A stretch of 64,000 nt of DNA, taken from positions 682,001 to 746,000 of the forward strand of contig NC_014506.1 of the NCBI RefSeq assembly GCF_000147355.1, read 5' to 3'. This document shows, piece after piece, positions 1 to 64,000 of this stretch. The translations under genes and the position numbers were made by a program. The DNA is from Sulfurimonas autotrophica DSM 16294. GTDB taxonomy: Bacteria > Campylobacterota > Campylobacteria > Campylobacterales > Sulfurimonadaceae. The notes beneath the pieces are model-generated. The model did not search any database. It saw nothing but the letters and a program-made list of their open reading frames with translations, and had not been told where the DNA came from. The stretch's first letter is position 1. Every line of letters begins with the position of its first letter.

Positions 1-1
1 A

Positions 2-304
2 CTGAGTCAGCTCAATGACAACCGTTTGCATGAACTTGGCGTGATTGAGGTAAAGTGCTCTCGCGGAAGAAGTGATGCAAAAGTTTATATTGACCCGAGT
101 AATTTCACTGAAGAAGAAAAAAGAGCATATCTTAAACAGTTAAGAAAAGCACGTCCTTTGGTTGAAGATTTTTGCTTAAAAGACCAAGGCTGGTACAGAT
201 GTCCGAAACTGGCATTTGAATTTGACGAGCAGTTGAAAAAATCGCAAAATATCGAAGATTTATTTAAAAAGATAGCAAAAGAAAAGACGGGAGATGAATC
301 ATGA
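2..304 (+). CDS. rbfA: Ribosome-binding factor A (5' partial)
   Basis: RbfA binds the 30S subunit and helps mature the 5' end of 16S rRNA. The frame is open from the first bases of the window, so the true start lies a few codons upstream; the TTG at 26 is only an internal start-like codon. The core reads CSRGRSDAKVYID, matching the KH-like RbfA fold, followed by the usual charged C-terminus. About 100 codons are present, close to the full size of epsilonproteobacterial RbfA. It overlaps rimP by 4 bases. In relatives infB lies just upstream, which would be outside this window. Confidence 0.88.
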   Translation: MSQLNDNRLHELGVIEVKCSRGRSDAKVYIDPSNFTEEEKRAYLKQLRKARPLVEDFCLKDQGWYRCPKLAFEFDEQLKKSQNIEDLFKKIAKEKTGDES

Positions 305-753
305 GTTTACAAAGTGATATAGAGTCAGTCGTTAAATCAGTTGGTTTAGTACTTTACGATACAGTTATTGTAAATGAAAATGATGAAACTATTTTTCGTG
401 TGAGTGTCATATCAAATGATGTTGAAGAGGGTAAACAAAAAGGTGTGAGTCTTGATGAGTGTGTTGAACTGACACATTTAATTTCTCCTTTACTTGATGT
501 TACACCGCCTATTTCAGGTGAATACAGACTAGAAGTAGGAAGCCCAGGTATAGAACGAAAACTTACTACATTGGATCATTTTAAAAAATCAGTGGGTGAA
601 AATGTCTCTTTACTTTTAGATGAAAAAGAAAAACTCAAAGGTAAACTCGTTAAAGTTGAGGGGAATAAACTTTTTGTAGAAAAAGAGGGACAAATACACG
701 AAGTTGATTTTAATGCTGTGAAAAAAGCAAAAACCTACTTTGAATGGAAATAG
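301..753 (+). CDS. rimP: Ribosome maturation factor RimP
   Basis: RimP assists late 30S subunit assembly in the cytoplasm. The 150-residue protein is of normal length and shows the RimP signature, an N-terminal alpha/beta domain with SLDECVELTHLISPLLD and then SGEYRLEVGSPGIERKL, followed by a C-terminal SH3-like barrel. Its ATG overlaps the end of rbfA and its end overlaps ribD by 10 bases, so the three are probably translationally coupled. The rbfA-rimP pairing is common and supports the call. Confidence 0.93.
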   Translation: MSLQSDIESVVKSVGLVLYDTVIVNENDETIFRVSVISNDVEEGKQKGVSLDECVELTHLISPLLDVTPPISGEYRLEVGSPGIERKLTTLDHFKKSVGENVSLLLDEKEKLKGKLVKVEGNKLFVEKEGQIHEVDFNAVKKAKTYFEWK

Positions 754-1763
754 ATCATAACTTTTATATGAACCTCGCAATTAGCGAGGCTTGGAAGTAT
801 CAAGGTCTGACATACGCAAATCCTGCAGTCGGCTGCAGCATTGTAGGCGAACACGGTGAACTCTTAGCCGTTGAAGCGCACCATAAAGCCGGAGAGCCTC
901 ATGCTGAAGTAAATGCTATTAAGGCTGCATATTATAAGCTTACACAAGATGAAAAAATTTTGCAACTTATATCTTCTTCACAGATACATATATATTTACT
1001 GCAAAATCATAACAATATTTTTAAAAAATGTTCTCTTTATTCGACCTTGGAACCTTGCTCGCATGTAGGGAAAACACCGTCATGCGCCAATTTAATAGCA
1101 GAGCTGGGTATCAAGAATGTTTTTGTCGGTGTAGAAGATTTTAACACCGACGCTGCAAATGGCAATACTGTTTTAGAAAAAAGCGGTGCAAATATAAGTT
1201 TACATGTAGAGCAACAAAAGTGCGAAGATCTGCTTTTTCCATTTAAAAAGTTTATGAGCGATAAGTTTGTTTTTTTTAAATGGGCGCAAAGGCTCAACGG
1301 CACAACAGATGCAGGCATTATAAGTTCTGCAGAGTCAAGAAAAAATGTACATGCCATGCGTGATGTATGTGACCTGCTTGTTATCGGAGGCAATACAGTC
1401 CGCAATGACAGACCGACACTTGATGCACGGCTGGTAAATGGCAAAGCCCCTGATATTTTAATACTTTCACGCGAAAAAGAGTTTGACACTGCCATTCCTC
1501 TTTTTCATGTAAAAAACAGAAAAGTATATATAGAGAGTGATTTTTCAAGAATGAATGACTATAAAAATATTATGATTGAGGGTAGTGCAAAAATGTATGA
1601 ACTCAGTCGTGATATTGTAGATTATTATCTATGTTACCTTGCCCCTGCTTTTGGCGGGCATGATGGATTTAAAAACATTGAAGATAAATTTCAAATTTTA
1701 AATGCGGACAAAGAAGAGGAAGATATAATAATGTGGATGAAAAGGATAGAAGATTATGAGTAA
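744..1763 (+). CDS. ribD: Bifunctional riboflavin biosynthesis deaminase/reductase RibD
   Basis: RibD deaminates and then reduces the pyrimidine intermediate in riboflavin synthesis. The N-terminal deaminase carries the zinc site HAE (about residues 53-55) and TLEPCSHVGKTPSC (about 101-114). The C-terminal half, from about residue 175, is a reductase-like domain with RDVCDLLVIGGNTVRNDRP. At 339 residues it is slightly shorter than many RibD proteins. The deaminase has about 20 extra residues, between 70 and 95, before the second zinc motif. It overlaps its neighbours by 10 and 8 bases and so lies within one transcript. Confidence 0.92.
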   Translation: MEIDHNFYMNLAISEAWKYQGLTYANPAVGCSIVGEHGELLAVEAHHKAGEPHAEVNAIKAAYYKLTQDEKILQLISSSQIHIYLLQNHNNIFKKCSLYSTLEPCSHVGKTPSCANLIAELGIKNVFVGVEDFNTDAANGNTVLEKSGANISLHVEQQKCEDLLFPFKKFMSDKFVFFKWAQRLNGTTDAGIISSAESRKNVHAMRDVCDLLVIGGNTVRNDRPTLDARLVNGKAPDILILSREKEFDTAIPLFHVKNRKVYIESDFSRMNDYKNIMIEGSAKMYELSRDIVDYYLCYLAPAFGGHDGFKNIEDKFQILNADKEEEDIIMWMKRIEDYE

Positions 1764-2481
1764 TGCAAAGGCACAAAAACAAGAAAATATTGTATCAATG
1801 TTTGATGATATCGCCCCTACATATGACACTGCAAACCGTGTAATGAGTATGGGTGTAGATATTTCATGGAGAAAAAAAGCTTGTGATTTGGCTTTTGACT
1901 ACTATGGGAAAGAGAATATAGAAAAAATCGTTGATGTTGCATGCGGTACCGGTGATATGATGGGTTATTGGAAAAAGCAGGCACAAAAAGCAGATTTACA
2001 TGTAAACTCCCTTGTCGGTGTTGACCCCTCAAACGGTATGGTAGATGTCGCCCGTAAAAAATTTCCTAATTTTAATTATCATATTTCAAAAGCGACCGAG
2101 ATTCCGCTTGAAGATGCAAATGCAGACATACTCAGCATTACCTATGGAATTCGTAATGTCATGGAGCGTCAAGAGGCTTTTTATGAGTTTAACCGTGTTC
2201 TTAAAAAAGACGGACTGGTCGTGATTTTAGAATTTATGAAAGATGAAAATAAAAATATTTTGAAAAAAATACGTGATATATATATGCATAAAATTCTTCC
2301 ATATGTTGGAGGAGCAATTTCTAAAAACCTGGCAGCATATACATACCTGCCTGATTCCATAGAAAATTTCGTGACTATTCAAGGCATGCAAAAAGAGCTG
2401 GAAAAAGCCGGCTTTGAAATGCTTCATACGCAGAGCTTTTCTATGGATATTTCTACATTAATGATAGCGCGAAAAAAGTAA
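1756..2481 (+). CDS. ubiE: Demethylmenaquinone methyltransferase (UbiE/MenG family)
   Basis: This SAM-dependent methyltransferase performs the last C-methylation in menaquinone synthesis. Family marks are FDDIAPTYDTANRVMSMG near the N-terminus, SAM motif I VACGTGD at about 61-67, and YGIRNV in the middle. Its 241 residues are typical. A futalosine-pathway enzyme lies nearby at 5224-6447, which points to menaquinone rather than ubiquinone as the product. The start overlaps ribD by 8 bases. Confidence 0.92.
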   Translation: MSNAKAQKQENIVSMFDDIAPTYDTANRVMSMGVDISWRKKACDLAFDYYGKENIEKIVDVACGTGDMMGYWKKQAQKADLHVNSLVGVDPSNGMVDVARKKFPNFNYHISKATEIPLEDANADILSITYGIRNVMERQEAFYEFNRVLKKDGLVVILEFMKDENKNILKKIRDIYMHKILPYVGGAISKNLAAYTYLPDSIENFVTIQGMQKELEKAGFEMLHTQSFSMDISTLMIARKK

Positions 2482-2491
2482 GACGCCTCAT

Positions 2492-3745
2492 ATGAACACC
2501 CTTAGTGTATCCGCGCTCAATGAACAGATAAAAACTGTTCTTGAAAGTACTTTTGAACGTGTTTTTGTAGAGGGTGAACTCTCCCGCATTACTTTTCATA
2601 ACTCCGGTCATATCTATTTTACTTTAAAAGACAGTTCCTCTGCCATTAGTGCTGTAATGTTTCGCGGTAATGCTTCAAAACTGAGATTTCGTCTTGAAGA
2701 AGGAATGAAAGTCATCATTGACGGTACTATTACGCTTTATAAGCCCCGTGGAAGCTATCAGATAAATTGTTTTTCCATTGAACCGGCAGGACAGGGTGCT
2801 TTGGCTTTAGCATATGAACAGCTTAAACAAAAGCTTTCTGCACAAGACTATTTTAACCCTGAGAGAAAAAAAGAACTCCCTAAGTTTCCTTCACGTACTG
2901 CACTCATCACTTCAGGAACAGGAGCAGCACTTCAAGATATGCTGCGAGTAGCAAATTCCAGATACAGACTTTTAGAAATCGATGTGTATGATGTTCTTGT
3001 GCAAGGGGAAGGGGCTGCATTCTCCATAGCGAATGCTTTAAAAATTGCCGATTCAAGGGAATATGATATTATAGTCATAGGTCGTGGCGGCGGAAGTATA
3101 GAAGATTTATGGGCATTTAATGAAGAGATTGTTGCCGATGCAATATTTCATGCCAAAACTCCTGTAGTTTCAGCCGTGGGACATGAAATAGACTGGGTAA
3201 TCAGTGATTTTGTTGCGGATTTACGAGCACCTACTCCGAGTGCTGCTATGGAGATGATACTGCCAGATACCAATGAACTTTATCAGTACTTAGACTCTTT
3301 ATCAACACAGTTGAGCCAAAAACTGCATCATAAAATATATAATTTGAGCCAAGAGCTGTTACATGTAAAGAACTCTTACATACAGCACTCTGTAGAGAAA
3401 AAATTACAATTTAATTTAAATGAGATTAAAAAACTAAAAGAAGATTTTGCTCAGACTATTGCTTTTCGATTACAAAATTACAAAAAAGATGTGGATTCCT
3501 TACAGCAACGTTTTCCGCAAACAATTGAGAGTATTATAAATATTGCGCAAAATCAACTTTTAAATTTGCAAAAAATGTTAGAATCCAATAATCCAAAATA
3601 TAAAAACAAAAAAGGTTTTGCACAGATTGTAAAGGATTCGCATGTAGTGGATTTGTCTTCACTGAATGTCGATGATGTCTTTGAGGCACAGAGTGATGAA
3701 TACATTGTAAGTGCAAAAGTTTTAAAAAAGGAAAAAATCAGATGA
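2492..3745 (+). CDS. xseA: Exodeoxyribonuclease VII large subunit
   Basis: This is the large subunit of the single-strand-specific exonuclease VII, used in repair. It has an N-terminal OB-fold (VEGELSRITFHNSGHIYFTL), the catalytic domain with ALITSGTGAALQDM, GRGGGSIEDLWAFNEE and SAVGHEIDWVISDFVAD, and a long coiled-coil tail from about residue 270. At 417 residues it is typical. It starts 10 bases after ubiE and overlaps the next gene by 4 bases. I see no xseB small-subunit gene in the window. Confidence 0.94.
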   Translation: MNTLSVSALNEQIKTVLESTFERVFVEGELSRITFHNSGHIYFTLKDSSSAISAVMFRGNASKLRFRLEEGMKVIIDGTITLYKPRGSYQINCFSIEPAGQGALALAYEQLKQKLSAQDYFNPERKKELPKFPSRTALITSGTGAALQDMLRVANSRYRLLEIDVYDVLVQGEGAAFSIANALKIADSREYDIIVIGRGGGSIEDLWAFNEEIVADAIFHAKTPVVSAVGHEIDWVISDFVADLRAPTPSAAMEMILPDTNELYQYLDSLSTQLSQKLHHKIYNLSQELLHVKNSYIQHSVEKKLQFNLNEIKKLKEDFAQTIAFRLQNYKKDVDSLQQRFPQTIESIINIAQNQLLNLQKMLESNNPKYKNKKGFAQIVKDSHVVDLSSLNVDDVFEAQSDEYIVSAKVLKKEKIR

Positions 3746-4341
3746 ATTATCCGCAATTTTTTGATGAAGTGCCGAGTGTAAAAGTAAAAGACCCTCTGGC
3801 TCAGGTTTTAGGAGCTTTTAAAAACGGTGAATATGAGATAACATACCTAGAAGTTGTAAAAGCTGCAGGGCACTCTTGTCCGACAGTTGCCGGTGCTTAT
3901 ATTATGGCGAGTGAAGCTATAAAAATTTTATATCCCAATGAGCGAGCAGTACGGGGAAATATTAAAGTTGAATTTGAAGAATCTGTAGAAGAAGGTGTTG
4001 CCGGTGTTGTTGGTAATGTTGTTTCGCACATTACGGGAGCAACATATAAGAGTGGATTTAAAGGACTTAACGGTCAGTTTGCCAGACATTCACTGATGTT
4101 TTTTGATGCAAATATTAATTCCTCTGCTAGATTTACAAGAGTAGACACAGGTAAAAGTGTTGACGTAAACTATAATCATTCAGCTGTACCTGCTTCACCG
4201 AAAATGATGCCGTTAATGCAAAAACTGACAACTGGTGCTGCTACACCCCAAGAAGTTCAAGAATTCGGTCAGTTATGGCAAGAGAGAGTAAAAAGAATTT
4301 TTGAAAATTTAGAAGACGTAGTAGAGGTTACTGAGCTGTAA
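3742..4341 (+). CDS. FmdE-like domain protein
   Basis: The 199-residue protein contains AAGHSCPTVAGAYIMA (about residues 36-51), which resembles the GHxCPG signature of the FmdE family, named after formylmethanofuran dehydrogenase subunit E. The rest has the alternating strand and helix content of a small alpha/beta protein, with no signal peptide or membrane segment. There is no methanofuran gene in the window, so the name gives a fold and not a function. It overlaps xseA by 4 bases and ends the operon. The domain call is moderate; the role is unknown. Confidence 0.6.
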   Translation: MNYPQFFDEVPSVKVKDPLAQVLGAFKNGEYEITYLEVVKAAGHSCPTVAGAYIMASEAIKILYPNERAVRGNIKVEFEESVEEGVAGVVGNVVSHITGATYKSGFKGLNGQFARHSLMFFDANINSSARFTRVDTGKSVDVNYNHSAVPASPKMMPLMQKLTTGAATPQEVQEFGQLWQERVKRIFENLEDVVEVTEL

Positions 4342-4353
4342 AAGCTCACTAAC

Positions 4354-5223
4354 TTATTTTAGAACTAAATCGGGAAAATATGTGTTGAGAATCACAGCAG
4401 TAGATGCAGTGAGTTTTTTCATTATTTTGTCCAGTTTGTCTTCTTGATTCCACACAGGATGTGCAACACCGCTTAACTTTTCCAACTCATTTTTAGCATT
4501 ATATTCAACACCGAGCTGATCAACTAGACCGACTTTCTTTGCCTGCGCTGCTGTAAATATGTGTGCATTTGCATAAGTGTCTCTTTTTTTAAAGTCGAGT
4601 TTTCTTGCATCTGCGACGTCTTTGGTAAACATATCATATGTGCCCTTAATGACTTTATTTAATTCTGCCACTTCATACTTTTTCCACGGTCTGTCCGGTG
4701 TGCCGATTTGTTTATAGAGACCGGCTTTTACCACCTGAGATTTTATACCGATTTTGTTCATCAGACCGCTTAAATCGGCACCCTGCATAATAACCCCGAT
4801 ACTGCCTATCATACTTCCGGGATTTGCAATGATTTTATCAGCCCAGATACTTGCATAATAACTTCCACTCGCCATAGTGCCTTTTGCATAAGCAACAACA
4901 GGTTTTTTTATTTTGAGCCTTTTTATCGCATAGGCAATTTCAATAGAAGGAGAGACGGCCCCACCCGGCGAATTAACGCTTAAAAGTACACCTTTTATGG
5001 CATTATTGTTCGCTGCTTTATTTATTTTTTCTACTATTTCTGTTGCATCCACAATAGGACCGCTGAGATTAATTTTTTGTAGATTATAGTTTGTAAACTC
5101 TTTTTTACTTGCCGGAGCAAATATTAAGATCAAAATCAGTACAAATACCATTGCTTTGAAGTGATTTTGTATATAGTTCATCGTTGCAGTTATGGGTGAA
5201 AAGATTTTCTTTAAAAATTCCAT
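4354..5223 (-). CDS. sppA: Signal peptide peptidase SppA (S49 family)
   Basis: SppA is a membrane-anchored serine protease that degrades cleaved signal peptides. One membrane anchor lies at about residues 24-41. The protease core shows VNSPGGAVSPS, the nucleophile region TMASGSYYAS, GSIGVI and the lysine region GLYKQIGTPDRPW, so a Ser/Lys dyad is plausible. At 289 residues it is the short, single-domain form. It begins immediately after the stop of the hydrolase gene on the same strand, so the two are probably cotranscribed. Confidence 0.92.
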   Translation of the reverse strand: MEFLKKIFSPITATMNYIQNHFKAMVFVLILILIFAPASKKEFTNYNLQKINLSGPIVDATEIVEKINKAANNNAIKGVLLSVNSPGGAVSPSIEIAYAIKRLKIKKPVVAYAKGTMASGSYYASIWADKIIANPGSMIGSIGVIMQGADLSGLMNKIGIKSQVVKAGLYKQIGTPDRPWKKYEVAELNKVIKGTYDMFTKDVADARKLDFKKRDTYANAHIFTAAQAKKVGLVDQLGVEYNAKNELEKLSGVAHPVWNQEDKLDKIMKKLTASTAVILNTYFPDLVLK

Positions 5224-6447
5224 TTATTCATTTCCTTTTTCAAGTTTTCCATTAATGAAAACTTTTGAGATATTATAGCGGTGAAGTATTAAATGAATGG
5301 CTAACTCCTCGTTTGGTTCGGCATCTAAGTCAAGAACAAGCATATCGGCATTTTTTCCCTCTTTTATCTCTCCTGTATTGAGTTCGAGTGCCTCAGCTGC
5401 ATGGATGGTTACGCCTTTTATAAGCTCTTGCGCAAATGCTAAGAGCGGGGCATCACTGTGCATAAAAAGAGAAATTTTCATCTCTTCAAACAAATCGAGC
5501 TTATAATTTGAACTGAGCCCGTCAGTAGCAACAATCCATCGAATCTTTTTTTCATTTAATTTTTTGATATCAAGCGTAGGGTTGCTCAAAAGTCTGTTTG
5601 AAATCGGACAGTGAATAATAGTGTGCTTTTGCTGTGCAATCTGATCAAGCTCTTCTTCATTAGTTTTGACTGCATGGGTTAAAAGTGTTTCATACCCGTC
5701 AAAATAGCTTAAAAACTCTTTGGCATTACTGACACTTTTATCTTGTTTTAACAGGGTTTGAAAAAAATCTTTAAAATCACCGCTGCTCGAATCAAGCCAG
5801 TTGCGCTCTGCTTCGCTTTCCATAAAGTGTGCCGTAAGTTTTAATTTTTCATTTTTAACGATATCCAAAGCTTTTTGTATAAGAATCGGATGAACGGAAT
5901 AGGGTGAGTGAATTGCCACAGCAGGATGAAAGCCTTCTCTTGTAACAGCCTTGGAAGCATCAAGCCGTGCAAGAAAATCACTAAAAAGTGCATCCGCCAT
6001 ACCGGCTTGTGAGCCGATAAGTTCATTAAAAAACACAATATTTTGCTTTGCCTTTTCACAAGCTTCAAGGTCCATAGCATGCGAGCTGATAGCACCAAAA
6101 GTTGTAATGCCGTTCTCCAACATAGAATCTATTGCTTTACCCATGCATGTAAGGTCACAGCTACTGATGAGTTCTTCTCTGTTTTCTATTACACTGTAAA
6201 GCCAGTTTAAAAAATCACCGTAACTGAGTTGATTTTTATTTGCAGAGAACTCTATATGCACATGTGCGTTGATAAGCCCCGGCATAAGCAGTGAATTTTT
6301 TTGAAGTTGTATAACTTCTGCTGCGGGAAATTTTTGCTGCAGCTGTGCTAAAGGTCCTACTGCTTTGATAGTTTTATCAAATGCAACCGCATTGTCTTTT
6401 AATAATTGATTGGGTGTAAGTATGTAATTTGGAACGAGTATTGTCAT
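5224..6447 (-). CDS. Amidohydrolase, probable aminodeoxyfutalosine deaminase
   Basis: A 407-residue metal-dependent hydrolase of the amidohydrolase superfamily. Metal-site marks are NAHVHIEFS (about 60-68), TAHFMESEAERNWLD in the middle, THAVKTNEEEL and the late VATDGLSSN. Helicobacter and Campylobacter use an enzyme of this type to deaminate 6-amino-6-deoxyfutalosine in menaquinone synthesis, and the sequence resembles that group. The nearby menaquinone methyltransferase fits this. Substrate assignment is inference; it could be another aminohydrolase. A promoter would lie in the 6448-6826 gap. Confidence 0.75.
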   Translation of the reverse strand: MTILVPNYILTPNQLLKDNAVAFDKTIKAVGPLAQLQQKFPAAEVIQLQKNSLLMPGLINAHVHIEFSANKNQLSYGDFLNWLYSVIENREELISSCDLTCMGKAIDSMLENGITTFGAISSHAMDLEACEKAKQNIVFFNELIGSQAGMADALFSDFLARLDASKAVTREGFHPAVAIHSPYSVHPILIQKALDIVKNEKLKLTAHFMESEAERNWLDSSSGDFKDFFQTLLKQDKSVSNAKEFLSYFDGYETLLTHAVKTNEEELDQIAQQKHTIIHCPISNRLLSNPTLDIKKLNEKKIRWIVATDGLSSNYKLDLFEEMKISLFMHSDAPLLAFAQELIKGVTIHAAEALELNTGEIKEGKNADMLVLDLDAEPNEELAIHLILHRYNISKVFINGKLEKGNE

Positions 6448-6505
6448 CTGTTTTCTTTTTAAATATATTTAATGAAATTATACACTTTTTAATTTTAATA
6501 TCTAA

Positions 6506-6739
6506 GGAAAAATAGATAAAGCCGGAGAAAAATTTAACTCAATTGTAGATAGATTTTGTAATCTATGTAATGCCGAGTATGTCATATTCTCAGTGCATAT
6601 GTGTAAAGATTATCATGAATCTGAAACATTTGTATTTATTGATGAAACAGGTAATAGTGTATGTACTATATCAGGCAGAGAACTAGACTTGTATGATATG
6701 ATAAAAAATTGTGATAATCTAGTTGAACAAAAATACTAA
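6506..6739 (+). pseudogene. Possible truncated gene or small cysteine-rich ORF
   Basis: The 379-base gap 6448-6826 contains an uninterrupted frame of 77 codons between the stop at 6503 and the TAA at 6737. It reads as ordinary protein, including FCNLCNAEYVIFSVHMC and FVFIDETGNSVCTISGREL, yet it lacks an ATG, GTG or TTG in its first 29 codons. Possible starts are GTG 6593 or ATG 6599, which would give 48 or 46 residues. No Shine-Dalgarno is obvious. It is either a 5'-truncated remnant or a small real gene; I do not recognise the family. Confidence 0.35.
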
Positions 6740-6742
6740 GTT

Positions 6743-6826
6743 TACATGTAATGCAACTTTTTTTTAATATTAGTTTGGATAAAATAGCCCTTGAGAAGAT
6801 AAAATTATGATAATCAAAGGGTAAAA
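6743..6826 (+). promoter_or_regulatory. Probable promoter and RBS region for aroQ and the flagellar operon
   Basis: The stretch is AT-rich, with a run of T near 6758-6765 and a TAAAAT box at 6780-6785. An AAAGGG ribosome site lies just before the ATG at 6827. A TACATGTA palindrome sits at its left edge. The box matches only loosely, so this is a weak call. Confidence 0.35.
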
Positions 6827-7303
6827 ATGAAAATAGTAGTCATTCAAGGTCCAAATTTAAATATGCTTGGTATTCGTGAACAAAATATTTACGGTCCAAT
6901 GAAATTAGAGCAAATTCATGCACAGATGAAAGATGTAGCAACACAAAATGGTGTTGAAATAGAGTTTTTTCAAAGTAATCTCGAGGGTGAAATTGTAGAT
7001 AAAATTCAAGAGTGTTACGGCGAGGCACAAGGACTTATTATTAATGCTGCTGCATATACGCACACATCAATTGCAATTCGTGATGCTATCTCTGCTGTTA
7101 GCCTGCCTGCAATAGAAGTGCATATCAGTAATATTCATAGACGTGAAGAATTCAGACAAAAAAATATGATTGCACCTGTCTGTACATCATCTGTTGTAGG
7201 TTTTGGACCATTTGGCTATCATTTAGCGATGATGGGTATGCTTCAAATTATGAATGAAATTAAAGCAGCTCAAGAAGCTCAGGCACAGCAGCAGCAAGCA
7301 TAA
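6827..7303 (+). CDS. aroQ: 3-dehydroquinate dehydratase, type II
   Basis: AroQ dehydrates 3-dehydroquinate in the shikimate pathway. The 158-residue protein shows the type II marks [31 protein letters not shown] and [13 protein letters not shown]. The N-terminal tyrosine and the histidine region of the active site are present. The tail is glutamine- and alanine-rich (about residues 147-158) and probably disordered. An AAAGGG ribosome site precedes the ATG. In H. pylori aroQ heads the same folK-flhF-flhG neighbourhood; the pepQ gene found there between aroQ and folK is missing here. Confidence 0.95.
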
Positions 7304-7311
7304 GCGGTTAC

Positions 7312-7800
7312 ATGTATAGAAAACGCAAGATAAATGAAAGATTAGACTCTTTTTACAGCTTGCGGTTTCCTTTTCATGCTCTCGCTAAAAGTAAGCATAG
7401 ATATGAAACAGTAGTCGGAATCGGCGGAAATGTCGGAGATGTCCGTCGCCGGTTTGAACGCCTTTTTGTTGTATTACAAAAAGACAAAAGAGTATCATTA
7501 GTAAAAACATCATTGATTTTAAAAAATCCTCCTTTTGGTTATAAAAACCAAGATGATTTTTTCAACTCAATATTGGTTCTAAAAACTTCAATGCAACCAA
7601 AAGTTTTTTTATGCTATTTACTAAGATTAGAGAAAAAATTCGGTAGACGTAGAAGTTTTGCCAATGCACCAAGGACATTAGATTTGGATATTATATTTTT
7701 TGATAATCGCAAAATAAATACGAAAGATTTAATCGTACCGCACCCTTTTTATGCACAAAGAGAAAGTGTGGTTATTCCTTTAGCCGGTGTTGGCATATGA
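7312..7800 (+). CDS. folK: HPPK, 2-amino-4-hydroxy-6-hydroxymethyldihydropteridine pyrophosphokinase
   Basis: FolK transfers pyrophosphate from ATP to the pterin in folate synthesis. The motifs GIGGNVGDVRRRFERL (about 37-52) and PRTLDLDIIFFD (about 120-131) are diagnostic, the latter holding the metal-binding aspartates. An N-terminal extension of about 30 basic residues precedes the domain, and the total is 162 residues. It starts 8 bases after aroQ and overlaps flhF by 4 bases (ATGA), so it is coupled to the flagellar genes, as in Helicobacter. Confidence 0.92.
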   Translation: MYRKRKINERLDSFYSLRFPFHALAKSKHRYETVVGIGGNVGDVRRRFERLFVVLQKDKRVSLVKTSLILKNPPFGYKNQDDFFNSILVLKTSMQPKVFLCYLLRLEKKFGRRRSFANAPRTLDLDIIFFDNRKINTKDLIVPHPFYAQRESVVIPLAGVGI

Positions 7801-9077
7801 AAATCTTAACATTTACGGGACGTAGCCCGTCAGAAGCACTCAAAAAAGCAAAAATGGAAATTGGTGATGAAGGTATGCTCATTGAGACCAAAGAAGTTCA
7901 AAAAAAAGCTTTAGGCAGAGAAGCACTTTATGAAATAGTTATCGGCATAGATGAGGAGATGATTCCTTCTACATACAAAAAGGCAAAAAAACCACTCTCC
8001 AAACAGCAGCCTATAAAAGAAGAAAGTCAAGAAATACTATTTGATATTTCCAATGCGGCAAAGCAAATATCAAAAATATCAGATGTCACAGACCCATTAG
8101 AAGATTTATACCAACCTTTATCCAAGCAAAATATTGCACCGTCTGTAGAACCAAAAGAACTCAAAGAAATAAAATCTGAGATAAATAAACTGACCGATAA
8201 AGTGAAAATTATTCAAAATATGTTTTGGGATGAAAGGTCACCGGATTTATCAAGCCAGATTCCGCCGGAATTTTCTGAAATTTATCGTCTTGCATCACAA
8301 AGCGGGATGAATAGAGATCATTTAGATAGTTTAATGCAGGTTACTCTGGAACATATGCCATTAAAAATGCGAGAAAATTCATCAACTGTGAAAAGATATT
8401 TTCAAACAATACTACGAAAAATGGTTCCTATTCGAAGAGAAGCTATTCCCAGTGTAGGAACGAAAAAAGTTATTATGCTTGTCGGGCCGACGGGAGTAGG
8501 AAAAACAACATCAATAGCAAAGCTTGCAGCAAGATATTCATTTTTAATGGAGAAAAAGTATAAAGTTGGACTGGTAGTACTTGATACATATCGTATTGGA
8601 GCAGTTGAACAGTTAATGCAGTATGCAAGAATGATGAAGCTGGGAATTGAAACGGTTGTGGACCCTCCTGAATTTTCAAATGCTTTAGAATCACTTAAAT
8701 ACTGCGATTACATACTTATTGATACAATGGGCTCTAGTCCTTACGACAGAGTGAAAATTGAAAAAATTTATGAATGTTTAAATGCAAATAATACAGAATA
8801 TAATGTTGACGTGGTACTTGTTATGCCTAGTTCTATAAAATATGAAGATTTAAAAGTGACATATGATAATTTTTCAACACTTGGTGTAGATACTTTGATG
8901 TTTACAAAATTAGATGAGACGATGGGATTTGGAAATATTTTTTCTTTGGCTTATGAGACAAAAAAGCCGATAAGCTACTTTTCCGTAGGTCAGGAAGTGC
9001 CGGAAGATTTAGTATGTGCAAGCAGTGATTTTTTAATAGAGTGCCTGCTTAACGGATTTAACAGGAGTAAGGTATGA
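7797..9077 (+). CDS. flhF: Flagellar SRP-like GTPase FlhF
   Basis: FlhF is an SRP-family GTPase that places the polar flagellum. It has the FlhF N-terminal segment MKILTFTGRSPSEALKKAK, a basic linker, an N-domain, and a G-domain with P-loop GPTGVGKTTS at about 230-239, LDTYRIGAVEQL and TKLDETMGFGNI. One point is odd: where other FlhF proteins have DTAGRS the sequence reads DTMGSSPYD. At 426 residues it is typical. It overlaps folK and flhG by 4 bases each. Confidence 0.94.
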   Translation: MKILTFTGRSPSEALKKAKMEIGDEGMLIETKEVQKKALGREALYEIVIGIDEEMIPSTYKKAKKPLSKQQPIKEESQEILFDISNAAKQISKISDVTDPLEDLYQPLSKQNIAPSVEPKELKEIKSEINKLTDKVKIIQNMFWDERSPDLSSQIPPEFSEIYRLASQSGMNRDHLDSLMQVTLEHMPLKMRENSSTVKRYFQTILRKMVPIRREAIPSVGTKKVIMLVGPTGVGKTTSIAKLAARYSFLMEKKYKVGLVVLDTYRIGAVEQLMQYARMMKLGIETVVDPPEFSNALESLKYCDYILIDTMGSSPYDRVKIEKIYECLNANNTEYNVDVVLVMPSSIKYEDLKVTYDNFSTLGVDTLMFTKLDETMGFGNIFSLAYETKKPISYFSVGQEVPEDLVCASSDFLIECLLNGFNRSKV

Positions 9078-9952
9078 TTGGTAATCAAGCCCAAAAGCTT
9101 GAAAAACTCGTTGCAGCAAGCTCTCAAAAGAAAAAATCAAAAAAAACACGCTTTATCGCAATTACCAGTGGAAAAGGTGGTGTCGGGAAAAGCACTATAA
9201 GCTCAAATCTTGCATATACTTTATCTAAGCAGGGTTTGAATGTCGGTATATTTGATGCAGATATCGGATTGGCAAATTTAGATGTTATGTTTAATGTGAA
9301 AATTAAAAAAAACATCTTACATGTACTCAAAGGCGAAGCAACGGTTTCTGATATTTTGATTCCTATTACGCGTAATCTCATTCTTATTCCGGGTGAGAGT
9401 GGTGATGAAATATTAAAATATTCTGATATGGCACTTTTTGAAAGGTTTATGCAAGAAGCACAGGTACTGGATAAACTGGATGTGATGATAATAGATACCG
9501 GTGCAGGAATAGGGGAACATATACAAATGTTTTTAAATGCTGCGGATGATGTTATAGTAGTAACTGTTCCGGATCCTGCAGCTATTACAGATGCTTATGC
9601 AACGATTAAAACAATAGCAACATTGAGAGATGATGTCTCTATGATAATGAATCAGGTCAAAAGTGAAAAAGAGGCTCTTGGTGTTTTTGAAAAAATTAAA
9701 AAAGTTGCCAATGCAAATATTGGTTCGCAACTAGACCTGCAATTGATAGGGAAAATAAATGCTGATATTAAAGTTTCATCATCTGTAAAACAACGGGCAC
9801 TTTTTACAACGCTTTATCCTGCATCCCAGCCGAGTAAAGATATAGATGCCATCGTAAATAAAATTGCGCAGAAGCTGGAACGAAATGTGCTGGTTACATC
9901 CAATGAAAGTGGATTATCTGGTTTGTTTAAAAGATTAATGGACCATTTTTAA
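9074..9952 (+). CDS. flhG: Flagellar number regulator FlhG (MinD-like ATPase)
   Basis: FlhG (YlxH, FleN) is a ParA/MinD ATPase that limits flagellar number and works with FlhF. The deviant Walker A motif SGKGGVGKST lies at about 32-41, with FDADIGLANLDVMF and DTGAGIGEHIQMF after it. The basic N-terminus and the C-terminal amphipathic segment, with FKRLMDHF at its end, fit membrane association. At 292 residues it is typical. It overlaps flhF by 4 bases. Confidence 0.94.
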   Translation: MIGNQAQKLEKLVAASSQKKKSKKTRFIAITSGKGGVGKSTISSNLAYTLSKQGLNVGIFDADIGLANLDVMFNVKIKKNILHVLKGEATVSDILIPITRNLILIPGESGDEILKYSDMALFERFMQEAQVLDKLDVMIIDTGAGIGEHIQMFLNAADDVIVVTVPDPAAITDAYATIKTIATLRDDVSMIMNQVKSEKEALGVFEKIKKVANANIGSQLDLQLIGKINADIKVSSSVKQRALFTTLYPASQPSKDIDAIVNKIAQKLERNVLVTSNESGLSGLFKRLMDHF

Positions 9953-9970
9953 GTCTTATTTGGGGTATAT

Positions 9971-10306
9971 ATGCTTGGTGAAAATTTTGTTTATTTTTTT
10001 ACTGTTCAAGGGTTTTTTATAGGAATAATCTTTGGTATATTAAAATCTTTTGATGCTGAAGGGTTATTGGTATATACATTTTTTATTACTATTTTCTTTT
10101 ACCTTTTTTCACATGTAATTATCGCGCTGTATTACAGAACTATAACGGGAAAAGCCTATAACTTTCCAAAAGATATACATGAAAAAGAGTTGGACATTTT
10201 TGTTAAAGAGATAAATAAAAGAGAAAAGTTAATAGACTCTGCATGTAAAATTACTGATATTGCTATTAAAATGAATTCTGAAGATATAGCCGGACAAAAA
10301 TTATGA
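9971..10306 (+). CDS. Small membrane protein of the flagellar operon
   Basis: A 111-residue protein with two hydrophobic segments (about residues 9-24 and 32-53) and a charged C-terminal half with HEKELDIFVKEINKREKL. I cannot assign a family. A small gene also lies between flhG and fliA in Helicobacter (the HP1033 position), so this is probably the counterpart. It starts 18 bases after flhG and overlaps fliA by 4 bases. A role in flagellar placement or regulation is inferred from context only. Confidence 0.7.
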   Translation: MLGENFVYFFTVQGFFIGIIFGILKSFDAEGLLVYTFFITIFFYLFSHVIIALYYRTITGKAYNFPKDIHEKELDIFVKEINKREKLIDSACKITDIAIKMNSEDIAGQKL

Positions 10307-10989
10307 CAAGAAATGCGTACGTTCAAGATTTAAAACACAAAGAAGATGAATTGGCAATTCAGTATCTTCCGGCGGTAAAAGCAATGGCTTTCCGGCTTAA
10401 AGAGCGACTTCCGAGTTCAGTAGACTTTAGTGATCTTTGTGCAATTGGTACAGAAGAACTTATAAAACTAGCAAGAAGATATGACGAAAAACTCAATGAC
10501 TCTTTTTGGGGCTATGCAAAAAAAAGAGTCTATGGTGCAATGCTTGATTATTTAAGAAGCTTGGATATTTTAAGCCGTGCAAGCCGTAAACTTGTAAAAG
10601 CTATAGATTACGCAGTCCAAGAGTATATGTTGACACATGATGAAGAACCAAGTGATGAAGAACTTGCTCAAGTGCTGGATGAGAGCGTAGAAAAAATCCA
10701 TGAAGCACGTATTGCTTCGAGTATTTATACTGTGATGCCTCTTCACGATCAGTTACAGGTCGGTGATGAAGGTGCAGCTCTTGTTCAAATTGAAAAAGAG
10801 GAATTAATCACCGTGATAAAAAAAGTTCTTTCTTCATATAAAGAGAGAGAACAGATGATAATTCAGTTATACTACTTCGAAGAATTGACTTTAAAAGAGA
10901 TAAGTAGTATTTTAGATATTACAGAATCACGTATTTCACAAATTCATAAATCAGTGATTCAAAAAATCAAAGAGAGTATAGGAGCATAA
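10303..10989 (+). CDS. fliA: Flagellar sigma factor FliA (sigma-28)
   Basis: FliA directs RNA polymerase to late flagellar promoters. The 228-residue protein has sigma region 2 with AYVQDLKHKEDELAIQYLP, FSDLCAIGTEELIKLARRYD and FWGYAKKRVYGAMLDYLRS. It also has region 3, and region 4 with REQMIIQLYYFEELTLKEIS and ESRISQIHKS as the -35-binding helix-turn-helix. It overlaps the small membrane-protein gene by 4 bases and is followed after one base by fliM. Confidence 0.95.
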   Translation: MTRNAYVQDLKHKEDELAIQYLPAVKAMAFRLKERLPSSVDFSDLCAIGTEELIKLARRYDEKLNDSFWGYAKKRVYGAMLDYLRSLDILSRASRKLVKAIDYAVQEYMLTHDEEPSDEELAQVLDESVEKIHEARIASSIYTVMPLHDQLQVGDEGAALVQIEKEELITVIKKVLSSYKEREQMIIQLYYFEELTLKEISSILDITESRISQIHKSVIQKIKESIGA

Positions 10990-10990
10990 T

Positions 10991-12091
10991 ATGGCAGATA
11001 TACTATCACAAGAAGAAATTGATGCTCTTTTGGACGTTGTTGAAGATGAGGGTGATAATGTCCTAGAGAGTGATGAAGAGAATTTACTGCCTCAAAGACA
11101 GGTAACTCTTTATGATTTTAAACGTCCCAACAGGGTTTCAAAAGAACAGCTTCGTGCATTTCGCGGTGTCCATGATAAAATGGCAAGAAGTTTGGCATCT
11201 CAAATATCTTCTATTATGCGTTCAATTGTTGAGATACAGCTGCATTCAGTAGACCAAATGACCTATGGTGAATTTTTAATGAGTCTGCCGAATCCTACAA
11301 GTTTTAATGTGTTTTCAGTGAAACCACTTGAGGGAAGCGGTATTATAGAAATTAACCCTTCAATTGCTTTTCCGATGCTTGACAGATTACTGGGCGGTAA
11401 AGGTGAACCTTTTGATGCAAGTCGTGAGTTTTCAGATATAGAATTAAGCCTGTTTGAAACGATTCTTCGTGTTATGATGAGTACATTGAAAGAAGCTTGG
11501 GGCCCGGTCATGGAAATTTACCCGACAATAGAGTCCAAAGAATCTTCTCCTAATGTTGTTCAAATTGTTGCACAAAATGAAATTGTTGTTATGGTGGTTA
11601 TGGAGATTATAATAGGGCATAGTTCGGGAATGATGAATATATGCTACCCTGTTATTTCTTTGGAACCGGTTTTACCAAAACTTGCGAGTCGTGATTTAAT
11701 GTTGAACGAAACAAGTTCTAAAAAAAGTAGAAATACAGAGTTAAAAGTTTTACTCGGTGGTGCAAAAGTAAACGTTGAGGCCAATTTGGGTGATGCAGAT
11801 TTAAGTATGCATGATATACTTGAACTGAAAGTCGGCGATGTGATCCGACTTTCAAGTGCTGCAAATGATATTGTCACGGTCGCAGTAGATGGAAAAGAGA
11901 GATTTCGCGGTGAAATAGGATTACGAAGATTTAGAAAATCTATTAGTATTACAGAAATTATTGAAACAGAAAAAGACACAGTAAAACGTGCCTTAGAAAA
12001 TTTAGAAAAACAAAGACATGAAAAAATTTCCGGTGTAAAAGATATAATACATGAAGATAAAGAAGAATTTGAAAATGAGAGTGAGGAGTAA
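10991..12091 (+). CDS. fliM: Flagellar motor switch protein FliM
   Basis: FliM sits in the C-ring and binds phosphorylated CheY. The N-terminus has the CheY-binding motif LSQEEIDALL (residues 5-14). The CheC-like middle domain and a C-terminal SpoA domain (about 245-330) follow. The acidic tail ends with repeated glutamates. At 366 residues it is of normal length. It is separated from fliA by one base and from fliY by three. Confidence 0.95.
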   Translation: MADILSQEEIDALLDVVEDEGDNVLESDEENLLPQRQVTLYDFKRPNRVSKEQLRAFRGVHDKMARSLASQISSIMRSIVEIQLHSVDQMTYGEFLMSLPNPTSFNVFSVKPLEGSGIIEINPSIAFPMLDRLLGGKGEPFDASREFSDIELSLFETILRVMMSTLKEAWGPVMEIYPTIESKESSPNVVQIVAQNEIVVMVVMEIIIGHSSGMMNICYPVISLEPVLPKLASRDLMLNETSSKKSRNTELKVLLGGAKVNVEANLGDADLSMHDILELKVGDVIRLSSAANDIVTVAVDGKERFRGEIGLRRFRKSISITEIIETEKDTVKRALENLEKQRHEKISGVKDIIHEDKEEFENESEE

Positions 12092-12094
12092 AAA

Positions 12095-12979
12095 ATGAGT
12101 GACTTTATGAAACTATTTGAAGATGAAACAGTTGGTACTATTGAAGCACTTATTGGAACTGCTCCGAGTTTGGAATTAAAAGAAGAACAAGAATTAAGTA
12201 TTATCTCCAATATCGTGCCTCCAATTGTTTTGGTAAAAATTAAAGTAAGCGGCGATGTTGACGCAGATGCAATGATAGCATTACCGCCAAATTTGGCAGC
12301 TTCTCTTTCAGATATGATGATGGGTGAAGAAGCTAGTGATAGAGAAGATGTAAGTGAAGATGATCTTGATGCAGCAAAAGAGATAGTTTCAAATATTTTT
12401 GGAGCTATTAGCAATACACTTTCTGCGCAGAAAGAACTACCTGTTTTATCTTTTAGTATTGAGAATATAGAGCTCGTCGGTGATGATGATGAAGTAAGCT
12501 TGGAAGCTTTCAGCAGAATGTATGTTTATAAGTTTAACTTAGAATCAGTACATTCATTATTGATGTTCATTATAGATGAAAAATTAAAAAATGTATTATT
12601 TCCTTCAGACACTTCATCAGAGAGTGCTGAAATTGAAGAAAATAGGAGCACTGCAGCAGCTTCGTCACACATATCATCAAATTGCGAAGAAGATATTACT
12701 TTAAGCAATGAAGAGATGAAAAATATTGCACTTATAATGGATGTAAAACTTCCTGTAAGAGTAAGAATTGGTAAAAAAAGAATGCTGCTAAAAGATGTAT
12801 TAAATATGGATATTGGTTCAGTTATTGAATTGAATCAATTAGCTAATGACCCACTAGAAATTTTAGTAGATAATCATGTTGTAGCACAAGGTGAAGTAGT
12901 GATTGTAGATGGTAACTTTGGTATACAAGTGACAACTATAGGTACAAAAAAAGAAAGATTGACACAGCTTAAGGGCTAA
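12095..12979 (+). CDS. fliY: Flagellar motor switch protein FliY (FliN-type)
   Basis: At 294 residues this is longer than simple FliN and fits FliY. There is a CheC-like N-terminal domain with DDLDAAKEIVSNIFGA (about 88-103), a linker rich in serine and glutamate (about 170-205), and a C-terminal SpoA/FliN domain with MDVKLPVRVRIGKKRMLLKD. In Helicobacter FliY lies in the same place after fliM. FliY may add phosphatase activity on CheY-P, but I cannot show that from sequence. It precedes mnmA by 20 bases. Confidence 0.9.
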   Translation: MSDFMKLFEDETVGTIEALIGTAPSLELKEEQELSIISNIVPPIVLVKIKVSGDVDADAMIALPPNLAASLSDMMMGEEASDREDVSEDDLDAAKEIVSNIFGAISNTLSAQKELPVLSFSIENIELVGDDDEVSLEAFSRMYVYKFNLESVHSLLMFIIDEKLKNVLFPSDTSSESAEIEENRSTAAASSHISSNCEEDITLSNEEMKNIALIMDVKLPVRVRIGKKRMLLKDVLNMDIGSVIELNQLANDPLEILVDNHVVAQGEVVIVDGNFGIQVTTIGTKKERLTQLKG

Positions 12980-12999
12980 AAGAAAAGTTTGAGGAAATA

Positions 13000-14025
13000 A
13001 TGAAAGAAAAAGTCTTAGTAGGAATGAGCGGGGGTGTTGATTCAACAATTACTTCTCTATTGTTAAAAGAGCAAGGCTATGAAGTAGAAGGTTTATATAT
13101 GAAACTTCACTCAAAACCGGGATATCATGAAATTCATCAAGCACGTGCACAAAAAGCCGCTGATTTTGTCGGTATTAAGTTACATGTACTTGATTTACAA
13201 GAAACATTCAATGAAAAAGTATTTCAGCCGTTTATAGATACATACGCTGAGGGTAAAACTCCAAATCCATGTGCATTATGTAATAGAAATCTTAAATTTG
13301 GTGAGATGATAAAGTTTGCTGATGAGATAGGTGCTCAGTATTTGGCAACCGGACATTATATTAAAACAGATGGGGAGTATTTATATGCTGCTGATGATGA
13401 CACAAAAGATCAAAGTTATTTTCTTTTCTATATTAATAGAGAAATTCTTCCAAGATTAAAATTTCCTTTAGGAGAACGTCATAAAAAAGATATAAAAGAG
13501 TTGGCTGCATCTATAAAAGGATTAGAATCATTTTCATCACAGGCAGAATCGAGTGAAATATGTTTTGTGGAAACCACATATACAGATTTACTAAAAGATT
13601 ATGTAAAAGTTGATCAGGTCGGAGAAGTACTTGATCAAGAAGGTAATGTGGTTGGCGAGCATAAAGGATATATGCACTATACAATTGGAAAGCGCAAAGG
13701 CTTTACAGTGCATGGCGCACATGACCCTCATTTTGTACTGAGTATTAACCCTGAAAAAAATCAAATAGTTGTTGGAAAAAAAGAAGATTTAGCCTGCTAT
13801 GATGTAAAGCTCAATAATTTAAATATGTTTGATGATAGAAAAGAGTTTGATACAACTGTAAAACTGCGCTATAGAACTAAAGCAGTAAAATGTAATGTAA
13901 AGATAGAAAATGATGTTGCATACCTAAAATTAGAAGAGAGTGTATTTGGTGTTGCAGTTGGACAAGCTGCAGTATTTTATGATGATGACAAGCTAATTGG
14001 TGGTGGCTGGATTATAGAATCTTAG
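13000..14025 (+). CDS. mnmA: tRNA-specific 2-thiouridylase MnmA
   Basis: MnmA puts sulfur on U34 of tRNAs for Glu, Gln and Lys. The PP-loop GMSGGVDST lies at about 8-16. The first catalytic cysteine lies in TPNPCALCNRNLKFG and the second in SSEICFVE. At 341 residues it is a little shorter than the E. coli protein. A GAGGAA ribosome site precedes the ATG. It is the last gene before the rRNA operon on the same strand, and I see no strong T-tailed terminator behind it. Confidence 0.95.
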   Translation: MKEKVLVGMSGGVDSTITSLLLKEQGYEVEGLYMKLHSKPGYHEIHQARAQKAADFVGIKLHVLDLQETFNEKVFQPFIDTYAEGKTPNPCALCNRNLKFGEMIKFADEIGAQYLATGHYIKTDGEYLYAADDDTKDQSYFLFYINREILPRLKFPLGERHKKDIKELAASIKGLESFSSQAESSEICFVETTYTDLLKDYVKVDQVGEVLDQEGNVVGEHKGYMHYTIGKRKGFTVHGAHDPHFVLSINPEKNQIVVGKKEDLACYDVKLNNLNMFDDRKEFDTTVKLRYRTKAVKCNVKIENDVAYLKLEESVFGVAVGQAAVFYDDDKLIGGGWIIES

Positions 14026-14098
14026 CCATCCAAAAGTTCTATAAAAAGTAACAAATAAAAAACTTCAAAAACTTCTCATAAATCCTTATAAACATTAA

Positions 14099-14457
14099 GC
14101 GAATTCTAAGCAACACTCCCCTATAATTCCCATCCACAAACAGAGAGACCTTGTTTAAAAGGCCTAGAGAGACTTCGAGTTGAAGCCGATTGAAATTGTT
14201 TGAGATCATTGAAAACTAAGCAAGTAAGAGACTTTTTATCATAAAGATAAAGAGATAAATTACTTAGAAATAACTAATAAAACAACAACCGTCTATTCTA
14301 TTTTGAAATCTAACTATTTATAGTTAGTTTCCCTATAGTAATAGATAACTATATTCATTAAGAGCTTAAGCACTCTTAATGTCTTAATAAAGCCAATGAT
14401 TTTTAAATCTTGGGCAAAGATCAGTAATGCACAGTAATGTGTTCTTTACATAATTCA
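14099..14457 (+). promoter_or_regulatory. rRNA operon promoter and 16S leader
   Basis: This gap of over 400 bases between mnmA and 16S holds a perfect -10 box TATAAT at 14122-14127; the -35 is not clear. The leader then carries the left arm of the 16S processing stem (14204-14230). A BoxA-like element, TGTTCTTTACA, lies near 14439-14450, just before mature 16S, and could recruit the Nus antitermination complex. No protein-coding frame is evident. Confidence 0.7.
14204..14230 (+). repeat. 16S processing stem, left arm
   Basis: These 27 bases are complementary to 16059-16084 downstream of 16S, with 26 pairs including one G-U. The two arms would pair in the pre-rRNA to loop out the 16S molecule, the usual substrate of RNase III. 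The pairing was read directly from the sequence. Confidence 0.85.
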
Positions 14458-15976
<1,519 letters not shown>

Positions 15977-16058
15977 CTAGAGTAAAGTCAATCATTCATT
16001 TGAATTGACATACAAAAAGAAAATCTCACAAGAGATCGTTTATTTAGTTACTTTCTAA

Positions 16059-16084
16059 TCTTACTTGCTTAGTTTTCAGTGATC
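16059..16084 (+). repeat. 16S processing stem, right arm
   Basis: This is the partner of 14204-14230. It lies about 80 bases after the mature 16S end and before the tRNA-Ile, so cleavage here would free 16S from the tRNA-23S part of the transcript. Confidence 0.85.
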
Positions 16085-16263
16085 TATGTTCTATAACATT
16101 GATTATGTCAGAGGGAGTAACTTCTAAAACATTCACAAGATGTTTTGGAAGGGATTTTTGTTTTTATCAAGGAAAGTTCTTTGTGGAGTGCGGAGCGTAC
16201 TAAATGTACGTGACAAACGGAACAAAGGTTCTGACGCCGAGAAAAGCAAAAAGCACCCCAAAA

Positions 16264-16340
16264 GGGCCTATAGCTCAGCTGGTTAGAGTGCACCCCTGAT
16301 AAGGGTGAGGTCCCAGGTTCAAGTCCTGGTAGGCCCACCA
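16264..16340 (+). tRNA. tRNA-Ile (GAT anticodon)
   Basis: A 77-nt cloverleaf with encoded CCA. The acceptor stem is GGGCCTA/TAGGCCC. The D-arm is GCTC...GAGT, with one G-U pair. The anticodon stem is CACCC/GGGTG around CTGATAA, giving anticodon GAT at 16298-16300. The T-arm is CCAGG/CCTGG around TTCAAGT. It sits in the 16S-23S spacer. The tRNA-Ala that often accompanies it is not present in the remaining 286 bases before 23S. Confidence 0.97.
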
Positions 16341-16626
16341 TTTTTGAGCGATTTGCACTAAAAAATGAGACTCACTTGCTATAGCAAGCTTCGCCTCTTT
16401 TTTTAGCACAACTCATCTCAAAACGAGTTTTCAGAAATTAAATTTAAGCTTTTTATTTTAAAAGTTTAAATTTGGTTTTTAAGACCAAACGATCATTAAA
16501 TTACAATTGTTAAAGTCAACAACTATAATAAAGAAATTTATTATAAACTAAATAACTACAATAACAGATCATTCATCTTATTTTCTGTAGAGATACATTA
16601 AATAAGGTAGTGAACGCAACATAGAA
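16341..16626 (+). other. tRNA-Ile to 23S spacer with processing stem arms
   Basis: No tRNA or protein gene is seen in this 286-base spacer. It contains three segments complementary to sequence downstream of 23S: 16507-16522 with 19612-19627 (16 bp, perfect), 16546-16557 with 19586-19597 (12 bp, perfect), and 16595-16613 with 19543-19561 (19 bp, one G-U). The three nest in the correct order and would form a long stalk around 23S for RNase III processing. Confidence 0.8.
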
Positions 16627-19514
<2,888 letters not shown>

Positions 19515-19745
19515 TACGTTCATTTATTTGAACACAATTGCTTCACTACCTTATTTAGTGTATATCGCTAATAAGAGATATGTTAAGTTATTTAGTTAGG
19601 CTTTATTGCCTTTGTTGACTTTAACAATTTTAACTCACTCAACTAATCTTTATGAGATTAGATATAAGTATATCTGGCACTAAATGCCGATACTCCCGTC
19701 GCTAAAGCGTAAGTGGAGTATAAACGTTATCCTTATATCTGATCT
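19515..19745 (+). other. 23S-5S spacer with stalk arms and a branched hairpin
   Basis: The first part carries the right arms of the 23S stalk (19543-19561, 19586-19597, 19612-19627). The second part, about 19660-19740, folds on inspection into an outer stem AGATATAAG/CTTATATCT. This encloses a small hairpin (GGCACTAAATGCC) and a longer one (ATACTCC...GGAGTAT with an inner CGCTAAAGCG). No tRNA is present. The branched element is probably part of 5S or 23S processing. Confidence 0.65.
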
Positions 19746-19865
19746 TGTCTAGGTGGCTATAGAGAGAGGGAAACGCCTGGTCCCATTCCGAACCCAGAAG
19801 CTAAGCCTCTCATCGCTGATAATACTGCACCTTTCAGGTGTGGAAATGTAGGTCGCTGCCTAGTT
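19746..19865 (+). rRNA. rrf: 5S ribosomal RNA
   Basis: About 120 nt with the 5S signature CCATTCCGAACCCAGAAG and the closing pair CTAGG/CCTAG. Flanking CTGATC and GATCAG extend the terminal stem in the precursor. The boundaries may be off by a few bases. It completes the 16S-tRNA-23S-5S operon. Confidence 0.93.
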
Positions 19866-19940
19866 GATCAGATTCTTTTCTACAATCCATTAATCACATT
19901 TTATATACAATACATAATCTTATATATAGCATTATTTCTA

Positions 19941-19946
19941 TATAAT
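19941..19946 (+). promoter_or_regulatory. -10 box upstream of ung
   Basis: A perfect TATAAT lies 18 bases before the ung ATG, in a very AT-rich spacer after 5S. Such boxes are easy to find by chance in AT-rich DNA, so this is moderate. Placement just before the gene suggests ung has its own promoter with a short leader. Confidence 0.45.
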
Positions 19947-19963
19947 TATAAAAAAGTACAAAT

Positions 19964-20650
19964 ATGATAATTTTAGACGATGAATGGAAAAAATTTCTTA
20001 GTGATGAAATTCATAAAGAATATTTTATTGAACTTATGAAAAAAGTATCTTTAGAATATGAATCAAGAACCGTATTTCCAAGCTATAAAAATATATTTAG
20101 AGCTTTTAATTTAGTAAATCCTTCTGAGGTAAAAGTTATAATTATAGGGCAGGATCCATATCATGGGATGAATCAGGCTAACGGACTTGCTTTTTCTGTT
20201 TGTGACAGATGTAAAATTCCGCCTTCATTGAGAAATATATATAAAGAATTGGTAGATGATTTAGGCTGTAAATATCCTAAAAGTGGTAATCTGACGCAAT
20301 GGACGGCTGAAGGTGTTTTACTTATAAATGCTGTTTTAACAGTAGAAAAAGGGCAAGCAAATTCGCATAAAGAATTTGGCTGGCAGAAATTTACTGATGC
20401 TGTTATTAAAAAACTCTCTGATGAAAAGACAAATTTAGTATTTATACTCTGGGGTGCTCCATCTCAAAAAAAAGAGTCATTCATAGATACAAAAAAGCAT
20501 TTTGTTGTTAAATCTGCTCATCCCTCTCCGCTCTCGGCATACAGAGGATTTTTTGGTTCAAAACCCTTTTCTAAAACAAATGAGTATTTGATTGCTCAGA
20601 AAAAGAAGCCTATTAATTGGTGTCTTGACGCAGAACAAACTCTGCTATGA
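19964..20650 (+). CDS. ung: Uracil-DNA glycosylase
   Basis: Ung removes uracil from DNA as the first step of base-excision repair. Family 1 motifs are all present: GQDPYHG (catalytic water-activating Asp), LLINAVLTV, and AHPSPLSAYRGF. The 228 residues match the usual size. Its 3' end overlaps the convergent gene at 20613-21629 by 38 bases, and the overlap carries real codons of both. Confidence 0.96.
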   Translation: MIILDDEWKKFLSDEIHKEYFIELMKKVSLEYESRTVFPSYKNIFRAFNLVNPSEVKVIIIGQDPYHGMNQANGLAFSVCDRCKIPPSLRNIYKELVDDLGCKYPKSGNLTQWTAEGVLLINAVLTVEKGQANSHKEFGWQKFTDAVIKKLSDEKTNLVFILWGAPSQKKESFIDTKKHFVVKSAHPSPLSAYRGFFGSKPFSKTNEYLIAQKKKPINWCLDAEQTLL

Positions 20651-21629
20651 CGGGGAGATGGTCAGAATAACCTTTTCCTTTATGGCGTCTGAGTCTGCTT
20701 CTTGTTGTCTGCCATCTAAAAATTGATTTTCCTTTAAAGAGATATGGTTTTTCGTATACACTTATACTGTGAAGTTTGTAGTCTAATCCTTTTTTATCAA
20801 GCAAAGCGGCTGATATAAGGATATTGTCCATTGCTTCTTTTTTGCCTCTGTATATATAACTGTACCTTTTTGCTGAATCAGTGTCATACCATAAGTTATA
20901 AAGCTCATCTGAATCAATTTTAGTATGTTTCGCATCCTGTTGATAATTTATAGTACCAAGTATATGGTTGATGCCGGTGATTCCATCTGTATCGTTATGT
21001 TTTCTTTTTCTTTTAAAAATTTTATACTCTTCATAATCAGAATTCAAATCACCGAGCGCTATTATATTTTTTTTTGCTCCAAGTTCCTGCATTCTTTTTT
21101 TTAATTTTTTAGCAGATACAATTCGCATGCTTTCAGGTCCTGCTTTAGATTTCCAATGATTGACTAAAACATATAAATCTTCATTGTTAATTTTAAACTT
21201 CGCTTCTAGTATATTTCTGTATCTATAAGAAGAAGTGACGGCAATCTCATGTGTGTAAACAAAAGGAATTTTACTCAGTATCGCCACTTTTACCGTTGTT
21301 CTTTTTAAATTAGCTATTTTGTAGTATTGATAATAAATACTTTCTCTTTTTAAGGCATATCGTAAATCTTTGAGTGCTTGAAGTGATTCTATCTCTTGCA
21401 GTCCGATAATATCAGGATTCATATCTTTAATGACTTTTGCAATATTTTTCAATTTAACTTTATAGTTTGTATCATTCCAGTTTGATTTGGTATATGGAAT
21501 GTACTCTTTATATTCATGGCCGTTTCGCTGTAAATCAAAAAGATTTTCGACATTATATGTTGCTATTTTCAAAGTTTTTTCTCCATAAACAAATGATACC
21601 AGCAAAGCCAGTAAAAGTAAAAGTTTCAC
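20613..21629 (-). CDS. Secreted endonuclease/exonuclease/phosphatase-family protein
   Basis: A 338-residue protein with a clear N-terminal signal peptide (KLLLLLALLVSFVYG) and the DNase I-like fold motifs IATYNVENLFD, IGLQEIESLQAL, LVNHWKSKAG, ALGDLNSDY and YSDHLPVIAEF. These hold the metal-binding Asn/Glu and the catalytic His/Asp residues. It could be a periplasmic or exported nuclease or a phosphodiesterase; the substrate cannot be read from the sequence. It overlaps the upstream peptidase gene by 4 bases and ends inside ung on the other strand. Confidence 0.85.
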   Translation of the reverse strand: MKLLLLLALLVSFVYGEKTLKIATYNVENLFDLQRNGHEYKEYIPYTKSNWNDTNYKVKLKNIAKVIKDMNPDIIGLQEIESLQALKDLRYALKRESIYYQYYKIANLKRTTVKVAILSKIPFVYTHEIAVTSSYRYRNILEAKFKINNEDLYVLVNHWKSKAGPESMRIVSAKKLKKRMQELGAKKNIIALGDLNSDYEEYKIFKRKRKHNDTDGITGINHILGTINYQQDAKHTKIDSDELYNLWYDTDSAKRYSYIYRGKKEAMDNILISAALLDKKGLDYKLHSISVYEKPYLFKGKSIFRWQTTRSRLRRHKGKGYSDHLPVIAEFVLRQDTN

Positions 21630-23578
21630 TTTTTAATGCCGTTGAGTCTTAGCAGCTGGCTTGTATTTGCATCTCTGCCCATCAGTGCATGATAGAGCTT
21701 TTGCATACTTTGTGAACCGCCGCGATGCAAAATGATATTTTGATACTGTTTTGCAATAGGTGAATTAAATATATTTTCATCAACAACAGCATAAAAAGTA
21801 TCTGCACTCAGTACTTCTGCCCATTTATAGCTATAATATCCTGCCGCATAGCCGCCTGAAAATATATGAGCAAATCCATTCTGAAATTTATTATATTTCG
21901 GCGGTTTTATGAGTGCAGTTTTATTCCTGATACTATCAAGTAAATTTTGTACTTCATCTCCTTGATATACTTTTGTATGGAGTTTAAAATCAAAGAGTGA
22001 AAACTCCAGTTGTCTGAGCATTCCCATAGCAGATAAAAAGTTTTTACTTCGTACAAGCTTGTTTATCATTTCATCGGAAATTATTTCATTCGTTTCGTAA
22101 TGTTTTGCAAACATTTTAAGCACTTGAGGTTCATATACAAAATTTTCTAAAAACTGAGAAGGAAATTCTACTGCATCCCACTCAACACCGTTTACACCGC
22201 TTACTTCGTTTTCATTGACTTCGCTGAGTATGTGGTGCAAAGTATGTCCTGTCTCATGAAAAAGAGTAACGACATCATCATGACGAAGCAGTGATGGATT
22301 TGTATCGCTAGAGGGTGGAAAGTTACACACTACAAAAGCAGAGGCAAGTTGCTGATTGCCTTTTTCATCGCTGCAATGCGTTTGCCAATTATGCATCCAT
22401 GCACCTCCGCGTTTTGACTCCCTTGCTTCTAAATCAAGATATATTCTTGCTTTTAAAATGTTATTTTCATAAACGTCATACGCATAAGCTTTTTCGTGCC
22501 ATAACTCTTCATCTACTTGTTTACATGTAATGCAAAAAAGCTTGTTTAAAAATAAAAACATCCCTTCAACAACATTCTTTTGCTCAAAATAGGGACGATA
22601 CTCTTCTTCATCTATATCATACTGGGCTTTTTTTAGTATTTCAGCGTAATAAGATGTATCGTGACTCTTCAGTTTATGCGGTGCTATGTTTTGCAGCTCT
22701 TGAAGTTCATTCTTTGCCTGAGGAATTGAGTCGTGCAGAAGATTTTCCAAGAATCCTAAAACACTTTTTTCATCTTTAGCCATTTTTGTAGCAAGGGAGA
22801 GCTCTGCATAGTTTTTAAACCCAAGCAGTTGGCTCATCTCATTTCGCAGTGCCAGTAGCTCGTCAATAATTTTTGCATTCTGTGGTGCGCGTGAAACATA
22901 GGCACGGTAGAGTTCTTCTCTAATTGCTCTGTTTTTTCCGTATGTCATATAAGCTATATATGAGGGCATCTGCAGAGTAAATTTATATTTTGTAACACCG
23001 TCCTCTTCAAATTTCGCATTTTTGATTTCGCTTTGAGGCACTCCTTCTATATCTGCTTCATCCGTTATTATGTATTCATAAGCATTTGTTGCATCAAGCA
23101 GGTTTTGCGAAAAATTATTGGAGAGTTCACTCTTTTTTATATTTATTTCTTGAAGCCTCTGTTTTGTTTTTTTATCAAGATGGGCACCGCTTAACTCAAA
23201 ATGCAAGATATTTAATTCTAAAACTCTTTTTTGTTCAACATTAAGTGATGTTATTTCATTTTGTAAAATTTTTTTGTATGCATTGTATATATCAATATTT
23301 TGTAAAAGTTGTGTCGAGTATTCTGTAATAAGCGGTAATGATTCTGTATAGACTTGTTGCGTTTTTTCAGAGTTGTTTACAGAGTTAAGATGTGATAATG
23401 GCGTAAAAAATTGTTCCAAATATTCATCCATCATTTCCAAAGGTTTTACAAAATTTGCATAGGTCTTTTTCTCTTGTTTAAGCAGATTATCTATTTTTTT
23501 ATTATTATCATCTAAGTGTTGTCTCAGTTGTAATATGAAATTTTCTAAATTACAATCAAATTTTAAAAATTTTGCCAT
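21626..23578 (-). CDS. M3-family oligopeptidase
   Basis: A 650-residue cytoplasmic zinc metallopeptidase of family M3 (oligopeptidase A type). The zinc motif is FHETGHTLHH in HExxH form, preceded by the family pattern GGAWMHNW and followed by VSGVNGVEWDAVEFPSQFLEN, which carries the third zinc ligand Glu. There is no signal peptide. The ATG has a GGAAAAA-type ribosome site in the 11-base gap after the protease gene. It most likely degrades short peptides; I see no direct link to nitrate metabolism despite the neighbourhood. Confidence 0.92.
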   Translation of the reverse strand: MAKFLKFDCNLENFILQLRQHLDDNNKKIDNLLKQEKKTYANFVKPLEMMDEYLEQFFTPLSHLNSVNNSEKTQQVYTESLPLITEYSTQLLQNIDIYNAYKKILQNEITSLNVEQKRVLELNILHFELSGAHLDKKTKQRLQEINIKKSELSNNFSQNLLDATNAYEYIITDEADIEGVPQSEIKNAKFEEDGVTKYKFTLQMPSYIAYMTYGKNRAIREELYRAYVSRAPQNAKIIDELLALRNEMSQLLGFKNYAELSLATKMAKDEKSVLGFLENLLHDSIPQAKNELQELQNIAPHKLKSHDTSYYAEILKKAQYDIDEEEYRPYFEQKNVVEGMFLFLNKLFCITCKQVDEELWHEKAYAYDVYENNILKARIYLDLEARESKRGGAWMHNWQTHCSDEKGNQQLASAFVVCNFPPSSDTNPSLLRHDDVVTLFHETGHTLHHILSEVNENEVSGVNGVEWDAVEFPSQFLENFVYEPQVLKMFAKHYETNEIISDEMINKLVRSKNFLSAMGMLRQLEFSLFDFKLHTKVYQGDEVQNLLDSIRNKTALIKPPKYNKFQNGFAHIFSGGYAAGYYSYKWAEVLSADTFYAVVDENIFNSPIAKQYQNIILHRGGSQSMQKLYHALMGRDANTSQLLRLNGIKK

Positions 23579-23589
23579 ATATTTTTCCT

Positions 23590-24678
23590 TTAGTCGTCAG
23601 TGTCTTTTTTTTGTCGTAAAGCACCATATTTATTTATCAGAATATTATCATACTTATTTGCATCTTTTATTAACTTATTTATTGCAATTTTCCCCTCTTC
23701 TTTTGTTAAGGAAGAGTCTATAACTAAATAAGAAAGATATACACTGTTTTCATTGATGGAAAATTGTAAATAAGAGAGTTTATTATTTTCATCGAGTAAA
23801 AAATCATACATTTTTTCTATATTATTTTTTGGAATACCGCAAAGTTTTGCATCTCCGATAATTATGCCGTTTTCATAATAATTGATATTTATTCTTGAAG
23901 TCCCCTCATCTACTCTCCAAGAGGACTGACTTCTTCTCGCGAGTGTGACATTAATGCCTAAGGATCCAAGTATATCTTCGATAAGTTTTGTCGGTCCGAT
24001 AGGTGTGTAGCCTTTTCTCCTGAGTCTGGCTATTTCTAGCTCTGCCCCGCATTTGGGACAATAGTCGTTTTTTATATCTTTTTCTTGAATGAGATTTTTA
24101 CAAGAGGGGCATTTTATAATGTTTTCTACAGCAAGTTTTTTAAAAGCTAAAAGTGCATCTTTAAGGTAGTGAACAGGCAGAGCAAAACCTAAATTATTTG
24201 CATTTTGAATAATGAAGGTATTGACTCCTGTGACTTCTCCTTTGTCATTTAAAAGAGGCCCTCCGCTGTTTCCCGGGTTGATGGCAGCATCAATTTGAAT
24301 ATACTCCAAATCACCCATAAGTCTGGCCGCACGTGAGACTATGCCCTCTGTTGCTGTGTAATTAAGACCGTAAGGGTGTCCTATTGCTATAGTTGTATCT
24401 CCATTTTCTACATTTTCTTGGGCAAGTTTCAGTGGATTTTTCGGTTTTTTAAAATCATATTTTATAAAAGCCAAATCATAATATGGATCATCATAAATAA
24501 CTCTCGCAATACTTCTTGGTATATGCTCTGCTTTAATAACAACTTCTTTGAGTCCTGAACATACATGAGAATTCGTTATGATTAAATCATCTATTATAAA
24601 GCCGGTTCCACTGCCGTATGGTGTCATAATCTGTATAATGTTTTCAATATAGGTTTCTAATAGAGTTTGTGTATTCAT
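23590..24678 (-). CDS. Trypsin-like serine protease with zinc ribbon and YbjN-like tail
   Basis: A 362-residue protein with no signal peptide. The trypsin-like domain (about 1-180) has the complete triad: His38 in TNSHVCSG, Asp68 in YYDLAFIKYD and Ser138 in NPGNSGGPL, as in DegP-type proteases but without a PDZ domain. A zinc ribbon follows, with CPSC at 190-193 and CPKC at 207-210. The C-terminal part (about 225-350) ends FLLDENNKLSYLQF...NKYG and resembles YbjN or secretion-chaperone-like folds; that part is tentative. It lies 3 bases from the next gene, in the kinase/phosphatase operon. Confidence 0.8.
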   Translation of the reverse strand: MNTQTLLETYIENIIQIMTPYGSGTGFIIDDLIITNSHVCSGLKEVVIKAEHIPRSIARVIYDDPYYDLAFIKYDFKKPKNPLKLAQENVENGDTTIAIGHPYGLNYTATEGIVSRAARLMGDLEYIQIDAAINPGNSGGPLLNDKGEVTGVNTFIIQNANNLGFALPVHYLKDALLAFKKLAVENIIKCPSCKNLIQEKDIKNDYCPKCGAELEIARLRRKGYTPIGPTKLIEDILGSLGINVTLARRSQSSWRVDEGTSRININYYENGIIIGDAKLCGIPKNNIEKMYDFLLDENNKLSYLQFSINENSVYLSYLVIDSSLTKEEGKIAINKLIKDANKYDNILINKYGALRQKKDTDD

Positions 24679-24681
24679 CTC

Positions 24682-25995
24682 TTATGCCTCATGAAAATTT
24701 AAATTTTTTAATGCACTAAAGTAGCTGTTTGAGAAATCATTGAGTGAACTAAAATCAAGTTCATCACCAAAAGCTTTGAGTAATTTGTACTGATGTTTAT
24801 ATTCTGAAATAATATTTTCAATTTGGGAGATTATATCACTTTTGAGAAATTTATTTTTATCTGTATCATAATAGCCACTGCAGCCTAAGGCCTTGAAATA
24901 CTCAGCATAAATAACAGAGATATAAACATGAAGTAGTTTTCTAGCCGGAGGATTTAAGCCATAGTTGTAAAGGGCATAAAGTGCTATATAACTGTAAATG
25001 GTTGGTATAATTTGAGGATGGCGATTATTTTTATACCATCTGAGTTTTATAAGAGATTCTTCTATGAAATTTATAAGCTCGTCATAGGAGCTTTTTTCAA
25101 TTTGGCTGAATGTATATTTTGCTTTATAAAAATTTAAACTAAATTCGTCAAAATTGAGCTTTTCAAGCGTCAAAATATATTTTGCAAGTTCTGCATTTTT
25201 TACTTCGGGTAAAATCTCTTCATCACCAAAATAATCTTGAAGTTGTTTCGTTAATTTTTGATATATTTTACATTTTGGAACAATAAGGTAGTCAATTTTG
25301 AACAAAAAGTTAAGATATAAAAATGACTGCATACCTATGCTGTCATCTGATGGAAGTGAGTGTATTTTTTCATTTAATTCATCTATCCATTTGTGCAAAA
25401 ATTCATATTTGACTTTTAGTTCTGTAGCATCTAGCTTTTTGATATGCTGTATATCTTCTAATTCTTTTTGTTCAAACTCACTGAGCATATGCTCTTTATC
25501 ATAATCTGCATTTAATGCCAACTCTCTTAAAGGGTAAAAAGCTTTTTGAGGTGTCATTGTAATATTATCAAGGTTGAGTTTTAATTTTATATAGTTGCTG
25601 TCACTACAGTAATTTATATAAGTAAACTGGTAATTTCTCTCAAGAACATAGCGTTTGAGCGCAACATTGGCACTTTTTGCTTTAACCATAGTCACTTCAG
25701 CATAGAGTTTTTTGTTTGTAGTAAAACCATTGACTTTTGCAGTGCCTTGATAAATTATAAATTTTAGTGTCTCATTTTCTTTTGTAAGTATAATATTTTC
25801 ATTAGAGATCCCATTTTTGTAATTCATTAAAGAATTGAAAAAGAATTCATAGGCATTTAAAATTTCTTTTTTTTCAAATGCTTCATATGCTTTGTTGAAC
25901 AGTTCTCCTTCATTCTTTGCAATATCTGCATTGATGCCTCTTCCAAAGCTTTTTAAGCAATGAGGCTTTGGTCGAAAAAAATGTAACCAGCTCAT
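24682..25995 (-). CDS. Unknown protein of the nitrate/kinase operon
   Basis: A 437-residue soluble protein with no signal peptide and no motif I recognise. The first 60 residues include a TPR-like helical pair (FNKAYEAFEKKEILNAYEFF). Residues 60-150 look beta-rich, and the rest is helical and rich in Leu, Glu, Lys and Tyr. It lies between the kinase/phosphatase (10-base gap) and the protease (3-base gap). The tight spacing suggests the three act together, but no function can be assigned. Confidence 0.7.
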   Translation of the reverse strand: MSWLHFFRPKPHCLKSFGRGINADIAKNEGELFNKAYEAFEKKEILNAYEFFFNSLMNYKNGISNENIILTKENETLKFIIYQGTAKVNGFTTNKKLYAEVTMVKAKSANVALKRYVLERNYQFTYINYCSDSNYIKLKLNLDNITMTPQKAFYPLRELALNADYDKEHMLSEFEQKELEDIQHIKKLDATELKVKYEFLHKWIDELNEKIHSLPSDDSIGMQSFLYLNFLFKIDYLIVPKCKIYQKLTKQLQDYFGDEEILPEVKNAELAKYILTLEKLNFDEFSLNFYKAKYTFSQIEKSSYDELINFIEESLIKLRWYKNNRHPQIIPTIYSYIALYALYNYGLNPPARKLLHVYISVIYAEYFKALGCSGYYDTDKNKFLKSDIISQIENIISEYKHQYKLLKAFGDELDFSSLNDFSNSYFSALKNLNFHEA

Positions 25996-26005
25996 GAATT
26001 TCCTC

Positions 26006-27646
26006 TTATTTTAATACTAAATAGATAAGTATAAAGTTTATAACTGTCATTATAGTAAAAGCACTCTTATAAAAGAGCAAGGGTGATTTTTCAATTAATG
26101 GAGCATTCTTGATAAAATATGGTTTTACTTTCTGTGGATGAGTAAGCTCATACTTCATTTCAGAGTAGTGCTCATACCTTTGATCTTTGTCTAAGGCAAT
26201 TGAGCGCATTATTACACTGTCTAGCCAATCAGGTATGTTTGAATTATAATGACTTGGTTTTTTAGCTTCTTTGAATGATGGGTTTTGAAACGGTTCTATC
26301 TCGCCATAAGGGTATTTTCCTGTTAAACTAAGGTAAAGTGTAACACCGATAGCAAAAATTTCGGTTGTTTCGCTTATAGTCTCGCCCTGAAATCTCTCAG
26401 GTGCTAAAAAGCTGGGCGTGCCGGCTCGAGATTCTTCAGAAAATATTTCTGTAATACTGCCAAAGTCGATAATTTTATACTCGGTAGTATCTTCACCTGT
26501 CTTAGCAATCATTATGTTGTTTGGTTTAATATCTCCGTGGACAAGGTCATATTTAAGTAAAAATTGAGACATATCTAGAAGTGTTCGCGCAAGTTCTACT
26601 GCATCATCTATGCTTACATGTAAATGTGATGCAAGGTAACTGTTTAGATCATCTGCGTTAAAAAGCTGCATGACATAATATCGGCAGGTTCTGTTTTTTG
26701 GAATAACAGCCTTTGGAAAAAAACTTGCTTTTAGGCGTTTTGCATTCCATGCTTCTTTAACAAATAAATCAAGAATACGGTTATCATCTTTTGCTTCAAT
26801 CGGTGCAAATTTAATCACATATTGTTTTGTCTTTTTACTCGCAAGCCAAGTCCTTTCATTTTGAATGAGAGGTTTTTCGAGTCGATAGCCATCTATTATT
26901 TGACCTGCTTTGAGTGATTGCGGAATATTTAATTTTTGTTGTTTGAGTATCTCTACTTCATCTGCATGCACAATTTCTAAAACCACTGCTGTTGTGTCAT
27001 CTCTGAGAGGATCATTCGCTAGTTTACTTGCTTGCTTCACAAGAGCAATAGCACCTTTTGAAATATTATTTTTAATGATTTCTTCAGATAGTTCATTATA
27101 CAGACCATCACTGCAAAGAAGAATTTTATCGTTTTTTTGGACAATATTTTCAAAATAAAAGGGCTGCACATCTTCACTGATTCCTATAGCTTGGGTAAGG
27201 ACATTTTCATATCCCTCTTCTTGCATTACATGATCAGATGAAAGCTGTGTTAATGAGTCATCCCTGAGCAGATAGACCCTACTGTCTCCAACATTAGCAC
27301 CGTATAAACGGTTTCCTTCTATCACAACAATTGCAAGTGTTGTTACAAGTTCACTGCGTTCATAGTTGAGTTGTGACTCTTTGTAGAGAATAGAATTTAT
27401 AGAATTTATAAACGTCTTTATTGATTTTTCAATTGACCAGGTTTTTGGACGGATTTTAAAATTGTTTATAAGGTATGAAGTGACTCTTTTTGCAGCCTGG
27501 GCACCTTCTTCGGCACTGCCTACACCATCACAGACTATGGCAATGCTCAAGTTGCCAATAGTTTTAATATCGTAAAAATCATCACCTATGAGTTCTTTTT
27601 GTTTTGCAAGAGTGAAACCTGAAGTTTTAATATTACTTTTATTCAT
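26006..27646 (-). CDS. Fused PP2C phosphatase and Ser/Thr protein kinase
   Basis: A 546-residue single-chain switch. Residues 1-230 form a PP2C phosphatase with VCDGVGSAEEGAQAA (Asp40), GDSRVYLLR (120-128), CSDGLYNEL (178-186) and RDDTTAVVLE. Residues 250-515 form a Hanks-type kinase with VIK (Lys279), HGDIKPNN (370-377, HGD in place of HRD), DFG (394-396) and APE (415-417). A single hydrophobic segment ends the chain (about 525-545), so it is probably tail-anchored in the inner membrane. It follows nirA after 74 bases. Similar fused proteins lie by nitrate assimilation genes in other proteobacteria. Confidence 0.92.
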   Translation of the reverse strand: MNKSNIKTSGFTLAKQKELIGDDFYDIKTIGNLSIAIVCDGVGSAEEGAQAAKRVTSYLINNFKIRPKTWSIEKSIKTFINSINSILYKESQLNYERSELVTTLAIVVIEGNRLYGANVGDSRVYLLRDDSLTQLSSDHVMQEEGYENVLTQAIGISEDVQPFYFENIVQKNDKILLCSDGLYNELSEEIIKNNISKGAIALVKQASKLANDPLRDDTTAVVLEIVHADEVEILKQQKLNIPQSLKAGQIIDGYRLEKPLIQNERTWLASKKTKQYVIKFAPIEAKDDNRILDLFVKEAWNAKRLKASFFPKAVIPKNRTCRYYVMQLFNADDLNSYLASHLHVSIDDAVELARTLLDMSQFLLKYDLVHGDIKPNNIMIAKTGEDTTEYKIIDFGSITEIFSEESRAGTPSFLAPERFQGETISETTEIFAIGVTLYLSLTGKYPYGEIEPFQNPSFKEAKKPSHYNSNIPDWLDSVIMRSIALDKDQRYEHYSEMKYELTHPQKVKPYFIKNAPLIEKSPLLFYKSAFTIMTVINFILIYLVLK

Positions 27647-27720
27647 TATTTGCCTTTTTTACATGTAGATAAATTTCTTGATACAAAGACAATACAGCAT
27701 GAACAGGTAAATTCATTTGT

Positions 27721-29652
27721 CTAAGCTAAATTGATATATGAACTAAGTTCAGAAAATACAACAGCACGATTACTCTCATTATTATCGAGCATTTTTGTGA
27801 GTAAATTTGCAATATTTTCATCAAGTTCAGGCAATATTTTTTTAATATTTGTAAGCTTTTCCCTCGGATTTTCATTTGTAAATCTATCATATGCAGAGTA
27901 TGCTTCTTGTTTGGAGAATGAAAAATAAATTTTACGACCCAGTTCAAAGATTTCAAACTCTTCATTCTTACCTGTTTTTGTCATCTTTTTAATATCTAAA
28001 TTAATATCAATGTGTTTTGCCCGTAAATAGGCTTGAAGTTGCATATAAAAGCCAATATAAGCATGAGAATATTGCGATAAAACTCTATCATGAAATTTCT
28101 CAAATGATTCATTTTTAAGACGTAGTTTTTTATATTCAAGTATAAGCGTTTCAACGAAAAATCTTGAAAATCTAAGAGGGGATGCCTTTATAACAGTATA
28201 ACCATTTTTACCTTCACTGACAATCTTTCCTCCTATGGTTATATGCACACCGTCTTCGGTTTGTCCATTTACTTTTGTTTTACAGCCTTCAAAACCGATA
28301 TCTCCTATTTCATGAGTTCCACAGCCTTTGACACAAGCCGACCAATACATTCTTACTCTACCGGATTTGAGTGGAACTTTAGTGCTTAAATACTCAGCCA
28401 TTTCAATAGCATCTGCTTTATTCTCAATAACACCAAAAGCACAATGTTTTGTTCCTGCGCAGGCGACAAGGTTGTTAAAATAAGGCGTATTTATATTTTT
28501 GTATCTTGTAAAAAAAGCATCTTGTAAAAGTGCAGTAGTATCTTTGACACCTAAAATGTAAATATTTTGCTCAACACTAAATCTTATTTCGCCACTGCCA
28601 TGGATTTGGCTTAACTCGGCTACTTTGATAAGATCACTTCCTGCAAATATTCCAGAAGGCACAATAACATGCACACCAAATGAACCGTCACGCAGTTGTA
28701 CTTTTCCATGCTCAGAATCTACCGGATTCATCTGCGTCATTGTATCACCGGCTGTTGCAAAGTCAACACCTGCAACCTCACGAATAGCCGTAGAAATTTC
28801 AGGCATTCCCACAGCATCGATGAGAAAGTGAAGTCTATTTTTATTTCTGTTGTCTCTAAAACCGTATTTTCTAAAGATTTCAATAAGAGAACCATAGGCT
28901 TTTAAAACTTCTTCTTCATTTGTTAAAAAGATGTCAGCACTTTTGGCAATCATGCCTACTTTGCCACCAAGAAACATGTTGTAGCCGTAAACTCCATCTT
29001 TTTGTGCAAGAACGAGAGAACAGTCATGTCCAAAAACATTACATCTGTTTACAAGTGAACCTGAAATTCCTGTATTGAATTTTCTTGGAAGTGTAGAAAT
29101 CCAGTCAGGATTTTTTAAAAAAGTTTTTTCAATTTTTTTAAGTAAATTATATGAAGGAAGCACATTGTCAAAACCGTCTTTGTCAAGCGGGTCTGTGACT
29201 ATATTTCTAAAGTTGTCTACACCTGTCTGGTAAGAAGTAAGTCCAACTGCATCAAGACCTGCTAAAATAGCAGGCATATCTTCAATGTTTAAAAAGCGAA
29301 GTTCAATCTGCGCTCTTGTCGTAATATCAATGTAGTCTTGGCCGAATTCTTTTGCAATTTCTCCGATTTTTTTTGCCTGAACTGCGCCCAGATGTCCGCC
29401 TGAAACTCTGACTCTCATCATAAATTGTTGAGGTGTCTGAGCGTCCTTGTCATAAATACCGAAACATTTTAAAAAATATTTTTTATCTTCATCAGGGATA
29501 GCGTCATACCCCTCTTTTGCATACTGTGTTATCTTCTCGAAAGCTTGCATAGGTTTCTTAAGATCTTTTACTTTTTCAATTTTATTTACTTTTTTATTTC
29601 TAGCTTCGTATGCTTTTTCTAATACTTCTAATTGCAAAATATTCTCCATCAT
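27721..29652 (-). CDS. nirA: Sirohaem nitrite (or sulfite) reductase, ferredoxin type
   Basis: A 643-residue cytoplasmic reductase that would take nitrite to ammonium in six electrons. It has the two-fold ferredoxin-like/sirohaem domains and the Fe4S4-sirohaem cysteines: CAGTKHC (C-x5-C) and CVKGC (C-x3-C). There is no NADH or FAD domain, so ferredoxin is the likely donor. About 80-100 extra residues follow the catalytic core. Sulfite reductase is the alternative, but it lies 5 bases downstream of a nitrate transporter and near a nitrate reductase, so nitrite is the better choice. Confidence 0.85.
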   Translation of the reverse strand: MMENILQLEVLEKAYEARNKKVNKIEKVKDLKKPMQAFEKITQYAKEGYDAIPDEDKKYFLKCFGIYDKDAQTPQQFMMRVRVSGGHLGAVQAKKIGEIAKEFGQDYIDITTRAQIELRFLNIEDMPAILAGLDAVGLTSYQTGVDNFRNIVTDPLDKDGFDNVLPSYNLLKKIEKTFLKNPDWISTLPRKFNTGISGSLVNRCNVFGHDCSLVLAQKDGVYGYNMFLGGKVGMIAKSADIFLTNEEEVLKAYGSLIEIFRKYGFRDNRNKNRLHFLIDAVGMPEISTAIREVAGVDFATAGDTMTQMNPVDSEHGKVQLRDGSFGVHVIVPSGIFAGSDLIKVAELSQIHGSGEIRFSVEQNIYILGVKDTTALLQDAFFTRYKNINTPYFNNLVACAGTKHCAFGVIENKADAIEMAEYLSTKVPLKSGRVRMYWSACVKGCGTHEIGDIGFEGCKTKVNGQTEDGVHITIGGKIVSEGKNGYTVIKASPLRFSRFFVETLILEYKKLRLKNESFEKFHDRVLSQYSHAYIGFYMQLQAYLRAKHIDINLDIKKMTKTGKNEEFEIFELGRKIYFSFSKQEAYSAYDRFTNENPREKLTNIKKILPELDENIANLLTKMLDNNESNRAVVFSELSSYINLA

Positions 29653-29657
29653 TTAAT

Positions 29658-30938
29658 TTATATTCTTCCACCAGCTGCAACACCCCAGGTAGTTCTCCAT
29701 CTTGTTTTTACTAAAGATATACCCATGATAGCAACAAGAACAACACCGGTGAAAATCATAAAGCCTGCTGAGTAGCCGTCAAAAGCACCTTTACTCCAAC
29801 CAAGTGTTTTAATAAGTGCAGTACCGCCAAGACCGCCGGCTGCACCGATTATACCTGTCATAATACCGATATCTTTACCAAATCTTTGTGGAACAAGTTG
29901 GAAAACTGCTCCATTTGCCATACCAAGGTTTGCCATAATTAAAAAAAGTACAACGATTGCAACCCAAAAAGGCAATGTGATAACTGCATTTACAATTGCT
30001 AAGAGAGTTACCGTACCAAAGAAAATATAAAGTGATTTAACGCCGCCCATCTTATCGGCAACAGCTCCACCGACAGGTCTTAAAACAGCACCGGCAAAAA
30101 TAGTTAATGCTCCAAAATAACCTGCGATTACTTTTACATTCGGTTCATCAAAAACATTTATTCCGAAATTACTCATATCAGCTTGATATGTATTCATAAG
30201 ATATACTTTCATATATCCGGCAAATCCGACAAATCCACCAAAACTTACTGCATAAAAAAGGTTAAACCACCATGTATCTTTATCTTTTAACAGTTTGCCA
30301 TAATCTTTTAGTTTTTTAGGACGAGGTGTATAAACTTCTTTGGGTGCATCTTTTGCTAAAAAAATGTATGTTACAAAAATTATAGTTGATAATGCACCGC
30401 CGACTAAAAATACTGCCTGCCATCCCCATATTTCTGCAATTTTTGGTGCAAAAAGGAAATCAATGACAACACCGATATTCCCGGCTCCTGCAATACCCAA
30501 AACGATACCTTGCAGTTTAGGAGGATACCATTGACCGGCCTGTGGCAGCGCAACTGCAAAAGACGCTCCGGCAAAACCTAAGCCTGTCGCAACAACCAAA
30601 AGCTCGTTATATGTGATGCCTTCTCCTCTGAAAAATGCGTAAAACAAAACAGAAATAACAACTGCCTGTGCCATTAAAGCTGTTTTCTTAGCTCCAAACT
30701 TATCAACGCCGAAACCGAGTAAAATACGAAGCAGTGCACCTGCTAAAATAGGAATAGAAAGAAGTGTTGCTTTTTGCGAAGCACTTATGATAAATCCATG
30801 TGTTGCTAATGACTCACTGATTTCTGTCGCTAAGGGTCCGAGCATTGTCCAGACCATAAAACTAAAATCGAAATATAAGAAAGCTGCAAAAAGTGTTTTT
30901 GCATCTCCTTGACCTTTGAGGGCTTTAAAACTTGCCAT
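29658..30938 (-). CDS. nasA: Nitrate/nitrite transporter, MFS NNP family
   Basis: A 426-residue inner-membrane carrier with about 12 hydrophobic segments. NNP-family marks include FVGFAGYMKVYLMNTY, AGASFAVALPQAGQWYP and LGMANGAVFQLVPQRFG, the last resembling the conserved nitrate signature; GIAGAGNIGVV also fits. It is probably the uptake step for nitrate assimilation. A GGAGAAAAC ribosome site precedes the ATG. It is the first gene of the minus-strand operon and diverges from the NO reductase genes, with a 209-base shared control region between. Confidence 0.9.
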   Translation of the reverse strand: MASFKALKGQGDAKTLFAAFLYFDFSFMVWTMLGPLATEISESLATHGFIISASQKATLLSIPILAGALLRILLGFGVDKFGAKKTALMAQAVVISVLFYAFFRGEGITYNELLVVATGLGFAGASFAVALPQAGQWYPPKLQGIVLGIAGAGNIGVVIDFLFAPKIAEIWGWQAVFLVGGALSTIIFVTYIFLAKDAPKEVYTPRPKKLKDYGKLLKDKDTWWFNLFYAVSFGGFVGFAGYMKVYLMNTYQADMSNFGINVFDEPNVKVIAGYFGALTIFAGAVLRPVGGAVADKMGGVKSLYIFFGTVTLLAIVNAVITLPFWVAIVVLFLIMANLGMANGAVFQLVPQRFGKDIGIMTGIIGAAGGLGGTALIKTLGWSKGAFDGYSAGFMIFTGVVLVAIMGISLVKTRWRTTWGVAAGGRI

Positions 30939-31079
30939 ATTGTTTTCTCCAATTCAATTAATGGTGTAATTATAGTTAAAAACATTCTGAATATAGAATA
31001 GTAACTGATTAAAAAATAAGCAATAGTAAAAATTTAAAAGATTAAAAAATATACATTTTTCATATTAAAGAATAATATT

Positions 31080-31095
31080 ATTGATATATATCAAT
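31080..31095. promoter_or_regulatory. FNR/CRP-family palindrome upstream of the NO reductase
   Basis: TTGATATATATCAA at 31081-31094 is a perfect match to the FNR-type consensus TTGATnnnnATCAA, and the flanking A and T extend the symmetry. Its centre (31087.5) is about 38-41 bases before the start point expected from a -10 box TAGAAT at 31117-31122, which suits class II activation of the gene at 31148. The site lies in the control region shared with the nitrate transporter. The regulator could be FNR, NNR or another CRP/FNR member. Confidence 0.7.
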
Positions 31096-31147
31096 TTTTT
31101 ATATCTTCGGTTTATATAGAATTTATGAAAATTTAAGGAGACATAAT

Positions 31148-31762
31148 ATGACATTTACAAACTCTGCTGAGTTATTGTCTTTTCACTGGGTTGCTTACTC
31201 TATATATGCTGCAATGATTATTTCAGTTGTTGCATGGTTTGGATATAACTTGACAAGAAAAGATGCTAAGTCAGTTTTTCGTATTCCATTTTATTGGTAT
31301 ATGGCATTTTTAGTTGCAGGCGGTGTGGGACACCATATTTTCACGTATAATACAATACCTTGGGTGTCACAAGATATAGACAGACATAATATCAAGCCTG
31401 ATGCAAAGTATGAATTTGAGATTGAAGATCACAAATGGATAGGTTTACCAAAACAGATAGTGATTCAATGCGGTCAAACAGTAGAATTTGATGTGCATAG
31501 TAGGGATTTAGTGTATGGTTTTGGACTATTCCGTCAAAATGGTTCAATGGTTATGCAGATGCAGGTAAATCCGGGAACTGATGTAAATGGAATTTTGGAT
31601 TCTAATGACATACTTTGGACATTTAATCATAATGGTGTTTTTGATCTGACTTCAACTGAATATTCAGGGCCAGAGCAATATAGTGAGAATGGTAAAGATT
31701 TAATGTTGGTAAAAGATTTTGTGAAAGTTATCGGTTGTAGAGATAATGGAGGTATCCAATGA
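31148..31762 (+). CDS. NO reductase (gNOR-like) subunit II, CuA site lost
   Basis: A 204-residue membrane protein with two hydrophobic helices (about 13-33 and 48-65) and a C-terminal cupredoxin domain, the layout of oxidase subunit II. In a CuA-bearing subunit II the loop reads CSExCGxxH; here it reads STEYSGPEQ (169-177), so both cysteines are serine and the histidine is glutamine. CuA should be absent. A GGAG ribosome site lies before the ATG. The gene overlaps the catalytic subunit gene by 4 bases, so the two subunits are made together. Confidence 0.82.
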   Translation: MTFTNSAELLSFHWVAYSIYAAMIISVVAWFGYNLTRKDAKSVFRIPFYWYMAFLVAGGVGHHIFTYNTIPWVSQDIDRHNIKPDAKYEFEIEDHKWIGLPKQIVIQCGQTVEFDVHSRDLVYGFGLFRQNGSMVMQMQVNPGTDVNGILDSNDILWTFNHNGVFDLTSTEYSGPEQYSENGKDLMLVKDFVKVIGCRDNGGIQ

Positions 31763-33447
31763 GTTATATAAAAACATTAGTAAATGGTACAAATTTTGAC
31801 CATACGAGCTTAAATGCTTTGCAGAAGGTTACGCTTAGACCAGTTGTAATGGCATTTTTATTTTATGGATTAGTAGCTCTTGAGGGTATGATTATGAGAA
31901 TGGTTGAAGTTGGTCATGTGCCACTTAATCCACTTCCTGAACAATTTTTTCATCCAGGGCACTTCTTCTCTATTATGACGGTACATCCGATTGTGGGAAT
32001 TTTCGGTTCAACGTATCAGTTGGTCTTTGGTGCTTTCACTTTCTTGGTACCGTATCTTACAAAGAAACCGCTTTACAGTGTGAAACTTGCAAATATAACA
32101 TGGCTGCTAATCACAATAGGAACGGCACTTGCATGGATTGCTGCGTTTGTATGGCAGTATGCACCGCTTTATACACTTTACTGGCCACTTCCTGCTGATA
32201 CGCATCAGTTTAATGTGATAGGTGGTATTGTGTTTATCTTAGGTATTGCTTTAATAATGGCTGGTACTTTGGGATTTATTTATAATATCTATGCCACGAT
32301 TTTTGCTCGTGTTGGTGTTCATAAAAACAAAACAACAAAAGAACTTTTAATATCTGGCTTTGGTATAGATGGATTCTTAAACCTTATTAATAAGCTTCGC
32401 GGCAAGCAGCCATATACAAAAGAACCTGCACTTGCTCTTCCTGTTGTTGCTATCTTTCGTGGTACGGTTGATACATTTTTAGACGCACTTGTCATTTTAG
32501 GTGCAGGAATTTTAATTTTAGTTTATCTTCTCTTTGATGCAGGTGGACATGTTCTTGATGTAATAGCGATAGATGCTCTTTTATATAAAAACTTTTTTTG
32601 GTGGGGTCTTGATCTTGTTGCTGATGGTCTTGTACTGATTTATGTTGCAGGAAGTTGGTATTTACTTGCTACTTTAATTACTGGACAAAAACTTTTTATG
32701 GAAAATGTTGCTCGTGCTGCGTTAATGCTTGAGCTTTTAGTTTCATGGATGGTTTGGTCGCATCATTTACTTGCCGATCAGGGACAGCCTGAAATGATGA
32801 AACTGATTTCGGGTGAGATGGTTACTGCGTTTGAGCTTCTCACACAGGGACTCGCACTTTTTATTACACTAGTTACTTTATGGAAGGCACGTCCTCTTAA
32901 GATGACTATGGAGTTAAAATATCTTCTTGGCGGTTTGGTAGGTTTTGGTTTAGCTGTGCCTGCTGCAATTATTCAAGCAGATATGGGTATGAATAGAGTT
33001 TTACATAATACTCAATGGATTATTGGTGCTCATGTGCATATTGCTCTTATTGTTGGACTGTATATGACACTTTACAGTGCTGTATATGTTTTATGGCCAC
33101 TTGTAACAAATGATACAAAACTGTATTCTCATAAACTTGCTAATACGCACTTTTGGTTACATCTAATCGGCGGTATAGGTATGGGAGCATTTATGGGAAT
33201 GGCAGGTCTTGATGGTATGCTTCGCCGCCACTTATATGTAGATGGACAATTTAATCCAGATATGATATTTGCGGCTATCTTTGGAACTATGTTACTTGTT
33301 GCATGGGCAGTATTTTTATACAATATAATTATGAGTGTTGGTATCAAAGGTTTAATTGGTATATTCTTACCAGCAGATGATAAAACTGCTTCTTATGGAA
33401 TAGATGAAGAAATAGAACCGGCAGATGATCCTGCATTTGCAAAGTAA
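31759..33447 (+). CDS. NO reductase (gNOR-like) catalytic subunit I
   Basis: A 562-residue haem-copper superfamily subunit with about 12-14 membrane helices. Candidate haem ligands are His76 (TVHPIVG) and His425/His427 (GAHVHIAL); His335-His336 (WSHHLLAD) are metal ligands. Helix VI reads WWGLDLVADG (281-290). Against WWVVHLWVEG of cytochrome c NO reductases, the FeB His becomes Asp285 and the conserved Glu becomes Asp289. The Tyr of HPEVY oxidases is missing. This fits the gNOR group noted in Sulfurimonas. Reduction of 2 NO to N2O is inferred from the family. Confidence 0.8.
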   Translation: MSYIKTLVNGTNFDHTSLNALQKVTLRPVVMAFLFYGLVALEGMIMRMVEVGHVPLNPLPEQFFHPGHFFSIMTVHPIVGIFGSTYQLVFGAFTFLVPYLTKKPLYSVKLANITWLLITIGTALAWIAAFVWQYAPLYTLYWPLPADTHQFNVIGGIVFILGIALIMAGTLGFIYNIYATIFARVGVHKNKTTKELLISGFGIDGFLNLINKLRGKQPYTKEPALALPVVAIFRGTVDTFLDALVILGAGILILVYLLFDAGGHVLDVIAIDALLYKNFFWWGLDLVADGLVLIYVAGSWYLLATLITGQKLFMENVARAALMLELLVSWMVWSHHLLADQGQPEMMKLISGEMVTAFELLTQGLALFITLVTLWKARPLKMTMELKYLLGGLVGFGLAVPAAIIQADMGMNRVLHNTQWIIGAHVHIALIVGLYMTLYSAVYVLWPLVTNDTKLYSHKLANTHFWLHLIGGIGMGAFMGMAGLDGMLRRHLYVDGQFNPDMIFAAIFGTMLLVAWAVFLYNIIMSVGIKGLIGIFLPADDKTASYGIDEEIEPADDPAFAK

Positions 33448-33470
33448 AAGTTTAACTTTTGAACTTAATT

Positions 33471-33510
33471 GTGTCGGCACCAGGTTTTAACCTGGGCTGA
33501 AATAGCTGGA
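33471..33510. repeat. GC-richer inverted repeat after the NO reductase
   Basis: CCAGGTT TT AACCTGG at 33480-33495 has perfect 7-bp arms and sits in a segment, about 33470-33512, that is clearly more GC-rich than its surroundings. No T-run follows, so it is not a classical terminator. It could be an RNA stability hairpin between the NO reductase and the genes that follow, or a copy of a dispersed repeat. Confidence 0.5.
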
Positions 33511-33569
33511 ACATTTAAATAGTAAGATTAAAACCTTGTTTGAGGGATTAAAATGATAGGAAAAAATAG

Positions 33570-34175
33570 TTGATAAACTTAGAAAGAGTTGCACGTGAAA
33601 TAAAGACTATTGGACTTTATGATTTGGTTTTGCAAGATGTGCAAAGAATTGCTGGAAAAAATAGAGTAAATGAAGAAGAAATTCTTCAAATACTAGATAA
33701 AACCCCGGAAATACTAAAAGATTATATGCAAACGAATGTTGAATATAATTTAAGTAATATACATTTAAAAGATATAGAATTAGATGATTTAAAAGATGAT
33801 TGCAAATTAAAAGCAATACAAATAAATGAAAATTTAGCAAAGCTTAAAGAACTTGAAAAATATACACTTGATTTTGAACAAAGTGCTACGCTTGTCATCA
33901 TTTTTTCAATTGAATTTTTTGTACTTTTTTCTGTGCAGTATTTTATAGTGTTACTGAATCTTAAAGATTGGCAATGGTGGATATATACACTTTTCGCATC
34001 TTCTGTGGCAATAGCTTACTGGTATGGTAAAAAACAGAGCAAACTCTATGAGAAAAATAAAAAAAAATATGATGAACTTTATATTGAAACATTAAAGATA
34101 ATAGAAGAGCTTGAAAATAATAGTTGTATTAAAAAAAGTGATCTTTTAATTTCGGAGTGTGAAGAACATGTCTAA
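33570..34175 (+). CDS. Unknown protein with two membrane helices
   Basis: A 201-residue protein starting at TTG, preceded by AGGAAAAAATAG as ribosome site. The first 100 residues are charged and helical, and two hydrophobic segments lie at about 107-126 and 134-149. A basic, lysine-rich tail with CEEHV follows. I do not recognise a family. It follows the NO reductase by 120 bases and overlaps the next gene by 17 bases. A role linked to NO reductase or nitrate reductase assembly is only a guess from position. Confidence 0.6.
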   Translation: MINLERVAREIKTIGLYDLVLQDVQRIAGKNRVNEEEILQILDKTPEILKDYMQTNVEYNLSNIHLKDIELDDLKDDCKLKAIQINENLAKLKELEKYTLDFEQSATLVIIFSIEFFVLFSVQYFIVLLNLKDWQWWIYTLFASSVAIAYWYGKKQSKLYEKNKKKYDELYIETLKIIEELENNSCIKKSDLLISECEEHV

Positions 34176-34656
34176 GCAAATAGAGATTAATTTTATATGG
34201 AATCAAGAATTGGCTTTAATAACAAGTAAACTCTATTATGATTATGATATGAGACATTCCAATAAAAGATATATAGGATGGTTTTTTGTAGGCTTGGTTC
34301 AATTTGGAATTGTTGGAGCGCTAAAGCATGATAGTTACGGTCTGCTTTATGCTTCAACTTTTTTAGTTTTGTACTGGTATTATGGTAGATGGTATTTACG
34401 AAAAAGGATGCTATTAAACTTTTATAAGAAAAAGAGTCCCAAAAATGCACACATTCATTTTATAGTAAAGGATGATGGCTTGCATGGTGATAATGATTTG
34501 ATTAGTTGGAATGATATTCATAAAGTTATAAAACTTGATAAGGGCATTTTAATACAAAGTATACAAAATACATTGTTCTTTGAGAATTCTGCCTTTAAAT
34601 CATCTGATGATAGAATGAAATTTATAGAGATTACTAAAGAAAAAGGCAAAATTTAA
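34159..34656 (+). CDS. YcxB-like membrane protein
   Basis: A 165-residue protein (or 162 from the second ATG at 34168). An N-terminal strand region is followed by two close hydrophobic segments (about 40-70) and a C-terminal soluble domain with FIVKDDGLHGDNDLISWNDI and ILIQSIQNTLFF, a pattern resembling YcxB-like proteins. The function of that family is unknown to me. It overlaps the preceding gene by 17 bases, and its stop overlaps the ATG of the following small gene. Confidence 0.6.
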   Translation: MKNMSKQIEINFIWNQELALITSKLYYDYDMRHSNKRYIGWFFVGLVQFGIVGALKHDSYGLLYASTFLVLYWYYGRWYLRKRMLLNFYKKKSPKNAHIHFIVKDDGLHGDNDLISWNDIHKVIKLDKGILIQSIQNTLFFENSAFKSSDDRMKFIEITKEKGKI

Positions 34657-34754
34657 TGCATTATTTTTTTATTGGAGCTGTTAGCTTATTTGTAATAGGC
34701 TTATTTATTGTTGGTGCAGTAATGGATAAGGATGATATGAGGGATGATGATTAA
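34656..34754 (+). CDS. Small single-helix membrane peptide (32 aa)
   Basis: ATG at 34656 shares a base with the preceding TAA, and the frame runs 32 codons to TAA at 34752. The peptide is almost all one hydrophobic helix (FFIGAVSLFVIGLFIVGAVM) followed by an acidic tail DKDDMRDDD. That layout is typical of small accessory subunits of membrane enzymes. The coupled start supports it as a real gene. The partner, NO reductase or nitrate reductase, is unknown. Confidence 0.55.
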   Translation: MHYFFIGAVSLFVIGLFIVGAVMDKDDMRDDD

Positions 34755-34830
34755 AAATTAAACAGAAAATTGCAAAAATATTCATTTACATAGAGTATGA
34801 TTTCATCACTTATATATGGAGAATACTTAC

Positions 34831-36396
34831 ATGCAAACACCCCTAGAGAATTTTATAGATTACAAAGCAGATACAGGTATGCAATGTGGTAATTATTCAA
34901 TAGATATTCCGCCTTTAAAAGAGGGTGAACAGTACCGTTTTCACTTTGATGCTGTTGCTTGTGTCGGATGTAGATGTTGTGAAGTTGCATGTAATGAGCA
35001 AAATAATAACCCAGCCGATATAAAATGGCGTCGTGTTGGCGAAATGGAAGGTGGTGATTTTCCTGCATTTACACAGATGTTAAATTCCATGAGCTGTAAT
35101 CATTGTATAGATCCAGAGTGCTTGATAGGATGTCCAACTGAATCTTATATCAAAATAGCAGAAACAGGTATTGTTGTGCATGATGATGATACTTGTATAG
35201 GTTGTCAATACTGTACATGGAATTGTCCTTATGGTGTTCCTGTATTTCATGAGGAGAGAAATATTGTTACAAAATGTCATATGTGTCATGAAAGACTCGA
35301 TGTTGAAGAATCTCCAGCTTGTGTTCAAGCTTGTCCAGCCGGTGCAATTGAAATTGAAGTCGTCAATGTAGAAGAGTGGTTGAATCGTGATATTGATGAA
35401 CAGGCAAATATGCCGTTTTTACCTGATGCGAGAATTACCAATTCAACAACACGCTATACTCTCCCTGATACTCTTCCTGATAATATGAAAGAGATGGATG
35501 AACATATTTTAAAACCAGCACATAAAGAACTTCCTCTTGTATTTATGACGGTTCTGACACAAATTTCGCTTGGTGGTTTTTTAGCACTCTTTTTAGGTGA
35601 TTTTATGAGTCTGTTCGGATTTGAGAGTACAAATTGGATAATGGCACTGCTTGTGATGCTTCCTGCAGCTGTTGGTCTGCCTCTTTCAGCTTTACACCTG
35701 GGACGACCATTTTTAGCAATAACTGCTATGAAAAATATAAAAACCTCATGGCTTTCGCGTGAAGCATTAGCTCTTGGCGTCTTTACAGGACTTATGACAG
35801 CTGTTGTTGCAAGTTACTTTTTTGAGTTCTCTACTCTTTTACGGCTTATACTTGAAGCAGTTACGCTGACTATAGGAATTTATGGAATTTATGCACAAAG
35901 TATGATTTATCGTATTCGCGCGCGTCCTTCATGGAACAGAATAACAACAAACTTTAAATTTTTTGGAGTGGCTTATATTGGGGTGTTCTTAGTGGCATTT
36001 ATGAGTAGTGTATCAAGTGTGCATGAAGCGATTATTCCTCTGACTACTCTGGGTATGCTCGGTTCATTGGCACAACTGTTCTTCTCCTATGAAGATATAA
36101 GAACACTCGATACAAAAGATAATGCATATCAATTACAACGTACAAAAAGACTTTTAAATGAAAATTTTAAAAATATTAAACTAATTCGTTTTACAAGCTT
36201 GATAGCAGGCGGTGTTATTTTACCTCTGCTTGCTTTAATTTTTGTAAGTGCGGGTTTTATAACAGCTGCATCGGTGATACTCTTTTTGGCAATAGTTATT
36301 GCTTTTATGAGTGAGATAAGTGACAGGTTTTTATTTTACACGACAGTAGTTCCACTGGGTATGGCAGGTGGATTTTTTGTTGGCAAACAGCGTTAG
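34831..36396 (+). CDS. Fused four-cluster ferredoxin and DmsC-like membrane anchor
   Basis: About 521 residues. The first 190 carry four cysteine clusters of the DmsB/NrfC type, including CVGCRCCEVAC, CNHCIDPECLIGC, CIGCQYCTWNCPYG and CHMC...CVQACPAG. The rest has about eight membrane helices of the DmsC type (LPLSALHLGRPFLA). Fusion of the two, usually separate, subunits is notable. No Tat or Sec signal is present, so the clusters should face the cytoplasm. I prefer the ATG at 34831, preceded by GGAGAAT, over 34816, which has no ribosome site. It probably passes quinol electrons to the following nitrate reductase. Confidence 0.85.
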   Translation: MQTPLENFIDYKADTGMQCGNYSIDIPPLKEGEQYRFHFDAVACVGCRCCEVACNEQNNNPADIKWRRVGEMEGGDFPAFTQMLNSMSCNHCIDPECLIGCPTESYIKIAETGIVVHDDDTCIGCQYCTWNCPYGVPVFHEERNIVTKCHMCHERLDVEESPACVQACPAGAIEIEVVNVEEWLNRDIDEQANMPFLPDARITNSTTRYTLPDTLPDNMKEMDEHILKPAHKELPLVFMTVLTQISLGGFLALFLGDFMSLFGFESTNWIMALLVMLPAAVGLPLSALHLGRPFLAITAMKNIKTSWLSREALALGVFTGLMTAVVASYFFEFSTLLRLILEAVTLTIGIYGIYAQSMIYRIRARPSWNRITTNFKFFGVAYIGVFLVAFMSSVSSVHEAIIPLTTLGMLGSLAQLFFSYEDIRTLDTKDNAYQLQRTKRLLNENFKNIKLIRFTSLIAGGVILPLLALIFVSAGFITAASVILFLAIVIAFMSEISDRFLFYTTVVPLGMAGGFFVGKQR

Positions 36397-36410
36397 AGAA
36401 AGGAATTGTG

Positions 36411-38699
36411 ATGATAACTAAAATAAAAGATTTTTTGGGTTTTGATATAAAAGAGGAGAAATATAAACTTTCTCATGATGATACATTTGGGATGATAGCT
36501 GATGAAAAAAAACCAGATAAATGGGTTTTTTCAACCTGTGGATATTGCGGTGTTGGTTGCGGTCTTTACATTGGTGTTAAAGATGGCAAAGCAGTCTATA
36601 CAAAAGGAAACCCAAAACACTTTGTTAATCAGGGTACACTTTGTCCAAAAGGTTTGAGCGAGCACCAAATGATAAACTCTCCGCATAGAATCCAAACACC
36701 GCTTATTAAACGTAATGGAGAGTTACAAAGTGTAACATGGGATGAAGCTTTTACAAAAGTGAGCAATGAATTTAAAAGAATTCAAAAAGAGCATGGAAAC
36801 AAAGCTGTATCAGTTATAGGAACAGGGCAGTTTTTGACAGAAGAGTTCTATACTTTGGGCAAATTTGTCCAATTGGGACTTCGTACAAATAATTATGACG
36901 GAAATACCACTTTATGTATGGCATCAGCCGTTATGGGGTATAAACAGTCACTCGGTAGTGACGGTCCTACAAGCTCTTATGAAGATTTTGAACACGCAGA
37001 CACCATATTTTTGGTCGGGGCAAATATTGCAGACAATCATCCAATATTAACCTTACATGTAAACAAGAATCCAAAGAAAAAAGTGATAGTTATTGACCCT
37101 AGAGCGTCAAAGACATCACAAATGGCTGATGTGTATGTGCCTGTAAGGCCTCGCACCGATTTGGCGCTTTATAATGGTTTGGCATACATTGTGTTAGAAC
37201 AGGGATGGGAAGATGAAGGGTATATAAAAGCAAATACAAACGGTTTGAAAGAACTGAAAAAACACCTGCAGGATTATCCGCCTCAAGAAGTGGCAAATAT
37301 TACGGGTATTGATGTAAAAACTTTGTATGAACTTGCGCGTGAATTTGTCTCAAATGAAAAAGTGATCACAGGTTGGACGATGGGAATAAATCAGTCATTT
37401 ATGGGAACAGATACGGTCAGTGCAATCATTAATCTGCACCTTTTAACCGGGCATATCGGGCGTGAGGGAACAGGTCCTTTTAGTATTACAGGGCAGTGTA
37501 ATGCTATGGGTACAAGAGAGACAGGGTTTACTTCATCTCTGCCGGGATATAGAAATTACGGAGATGAAAAGGCTTTAAAAGAGTATGCTCAAATTGTTAA
37601 TGTTCCGCAAGATATTATTCCACGTGAGCGTGGATACAAATATGCTGAAATAATTGATGCAATAGACAGAGGAGAGATAAAAGCACTTTGGATAACGGCT
37701 ACAAACCCACTGGTCTCTTTTGTAAATCAGGATAAATTGCGTAAAACTCTGGCAAAACTTGATTTGCTCGTCGTACAGGATGCATTTTTAGGTGATACCG
37801 CACAAATAGCGGATGTAGTTTTTGCAGCAGCTACATGGGGTGAAAAAGAGGGTGTTTACACCAATAGTGAAAGACGATGCAACAAAGCAAATAAGGCAGT
37901 AGAACCTATCGGAGAAGCAAAAAGTGATTTTGATATCATAATAGAATTTTCTAAATATTTTGAAGGGGTCAATGAAATGCTCTTTCCAAATTGGAGTGAA
38001 CCTAGAGATGCTTTTGAAGAGTGGAAAAAAGTCTCAAAAGGGCAGCTGTGTGATTACAGCGGTATGAGTTATGAGCTTATAGAAGAACTTGGCGGGATTC
38101 AATGGCCTTGTAATGAAGAGCACCCAAAAGGAACGAAAAGACTCTACTCTTCTGATACTCCATTTAGAACAGCCGATAAAAAAGCGAATCTGGTTTGTGC
38201 AGAGTGGTATCCGATGGCAGAGCCTGTCAGCCCTGAGTTTCCGGTGATTTTAAATACCGGGCGTACGGTTGAGCAGTGGCATACCCGTACCAAAACGAGA
38301 GATATAGCTATACTTGATAACCTTGCTCCTGAAGCGTGGGTGGATATATCGCCAATAGATGCACAAAAACTGAAGGTTAAAAGTGGAGACAGGATGAGTC
38401 TTTCATCTCCTCGCGGGCGGGTTGATGATGTTATAGTTAGAGTGACATCAAGTGTACGAGAAGGGACAGTTTTTGTTCCATTTCATTTTAATGAGCAACT
38501 CGTGAACACTTTGACAAATGAAAGTTTTTGTCCAAAATCAGGTGAACCAAATTTTAAACAAACGGCTATTCAACTTCATTCTGTTGAGGTTCCTGAGGGT
38601 TTAACAATTGAAAAAGAACAGTCCAGCGGAGCTATAGCACACCATAAAGTAGTCTATGAGGGTGTTACGCATAAGGAAAAAGAGGACGTAAAAGTATAA
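36411..38699 (+). CDS. Assimilatory-type nitrate reductase catalytic subunit
   Basis: A 762-residue molybdenum bis-MGD enzyme. The Fe4S4 site reads STCGYCGVGC (Cys 44, 47 and 51 counting from the upstream GTG) with LCPKG (Cys79). The molybdenum ligand is the cysteine of TTLCMAS (about 170). FSITGQCNAMG and LNTGRTVEQWHTRTKTR fit the NarB/NasA/NasC group. There is no Tat signal, so it is cytoplasmic. ATG 36411 has AAAGGA at good spacing; GTG 36408 is the alternative. It lies 14 bases after the DmsBC-like fusion, its likely electron donor. Formate dehydrogenase is less likely. Confidence 0.85.
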   Translation: MITKIKDFLGFDIKEEKYKLSHDDTFGMIADEKKPDKWVFSTCGYCGVGCGLYIGVKDGKAVYTKGNPKHFVNQGTLCPKGLSEHQMINSPHRIQTPLIKRNGELQSVTWDEAFTKVSNEFKRIQKEHGNKAVSVIGTGQFLTEEFYTLGKFVQLGLRTNNYDGNTTLCMASAVMGYKQSLGSDGPTSSYEDFEHADTIFLVGANIADNHPILTLHVNKNPKKKVIVIDPRASKTSQMADVYVPVRPRTDLALYNGLAYIVLEQGWEDEGYIKANTNGLKELKKHLQDYPPQEVANITGIDVKTLYELAREFVSNEKVITGWTMGINQSFMGTDTVSAIINLHLLTGHIGREGTGPFSITGQCNAMGTRETGFTSSLPGYRNYGDEKALKEYAQIVNVPQDIIPRERGYKYAEIIDAIDRGEIKALWITATNPLVSFVNQDKLRKTLAKLDLLVVQDAFLGDTAQIADVVFAAATWGEKEGVYTNSERRCNKANKAVEPIGEAKSDFDIIIEFSKYFEGVNEMLFPNWSEPRDAFEEWKKVSKGQLCDYSGMSYELIEELGGIQWPCNEEHPKGTKRLYSSDTPFRTADKKANLVCAEWYPMAEPVSPEFPVILNTGRTVEQWHTRTKTRDIAILDNLAPEAWVDISPIDAQKLKVKSGDRMSLSSPRGRVDDVIVRVTSSVREGTVFVPFHFNEQLVNTLTNESFCPKSGEPNFKQTAIQLHSVEVPEGLTIEKEQSSGAIAHHKVVYEGVTHKEKEDVKV

Positions 38700-38744
38700 G
38701 TCAAAATAATGATATTTTATGTTACAATAAATTAAACCAAAATT

Positions 38745-39353
38745 ATGGCGGTGATAATTATGCAAGAATGTGAACTGTACCAATATTACATATTTTTAGT
38801 TATAGCACTTTTATTGGTGAGTCTGTTTTTTAATTTGAGATATAAACAAACTATTCAAAAACGTCAAGAAAATGAAAATATATTGATAAAAAATGCCTAT
38901 TATCACCCTGTGACTTCATTACCAAATAAAGAAAATATTAAAATTGTTATTTCTGAACAAATAGACAGAGCATTGAGGCATGACAAGTCTTTTTTAATTA
39001 TGTTGGTAAAAATAAAAAATTATCATGAAGTTAAGCTGCATGCTAAGGTTTTAGCGGAAGAATTTATTTTAGAAGCGAGCAACAGATTATTGCAAAGCAC
39101 GCGTGATGAAGATATCATAGGACATATGAGTGATGATACCTTTGTTGTTGTTTTTAACGAATACCTTGAAGAAAGAAACTATAATATTGTGCTTAAAAGG
39201 GTGGAAGAATCTTTCGCAGAATCACCGGAGCTCGATACAAAGTACAATATAGATTTTAAAATTTCTATAGGTACATGTAAGTACCCAGAGGAAGCGAATG
39301 ATGTTGATTCATTAATAGAAAAGGCAAGAAACGAGGCTATTGATATAGATTAA
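38745..39353 (+). CDS. Membrane-anchored degenerate GGDEF-domain protein
   Basis: A 202-residue protein (197 if it starts at ATG 38760) with one N-terminal helix (about 12-30) and a GGDEF-like domain. The domain start YYHPVTSLPNKENIK matches DPLTGLPNR of diguanylate cyclases. The active loop reads GHMSDDTFVVVF instead of GG(D/E)EF, so cyclic di-GMP synthesis is unlikely. The end SIGTCKYPEEANDVDSLIEKA is typical. It may bind a ligand or act as a scaffold. Confidence 0.75.
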   Translation: MAVIIMQECELYQYYIFLVIALLLVSLFFNLRYKQTIQKRQENENILIKNAYYHPVTSLPNKENIKIVISEQIDRALRHDKSFLIMLVKIKNYHEVKLHAKVLAEEFILEASNRLLQSTRDEDIIGHMSDDTFVVVFNEYLEERNYNIVLKRVEESFAESPELDTKYNIDFKISIGTCKYPEEANDVDSLIEKARNEAIDID

Positions 39354-39399
39354 AAAGCATCTCTAAAACGTCCAAAGCAAAACAAAAGCCATTTTTAAG

Positions 39400-39405
39400 T
39401 ATAAT
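39400..39405 (+). promoter_or_regulatory. -10 box upstream of pyrH
   Basis: A perfect TATAAT lies 28 bases before the pyrH ATG, in an AT-rich gap of 80 bases after the GGDEF-like gene. It probably starts the pyrH-rpoZ-spoT-tyrS transcript. Confidence 0.5.
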
Positions 39406-39421
39406 ACCCAGATTTTTATAA

Positions 39422-40144
<723 letters not shown>

Positions 40145-40163
40145 ACTAAAGGAAAAACAGAGA

Positions 40164-40385
40164 ATGAAAGTTGAAGAATTAACAGCAAAAGTTTTAAAAG
40201 ACCATCCAAATATGGACCGCTATCAATTGGCAATTGCAGTTGCGAAGAGATGTGATGAGTTAGAAAATGGTGCTCCAAGCAAATTAAATGTCAATACAAG
40301 CAATATTAAATCAGCTGATTTAGCATTGATGGAAATAGCTGAAGGCCTTATAACGGTTAAAGGCTTTACAGACAAAGAAAAGTAA
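40164..40385 (+). CDS. rpoZ: RNA polymerase omega subunit
   Basis: A 73-residue protein matching the omega fold: a helical N-terminus with YQLAIAVAKRCDELENGAPSK, and ADLALMEIAEGLI in the second half. Omega stabilises RNA polymerase assembly. A TAAAGGAAAAA ribosome site precedes the ATG. Its position just before spoT is the usual one in bacteria and supports the call despite the short length. Confidence 0.9.
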   Translation: MKVEELTAKVLKDHPNMDRYQLAIAVAKRCDELENGAPSKLNVNTSNIKSADLALMEIAEGLITVKGFTDKEK

Positions 40386-40389
40386 TCTT

Positions 40390-42543
40390 TTGCCTCTGAG
40401 TCAAGTAGATATAGAAAAAGTCAAACATATTCATGATATTGAATCTGCGACTTCTTATCTTTTTTCTCAAATACCTAAAAGCCAACCGCTTGAAAAGGCT
40501 TTACAATTTTCTATAGATTCACATCAGGGACAGTATAGAAAGAGCGGTGAACCTTACATTATTCATCCCATTTTAGTAGCTTCTATTGTTGCATCTATAA
40601 CCAATGATGAGTCCATGGCTATTGCCGCATTGTTACATGATGTTGTAGAAGATACTCCAATTACCATTGAGCAAATTGAAGATTTATTTGGTAAAGATGT
40701 TGCTCATTTAGTGGCTGGTCTTACAAAAATTGATGCTATTAGAGATCATGAACTTATTCCATCAAATTCTGATGAAAAACTTGTGGTATCGGCACTTTCT
40801 TTTAGAAAAATGCTGATTGCAAGTATTGAAGATGTTCGGGTTTTAGTTGTCAAGCTTTGTGACAGGCTGCATAACATGTTGACGTTGGACGCTTTACCTG
40901 GACACAAACAAAAACGGATTGCTGAAGAGACTTTGGTTGTATACGCTCCTATTGCACACAGGCTTGGAATCTCATTTTTAAAAAATATGCTTGAAGATTT
41001 GAGTTTTGGTTATCTATTTCCGGAAGAAAAACACCATATAGAAAATTATCTTGACACAAACTATCATGCTATTGAGATGAAGCTCAATGCTATCAAAGAA
41101 TCAATTATGAAGATTCTTGTCAAAAATGGTTTTTGTGAAGATGATTTTGAGATTCTCTCAAGAATTAAGCATAAGTATTCCATTTATCTAAAGATGCAAA
41201 GAAAAGGTGTGAGTATTGATGAGGTACTGGACCTTCTTGCCGTGAGAATTCTTACAACCGACCCTGTGAAATGTTATACGATTTTGGGCCTGATTCACCT
41301 AAACTTTCGTCCGCTTGCATCACGATTTAAGGATTATATTGCTGTAGCAAAAGACAATGGATATCAAACTATTCATACGACAGTTTTTCACAATGCTACA
41401 ATTTTTGAAGTGCAAATCAGAACTTATGAAATGCATAAAACTGCAGAACTCGGTGTTGCCGCGCATTGGAAATATAAAAGTGGCGGGAATAACATTAAGC
41501 TTGACTGGTTAAATAGCCTGCAGTATCAAAATGAATCTGTCGAGGACTTTTATGCGCTTATAAAAAATGATTTATATTCTGAAGATATTTCAGTTTTTTC
41601 TCCAACAGGGGATGCTTTTACCCTTCCTCGCGGTGCTGTGGCACTTGATTTTGCTTATGCTGTGCACTCTGAAGTCGGCAATAAAGCTGTAAATGCTTTA
41701 GTAAACAAAACAAAAGCTTCATTACTTACAGAATTAAATAACGGAGATATTGTAAAAATTATTACCGGTGATGAAATTATTACGAGATGTTCTTGGATTG
41801 ATGCCGTAAAAACCTCAAAAGCCAAAACAAATATGAAATTAAACTGTAACGCAAGAATTCGTGAAATTAATGCAAAAATGGCTATAAACATAGTTGCTAC
41901 GGCAATGAATTTGAATCATTCAAGAGTACAGGAATGGTTTGTTAAGCAACATTGTGACAGTGTGACCTCAATTCCTAATGATATAGAACATTTTAAAAAT
42001 GTTATTCACAAATATATAACGGATATCAGTAAAAATAACAGGTTTAAAAATTTTATTTCTCGTCATAGATTTAAGCTTAAGCGTTATGAAATTACCGGTC
42101 TTGAGATTTATTCTACGACAAATATTACCGACATTGTCTTTGATTATTGCTGTCATCCAAAATATGGTGATGAAGTCATGGGCTTTTTAGACAAAACAAA
42201 AGTACATGTACATCATAAACTATGTAATCATGCTGCAAAAATGCTTGAAGAAAATGAGCCAATGGTATTTGTCCGATGGAAACAAGAAAAAATATATAGA
42301 TACAAGCTTATTGCTTCTCTTCATAATGAAAAAGGTGCTTTAGCTGAGTTTTTAAGTTTTCTGGTAAAACTCGATGTAGATATTAACTCAATCGAATTAG
42401 GAAAAGACAATTCTGATTATATTAAGTATTGTGATCTGGTTTTTGAGTCAAAAGAAGCTGATATTAACTCACTTCGTGTTAAAATAGAGTCAAAAATAAA
42501 AGTTGTCAATTTGGTTAGAACTGACGATGCTTATAAAAATTAA
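40390..42543 (+). CDS. spoT: Bifunctional (p)ppGpp synthetase/hydrolase
   Basis: A 717-residue stringent-response enzyme. The order is an HD hydrolase domain (IIHPILVASIV, AALLHDVVEDTPI), a synthetase domain (RIKHKYSIYLKM, RFKDYIAVAKDNGYQTIHTTV), a TGS domain (VFSPTGDAFTLPRGAVALDFAYAVH cut at its ends) and a C-terminal ACT-like segment. It begins at TTG 40390, 4 bases after rpoZ; no nearer ATG covers the HD domain. Campylobacterota usually carry this as their only RSH protein. Confidence 0.94.
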   Translation: MPLSQVDIEKVKHIHDIESATSYLFSQIPKSQPLEKALQFSIDSHQGQYRKSGEPYIIHPILVASIVASITNDESMAIAALLHDVVEDTPITIEQIEDLFGKDVAHLVAGLTKIDAIRDHELIPSNSDEKLVVSALSFRKMLIASIEDVRVLVVKLCDRLHNMLTLDALPGHKQKRIAEETLVVYAPIAHRLGISFLKNMLEDLSFGYLFPEEKHHIENYLDTNYHAIEMKLNAIKESIMKILVKNGFCEDDFEILSRIKHKYSIYLKMQRKGVSIDEVLDLLAVRILTTDPVKCYTILGLIHLNFRPLASRFKDYIAVAKDNGYQTIHTTVFHNATIFEVQIRTYEMHKTAELGVAAHWKYKSGGNNIKLDWLNSLQYQNESVEDFYALIKNDLYSEDISVFSPTGDAFTLPRGAVALDFAYAVHSEVGNKAVNALVNKTKASLLTELNNGDIVKIITGDEIITRCSWIDAVKTSKAKTNMKLNCNARIREINAKMAINIVATAMNLNHSRVQEWFVKQHCDSVTSIPNDIEHFKNVIHKYITDISKNNRFKNFISRHRFKLKRYEITGLEIYSTTNITDIVFDYCCHPKYGDEVMGFLDKTKVHVHHKLCNHAAKMLEENEPMVFVRWKQEKIYRYKLIASLHNEKGALAEFLSFLVKLDVDINSIELGKDNSDYIKYCDLVFESKEADINSLRVKIESKIKVVNLVRTDDAYKN

Positions 42544-42565
42544 ATCAATATAGAGAGAATAATAG

Positions 42566-43765
42566 ATGATAGATGAAGCTTTAAGAGAGATAAACAGAGG
42601 TTGTGCAGAGATTATTGACAACGAGAGAATAGAAAAACTTTTAAAAGCTTATTTTCAAGAGGGTAAAACATATATGGTAAAAGCGGGTTTTGATCCTACA
42701 GCGCCGGATTTGCACCTTGGACATACAGTTCTTTTGCAAAAACTTGCAACATTTCAAAAATACGGTGCGCGTGTACAGTTTTTGATAGGAAGTTTTACGG
42801 CGACAATCGGTGATCCGACGGGTAAGAATGCTACACGTAAGGTTTTATCAAAAGAAGATATTATTAAAAACATTGAGAGCTATACGACACAGGCTTTTAA
42901 AATTTTAGATGAGAGTAAAACAGATATAGTCTATAATGATGACTGGCTCGGGAAAATGAGTGCATCTGATTTAATATCACTTGCATCTAATTTAACAGTG
43001 GCACGTATGCTTGAACGTGATGATTTTTCAAAAAGATTTAAAACAAATGTGGCAATTGCTACAAGTGAGTTTATGTATCCGTTGTTGCAGGGTTATGACA
43101 GTGTATATTTAAAGTCTGATATTGAAATAGGCGGAACAGACCAAAAATTCAATCTTTTAATGGGTAGACAGTTGCAAAAAGCGTATGACATTAAAAAGCA
43201 GCAGGCTGTTTTGATGATGCCTATTTTAGAAGGGCTTGACGGCGTACAAAAAATGAGTAAGTCATTGGGTAATTACATAGGTGTGTCAGATAAACCAAAT
43301 GATATGTTTGGTAAAGTTCTAAGTATATCTGATGAGCTTATGTGGCGTTATTTTGAACTATTGAGTGATAAGAGTTTGGATGAAATAGCAGAACTTGAAA
43401 CAGCGGTTAAAGAAGGAAAGCTGCATCCTAAAAAAGTCAAAGAAGATTTGGCATTGGAAATTACAGCACGTTTTCACAGCAAAGAAGTAGCAGAGAATGC
43501 AAAAGTGGAATTTGATAAAGTGCATTCAAAAAGTCAAATTCCAAGTGATATTGCAGAATTTAGCTGTGATGGACCGATTTGGATTGCAAAAGCATTGCTA
43601 GAATGTAACATGGAGCCCTCAACATCTCAGGCAAGACGAGATATTAAGCAGGGTGGTGTTAAAATAGATCAAGAAAAAGTTTCTGATGATAAATTAGAGT
43701 TGTCATCCGGAGAGTACCTGTTACAGGTTGGAAAAAGAAAATTTGCAAAGTTAAAGGTTAAATAA
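42566..43765 (+). CDS. tyrS: Tyrosyl-tRNA synthetase
   Basis: A 399-residue class I synthetase that charges tRNA-Tyr. The HIGH motif appears as HLGH in PTAPDLHLGHTVLLQK, and the KMSKS motif is exact in GVQKMSKSLGNYIG. The Tyr-site stretch SDIEIGGTDQKFNLLMGRQ precedes it. A C-terminal S4-like RNA-binding domain follows (from about 335). It lies 22 bases after spoT and one base before the next gene. Confidence 0.96.
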   Translation: MIDEALREINRGCAEIIDNERIEKLLKAYFQEGKTYMVKAGFDPTAPDLHLGHTVLLQKLATFQKYGARVQFLIGSFTATIGDPTGKNATRKVLSKEDIIKNIESYTTQAFKILDESKTDIVYNDDWLGKMSASDLISLASNLTVARMLERDDFSKRFKTNVAIATSEFMYPLLQGYDSVYLKSDIEIGGTDQKFNLLMGRQLQKAYDIKKQQAVLMMPILEGLDGVQKMSKSLGNYIGVSDKPNDMFGKVLSISDELMWRYFELLSDKSLDEIAELETAVKEGKLHPKKVKEDLALEITARFHSKEVAENAKVEFDKVHSKSQIPSDIAEFSCDGPIWIAKALLECNMEPSTSQARRDIKQGGVKIDQEKVSDDKLELSSGEYLLQVGKRKFAKLKVK

Positions 43766-43766
43766 A

Positions 43767-44858
43767 ATGAGTTTCAAGTCTTTAAAAATTGGTAAATATG
43801 AAATAGAAAAGCCAATAGTGCAAGGTGGTATGGGTGTCGGTATCAGCTGGGATCAATTAGCCGGAACTGTTTCAAAAGAAGGCGGACTCGGTGTTATAAG
43901 TTCTGTTGGAACAGGTTACTACAAAGATAAAGAATTTGCAAAAAAATTGGTGGCGGACAGACCTTTGAGTGAAGTGAATTTTTATTCGAAAGAGGGTTTT
44001 CATGAAATTGTGAAAAATTCCAGAAAAATTTGTGGTGATAAACCTTTAGCTGCAAATATTTTGTATGCTATTAATGACTACGGACGTGTAGTACGTGATG
44101 CATGTGAAGCAGGTATAGATATTATCATTACAGGAGCCGGGCTTCCTACAAATATGCCGGAATTTACAGAAGGGTATCCTGATGTAGCGCTTGTACCTAT
44201 TGTGTCATCACCTAAAGCGTTAAAAATAATCTGTAAAAGATGGCAAAAACGATATAACCGTCTTCCTGATGCAGTAATCCTTGAAGGTCCTAAAAGCGGC
44301 GGGCATCAAGGGTTTACATATGAGCAGTGTTCAATGGATGAATACCAGCTTGAAAATCTTGTAAAACCTGTTGTTGAAGAGGCTGCATTATGGGGTGGTA
44401 TGCCTGTTATCGCTGCGGGCGGTATATGGGATAAAAATGATATAGAAGCAATGATGGAACTCGGTGCCAGCGGTGTTCAGATGGGTACACGCTTTATTGG
44501 AACATTTGAATGTGATGCACATGCAAACTTTAAAAAAGTTTTACTTGATGCTAAAGAGGGTGATATTAAGCTTATGGGCTCTCCTGTGGGCTATCCTGCA
44601 CAAGGTGTCGTAACAAACTTGACACATTTGGTAGAAAAAAGAGAAGGTCCTGCTATTAAATGTATATCAAATTGTGTCGCACCATGTAACCGTGGAGAAG
44701 AGGCTAAAGTCGTCGGTTTTTGTATAGCGGACAGACTCAGTGATGCCTATGAGGGCAACTTGGAAACAGGACTCTTTTTCTCAGGAACAAACGGCTATAA
44801 ATTAAATGAAATCATTACAGTAAAAGAACTTATTGACAAGTTGATGCAGGGCGAATAA
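43767..44858 (+). CDS. Nitronate monooxygenase-like FMN protein
   Basis: A 363-residue TIM-barrel flavoprotein of the 2-nitropropane dioxygenase / FabK group. FMN-site marks are QGGMGVGISWDQLAG at the N-terminus, ITGAGLPTNMP, EGPKSGGHQG, AAGGIWDKND and GVQMGTRFIGT. A late cysteine cluster, CISNCVAPCNRGEE, is distinctive. It could be a nitronate oxidase or an enoyl-ACP reductase relative; the substrate is uncertain. The same gene lies between tyrS and amiA in H. pylori (HP0773). Confidence 0.85.
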   Translation: MSFKSLKIGKYEIEKPIVQGGMGVGISWDQLAGTVSKEGGLGVISSVGTGYYKDKEFAKKLVADRPLSEVNFYSKEGFHEIVKNSRKICGDKPLAANILYAINDYGRVVRDACEAGIDIIITGAGLPTNMPEFTEGYPDVALVPIVSSPKALKIICKRWQKRYNRLPDAVILEGPKSGGHQGFTYEQCSMDEYQLENLVKPVVEEAALWGGMPVIAAGGIWDKNDIEAMMELGASGVQMGTRFIGTFECDAHANFKKVLLDAKEGDIKLMGSPVGYPAQGVVTNLTHLVEKREGPAIKCISNCVAPCNRGEEAKVVGFCIADRLSDAYEGNLETGLFFSGTNGYKLNEIITVKELIDKLMQGE

Positions 44859-44864
44859 TATTTT

Positions 44865-46250
44865 ATGATAAAAGTTGTTGCTCTCGTACTTTTTTTTATT
44901 ACTACTCTGCATGCCCTAAGTAATCTGGAAATTTTGAAAAGGGCAGATTCTTTTTCAAAATCTTCGAGTAAAAGTAATCAATTTCGTGCATATAATGATT
45001 ATAAGAATTTGTACTTACGTGCATTAATGAATAATGACAAAAAACTGAAATATTCTGCACTCAAAGGTATAGTATACAGCGGACATAAACTCCATATTGA
45101 CGTGAAACAATATGAAAAAGAGTATAAACAAGCAATACATGTAACACACTCTTCTAAAAAAAGACATCAAACAAAAAAAGTCATTAAGATTCAATCTTCT
45201 CATAAATTAAGTGCTGTGCGTTTTAAAAATGGACGATTGATTTTACGATTTGACAAAAATCTTAAGAAAAATCAGGTAAACTATTTTACGCTGCATGATA
45301 GAAAAAAGGGAGTCTATAAATATATTTTTGATATTCATGCTTCTATGCTAAAGAGTTCGACGACGCTCAGACAAGAGGGTATTGATAAAATAAAGCTGGC
45401 ACAATATAATCCGAATACTTTAAGACTTGTCATTCAAAATAGAACTCCTCTGAGTGTACGTTTTACAAAAAAAGCTAAAGAGCTTTCTATAAAAGTAGCC
45501 AATAAATCAAAAAAAGCCAAAACTGCGATTGCATCAAAGAAGTACAAAAAAGCACCGCCCAAAAGATTGGACAGAGATAAGATTATTGTTATAGATGCAG
45601 GACACGGCGGAAAAGATCCCGGAGCTATCGGATATAGAAAATACAGAGAAAAAGTGGTAGTGCTGAGCATAGCAAGAGAGCTAAGAAATATTTTGCGCTC
45701 ACGTGGATACAAAGTATATATGACTAGAGAGGGTGATCATTTTATAAAACTGAGAAACAGAACAAAATATGCCAATAAAAAAAATGCAGATATTTTTATC
45801 AGTATTCATGCCAATGCTGTGGGGCGAAAAGATGCCAAAAAAGTTTGTGGACTAGAATGTTATTTTCTTTCAACTTCACGCTCAAGCAGAGCTAAAAAAG
45901 TAGCTGCAATGGAAAATTCTGCTGATTTGGATGAGATGGATTATTATGGAAAACAAAGCTTTTTAAATACTATCAACTCTCATAATATAGTAGCATCTAA
46001 TAAGCTGGCAATTGATTTGCAAAGAGGTGCGTTATCAACACTTAAAAGCAGATATAAAAATGTGAAAGATGCAGGTGTAAGAGAAGGACCATTTTGGGTA
46101 CTTGTAGGTGCACAAATGCCTTCTGTTTTGGTAGAAGTCGGTTTTATTACGCATCCGGATGAGGCTAGAAAACTTGTAAACAGAAAATATCAAAAGACGA
46201 TGGCAAAAGGGCTTGCAAACGGAGTAGAAAGGTATTTTATAAATAATTAA
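44865..46250 (+). CDS. amiA: N-acetylmuramoyl-L-alanine amidase
   Basis: A 461-residue exported cell-wall hydrolase that separates daughter cells. It has a signal peptide (IKVVALVLFFITTLHALS), a lysine-rich linker, an AMIN-like beta domain (about 115-205) and the Amidase_3 domain. The zinc and catalytic marks are VIDAGHGGKDPGAIG, ISIHANAVG and VLVEVGFITHPDEA. It follows the NMO-like gene by 6 bases. Confidence 0.93.
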   Translation: MIKVVALVLFFITTLHALSNLEILKRADSFSKSSSKSNQFRAYNDYKNLYLRALMNNDKKLKYSALKGIVYSGHKLHIDVKQYEKEYKQAIHVTHSSKKRHQTKKVIKIQSSHKLSAVRFKNGRLILRFDKNLKKNQVNYFTLHDRKKGVYKYIFDIHASMLKSSTTLRQEGIDKIKLAQYNPNTLRLVIQNRTPLSVRFTKKAKELSIKVANKSKKAKTAIASKKYKKAPPKRLDRDKIIVIDAGHGGKDPGAIGYRKYREKVVVLSIARELRNILRSRGYKVYMTREGDHFIKLRNRTKYANKKNADIFISIHANAVGRKDAKKVCGLECYFLSTSRSSRAKKVAAMENSADLDEMDYYGKQSFLNTINSHNIVASNKLAIDLQRGALSTLKSRYKNVKDAGVREGPFWVLVGAQMPSVLVEVGFITHPDEARKLVNRKYQKTMAKGLANGVERYFINN

Positions 46251-46277
46251 AAAAGATGGACTTAGTCCTCTTTTTTA
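46249..46277. terminator. Bidirectional terminator between amidase and DHH gene
   Basis: AAAAAAGATGGA, a CTTAG-type loop, and TCCTCTTTTTT form a hairpin with one bulged base, with an A-run on one side and a T-run on the other. It can end both convergent transcripts. The stop of the minus-strand gene lies inside it. Confidence 0.7.
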
Positions 46278-47341
46278 TACTCCAAATCGCCGGCAACGGC
46301 TTCTTTGTCGTTGATGATTTTTTCAATCTGCTGCTTTACTTTGTCATAACGGAACTGTTCTTTAAAGCCCATGATCCTTCCACCTGCTGCATTAGGGTGT
46401 CCGCCGCCGTTTGCCCACTCTTTAGAAATTTGTGAAACGCTTACATTGTTATTTGCACGCAGACTCATAGTTCCGCGGTAACTGACATCTACTATAAAGT
46501 CATATTCAGGGTAAGCCGTTAAAAAACCGTTACCGACTATAGAAGTATTTCCTACACCGTAACTAAGGTAGCCTCTATAGCCTTTGTAGTAAATTGTTTT
46601 TTCATCACGGGCTTTACCTAGTAGCTCTACTACATAACGCGTAGCAAGGTTGTCAAGCGTATTATTTTCATTTCTTTTGAAAAAATCTTTTTTCAATGAG
46701 TGTATTTTATCATCCAGCAAGATAGGTGCATCAGGCTCGTGGATTAAACTAGCAGCTTTATGTAGGAGAGTGAGTTTATATTCTGAGTCTTCTTGGGGAA
46801 ACATGATGCGGTTAAGCTCTCTTGTTTCAGTGACAAGACGCATGCATACTTTTCCGTATTCAAAATTATCATGTTCTTCTTGTTTCCATAAATCAACGGC
46901 ATTGACAACATCAACATATTTTTCCATCCATACCGGCTCATCAAGTTCAAAGTGCTCTTTTGCATAATCATAGGTGATTTTTGTTGCACAGCGACTTGTA
47001 TCAAGATAATACCATTCATGCTTTTTTGCACTCTCTTCGCCGCTTCCGTGATGGTCCAAAAGCTGTAATTTGACGTCAAAAGAGTTGTCATTCATCTTTT
47101 TTACTTCATGAGAGAGCCATCTTGATTCATCAGCCGTAAGATTTAAGTCTGTGATTAAAATATAGGCTTTGTTTTTGGCTTTTCTGATATTTTCCAAAAT
47201 TAAATCAAGTTTTTGTTTTACCTCCGGTCCGTAATTGGCATTATAATTTAACTTTTTGTATGGTGTATACTGCATAACCAGCTGGCAGCTATATCCATCT
47301 AAGTCAATGTGTGAGAGATGGTGGATTGTTCTGTTTTTCAT
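46262..47341 (-). CDS. DHH-family phosphoesterase
   Basis: About 359 residues from ATG 47341, which follows AAAAGGG at good spacing and 10 bases after the flhA stop; a longer frame that reaches back inside flhA is unlikely. The DHH domain shows HLSHIDLDGYSCQL, ITDLNLTADESRW and LLDHHGSGEES, and the C-terminal DHHA1-like region has NGGGHPNAAGGRI. These bind two metal ions. Relatives include NrnA/NrnB nanoRNases and pAp phosphatases. Degradation of very short RNAs is a reasonable guess. Confidence 0.85.
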   Translation of the reverse strand: MKNRTIHHLSHIDLDGYSCQLVMQYTPYKKLNYNANYGPEVKQKLDLILENIRKAKNKAYILITDLNLTADESRWLSHEVKKMNDNSFDVKLQLLDHHGSGEESAKKHEWYYLDTSRCATKITYDYAKEHFELDEPVWMEKYVDVVNAVDLWKQEEHDNFEYGKVCMRLVTETRELNRIMFPQEDSEYKLTLLHKAASLIHEPDAPILLDDKIHSLKKDFFKRNENNTLDNLATRYVVELLGKARDEKTIYYKGYRGYLSYGVGNTSIVGNGFLTAYPEYDFIVDVSYRGTMSLRANNNVSVSQISKEWANGGGHPNAAGGRIMGFKEQFRYDKVKQQIEKIINDKEAVAGDLEYKKED

Positions 47342-47351
47342 TTTTACCCTT

Positions 47352-49538
47352 TTAATTGTTTGTTTCTTGTGTTTGAATTGAAATAGAGCCCATAACCTCA
47401 AAGGTTGCACTCGAATCAATTTCTGCATGAGAAAGTGTGACGACATCAAGAGAAAATCTCTCAAATATTTCAGCAACACTGCGACGGATTTGTGGATCAA
47501 CGATAATGATGACTGGTGATACCCCTTTTTGCAGTAAATCTGCGGCTTTTGTACTTGTTGCCTGGATCAAGGCATTAATCTCTCCTACATTGAGCATAAG
47601 GTTTCTTACCCCGTCTTGTTCTTGCGATTTTTGCAGTAGCAGCTGTTCTGTCTGTGTATCAAATGTTAGTAGCCTGATGACACCGTCATCACCTGCATAC
47701 ATTTGTGTAATAACACGGGAGAGTTTTGCTCTAACCTGTTCAGTTATCAGGTCAACATTCTTTGTGTATTCTGCAATATCTGCAATCGTTTCCAAAATTG
47801 TAAGCATATCTTTAAGTGGAATTTTTTCATGCAGCAGTGCTTTTAGGACTCTTTGAATTAAACCAATAGAAGCTACTTTTAATACATCATCAATAATTAC
47901 CGGATAATCGTCTTTAATTTTGTCGATGAGCGACTGTACTTCTTGACGGGTTAAGAGCTCTTCAGCATTGCGTTTAATCAGTTCGCTCATATGTGTCGAT
48001 ATAACTGTAGCCGGGTCAACAACCGTATAACCGTTTATAATTGCATCTTCTTTTTGTTCAGGAGTTATCCATATCGCATCGAGCCCAAAAGCAGGTTCTT
48101 TTGTCGGTTCACCCTGAATTTCCCCTGTTGCCATACCACTGTCCATAGCAAGAAATTTGTCAGGCATAATCTCACCCTCTCCAATGGCAATTCCTTTAAG
48201 CAGAACCTGATATTGATTAGGTTTGAGATGAAGATTGTCTCGAATTCTGACCTGCGGCATTAAAAATCCAAAATCACTTGCAATTTTTCTTCTCATTGAA
48301 CGAATACGTTCGAGTAAATCACCGCCTTGAGAACTGTCGGCGAGTTTTATAAGCTGGTAGCCAAGAGTAAGTTCAAGCATTTCTACTTTGAGAATGTCTT
48401 CCAGTGCACTCTCTTCTTCTTTGGCAATCTCTTCATTTGTTTTTTTCGGTTTGATTTTTTCTTTCTCTTTTTCTATCTCTTCTTTTGTCTTCACGCCGAG
48501 CATGTTTTCGACATCTAAAATGGTGAGTTCACCTCTTTCATATTTGTATATAGACCATCCAAGCAGAGCAAAAAGGATCCCGACAAATCCCATAGAGGCA
48601 GTTGGCAGACCAGGTACAAGAGCAAATAAAAACATAATAAAGCCGACTATCATCAAGATTTTTGCATTGCCGATCATTTGCGAGATGGTACTTTCGGCAA
48701 AACTACCACCATCGTTAGATGAACGTGTAATCATAATACCCGTTGCTGTTGATATTATAAGTGCAGGAATTTGACTTACAAGACCGTCACCTATTGTTAA
48801 GAGAGTAAATACTGAGGCACTGTCAGAGACGCTCATGCTATATTGGAAAACACCTATTAAAAATCCGCCGATTATGTTAATAAGAGTAATGATAATGCCG
48901 GCAACAGCATCACCTTTGACAAATTTTGACGAACCGTCCATTGCTCCGTAAAAATTGGCATCTTGAAGAATTTCTGCACGGCGCTGTTTTGCTTCGGCAT
49001 CATCAATTAAGCCGGCATTTAAGTCGGCATCCACCGCCATCTGTTTTCCTGGCATAGAATCAAGTACAAAACGTGCTGCAACTTCTGCAACCCTTGTAGA
49101 ACCTTTGGTGATAACCATAAAGTTGATAAGTACCAAGATAGAAAAAACAATAATACCAATAACATAATTTCCGCCGACAACAAAGTCACCAAAGCTTGTA
49201 ATAACGTCACTGACTTTTTCAGGCCCTTCATAGCCGTGACTTAAAATCATTCTGGTTGTTGCAATATTTAAAGAGAGTCTAAAAAGTGTTAAAACAAGTA
49301 TAAGAGTTGGAAATGTTGTCAAGTCTGTCGGTTTTGGAACATAAAGTGATATAAGAAGTATTAAAACAGAAAGGGCAATAGAAATCGTCAGTAAAACATC
49401 TAAAACTGAAGAGGGCAAAGGTACTATGATAATGGCTAATATTGCCATTACAAAAATGACAACACCCAGATCACGTTTCCCTAGTAAAAAGTTGAGTGAA
49501 GTTCCAATTTTTTGTTTTGTTGTCAGTTTTCTTGCCAA
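47352..49538 (-). CDS. flhA: Flagellar export gate protein FlhA
   Basis: FlhA is the large gate subunit of the flagellar type III export machine. The 728-residue protein has about eight N-terminal membrane helices (to about 325) with the FHIPEP-family pattern [10 protein letters not shown] and [20 protein letters not shown], then a cytoplasmic domain with [10 protein letters not shown]-like [12 protein letters not shown] and [14 protein letters not shown]. It is separated from the rest of the flagellar genes by over 35 kb. It precedes the DHH gene and follows the Rrf2 gene on the same strand. Confidence 0.96.
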
Positions 49539-49558
49539 GTTGTACTATCTCACCAAGT

Positions 49559-49963
49559 TTAGTCGTTTAATAAGTCTGCCAAAGTTAAATTTGCCAAAAA
49601 CAAATCTATTTTACCTTGGAGTTTATGTAAAAAAGGCCATATCGAACATGTGCTGGCTTTTTCAGACGGGCAGTCTTCTAAAGATGGAGCACATTCAAAA
49701 ACGGCAGGAGCTTTGCCTTCCACGCAAGATGCAACTTCAAGCATATTAATATCTTGAGGCTCTTTTTTTAAAGCAAAACCGCCGTTCACACCTTTATAGG
49801 AGTTTAATATTTGCGCTTTTGCCAGTGACTGAAGTATTTTTGCCAAAAAGCTTTTAGAAATAGAGAGTTCTCTAGAGAGAGTGTCACTATCCATTGGAGA
49901 TTCTGCTTTTGAGAGCAGTATAAGTGACAAGATGGCATATTCGCTGGCACGGGTTATAAGCAT
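49559..49963 (-). CDS. Rrf2-family regulator with probable Fe-S site
   Basis: A 134-residue DNA-binding protein. The winged helix reads MLITRASEYAILSLILLS, SISKSFLAKILQSLAKA and GGFALKKEP. A cysteine trio, ECAPSLEDCPSEKASTC, lies at about 90-106, the place where IscR, NsrR and similar members bind an iron-sulfur cluster. It may sense iron-sulfur status, redox or NO. It is 20 bases upstream of flhA, and its own promoter lies in the 190-base gap to rpsO. Confidence 0.88.
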   Translation of the reverse strand: MLITRASEYAILSLILLSKAESPMDSDTLSRELSISKSFLAKILQSLAKAQILNSYKGVNGGFALKKEPQDINMLEVASCVEGKAPAVFECAPSLEDCPSEKASTCSIWPFLHKLQGKIDLFLANLTLADLLND

Positions 49964-50094
49964 ATATTTACTTTCATTTAGACTTTTAAAATTATATTAT
50001 ATCTAAAATTACTGTTTTATTACTATATAAGATGATGATTTATACAAAAGAAATATAAAAATAAAATTTAAAGAAAAGTTTTGGTATAATCACG

Positions 50095-50100
50095 CTTCAA
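50095..50100 (+). promoter_or_regulatory. -10 box upstream of rpsO
   Basis: TATAAT lies 53 bases before the rpsO ATG, preceded by AT-rich sequence with AGTTTTGG. The leader then carries AGGAGGC, a near-perfect ribosome site. It is part of the divergent control region between the Rrf2 gene and rpsO. Confidence 0.55.
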
Positions 50101-50153
50101 TTCTTCTGCACTATGCATTTGAGTTAGATTATTATACCCATCAGGAGGCTATT

Positions 50154-50429
50154 ATGGCTTTAGATTCGGCTAAAAAACAAGAAATAGTTGCGAAATACGG
50201 TCGCAAAGAAAACGACACTGGTTCAAGTGAAGTTCAAATTGCACTTTTAACTGAAAGAATTAAAGAATTAACTGATCACTTAAAAGTTTTCAAAAAAGAT
50301 CATGCATCTCGTTTAGGACTACTAAAATTAGTTGGTCAACGTCGTCGTTTGATGAAATACTTCAAAAGAAAAGACAAAGATGCTTATGCAAAACTAATCG
50401 AAGATTTAGGTATTCGCGACAATATCTAA
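50154..50429 (+). CDS. rpsO: Ribosomal protein S15
   Basis: A 91-residue protein with the S15 pattern: [37 protein letters not shown] and [21 protein letters not shown]15 binds 16S early in 30S assembly and often represses its own translation through its leader; the leader here is short and I see no clear operator. An AGGAGGC ribosome site precedes the ATG. Confidence 0.97.
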
Positions 50430-50453
50430 GTTTTAAACTTTTTCTTATATTTA

Positions 50454-50478
50454 AGTCCCATTATTTGGGGCTTTTTTT
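50454..50478 (+). terminator. Rho-independent terminator of rpsO
   Basis: AAGTCCC, an ATTATTT loop and GGGGCTT form a stem with one G-U pair, followed by a run of T to about 50478. It is a good intrinsic terminator on the plus strand, ending 15 bases before the convergent kdsB stop. Confidence 0.8.
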
Positions 50479-50492
50479 ACATGTAAACTTTT

Positions 50493-51209
50493 TTACAAAA
50501 AAATCTCAACTGCTCTTTTTAAATCATCCTCTGTATCAATTCCAAAACCTGTACTTGCCACTTTTACCATAGCTATGTTTTTTCCGTGATAAATTGCACG
50601 CAGCTGCTCTAATTTTTCAATGTCTTCAATGGGAGCATCAGGCAACGAACAAAAATCTTTCAAACTTTTTTTAGAAAATCCGTAAATGCCGATATGTCCA
50701 AAATAAACAGCTTCTCCGCTTTGATTGTGAGGTATTTTTGCGCGAGAAAAATAGATGGCATTACTTTTTTCATTAAGCACGACTTTTACGAGATTCGGGT
50801 CTGTTGCAGCCTCTGCATTGATAGAATTATAGCAGCTTCCCATAATAAAATCTTCTTTATCTGTTTGGAGTTGTTTGAGCTTTTTCATCAGTGATTCTAC
50901 GACATCTGGCTCTATAAAAGGCTCATCTGCCTGAACATTTATGATAAGTTCATTATCGTCCAGGTTTAAAATCGTAGCACACTCATGGATTCTGTCTGTA
51001 CCGCTTTTATGTGTCGTTGAAGTAAGCATTGCTTCTATGCCGTACTCTTTACATGTAGCTATGATGCGTTCATCATCGGCAGCTACGACAACTCTGTCTA
51101 AATGGGCAACTCTTTTTGCTGTTCGCACTACCATCGGCAGTCCGCCGATATCTGCTAAAACTTTTTGTGGGAAACGCGAGGAAGCTAAGCGTGCAGGAAT
51201 AATTATCAT
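50493..51209 (-). CDS. kdsB: CMP-KDO synthetase
   Basis: KdsB activates KDO with CTP for lipopolysaccharide core assembly. The 238-residue protein has IIIPARLASSRFPQKVLADI at the N-terminus, THKSGTDRIHEC and INVQADEPFIEPDVV, and the C-terminal DAPIEDIEKLEQLRA. These are family marks of the nucleotidyltransferase fold. The gene is convergent with rpsO and divergent from the methyltransferase gene, with a 52-base shared region. Confidence 0.94.
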   Translation of the reverse strand: MIIIPARLASSRFPQKVLADIGGLPMVVRTAKRVAHLDRVVVAADDERIIATCKEYGIEAMLTSTTHKSGTDRIHECATILNLDDNELIINVQADEPFIEPDVVESLMKKLKQLQTDKEDFIMGSCYNSINAEAATDPNLVKVVLNEKSNAIYFSRAKIPHNQSGEAVYFGHIGIYGFSKKSLKDFCSLPDAPIEDIEKLEQLRAIYHGKNIAMVKVASTGFGIDTEDDLKRAVEIFL

Positions 51210-51224
51210 TTAAAGCCTTTAAGA

Positions 51225-51230
51225 TATAAT
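51225..51230 (+). promoter_or_regulatory. -10 box upstream of the methyltransferase operon
   Basis: A perfect TATAAT lies 31 bases before ATG 51262 in the 52-base gap after the divergent kdsB. It probably starts the eight-gene operon 51262-56655. Confidence 0.45.
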
Positions 51231-51261
51231 TGCAATATTATAACCCAAGGGACTTTAATTC

Positions 51262-51957
51262 ATGCTTCTTTATCAGCCAGATTCCGGTTACTGTTACAAC
51301 AGTGACTCTCTGTTTTTATATGATTTTATCAACTCTTTTCATCCTAAAGGCAAAGTGTTGGATGTGGGCGCAGGGTGTGGAATTGTAGGTCTGCTCGTTG
51401 CAAGAGACAACAAAAAAGTAGAGTTGGAGGCAGTAGAAAAACAAGAGGCTTTTATACACTTTTGTAAAACAAATGCAAGGGTCAATAATATATCTTATAA
51501 ACTTTATGAGTGTGATTTTTTGGAACTTACAGAAAAAAACAAATATGACTATATTATTTCCAATCCGCCGTTTTATCCTGCAGGTGTACAAAAAAGCCAA
51601 AATGAGATGTTATTTAATGCACGCTATAATGTTAATCTGCCTTTAGATAAATTTTTTCAAAAGGTATCGCGCCTGTTACGCCCGCAATCGCATTTTATAT
51701 TTTGTTATGATGCCACACAGTTCGGGCTTGTCTGCGCAGAGCTTGATAAAGTAAAAATGAAAATTGTTGATGTGCAGTTTGTGCATCCTAAAATTGACAG
51801 GAGTGCATCACTAGTGATGATACATGCAAGAAACGGTTCAAAGTCTATGATCAAGGTCTGGCCGCCGTTTATCAGTTTTGAAGGGAATGAACCTTCAAAA
51901 AAAGTACAAAATATATATAAAAAAGCCAATACACAGAGTATAAAATGTCAAATATAA
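51262..51957 (+). CDS. N6-adenine methyltransferase, TrmN6-like
   Basis: A 231-residue SAM methyltransferase. SAM motif I reads VLDVGAGCGIVGLLVA (about 35-50), and the catalytic NPPF motif is in YIISNPPFYPAG. The pattern fits the TrmN6/YfiC group, which methylates A37 of tRNA1(Val); exact target not shown. It begins the operon and overlaps the next gene by 13 bases. Confidence 0.82.
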   Translation: MLLYQPDSGYCYNSDSLFLYDFINSFHPKGKVLDVGAGCGIVGLLVARDNKKVELEAVEKQEAFIHFCKTNARVNNISYKLYECDFLELTEKNKYDYIISNPPFYPAGVQKSQNEMLFNARYNVNLPLDKFFQKVSRLLRPQSHFIFCYDATQFGLVCAELDKVKMKIVDVQFVHPKIDRSASLVMIHARNGSKSMIKVWPPFISFEGNEPSKKVQNIYKKANTQSIKCQI

Positions 51958-52325
51958 TAAAAAAAGAAGAGTATCCGTATGCTTTTGATACGAGTGCCTG
52001 CTCTACATGTGAGGGGAGATGCTGTACGGGTGAGAGTGGTTATATATATGTAACAAAAAATGAGATTCTCGCTATTGCAGAAGTTTTAGAGATGGATGTT
52101 AATGAATTTGCGTTAAAATATCTCTTTAAAAAGGGTTACAAATACTCTATAAAAGAGAATAAAATTAATGACTCATACGAATGTGTTTTTTATGACAGAG
52201 AATCAAACGGATGTAAAATATATAATGCCCGTCCAAATCAGTGTAAGACATTTCCTTTTTGGGATTATTATAAAACAAGAGTTGATGAGTTAAACCTTGA
52301 GTGTCCAGGAATAATAGATGATTAG
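51945..52325 (+). CDS. YkgJ-family cysteine cluster protein
   Basis: A 126-residue protein with CSTCEGRCCTGESGYIYVT at about 19-37 and later CVFYDRESNGCKIYNARPNQCKTFPFW, the zinc- or iron-binding pattern of the YkgJ/CxxCxxCC family. The function of the family is not settled. It overlaps both neighbours, the upstream methyltransferase by 13 and the TPR gene by 8 bases. Confidence 0.85.
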   Translation: MSNIIKKEEYPYAFDTSACSTCEGRCCTGESGYIYVTKNEILAIAEVLEMDVNEFALKYLFKKGYKYSIKENKINDSYECVFYDRESNGCKIYNARPNQCKTFPFWDYYKTRVDELNLECPGIIDD

Positions 52326-53613
52326 AATTTTACTGCTAGCAATGGTGTCACTGTTTTTTATTTCATGTTCAATGCACCCAAAACCGATAAAACCAGATGA
52401 AAAAGCCTTTGAGGGGGAAGATTTTTATATTATGTTGGCGCTTAATGCTGAACAAACAAAGCACTATAAAATCGCAGCAAAACGTTTTGAAGAATTATAT
52501 GAAAAATCATCAAAAAAAGAGTATCTGTATCGTTCACTGCAGAATTACTTGTTGGCAAAAGAAAATGTCAAAGTTAGTAAAAAAGTTGATGCAATTGCAG
52601 GTGACTCTTTATCTGATCCAATTTTAGTACGACTGAAAACTATTGCTTTGATTGAAATGGGAAAACTTGATGAGGCAAAAAAACTAGCCATTTCTCTTGC
52701 AAAAAACACACAAAAAGCAGATGATTATCTTTTGGCAAGTGATGTATACATTAAAAATCAAGAGTATGATGTAGCTTTAAAATATTTAGACAGTGCATAT
52801 ATGAAAGAATATAATGAAAAAATACTTGATAAAATGGCAATTATTCTTTATGTGAATTTACACAGAAAAAAAGATGCAATAGCTTACCTCGAAACACATA
52901 CCCGCATTCATGGGTGCTCACAACTTATTTGTAAGCGTTTGATCGGGATTTACAGTAATGAGAATAATATTGAAGGGTTGCTGTCTGTATATAAAAGACT
53001 TTACAATTTAAAAAAAGACAAAGCAGTAGCAAAAAAAATCATTCAAATATATGCCTATAAAAGAGATTATGTAAAACTCATAGATTTTTTAGAAGAGACA
53101 AAAGCTGATGATGGAGTGCTTTTAGAACTTTATGTTACGGGAAAAAATTATGCAAAAGCGAGTGCGCTTGCTCAAAAACTTTATGAAGATACGGGTGATA
53201 TAAGATATTTGGGACAAAGTGCAATTTATGAATATGAAGCACATAGTAAAAAGATGTCCAAAAAAGTTTTGACATCCGTGATAGAAAAGTTGACAAAAGT
53301 TACCAATGAAACGGATGAACCGCTGTATTTAAACTACTTGGGCTATATTCTTATTGATCATAATGTCAATATTAAAAAAGGGATGAATTACATTAAAAAA
53401 GTTTTAAAAAACAGCCCTGATTCGGCATTTTATTTGGATTCTTTAGCATGGGGTTATTATAAGCTTCATCAGTGTGATAAAGCAAAGAAAATAATGGATA
53501 AAGTAGTCAATATGGAAGGTGGAGACAATTCTGAAATATTGTTACATGTAAAGAAGATAGACAAATGCTATAAAAAGTTAGTTCAACAAAAAAAAGGTAA
53601 AAAGAAAAAATGA
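52318..53613 (+). CDS. TPR-repeat lipoprotein
   Basis: A 431-residue protein with a lipoprotein signal ([12 protein letters not shown], lipobox FISC) and repeated helix pairs of the TPR type from about 35 to 415, for example [20 protein letters not shown] and [20 protein letters not shown]. It ends with a lysine-rich tail. It is likely a periplasm-facing scaffold or secretion-related protein. It overlaps trpC by 4 bases. Confidence 0.85.
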
Positions 53614-54413
53614 TTTTAGATGATATTATCAAAAAAACAAAAGAAGACTTAGTAGAAAGAGAGAAAGAATTTTCGCTAGATTGGTTAGGACGCTCATTGG
53701 CTTTTAATGCTAGACAACCTCGTGATGTTATACCGTTTTTAAAAGCAACGGAGGAAGATCCCTACAGAATTATTGCTGAGGTGAAAAAAGCATCGCCGTC
53801 TAAGGGTGTGATTCGTGAAGACTTTGATCCTCTTGCTATTGCACAAGCGTATGAACGCGGCGGGGCAAGTGCCATTTCTGTTTTAACTGAGCCACATTTT
53901 TTTCAAGGTTCGCTAGATTATCTCGCGGGTATTCGAAGATATGTTTCTGTGCCGCTTTTGAGAAAAGATTTTATAATTTCAAAATATCAGGTACTTGAAG
54001 CTTTGGTTTTTGGGGCTGATTTTATTTTACTTATTGCTGCAGCTTTAAGCAAAAAAGAGCTTAAAGAGTTACTGGGCTATGCAAGACATTTAGGGTTGGA
54101 AGTTTTAGTTGAGGTGCATGATAAAAAAGATTTGGTTAAAGCTATTTATGCAGGTGCTGACATCATCGGCATCAACCACAGAAATCTGCAGACGTTTGAG
54201 ATGAATATGAATCTTTCTTATGAATTGATTCCTCTTATTCCAAACGGCAAAATTATTGTTGCAGAGAGCGGTATCTATGAGCATGGACAGTTGGAAGATC
54301 TGAGTAAAGCGGGTGTAGATGCATTTTTAGTTGGTGAATCATTAATGCGTCAAGAAGATGAAGAAACAGCTCTGAAAAAATTAAAATACGGAGAAAATTA
54401 TGATAAAAAATAA
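53610..54413 (+). CDS. trpC: Indole-3-glycerol phosphate synthase
   Basis: TrpC closes the indole ring in tryptophan synthesis. The 267-residue TIM barrel shows [53 protein letters not shown] and [10 protein letters not shown], all family signatures. The rest of the trp pathway is not in the window. It overlaps the TPR gene by 4 bases and the next lipoprotein gene by 14 bases, so it is embedded in an unrelated operon. Confidence 0.95.
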
Positions 54414-54750
54414 AATAATCATGCTGCTTGTTGCAGCAGCAGTGTTAATGTTTAGCGGATGTACACAAGAAGCACAAAATAAAATAGGACGCTCTATTCA
54501 AAACTGGACTGGAACAAACGGCGTACTTGATATATATATGGGCGGCAAGCTTGTTAAAAGATTTATAAAAATTGATAAACTCACAACGGCTACCAGTACA
54601 GATGGCAGTGTACCGAGAAGTTACCGCTACGGCTATGGTTATATTGATACAAATGAAAACTATGTAGTTGACAACGGTGAAAAAAAAGTTTATTTTGAAA
54701 TCAGTAACTTTTCAACGCCTTATATATTTTATGAAAATCCGAAGAACTAA
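54400..54750 (+). CDS. Small lipoprotein of unknown function
   Basis: A 116-residue protein with a lipoprotein signal ([16 protein letters not shown]) and a short beta-rich mature part with [19 protein letters not shown] and [18 protein letters not shown] do not recognise a family. It overlaps trpC by 14 bases and precedes dapE by 3 bases. Confidence 0.75.
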
Positions 54751-54753
54751 ACC

Positions 54754-55854
54754 GTGGATGTTATTCAACTTTTTAAATATCTGATAAATTCAAAAAGTGA
54801 AACGCCTGATGATGGCGGTATTTTGAACTTTGTAGAAGATTACCTTGAAGGCTTTAAAGCAGTTAGAATTGATGTAGAAGATGTGAAAAATCTTTTTATT
54901 TATAAAAAATTTGGTGATGGAGAACATTTATGCTTTGCAGGGCATGTTGATGTTGTTCCCGCAGGAGATGGCTGGGATACCAATCCGTATGAGGCTGTAG
55001 AAAAAGATGGCTTTATCTATGGACGTGGCACACAGGACATGAAAAGCGGTGTTGCTGCATTTACACAGGCTGTAAAAGAAGCAAAAAACTTTCAAGGCAC
55101 ACTCTCTTTGATCTTAACATCAGATGAAGAGGGTGAGGCAACAGCAGGCACCGTAAAAGCATTAGAGTATTTACAGCAACATAATATGCTTCCCGATGCC
55201 TGTGTTGTTGCCGAGCCTACATGTGAAGATAAATTTGGAGATGCCATAAAAGTTGGACGTCGAGGCTCTATTAACGGGTATCTTACAGTTAAAGGCAAGC
55301 AGGGACATGCTGCATACCCTGAGAAGGCAATAAACCCAATACACCAAATAGCACAAGTATTGGGTGATATGGCGGGCGTTGATTTAGATGAGGGTGACGA
55401 GTTTTTTGCTCCTTCAAAGTTTGTCATTACAGATATACGTTCAGGGATGCAGGTGACAAATGTAACCCCAAATGAACTTCAAATGATGTTTAATGTCAGA
55501 AACAATACAAAAACAACGCAAAAAGAGGTTCGTGAATTTGTTGCAAAACATTTACAGGGGCTTGATTATGAACTTCGTCTGACACAAGGTTCATACCCTT
55601 TTAAAACAGATACAGATACAAAACTGGTCAAAAAGATAGATGAAGCCATAAAACAGGTTACATGTAAAGAGCCAAAACACTCTACTGCCGGCGGAACTAG
55701 CGATGCAAGATTCATAGCGCCTCTTGGTGTAGATGTTATAGAATTTGGTGTACGTAATGATACGATTCACTCAACAAATGAGAGGACAACAAAAAAAGAG
55801 GTAGAAGATTTATATAGAGTTTTTAGCCGCCTCATAGAAAACTGGAATAAATAA
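54754..55854 (+). CDS. dapE: Succinyl-diaminopimelate desuccinylase
   Basis: DapE releases diaminopimelate for lysine and peptidoglycan synthesis. The 366-residue M20 metalloenzyme has the di-zinc site marks AGHVDVVPAGDGW, GRGTQDMKSG, TSDEEGEATAG, VAEPT, and the late HSTAGGTSDARF. It starts at GTG 54754. Its stop overlaps the next ATG by one base. Confidence 0.94.
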   Translation: MDVIQLFKYLINSKSETPDDGGILNFVEDYLEGFKAVRIDVEDVKNLFIYKKFGDGEHLCFAGHVDVVPAGDGWDTNPYEAVEKDGFIYGRGTQDMKSGVAAFTQAVKEAKNFQGTLSLILTSDEEGEATAGTVKALEYLQQHNMLPDACVVAEPTCEDKFGDAIKVGRRGSINGYLTVKGKQGHAAYPEKAINPIHQIAQVLGDMAGVDLDEGDEFFAPSKFVITDIRSGMQVTNVTPNELQMMFNVRNNTKTTQKEVREFVAKHLQGLDYELRLTQGSYPFKTDTDTKLVKKIDEAIKQVTCKEPKHSTAGGTSDARFIAPLGVDVIEFGVRNDTIHSTNERTTKKEVEDLYRVFSRLIENWNK

Positions 55855-56285
55855 TGAAATTTATTTTGATGCTGTTTTTACTCAGTGAAATGATTTTTGG
55901 AGCAGAACTTAAATGGCCGTGCGATTATTCAAAAGCACTGCTAACTGCCAAAAAAGAGCACAAACTTGTCTATGTTTTAATAGTTTCAGATACATGTAGA
56001 TGGTGTGAAAAGTTTGAAAACACAACTTTGCAAAACAAAAAGATTAAAGAGAGAGTTAATCAAGAATTTGTTACAGTTTTACTCTCTAGAGACCGCCATT
56101 TTATACCAAAAGGTTTTAAAGTGTCACCGGTTCCAAGACATTATTTTGTAGATGCAGAGGGGAATATACTTTACTCATCTTTGGGTTACAGAGATGAAGA
56201 ACTATTCGATTCATTTATGGATAATGCACAGGAAAATTATATAAAACTAAAGGATCAAAACGATGAAACCAGTACAAACAAATAA
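55854..56285 (+). CDS. Exported thioredoxin-like protein
   Basis: A 143-residue protein with a signal peptide (KFILMLFLLSEMIFGA) and a thioredoxin fold of the Thioredoxin_7 type: VLIVSDTCRWCEKFENTTL holds the CxxC pair, and VSPVPRHYFVDAEGNILYS holds the cis-Pro region. It could reduce or isomerise periplasmic disulfides. It overlaps ridA by 23 bases. Confidence 0.85.
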   Translation: MKFILMLFLLSEMIFGAELKWPCDYSKALLTAKKEHKLVYVLIVSDTCRWCEKFENTTLQNKKIKERVNQEFVTVLLSRDRHFIPKGFKVSPVPRHYFVDAEGNILYSSLGYRDEELFDSFMDNAQENYIKLKDQNDETSTNK

Positions 56286-56655
56286 AGCACCTTCGGCAAT
56301 TGGACCATATTCACAGGCAATAGTGGCAAATGGAGTAGTATACACATCAGGGCAAATTGCATTAACACCAGAGGGTAGTGATGAGTTGTTAAAAGAAAAT
56401 GTAGGTGTTCAGGCTGTTGCAGTGTTGCAAAACCTTAAAGCTGTTTTAGAAGAAGCCGGAAGCTCTTTAAATGATGTTATTAAAACAACAATTTTTTTAG
56501 CAGATATGGACTCGTTTGCAGCAGTGAATGCGGTATATGAAAAAGCATTCGGTGAACATAAACCGGCACGTTCAACTGTAGCAGTAAAAACACTTCCTAA
56601 AAATGCACTTGTCGAAATAGATGCAGTTGCATTAGTGACAAATTATTCGTTTTAA
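56263..56655 (+). CDS. ridA: RidA-family imine deaminase
   Basis: RidA hydrolyses reactive enamine and imine intermediates made by PLP enzymes. The 130-residue protein has the family pattern AIGPYSQAIVANG, YTSGQIALTPEG, VQNLKAVLEEAG-like VLQNLKAVLEEAGSSL and PARSTVAVKTLPKNALVEID, with the key Arg of PARST. It overlaps the thioredoxin-like gene by 23 bases, beginning after AAAGGATCAAAACG. Confidence 0.93.
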   Translation: MKPVQTNKAPSAIGPYSQAIVANGVVYTSGQIALTPEGSDELLKENVGVQAVAVLQNLKAVLEEAGSSLNDVIKTTIFLADMDSFAAVNAVYEKAFGEHKPARSTVAVKTLPKNALVEIDAVALVTNYSF

Positions 56656-56683
56656 TATTCATTTTATAAGTATTTAAGCACTT

Positions 56684-56716
56684 TTTACTTCTTCTTAAAG
56701 AAGAAGTAAATATAAT
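56684..56716. promoter_or_regulatory. Perfect 27-bp palindrome abutting a -10 box
   Basis: 56684-56710 is a perfect inverted repeat with 13-base arms (TTTACTTCTTCTT and its complement) around a single A. TATAAT follows at once at 56711-56716. The palindrome sits where the -35 and spacer of the outer-membrane protein promoter should be. It may be an operator, or a hairpin ending ridA transcription. Confidence 0.6.
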
Positions 56717-56744
56717 TTTCTTATTATTATTATAAGGAAATAAA

Positions 56745-58322
56745 ATGAAAAAGCTCATTACCCTCTCAGCGGTTGCATTTTTGTCAACTGCAACATTCGC
56801 AAACTCTACCGTTAATGCCAGTATTCAGGCACAACTAGACGCGCTTACGCAAAAAGTGATTATGCTTGAAGCAAATCAAAAAAAAGATAAAAACTTAAAA
56901 TCTACAACAATTTCAACAGTTGATGAAAGTAACACAAAAGCTAAAATGCAAGCTACAATTGATGCGTTAACTAAAAAAGTTGATAAGCTTGAAAAAAAAC
57001 AAAAACATAACACGAAAAAAATCAGTGCTGTTAATAAATTAGCAAATAATGATAACTTGAAATTTGGTGTTGATTTTAGAACTGCTTATGATAATGTAAG
57101 TTATAAAAAGGCGGATGGCACAAAAGATACAAATGATGTATTTAGCAATAGACTTTGGATGAAAATGGCGTATGCTCCAACAGATCATATCTCTTTCTTT
57201 GGAACACTCTCATACTATAAAATATATGGTCAAGTAGCACAACCACATCCAGGAATGGATCAAATGGACTGGGTTGTTAGTGGTACAGCTGGTTCTACGA
57301 ATACTTTAAGAGTAAAAGAGGCATTTTTCTTATATAAAAATGATACTTTCTTAGGTATGGATATTCCATGGACAGCAAGTTTTGGTCGTCGTCCATCAAC
57401 TGATGGTTTATTGGTAAATTACAGAGATGATCAAAAAGCAAAATCTGCTATTGGACATAATATCAATATGGAGTTTGATGGAGCAAGTTTTAACTATCAA
57501 CTTGAAAATGTAACTGATGTACCGGGAATGTCACTTAAGTTCTGTTTCGGTCGAGGTATGAGCGATGTTAACAGTAGATATAGTGGCATAGATTATAATA
57601 GCACAAATGGAACCTATAGTATGAATGGTTCAAATAATTATGGTGATACTCCAGGTTTTTCCAATACAGATTTAGTTGGTGTTCTCTTTAATCCTTATGA
57701 TGATGGTCAATATTCACTTCATACGGTATGGTTTGATGCATTTAATCTTCCTGGTATGTATGCTACTGGTACTCCTAATACATATGAATTTAAACAACAT
57801 GGTGATGTTCAGGGTGGAGCAGCTAGTTTTATAGCTGATGGTATAGGTGACGGCATTACTGATATGCTTGATGATACAGTTTTCTTTGCATCTTTTGCAT
57901 ATAGCCAAACAAATCCGGATAATGGACACACAATGCTTGGTTCAGACAAAAAAGAGACAGGAACGTCTTTTTATACCGGTTTTAATTGGCCTTGTCAATT
58001 GATTGATGATGCAAGGGTTGGTATAGAGTATAATCATGGTAGTAAATACTGGAGAAGTTTTACATATGGTGAAGATACTTTAGTTGGCAGTAAACTTGCA
58101 ACACGTGGAGATGCCTATGAAGTATGGTTTAATAAAGATCTTATAGGTAAAATTTTAACTGCACAGATACGTTATACATATTTGGACTATAAATACACAG
58201 GAAGTCATGCTTTCTTTGGAGATGGTGGAACACCAATGACAATGGATGAAGCTGTTGCACAAAACCAAAATCCAGTAGAGTCCGCACAAGATGTACGAGT
58301 ATATCTAAGATATAGATACTAA
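56745..58322 (+). CDS. DUF3373-type outer-membrane protein
   Basis: A 525-residue protein with a Sec signal peptide (KKLITLSAVAFLSTATFA), a coiled-coil segment with repeated QLDALTQKVIMLE and TIDALTKKVDKLEKKQK (about 28-85), and then a beta-rich porin-like barrel ending in RVYLRYRY with a terminal aromatic residue. The layout matches the DUF3373 family of Campylobacterota. Its role may be a porin or an adhesin. It lies upstream of the psr operon, separated by a hairpin and 190 bases. Confidence 0.75.
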   Translation: MKKLITLSAVAFLSTATFANSTVNASIQAQLDALTQKVIMLEANQKKDKNLKSTTISTVDESNTKAKMQATIDALTKKVDKLEKKQKHNTKKISAVNKLANNDNLKFGVDFRTAYDNVSYKKADGTKDTNDVFSNRLWMKMAYAPTDHISFFGTLSYYKIYGQVAQPHPGMDQMDWVVSGTAGSTNTLRVKEAFFLYKNDTFLGMDIPWTASFGRRPSTDGLLVNYRDDQKAKSAIGHNINMEFDGASFNYQLENVTDVPGMSLKFCFGRGMSDVNSRYSGIDYNSTNGTYSMNGSNNYGDTPGFSNTDLVGVLFNPYDDGQYSLHTVWFDAFNLPGMYATGTPNTYEFKQHGDVQGGAASFIADGIGDGITDMLDDTVFFASFAYSQTNPDNGHTMLGSDKKETGTSFYTGFNWPCQLIDDARVGIEYNHGSKYWRSFTYGEDTLVGSKLATRGDAYEVWFNKDLIGKILTAQIRYTYLDYKYTGSHAFFGDGGTPMTMDEAVAQNQNPVESAQDVRVYLRYRY

Positions 58323-58333
58323 CCTTTCTTCTT

Positions 58334-58357
58334 AAAGTGTGACGTCTGTCACGCTTT
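58334..58357. terminator. Hairpin after the DUF3373 gene
   Basis: AAAGTGTGAC, loop GTCT, GTCACGCTTT makes a 10-bp stem with one T-G pair. No long T-run follows, so it may be a terminator or a processing hairpin. TGTGA-N6-TCAC also resembles a CRP-type box, which leaves an operator role open. Confidence 0.55.
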
Positions 58358-58519
58358 AGTTATTCCATTTCTATCCATTACCTCTACTTATTATTAATAT
58401 TAGACGAATAAAAGTTTATTATAAGCATAATTGAATTAGAATATAAGTATCTAAAATAATATTATAAGTTTGTCTTAAATTTATAGACCATTTAGAAAAT
58501 TTAAAAAGAGGAAATGCTT

Positions 58520-60928
58520 ATGAGTGTAGAAGTTTCTAGAAGAAAATTTCTTCAAGGAAGTGTGGCATTAAGTGTTGCTGGTGCATCGGCGATTAGTGCT
58601 ACAAATCTTTTTTCTAGCGAGCATGCTAGTAAACATCAATCAGCTAACGGTCGTATACCAAGTACTATAACAACAAAGACAAGTACAAAAGAAGCAGAGA
58701 ATGTTCCATTCTTATGTGGTATATGTGTCAATAAATGTGCAGGTTTTGCCAGAGTGGAAGATGGAATTATTACAAAACTAAATCCGAATCCATACTTTCC
58801 AAAATCGAGAAATATGTTATGTCCAAGAGGAAATGCCGGTATTCAAACTTTATACGATCCGGATCGTCTCAAATATCCAATGATAAGAATTGGTGAACGT
58901 GGCGATGGTAAATATAAACGTGTAACATGGGATGAAGCATATGAAGCAATCTTAAATGGTACCAATAAATTTAAAGGTATTAAACAGATTCTTGATGAAG
59001 AGAAAGATAACCGTGCTACTATTGGTTACTGTAACGGTGAGGGGCTTTCTAAAGAGGGCTTTGAAGTATTAGTTGGTGAGAAAATTGGTTCTCCAAACTA
59101 TGTAGATGAGATAAGTATCTGTCTTGAAACAACACTTGGTGGATATGTTAATACTCTTGGTACGTATGGCGAAGCAGATTTGAATAATGCAGATTATTTG
59201 ATTATAGCTGGTGCAAATCGTGCAGAGGCTATTATTACTCCAGATACTATGGATATGTTTAAACGCAGCAAGGGAAGAGGACTTAAAACTATTGTTCTAG
59301 ATCCGCGTTTTACAAATACATCTGCAAAAGCTGACAGATGGTATGCGGTAAATCCTGGTACTGACCTTGCATTTGTGCTCTCTTTGACATATGTGGTTCT
59401 TAAAGAAGAACTATATGATAAAGATTTTGTTGCAGAACATGGTATTGGATTTGATGAATATAAAAACACAATTCTTTCAAGTAAATATACTCCAGAGTGG
59501 GCAGCAGAGATAACAAATATTCCTGCTAAAGAGATTTATAAAACTGCTCGTGAATTTATGCAAGCTCGTAGTCCTATTTATTATCAAGGCAGAAGAAGTG
59601 TATTTAGTAAAAATGACTTCCAGCTTCGTCGTGCTATGGCAACATTTCAAGCACTTAGTGGTAATCTTGATAAAAAAGGCGGGCTTGTTTACGGTGAAAA
59701 ATTAGCACTTCCAAAAGAAGATATAAATGCTCCGATTTATGGACAAGCACAACCTAGATTTGATAAAGAAGGTATTGCTATTCCATCTCAAAAAACTGGT
59801 TCTTGGATTGTTTTTAGAAATATGGTTCTGGAAGGAAAAGCTCCTTATAAAGTAAGAAGTATGTTTATGAGAAAACATAATCCATTAGCAGGGGTGCCAA
59901 ATACGAAAAAAACGGTGCAGTTCCTAAAAATGATGGATTTGAATGTTATGATAGATATCTTGCCTAGTGATACTACGATGTATGCAGATGTTGTTTTACC
60001 TGAAGCATCATACTTAGAGAGAACATCTCCAGTTAGCTCTTATGGTGCTACTGAACCTGCAATTGTACAAAGAAAGGCATCTATTGCACCACTTTATGAA
60101 ACAAAAACTCCTGAGGTTATTTATAAAGAATTAGCAGAAAAACTTTCAAAACCTCTTTGGGAAATTACCAAAAAGTATGATGAAGATGTTCAAGACGACA
60201 CTGAAGGTATGAGTCCAAAGGAAATTCTTGCTTACTATAAAGAGAATGGATTTGATTTAACTGATCCATGGGAAAAACCTGTAGAAGAGCAAAACAAAGA
60301 AAAAGTAGTTTCTATGTATGGTGAAAAAGCTTGGAAAATTTTAGAAGAGAGAGGTGTTTATTATCCACATATAGAAGAGTATCATAAACAACTCAATCCT
60401 AATGAATCAGAGTATTATCCTGACAATAAGAAAAAATATACAACGCAAAATGATAAATTAAAAGTTCATTTTACACTTCCAAATTTAGCGAAAAAAGGTG
60501 TAGATGCAGTTCCTACATGGCATGATGATTATAAATTTTCAGTGCCTGAAGGTCAATTTAGACTTGTAACGGGTCGTCATGCACAGTTTACACAAAGTGG
60601 TACTACAAATAATGCAATGTTAAGAGATTTAATCCCTACAAACTATATTTGGATTAATCAAAGAGTTGCAGATAAGCGTGGTATTAAGTTTGGTGACAAA
60701 GTTGAAGTGAAAAGTAATATCGGAAAAGTAGAAATTTTAGCGTATCCAACGGAAAAAATAGCGCCTAATCAAATCTTTATGCTTCACGGTTTCGGTGGAA
60801 GCAGTGAAAAAATGGAAATGGCTTATGGTATGGGTGCAAATGATGCTCTACTTATTGAAGATAAGATAGAGCCTGTGTATGGTGCAGCTGTTATGCATGA
60901 AACTAATGTAGAAATAAGAAAGGTGTAA
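58520..60928 (+). CDS. PsrA/PhsA-type molybdopterin oxidoreductase, catalytic subunit
   Basis: A periplasmic bis-MGD enzyme of about 802 residues. A Tat signal (SRRKFLQG) leads the chain. The Fe4S4 site reads LCGICVNKCAG with NMLCPRG, and the molybdenum ligand is the Cys of SICLET (about 203 from the upstream ATG). The family includes polysulfide, thiosulfate and tetrathionate reductases; the substrate is not decided by sequence alone. I choose ATG 58520, with AGAGGA at 7 bases, rather than 58514. It is followed by B and C subunit genes within 4 and 8 bases. Confidence 0.85.
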   Translation: MSVEVSRRKFLQGSVALSVAGASAISATNLFSSEHASKHQSANGRIPSTITTKTSTKEAENVPFLCGICVNKCAGFARVEDGIITKLNPNPYFPKSRNMLCPRGNAGIQTLYDPDRLKYPMIRIGERGDGKYKRVTWDEAYEAILNGTNKFKGIKQILDEEKDNRATIGYCNGEGLSKEGFEVLVGEKIGSPNYVDEISICLETTLGGYVNTLGTYGEADLNNADYLIIAGANRAEAIITPDTMDMFKRSKGRGLKTIVLDPRFTNTSAKADRWYAVNPGTDLAFVLSLTYVVLKEELYDKDFVAEHGIGFDEYKNTILSSKYTPEWAAEITNIPAKEIYKTAREFMQARSPIYYQGRRSVFSKNDFQLRRAMATFQALSGNLDKKGGLVYGEKLALPKEDINAPIYGQAQPRFDKEGIAIPSQKTGSWIVFRNMVLEGKAPYKVRSMFMRKHNPLAGVPNTKKTVQFLKMMDLNVMIDILPSDTTMYADVVLPEASYLERTSPVSSYGATEPAIVQRKASIAPLYETKTPEVIYKELAEKLSKPLWEITKKYDEDVQDDTEGMSPKEILAYYKENGFDLTDPWEKPVEEQNKEKVVSMYGEKAWKILEERGVYYPHIEEYHKQLNPNESEYYPDNKKKYTTQNDKLKVHFTLPNLAKKGVDAVPTWHDDYKFSVPEGQFRLVTGRHAQFTQSGTTNNAMLRDLIPTNYIWINQRVADKRGIKFGDKVEVKSNIGKVEILAYPTEKIAPNQIFMLHGFGGSSEKMEMAYGMGANDALLIEDKIEPVYGAAVMHETNVEIRKV

Positions 60929-60931
60929 CTT

Positions 60932-61495
60932 ATGGCTAGATATGGAATGGCACTTGATTACAAAAATTGTATCAACTGTAAAGCATGTGAAGTAGCATGT
61001 AAAGAAGAAAATGGCGTAGAATTAGGTGCAGAAAAGCATAGAATTTGGGTAGGTGGAAATAATCCAGAGGGGCAATGGCCACTTTTAGATATAGCTTCGG
61101 CTGCTTTTTTACCAAGTCAATGTCAGCATTGTGATGATGCTCCTTGTGAGGAGGTATGTCCGACACATGCAACATACTATGATGAAAATGGTGTTGTACG
61201 AGTAAATGCTGACAAATGTATTTTATGTTCATATTGTATGAATGCTTGTCCTTATGATGCAAGATATGTGGATGATCGAACTATGACTGTAGATAAGTGT
61301 ACTTTCTGTTCAGATACAAGGCTTGCTCGTGGTGAGACTACAACAGCTTGTCAAAACACTTGTCCTACAAAAGTAAGAACATTTGGTGATCTTGATGACC
61401 CAGAGAGTGAAATTAGTGAATTACTAAGAACAAGAGAACACTTCAGTCTAAAATCTCATCTTGGTACAAATCCAAAACTGTTCTATCTAACATAA
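60932..61495 (+). CDS. PsrB-type iron-sulfur subunit
   Basis: A 187-residue protein with four Fe4S4 cysteine clusters: CINCKACEVACK, CQHCDDAPCEEVCP, CILCSYCMNACPYD and CTFCSDTRL...CQNTCP. It carries electrons between the membrane subunit and the catalytic subunit. It has no signal peptide, as is usual for such B subunits, which are exported with the Tat-bearing A subunit. Confidence 0.9.
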   Translation: MARYGMALDYKNCINCKACEVACKEENGVELGAEKHRIWVGGNNPEGQWPLLDIASAAFLPSQCQHCDDAPCEEVCPTHATYYDENGVVRVNADKCILCSYCMNACPYDARYVDDRTMTVDKCTFCSDTRLARGETTTACQNTCPTKVRTFGDLDDPESEISELLRTREHFSLKSHLGTNPKLFYLT

Positions 61496-61502
61496 GGAGG
61501 AA

Positions 61503-62693
61503 ATGATGAATTTTATTAAAAAAATAATACCAATGAAAGATTTCACATTGAAATCTTTAATGACATTTGAAAAGACTCCGTTAAATCTTTTAATGTTTTT
61601 TATAACAGTAGGTTTATTAGGTGCTTTTGGATGGGGTGTTGTTGAATACTTAATGCATTCACATCATGCATATAATGTAACAAGAGAACATCCATGGGGT
61701 CTTTTAATTGCAATGTATATTTTCTTTGTTGTAAGTTCAACTGGTTTATGTATTGTTGGATCACTTGGAGACGTATTTGGCTTTAAAGATTATATGGCAA
61801 TGAGTAAGAGAGCTATTTTTGGCTCTATTGTTACTATTTTGGCTGGTTTTGCTGTTATTGCATTTGAGATTGGCCACCCGGTAACTATGCTTATCTATAA
61901 CGTATTAAGTCCAGGACTGACTTCTGCTATTTGGTGGATGGGAACACTTTATGGTCTTTATTTAACATTTATGATTATTGAGTTTATTTTCTTAATGCGT
62001 AATGATATGAAAAATGCTAGAATATTTGGGCTTACAGGTCTTTTAGTAGGTCTTGCAGCACACTCAAATCTTGGTGGTGTTTTTGGATTTTTAAATGCAA
62101 GAATTATCTCTAATGGTGTATTTTATCCAACATATTTTATTTTAACTGCATTTATTACAGGTATATACTTAATATATTTAATGTATGGATTTAGATATAA
62201 AATGCAAATTCCAGATGATATTAAAAAGGGCCTTTTAGGACTTGCTAAAATTCAAGCATTGCTTCTTGCAATATTGATGTTCTTTGAAACTTGGAAATTT
62301 TTGACTGCTATTTATGGTGGTATGCCAGGTCGTGCCGATACTGCAGAACATATTTTACATAGTGGCGCTTTTTTATATGGAGAAGTTCTTTGTGGTATGG
62401 TTATTCCATTCGTAATTATGTTAGCCACGAAATGGCAATCCATTAAACTTTATGTATTTACTTCCTTTATTGGTATGATTGGTATCTTCTTTATGAGATA
62501 TGATTTAGTTCATGATACACAACTTAAACCACTTCAAATGATGAAAACTGTAGAGTATCAGCTTCCACCTGAGTGGGTTGAATACTTTCCAAGTGCTGCT
62601 GAAATAGCTATTGGTTTTGGTGGTATTGGTATTTTCTTTATGCTTTACTATTTTGGTCAAAAAATGTTTGATCTTGAAGGCGGAGCTCATTAG
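61503..62693 (+). CDS. NrfD/PsrC-type membrane quinol subunit
   Basis: A 396-residue integral membrane protein with about eight to nine hydrophobic helices. It has the NrfD pattern with EIGHPVTMLIYNVLSPGLTS, and residues such as His, Glu and Arg placed in the helices. It exchanges electrons with menaquinol. At 396 residues it is longer than Wolinella PsrC. An AGGAGGAAATG ribosome site serves it. Confidence 0.88.
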   Translation: MMNFIKKIIPMKDFTLKSLMTFEKTPLNLLMFFITVGLLGAFGWGVVEYLMHSHHAYNVTREHPWGLLIAMYIFFVVSSTGLCIVGSLGDVFGFKDYMAMSKRAIFGSIVTILAGFAVIAFEIGHPVTMLIYNVLSPGLTSAIWWMGTLYGLYLTFMIIEFIFLMRNDMKNARIFGLTGLLVGLAAHSNLGGVFGFLNARIISNGVFYPTYFILTAFITGIYLIYLMYGFRYKMQIPDDIKKGLLGLAKIQALLLAILMFFETWKFLTAIYGGMPGRADTAEHILHSGAFLYGEVLCGMVIPFVIMLATKWQSIKLYVFTSFIGMIGIFFMRYDLVHDTQLKPLQMMKTVEYQLPPEWVEYFPSAAEIAIGFGGIGIFFMLYYFGQKMFDLEGGAH

Positions 62694-62700
62694 CTATTTT

Positions 62701-62724
62701 TAGGTGTGACTTTAGTCGCACCTA
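62701..62724. terminator. Hairpin between psrC-like and the second psrA-like gene
   Basis: TAGGTGTGAC, loop TTTA, GTCGCACCTA is a 10-bp stem with one T-G pair. It has the same size and a similar core (GTGAC...GTC) to the hairpin at 58334-58357. No T-run follows, so it may act by processing or partial termination, setting the level of the second A gene. Confidence 0.55.
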
Positions 62725-62749
62725 ACATTAACTTAGTTACAATCTCACT

Positions 62750-64000
62750 ATGAAAATCATAGAAACTTCCAGAAGAAAATTTTTGCAGGGTAGCATTTCA
62801 CTCTGTGTTTATGCTACTTCATCTCTTGCAAATTCATGCATTACTATAAAAACAACTGCTAAACGCGATGCAGAAGATATACCTTATCTTTGTAATATGT
62901 GTAGAAATAAGTGTGCTGGCTTTGCTAGAGTTGAAAATAGTACGATTACAAAACTCAATCCAAACCAATACTTTCCAAAATCAAGAAATATGCTTTGTCC
63001 AAAAGGAAATGCAGGGATTCAAGCTGTATATGATAAAGACAGACTTAAATACCCTCTTATTAGAATAGGGGAGAGAGGATCTGGCAGGTTTAAACGTGTT
63101 ACTTGGGATGAAGCAAACGAATATATAAAAGATAAGTTAGTTAAGATAATTGACGAGCAAAAGGATAATCGCTCTAGCTTAGCTTATTGTAACGGAGAAG
63201 GTTTTAATAAAGATGAGTATATCAAATTTTTCGGTGGAAAAATAGGCAGTGCAAACTTTTTAGATGAGGGTTCTATCTGTTTAAATACCAAACTAGGTGC
63301 GACACAGCTTACAATTGGTGATGTTGGTGAGATGGATGTGGCTGGAAGTGATTACCTTATAATAAGTGGGGCAAATAGATATGAATCTCTAATCACTCCT
63401 GATAGTGTAGATATGCTTCACACAAAGCAAAAACTTGTTGTTTTAGATCCACGATGCACAATGACTGCTATAAAAGCAGATGAATTTTTACCTATAAATC
63501 CTGGAACTGATTTGGCATTTTGTTTAAGTATGGTTTATATTGCCATAAAAGAGAAACTCTATAATGCGAAATATGTAAAAGAACAGTTTGATGATTTTGA
63601 TAAATTACAACAACATATACTGTCTCATAAATACACAGCAAAATGGGCAGAGAGTAAAACGCATATACCTGCAGAGAAAATAGAGCAGGTGACAAGAGAA
63701 TTTTTTAGTGCCAAAAATCCACTCTATTATTTGGGTAGAAGAAGTGTCTGGTCTCAAAATGATTTTCAATTTCGTAGAGCCATGGTACTTATAAATGCAC
63801 TTGCCGGAAGTGTAAACCGTAAAGGTGGCATTATTTTTGGAAAACCTATAAAGTTAAATCAGGAAGAGATCGTGGAACCTTTATATAATGCAGCAGAGGG
63901 AAGATTTGATTTAGATGGTATTATTTATGGCTCTAGTAAAGGGGGTAGTTGGTTAAACTTTAGAGATAAAGTCATCTCAAAAACTGCTCCTTATCCAGTA
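62750..64000 (+). CDS. Second PsrA-like molybdopterin subunit (3' partial)
   Basis: The frame is open from ATG 62750 to the window end, 417 codons. It parallels the first A subunit along its length: Tat motif SRRKFLQG, LCNMCRNKCAG with NMLCPKGN, LAYCNGEGFNKDEY, and SICLNT as the molybdenum Cys. Only about half the residues match by eye, and the Tat region is shorter, so it is an old duplicate and not a recent copy. It may form an alternative catalytic subunit with the same B/C pair or with B/C genes beyond the window. Confidence 0.85.
   Translation, partial: MKIIETSRRKFLQGSISLCVYATSSLANSCITIKTTAKRDAEDIPYLCNMCRNKCAGFARVENSTITKLNPNQYFPKSRNMLCPKGNAGIQAVYDKDRLKYPLIRIGERGSGRFKRVTWDEANEYIKDKLVKIIDEQKDNRSSLAYCNGEGFNKDEYIKFFGGKIGSANFLDEGSICLNTKLGATQLTIGDVGEMDVAGSDYLIISGANRYESLITPDSVDMLHTKQKLVVLDPRCTMTAIKADEFLPINPGTDLAFCLSMVYIAIKEKLYNAKYVKEQFDDFDKLQQHILSHKYTAKWAESKTHIPAEKIEQVTREFFSAKNPLYYLGRRSVWSQNDFQFRRAMVLINALAGSVNRKGGIIFGKPIKLNQEEIVEPLYNAAEGRFDLDGIIYGSSKGGSWLNFRDKVISKTAPYPV

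Follow-up and report, generated by a model that had tools for sequence, protein, structure and literature searches.

The window analysed here, a stretch of 64,000 nucleotides from Sulfurimonas autotrophica, carries a gene whose product, judged from its sequence, is an ordinary member of the already named, little-studied gNOR family of the HCO superfamily. Its helix VI has aspartate both at the CuB/FeB histidine position and at the position of the oxidase catalytic tyrosine or cNOR glutamate, and the alignments show this two-Asp change to be genuine and without exception in the gNOR group of the Campylobacterota. The protein is most probably the catalytic subunit of a nitric oxide reductase that is additional to cNOR and consumes the NO formed by nitrite reduction. 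The genes and residues discussed are listed in Table 1.

Table 1. Features of the gNOR locus, with their positions in the window and the basis on which each was assigned.
Feature	Position	Strand	Basis
Predicted gNOR subunit II, 204 aa, two N-terminal TM helices and cupredoxin domain without CuA ligands	31148..31762	+	locus conservation, alignment, model
Predicted gNOR subunit I, HCO superfamily catalytic subunit	31759..33447	+	562-codon ORF; COX1 match; HCO-like model
His76, low-spin haem ligand, helix II	31984..31986	+	alignment; conservation
Helix VI motif WWGLDLVADG, W281-G290	32599..32628	+	near-invariant in homologues
Asp285, CuB/FeB histidine position of helix VI	32611..32613	+	gap-free alignments with cNOR and one ba3 chain; invariant
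Asp289, catalytic Tyr (oxidase) or FeB Glu (cNOR) position	32623..32625	+	alignments; invariant
His335-His336, retained non-haem metal ligands	32761..32766	+	opposite the HH pair in every family compared; invariant
Glu359, helix VIII	32833..32835	+	aligned with cNOR helix VIII Glu; invariant
His425 (high-spin haem) and His427 (low-spin haem), helix X	33031..33039	+	aligned with HxH of all families; conservation
Putative accessory membrane protein, 201 aa, highly conserved hydrophobic segment FSIEFFVLFSVQYFIVLL	33570..34175	+	78/101 loci
Second putative accessory membrane protein, marginal YcxB-like C-terminal domain	34159..34656	+	72/101 loci

The Pfam family COX1 covers residues 24-510 of subunit I (E=2.9e-50), and the strand opposite the gene has no long frame, with stops throughout. 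None of the curated NCBIfam equivalogs matched subunit I at its own cut-off, and the top PDB sequence matches found with phmmer were the Thermus ba3 oxidases (E about 6e-6). Fold comparison of the AlphaFold model returned HCO subunit I, with the NO reductase 4xyd (Z 31.6) level with the oxidases. The mean pLDDT of this model is 69, falling below 50 at residues 276-284, 335-351 and 406-420, so that the model is too weak around the site to show the geometry of the metal ligands.

Like known gNOR, the locus encodes an HCO subunit I with three haem-ligand histidines and an adjacent histidine pair (from the Pfam match and the aligned conserved histidines), and has an aspartate, the invariant D289, in place of the active-site Tyr or Glu. 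The second subunit is a cupredoxin and not a haem c protein, as indicated by its model, a CuA-domain match and the absence of CxxCH, and no canonical proton channel is visible in the subunit I sequence, which is the only source for this last point. Nothing was found that sets subunit I apart from known gNOR. It shares with cNOR (NorBC) the haem arrangement, the two adjacent histidines, a glutamate in helix VIII and the presumed NO chemistry, but cNOR has three histidines and a glutamate at FeB and the haem c subunit NorC, whereas here aspartate occupies both the His and the Glu position and the partner is a CuA-less cupredoxin. The A/B oxygen reductases have three histidines at CuB and a cross-linked tyrosine, where this protein has D285 and D289, and the CuA of cytochrome c-type oxygen reductases is missing from subunit II, its Cys and His ligands being replaced.

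The gNOR assignment made in the original prediction agrees with Table A4 of PMC8756737, which gives D as the gNOR active-site residue, records no proton channel, names Sulfurimonas, Sulfurovum and Persephonella, and tabulates Sievert et al. 2008 and Hemp and Gennis 2008 as the gNOR references. The family has also been reported in Methylomirabilis (PMC6094997). gNOR and its diagnostic aspartate are already published, and what is added here is the CuA-less subunit II, E359, the tree placement on the A/B side, the co-occurrence with NirS and cNOR, and two companion genes. Murali et al. (PNAS, 2024) reportedly described novel NOR active sites, gNOR included. The His-to-Asp ligand change, the helix VIII glutamate and the two accessory genes were undescribed in the gNOR literature searched, which is secondary to the original accounts of Sievert 2008 and Murali 2024, and the same search returned no gNOR biochemistry and no measured effect of the two-Asp site.

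The position of the two aspartates was examined from the spacing within helix VI. The metal-ligand histidine of the A-type, B-type, cbb3 and cNOR sequences compared lies three residues after a conserved aromatic, which corresponds to W282; counted from this residue, +3 is D285 and +7 is D289, where oxidases carry tyrosine and cNOR glutamate. Helix VI aligns gap-free when its profile is compared with the cNOR that this genome encodes, and also in the phmmer alignment with the ba3 chain 4n4y. Profile-profile comparison with single cNOR sequences reached a probability of only about 1-3%, yet it is the source of the gap-free helix VI alignment. Both phmmer against 1ehk and MAFFT introduce a one-residue gap that sets Leu284, and not Asp285, opposite the oxidase histidine; this arrangement was disfavoured because it breaks the spacing common to the families, and the gap-free version is to this extent an alignment choice. 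Another histidine of helix VI serving as the ligand, which the original prediction had itself raised as the observation that would count against it, was rejected, as helix VI contains no histidine under any alignment. The motif WWGLDLVADG with Asp285 and Asp289 is confirmed by the ORF translation and by the invariance of both aspartates in homologues, and the retained ligands named alongside it (His 335-336 and haem His 76, 425 and 427) are histidine at all five positions.

Conservation was determined in two sets of homologues. In the first, made up of loci retrieved through homology searches, all homologues that span the sites (97/97) carry D285, D289, H335 and H336, and H76 is found in 99/99, H425 in 98/98 and H427 in 97/98. 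The second was sampled in part evenly over the phylum and reaches down to 58% identity; none of the seven positions varies in the 37-38 distinct sequences that include it, and both aspartates occur in 37/37. This invariance, in more than 100 homologues, excludes sequencing error and chance as the source of the Asp pair, and a local oddity was likewise rejected. The homologues with both aspartates are all in Campylobacterota, and those from named Sulfurimonas and Sulfurovum records are 86-95% identical to subunit I. Of 249 near-complete genomes of Campylobacterota, 27, from several families, have a strong subunit I match (E below 1e-200), so that the earlier description of gNOR as present in Sulfurimonas and a few others holds for Sulfurimonas but sets the remainder too low. 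Weaker matches in the 249 genomes cover the C-terminal part only, with E near 1e-8 to 1e-12, and are apparently ordinary subunits of oxidases. No relative was found in the viral contigs searched.

The subunit II gene overlaps the start of subunit I by 4 bases and is found near it in 95/101 loci. In its model (pLDDT 83), subunit II consists of two transmembrane helices plus a cupredoxin domain, and the best-matching structures were the CuA domain of ba3 and the ba3 and bo3 subunits II. The CuA Cys and His ligands are replaced in all aligned subunit II sequences (STEYSGP; Y123). A cupredoxin-fold subunit II without CuA is also present in the bo3 quinol oxidase, although that enzyme has a His/Tyr active site and D and K channels, which gNOR does not. 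As subunit II is without CuA ligands, the electron donor of gNOR is likely to be quinol, and PMC8906906 annotates gNOR as quinone-oxidising and non-electrogenic. Subunit II His13 and His62-His63 are invariant and are located in or at the end of membrane helices; the pair (GVGHHIFTYN; 31331-31336, + strand) lies at the end of the second helix and is a candidate quinol or haem contact.

The substrate, metal, electron donor and physiological role that we infer are as follows. gNOR would be a membrane nitric oxide reductase of two subunits, or possibly of three or four. Its electrons would probably come from menaquinol, given that subunit II has lost CuA; they would enter the low-spin haem (His76/His427) and move on to the high-spin haem (His425) and to a non-haem metal with His335, His336, Asp285 and Asp289 as its ligands. 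At this site two NO would be converted to N2O. The two carboxylate ligands make iron the likeliest metal, and they should lower its potential. The original prediction had concluded that the non-haem metal site is a different one, which is sound as an argument from ligand chemistry and goes beyond what can be read in the sequence itself. In S. autotrophica this enzyme would operate beside the canonical cNOR, most likely consuming NO from nitrite reduction. A natural 2-His/2-Asp site would test for what purpose cNOR requires its three histidines plus glutamate, and whether a pair of carboxylates is enough to select iron over copper. NO reductases produce N2O, a strong greenhouse gas, and gNOR is a common enzyme among the Campylobacterota, a phylum with many members from vents.

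The setting of gNOR in the window is a nitrate-assimilation cluster, as it is located between NirA-like and NarK genes upstream (−) and a DmsBC-like/NasA-like pair downstream (+). Nitrate-assimilation genes are also its commonest recognisable neighbours, at 39/101 loci, and recur in a divergent clade (L155, L159, L161 and L165-L167). Together with the nearly constant presence of a canonical cNOR, this arrangement could point to gNOR as a means of NO detoxification for nitrate assimilation and not as a part of respiratory denitrification, the NO leaking from the cytoplasmic reduction of nitrite by NirA or diffusing inward, with little role in energy conservation. Such a role is possible but somewhat doubtful, as adjacency need not equal shared function and the wider genomic association points to nitrite reduction. 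Among 60 relatives, NirS was present in 18/19 gNOR genomes against 10/41 others (Fisher p=4e-7, uncorrected for phylogeny), and the canonical cNOR gave the same counts, 18/19 against 10/41 (p=4e-7, again uncorrected); a single gNOR genome, G058, is without both NirS and cNOR. Furthermore, nirS, nirJ, nirF and norCB genes flank 13/101 loci, and at two loci (L150 and L142) the gNOR gene is inside or beside a nirS-norCB-nirJ island. An NO reductase working next to cNOR on the NO from nitrite reduction remains the preferred reading. Against it stand the cNOR that gNOR genomes usually have already, which leaves no gap in NO reduction that gNOR must close, the predominance of nitrate-assimilation genes over nir/nor genes among the neighbours, and genome G058. 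The genome of S. autotrophica itself encodes NirS, a canonical NorB beside NirS, a second NorB, NosZ and one cbb3 oxidase. The second NorB-like gene (L105, at about 393098-394414 of the genome) encodes 461 aa with 41% identity to the NirS-linked NorB, has the canonical helix VI HLWVEATWE and is preceded by a NorC gene; with it, this genome has three NO-reductase-type subunits I.

The resemblance of subunit I to the oxidases was considered separately. It has an RR motif (489-490) and an HHxxxD pattern like those of oxidases, and with the ba3-type (B-family) oxygen reductases in particular it shares the RR motif, the HHxxAD motif and a cupredoxin subunit II. In a tree of 29 sequences, gNOR and the A/B oxidases are split from cNOR and cbb3 with support of 99/97, so that cNOR and gNOR stand on opposite sides of a well-supported branch; the branches are however long, which limits what placement in the tree can say about function. 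These features would fit an oxygen reductase, namely a quinol oxidase, whose active site is unusual, but the residues such an enzyme depends on are absent. The ba3-type keeps the helix VI histidine and tyrosine, the K-channel tyrosines and CuA, and gNOR has none of these. At the channel positions, subunit I has V287 for the A-type helix VI glutamate, A366 for the A-type helix VIII lysine, and V296 and W300 for the ba3 channel tyrosines. E359 aligns with the glutamate of the cNOR ALEP/LEV segment, where the A, B and cbb3 oxidases compared have hydrophobic residues. The loss of the catalytic tyrosine, the A-type Glu and Lys and the ba3 channel tyrosines is consistent with a non-pumping NO reductase. 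As the cross-linked Tyr and the K- and D-channel residues are absent, aspartate replaces a CuB histidine, the helix VIII glutamate is NOR-like and the genome already has a cbb3 oxidase, an oxygen reductase was rejected as highly improbable. Given that gNOR falls on the A/B oxidase side of the tree, its NOR-like glutamate may be convergent.

That subunit I has lost its non-haem metal or its catalysis and is now a sensor or a relic could be proposed from the one missing CuB/FeB histidine, but is scarcely credible, as the Asp pair, the metal histidines and the haem histidines are invariant to 58% identity (with one exception at H427) and this invariance makes a decaying site unlikely.

The two genes that follow subunit I may belong to the same system. 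A homologue of the first (33570..34175) was detected in 15/19 gNOR-bearing relatives and in 0/41 others, with the similarity weak (27-28% identity) in 2 of those 15 genomes. Its transmembrane segment is extremely conserved; the copy in the window has no match in Pfam or NCBIfam, and a comparison of the protein's alignment with solved structures gave nothing convincing. The C-terminal domain of the second resembles PF14317 at E=0.0015, below the cut-off. We infer that the products are accessory or assembly proteins. In cNOR, FeB is inserted by NorQ and NorD (PMC9976466); the Pfam and NCBIfam searches gave no match between the two genes and families of this kind. The companion genes provide a concrete co-expression set with gNOR. 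A more far-reaching proposal would be a four-protein NO reductase with a 2-His/2-Asp iron, derived from oxygen reductases independently of cNOR, with a convergent helix VIII glutamate, dependent on the two companions for assembly or electron input, and having as its usual task NO removal coupled to nitrate assimilation; taken as a whole, this is unlikely.

Two further observations were made on the genes flanking the locus. Downstream, a DmsB-like iron-sulfur protein is fused to a DmsC-like membrane anchor (34816-36396, +) and adjoins an assimilatory-type NasA gene (36408-38699); as the quinol-linked partner of a nitrate reductase, such a fusion would be unusual. On the other side, a fused PP2C phosphatase/protein-kinase-like gene (STK; 26006-27646, −) adjoins NirA-NarK, and in many relatives it again lies next to NarK or NirA, suggesting a linkage to nitrate assimilation.
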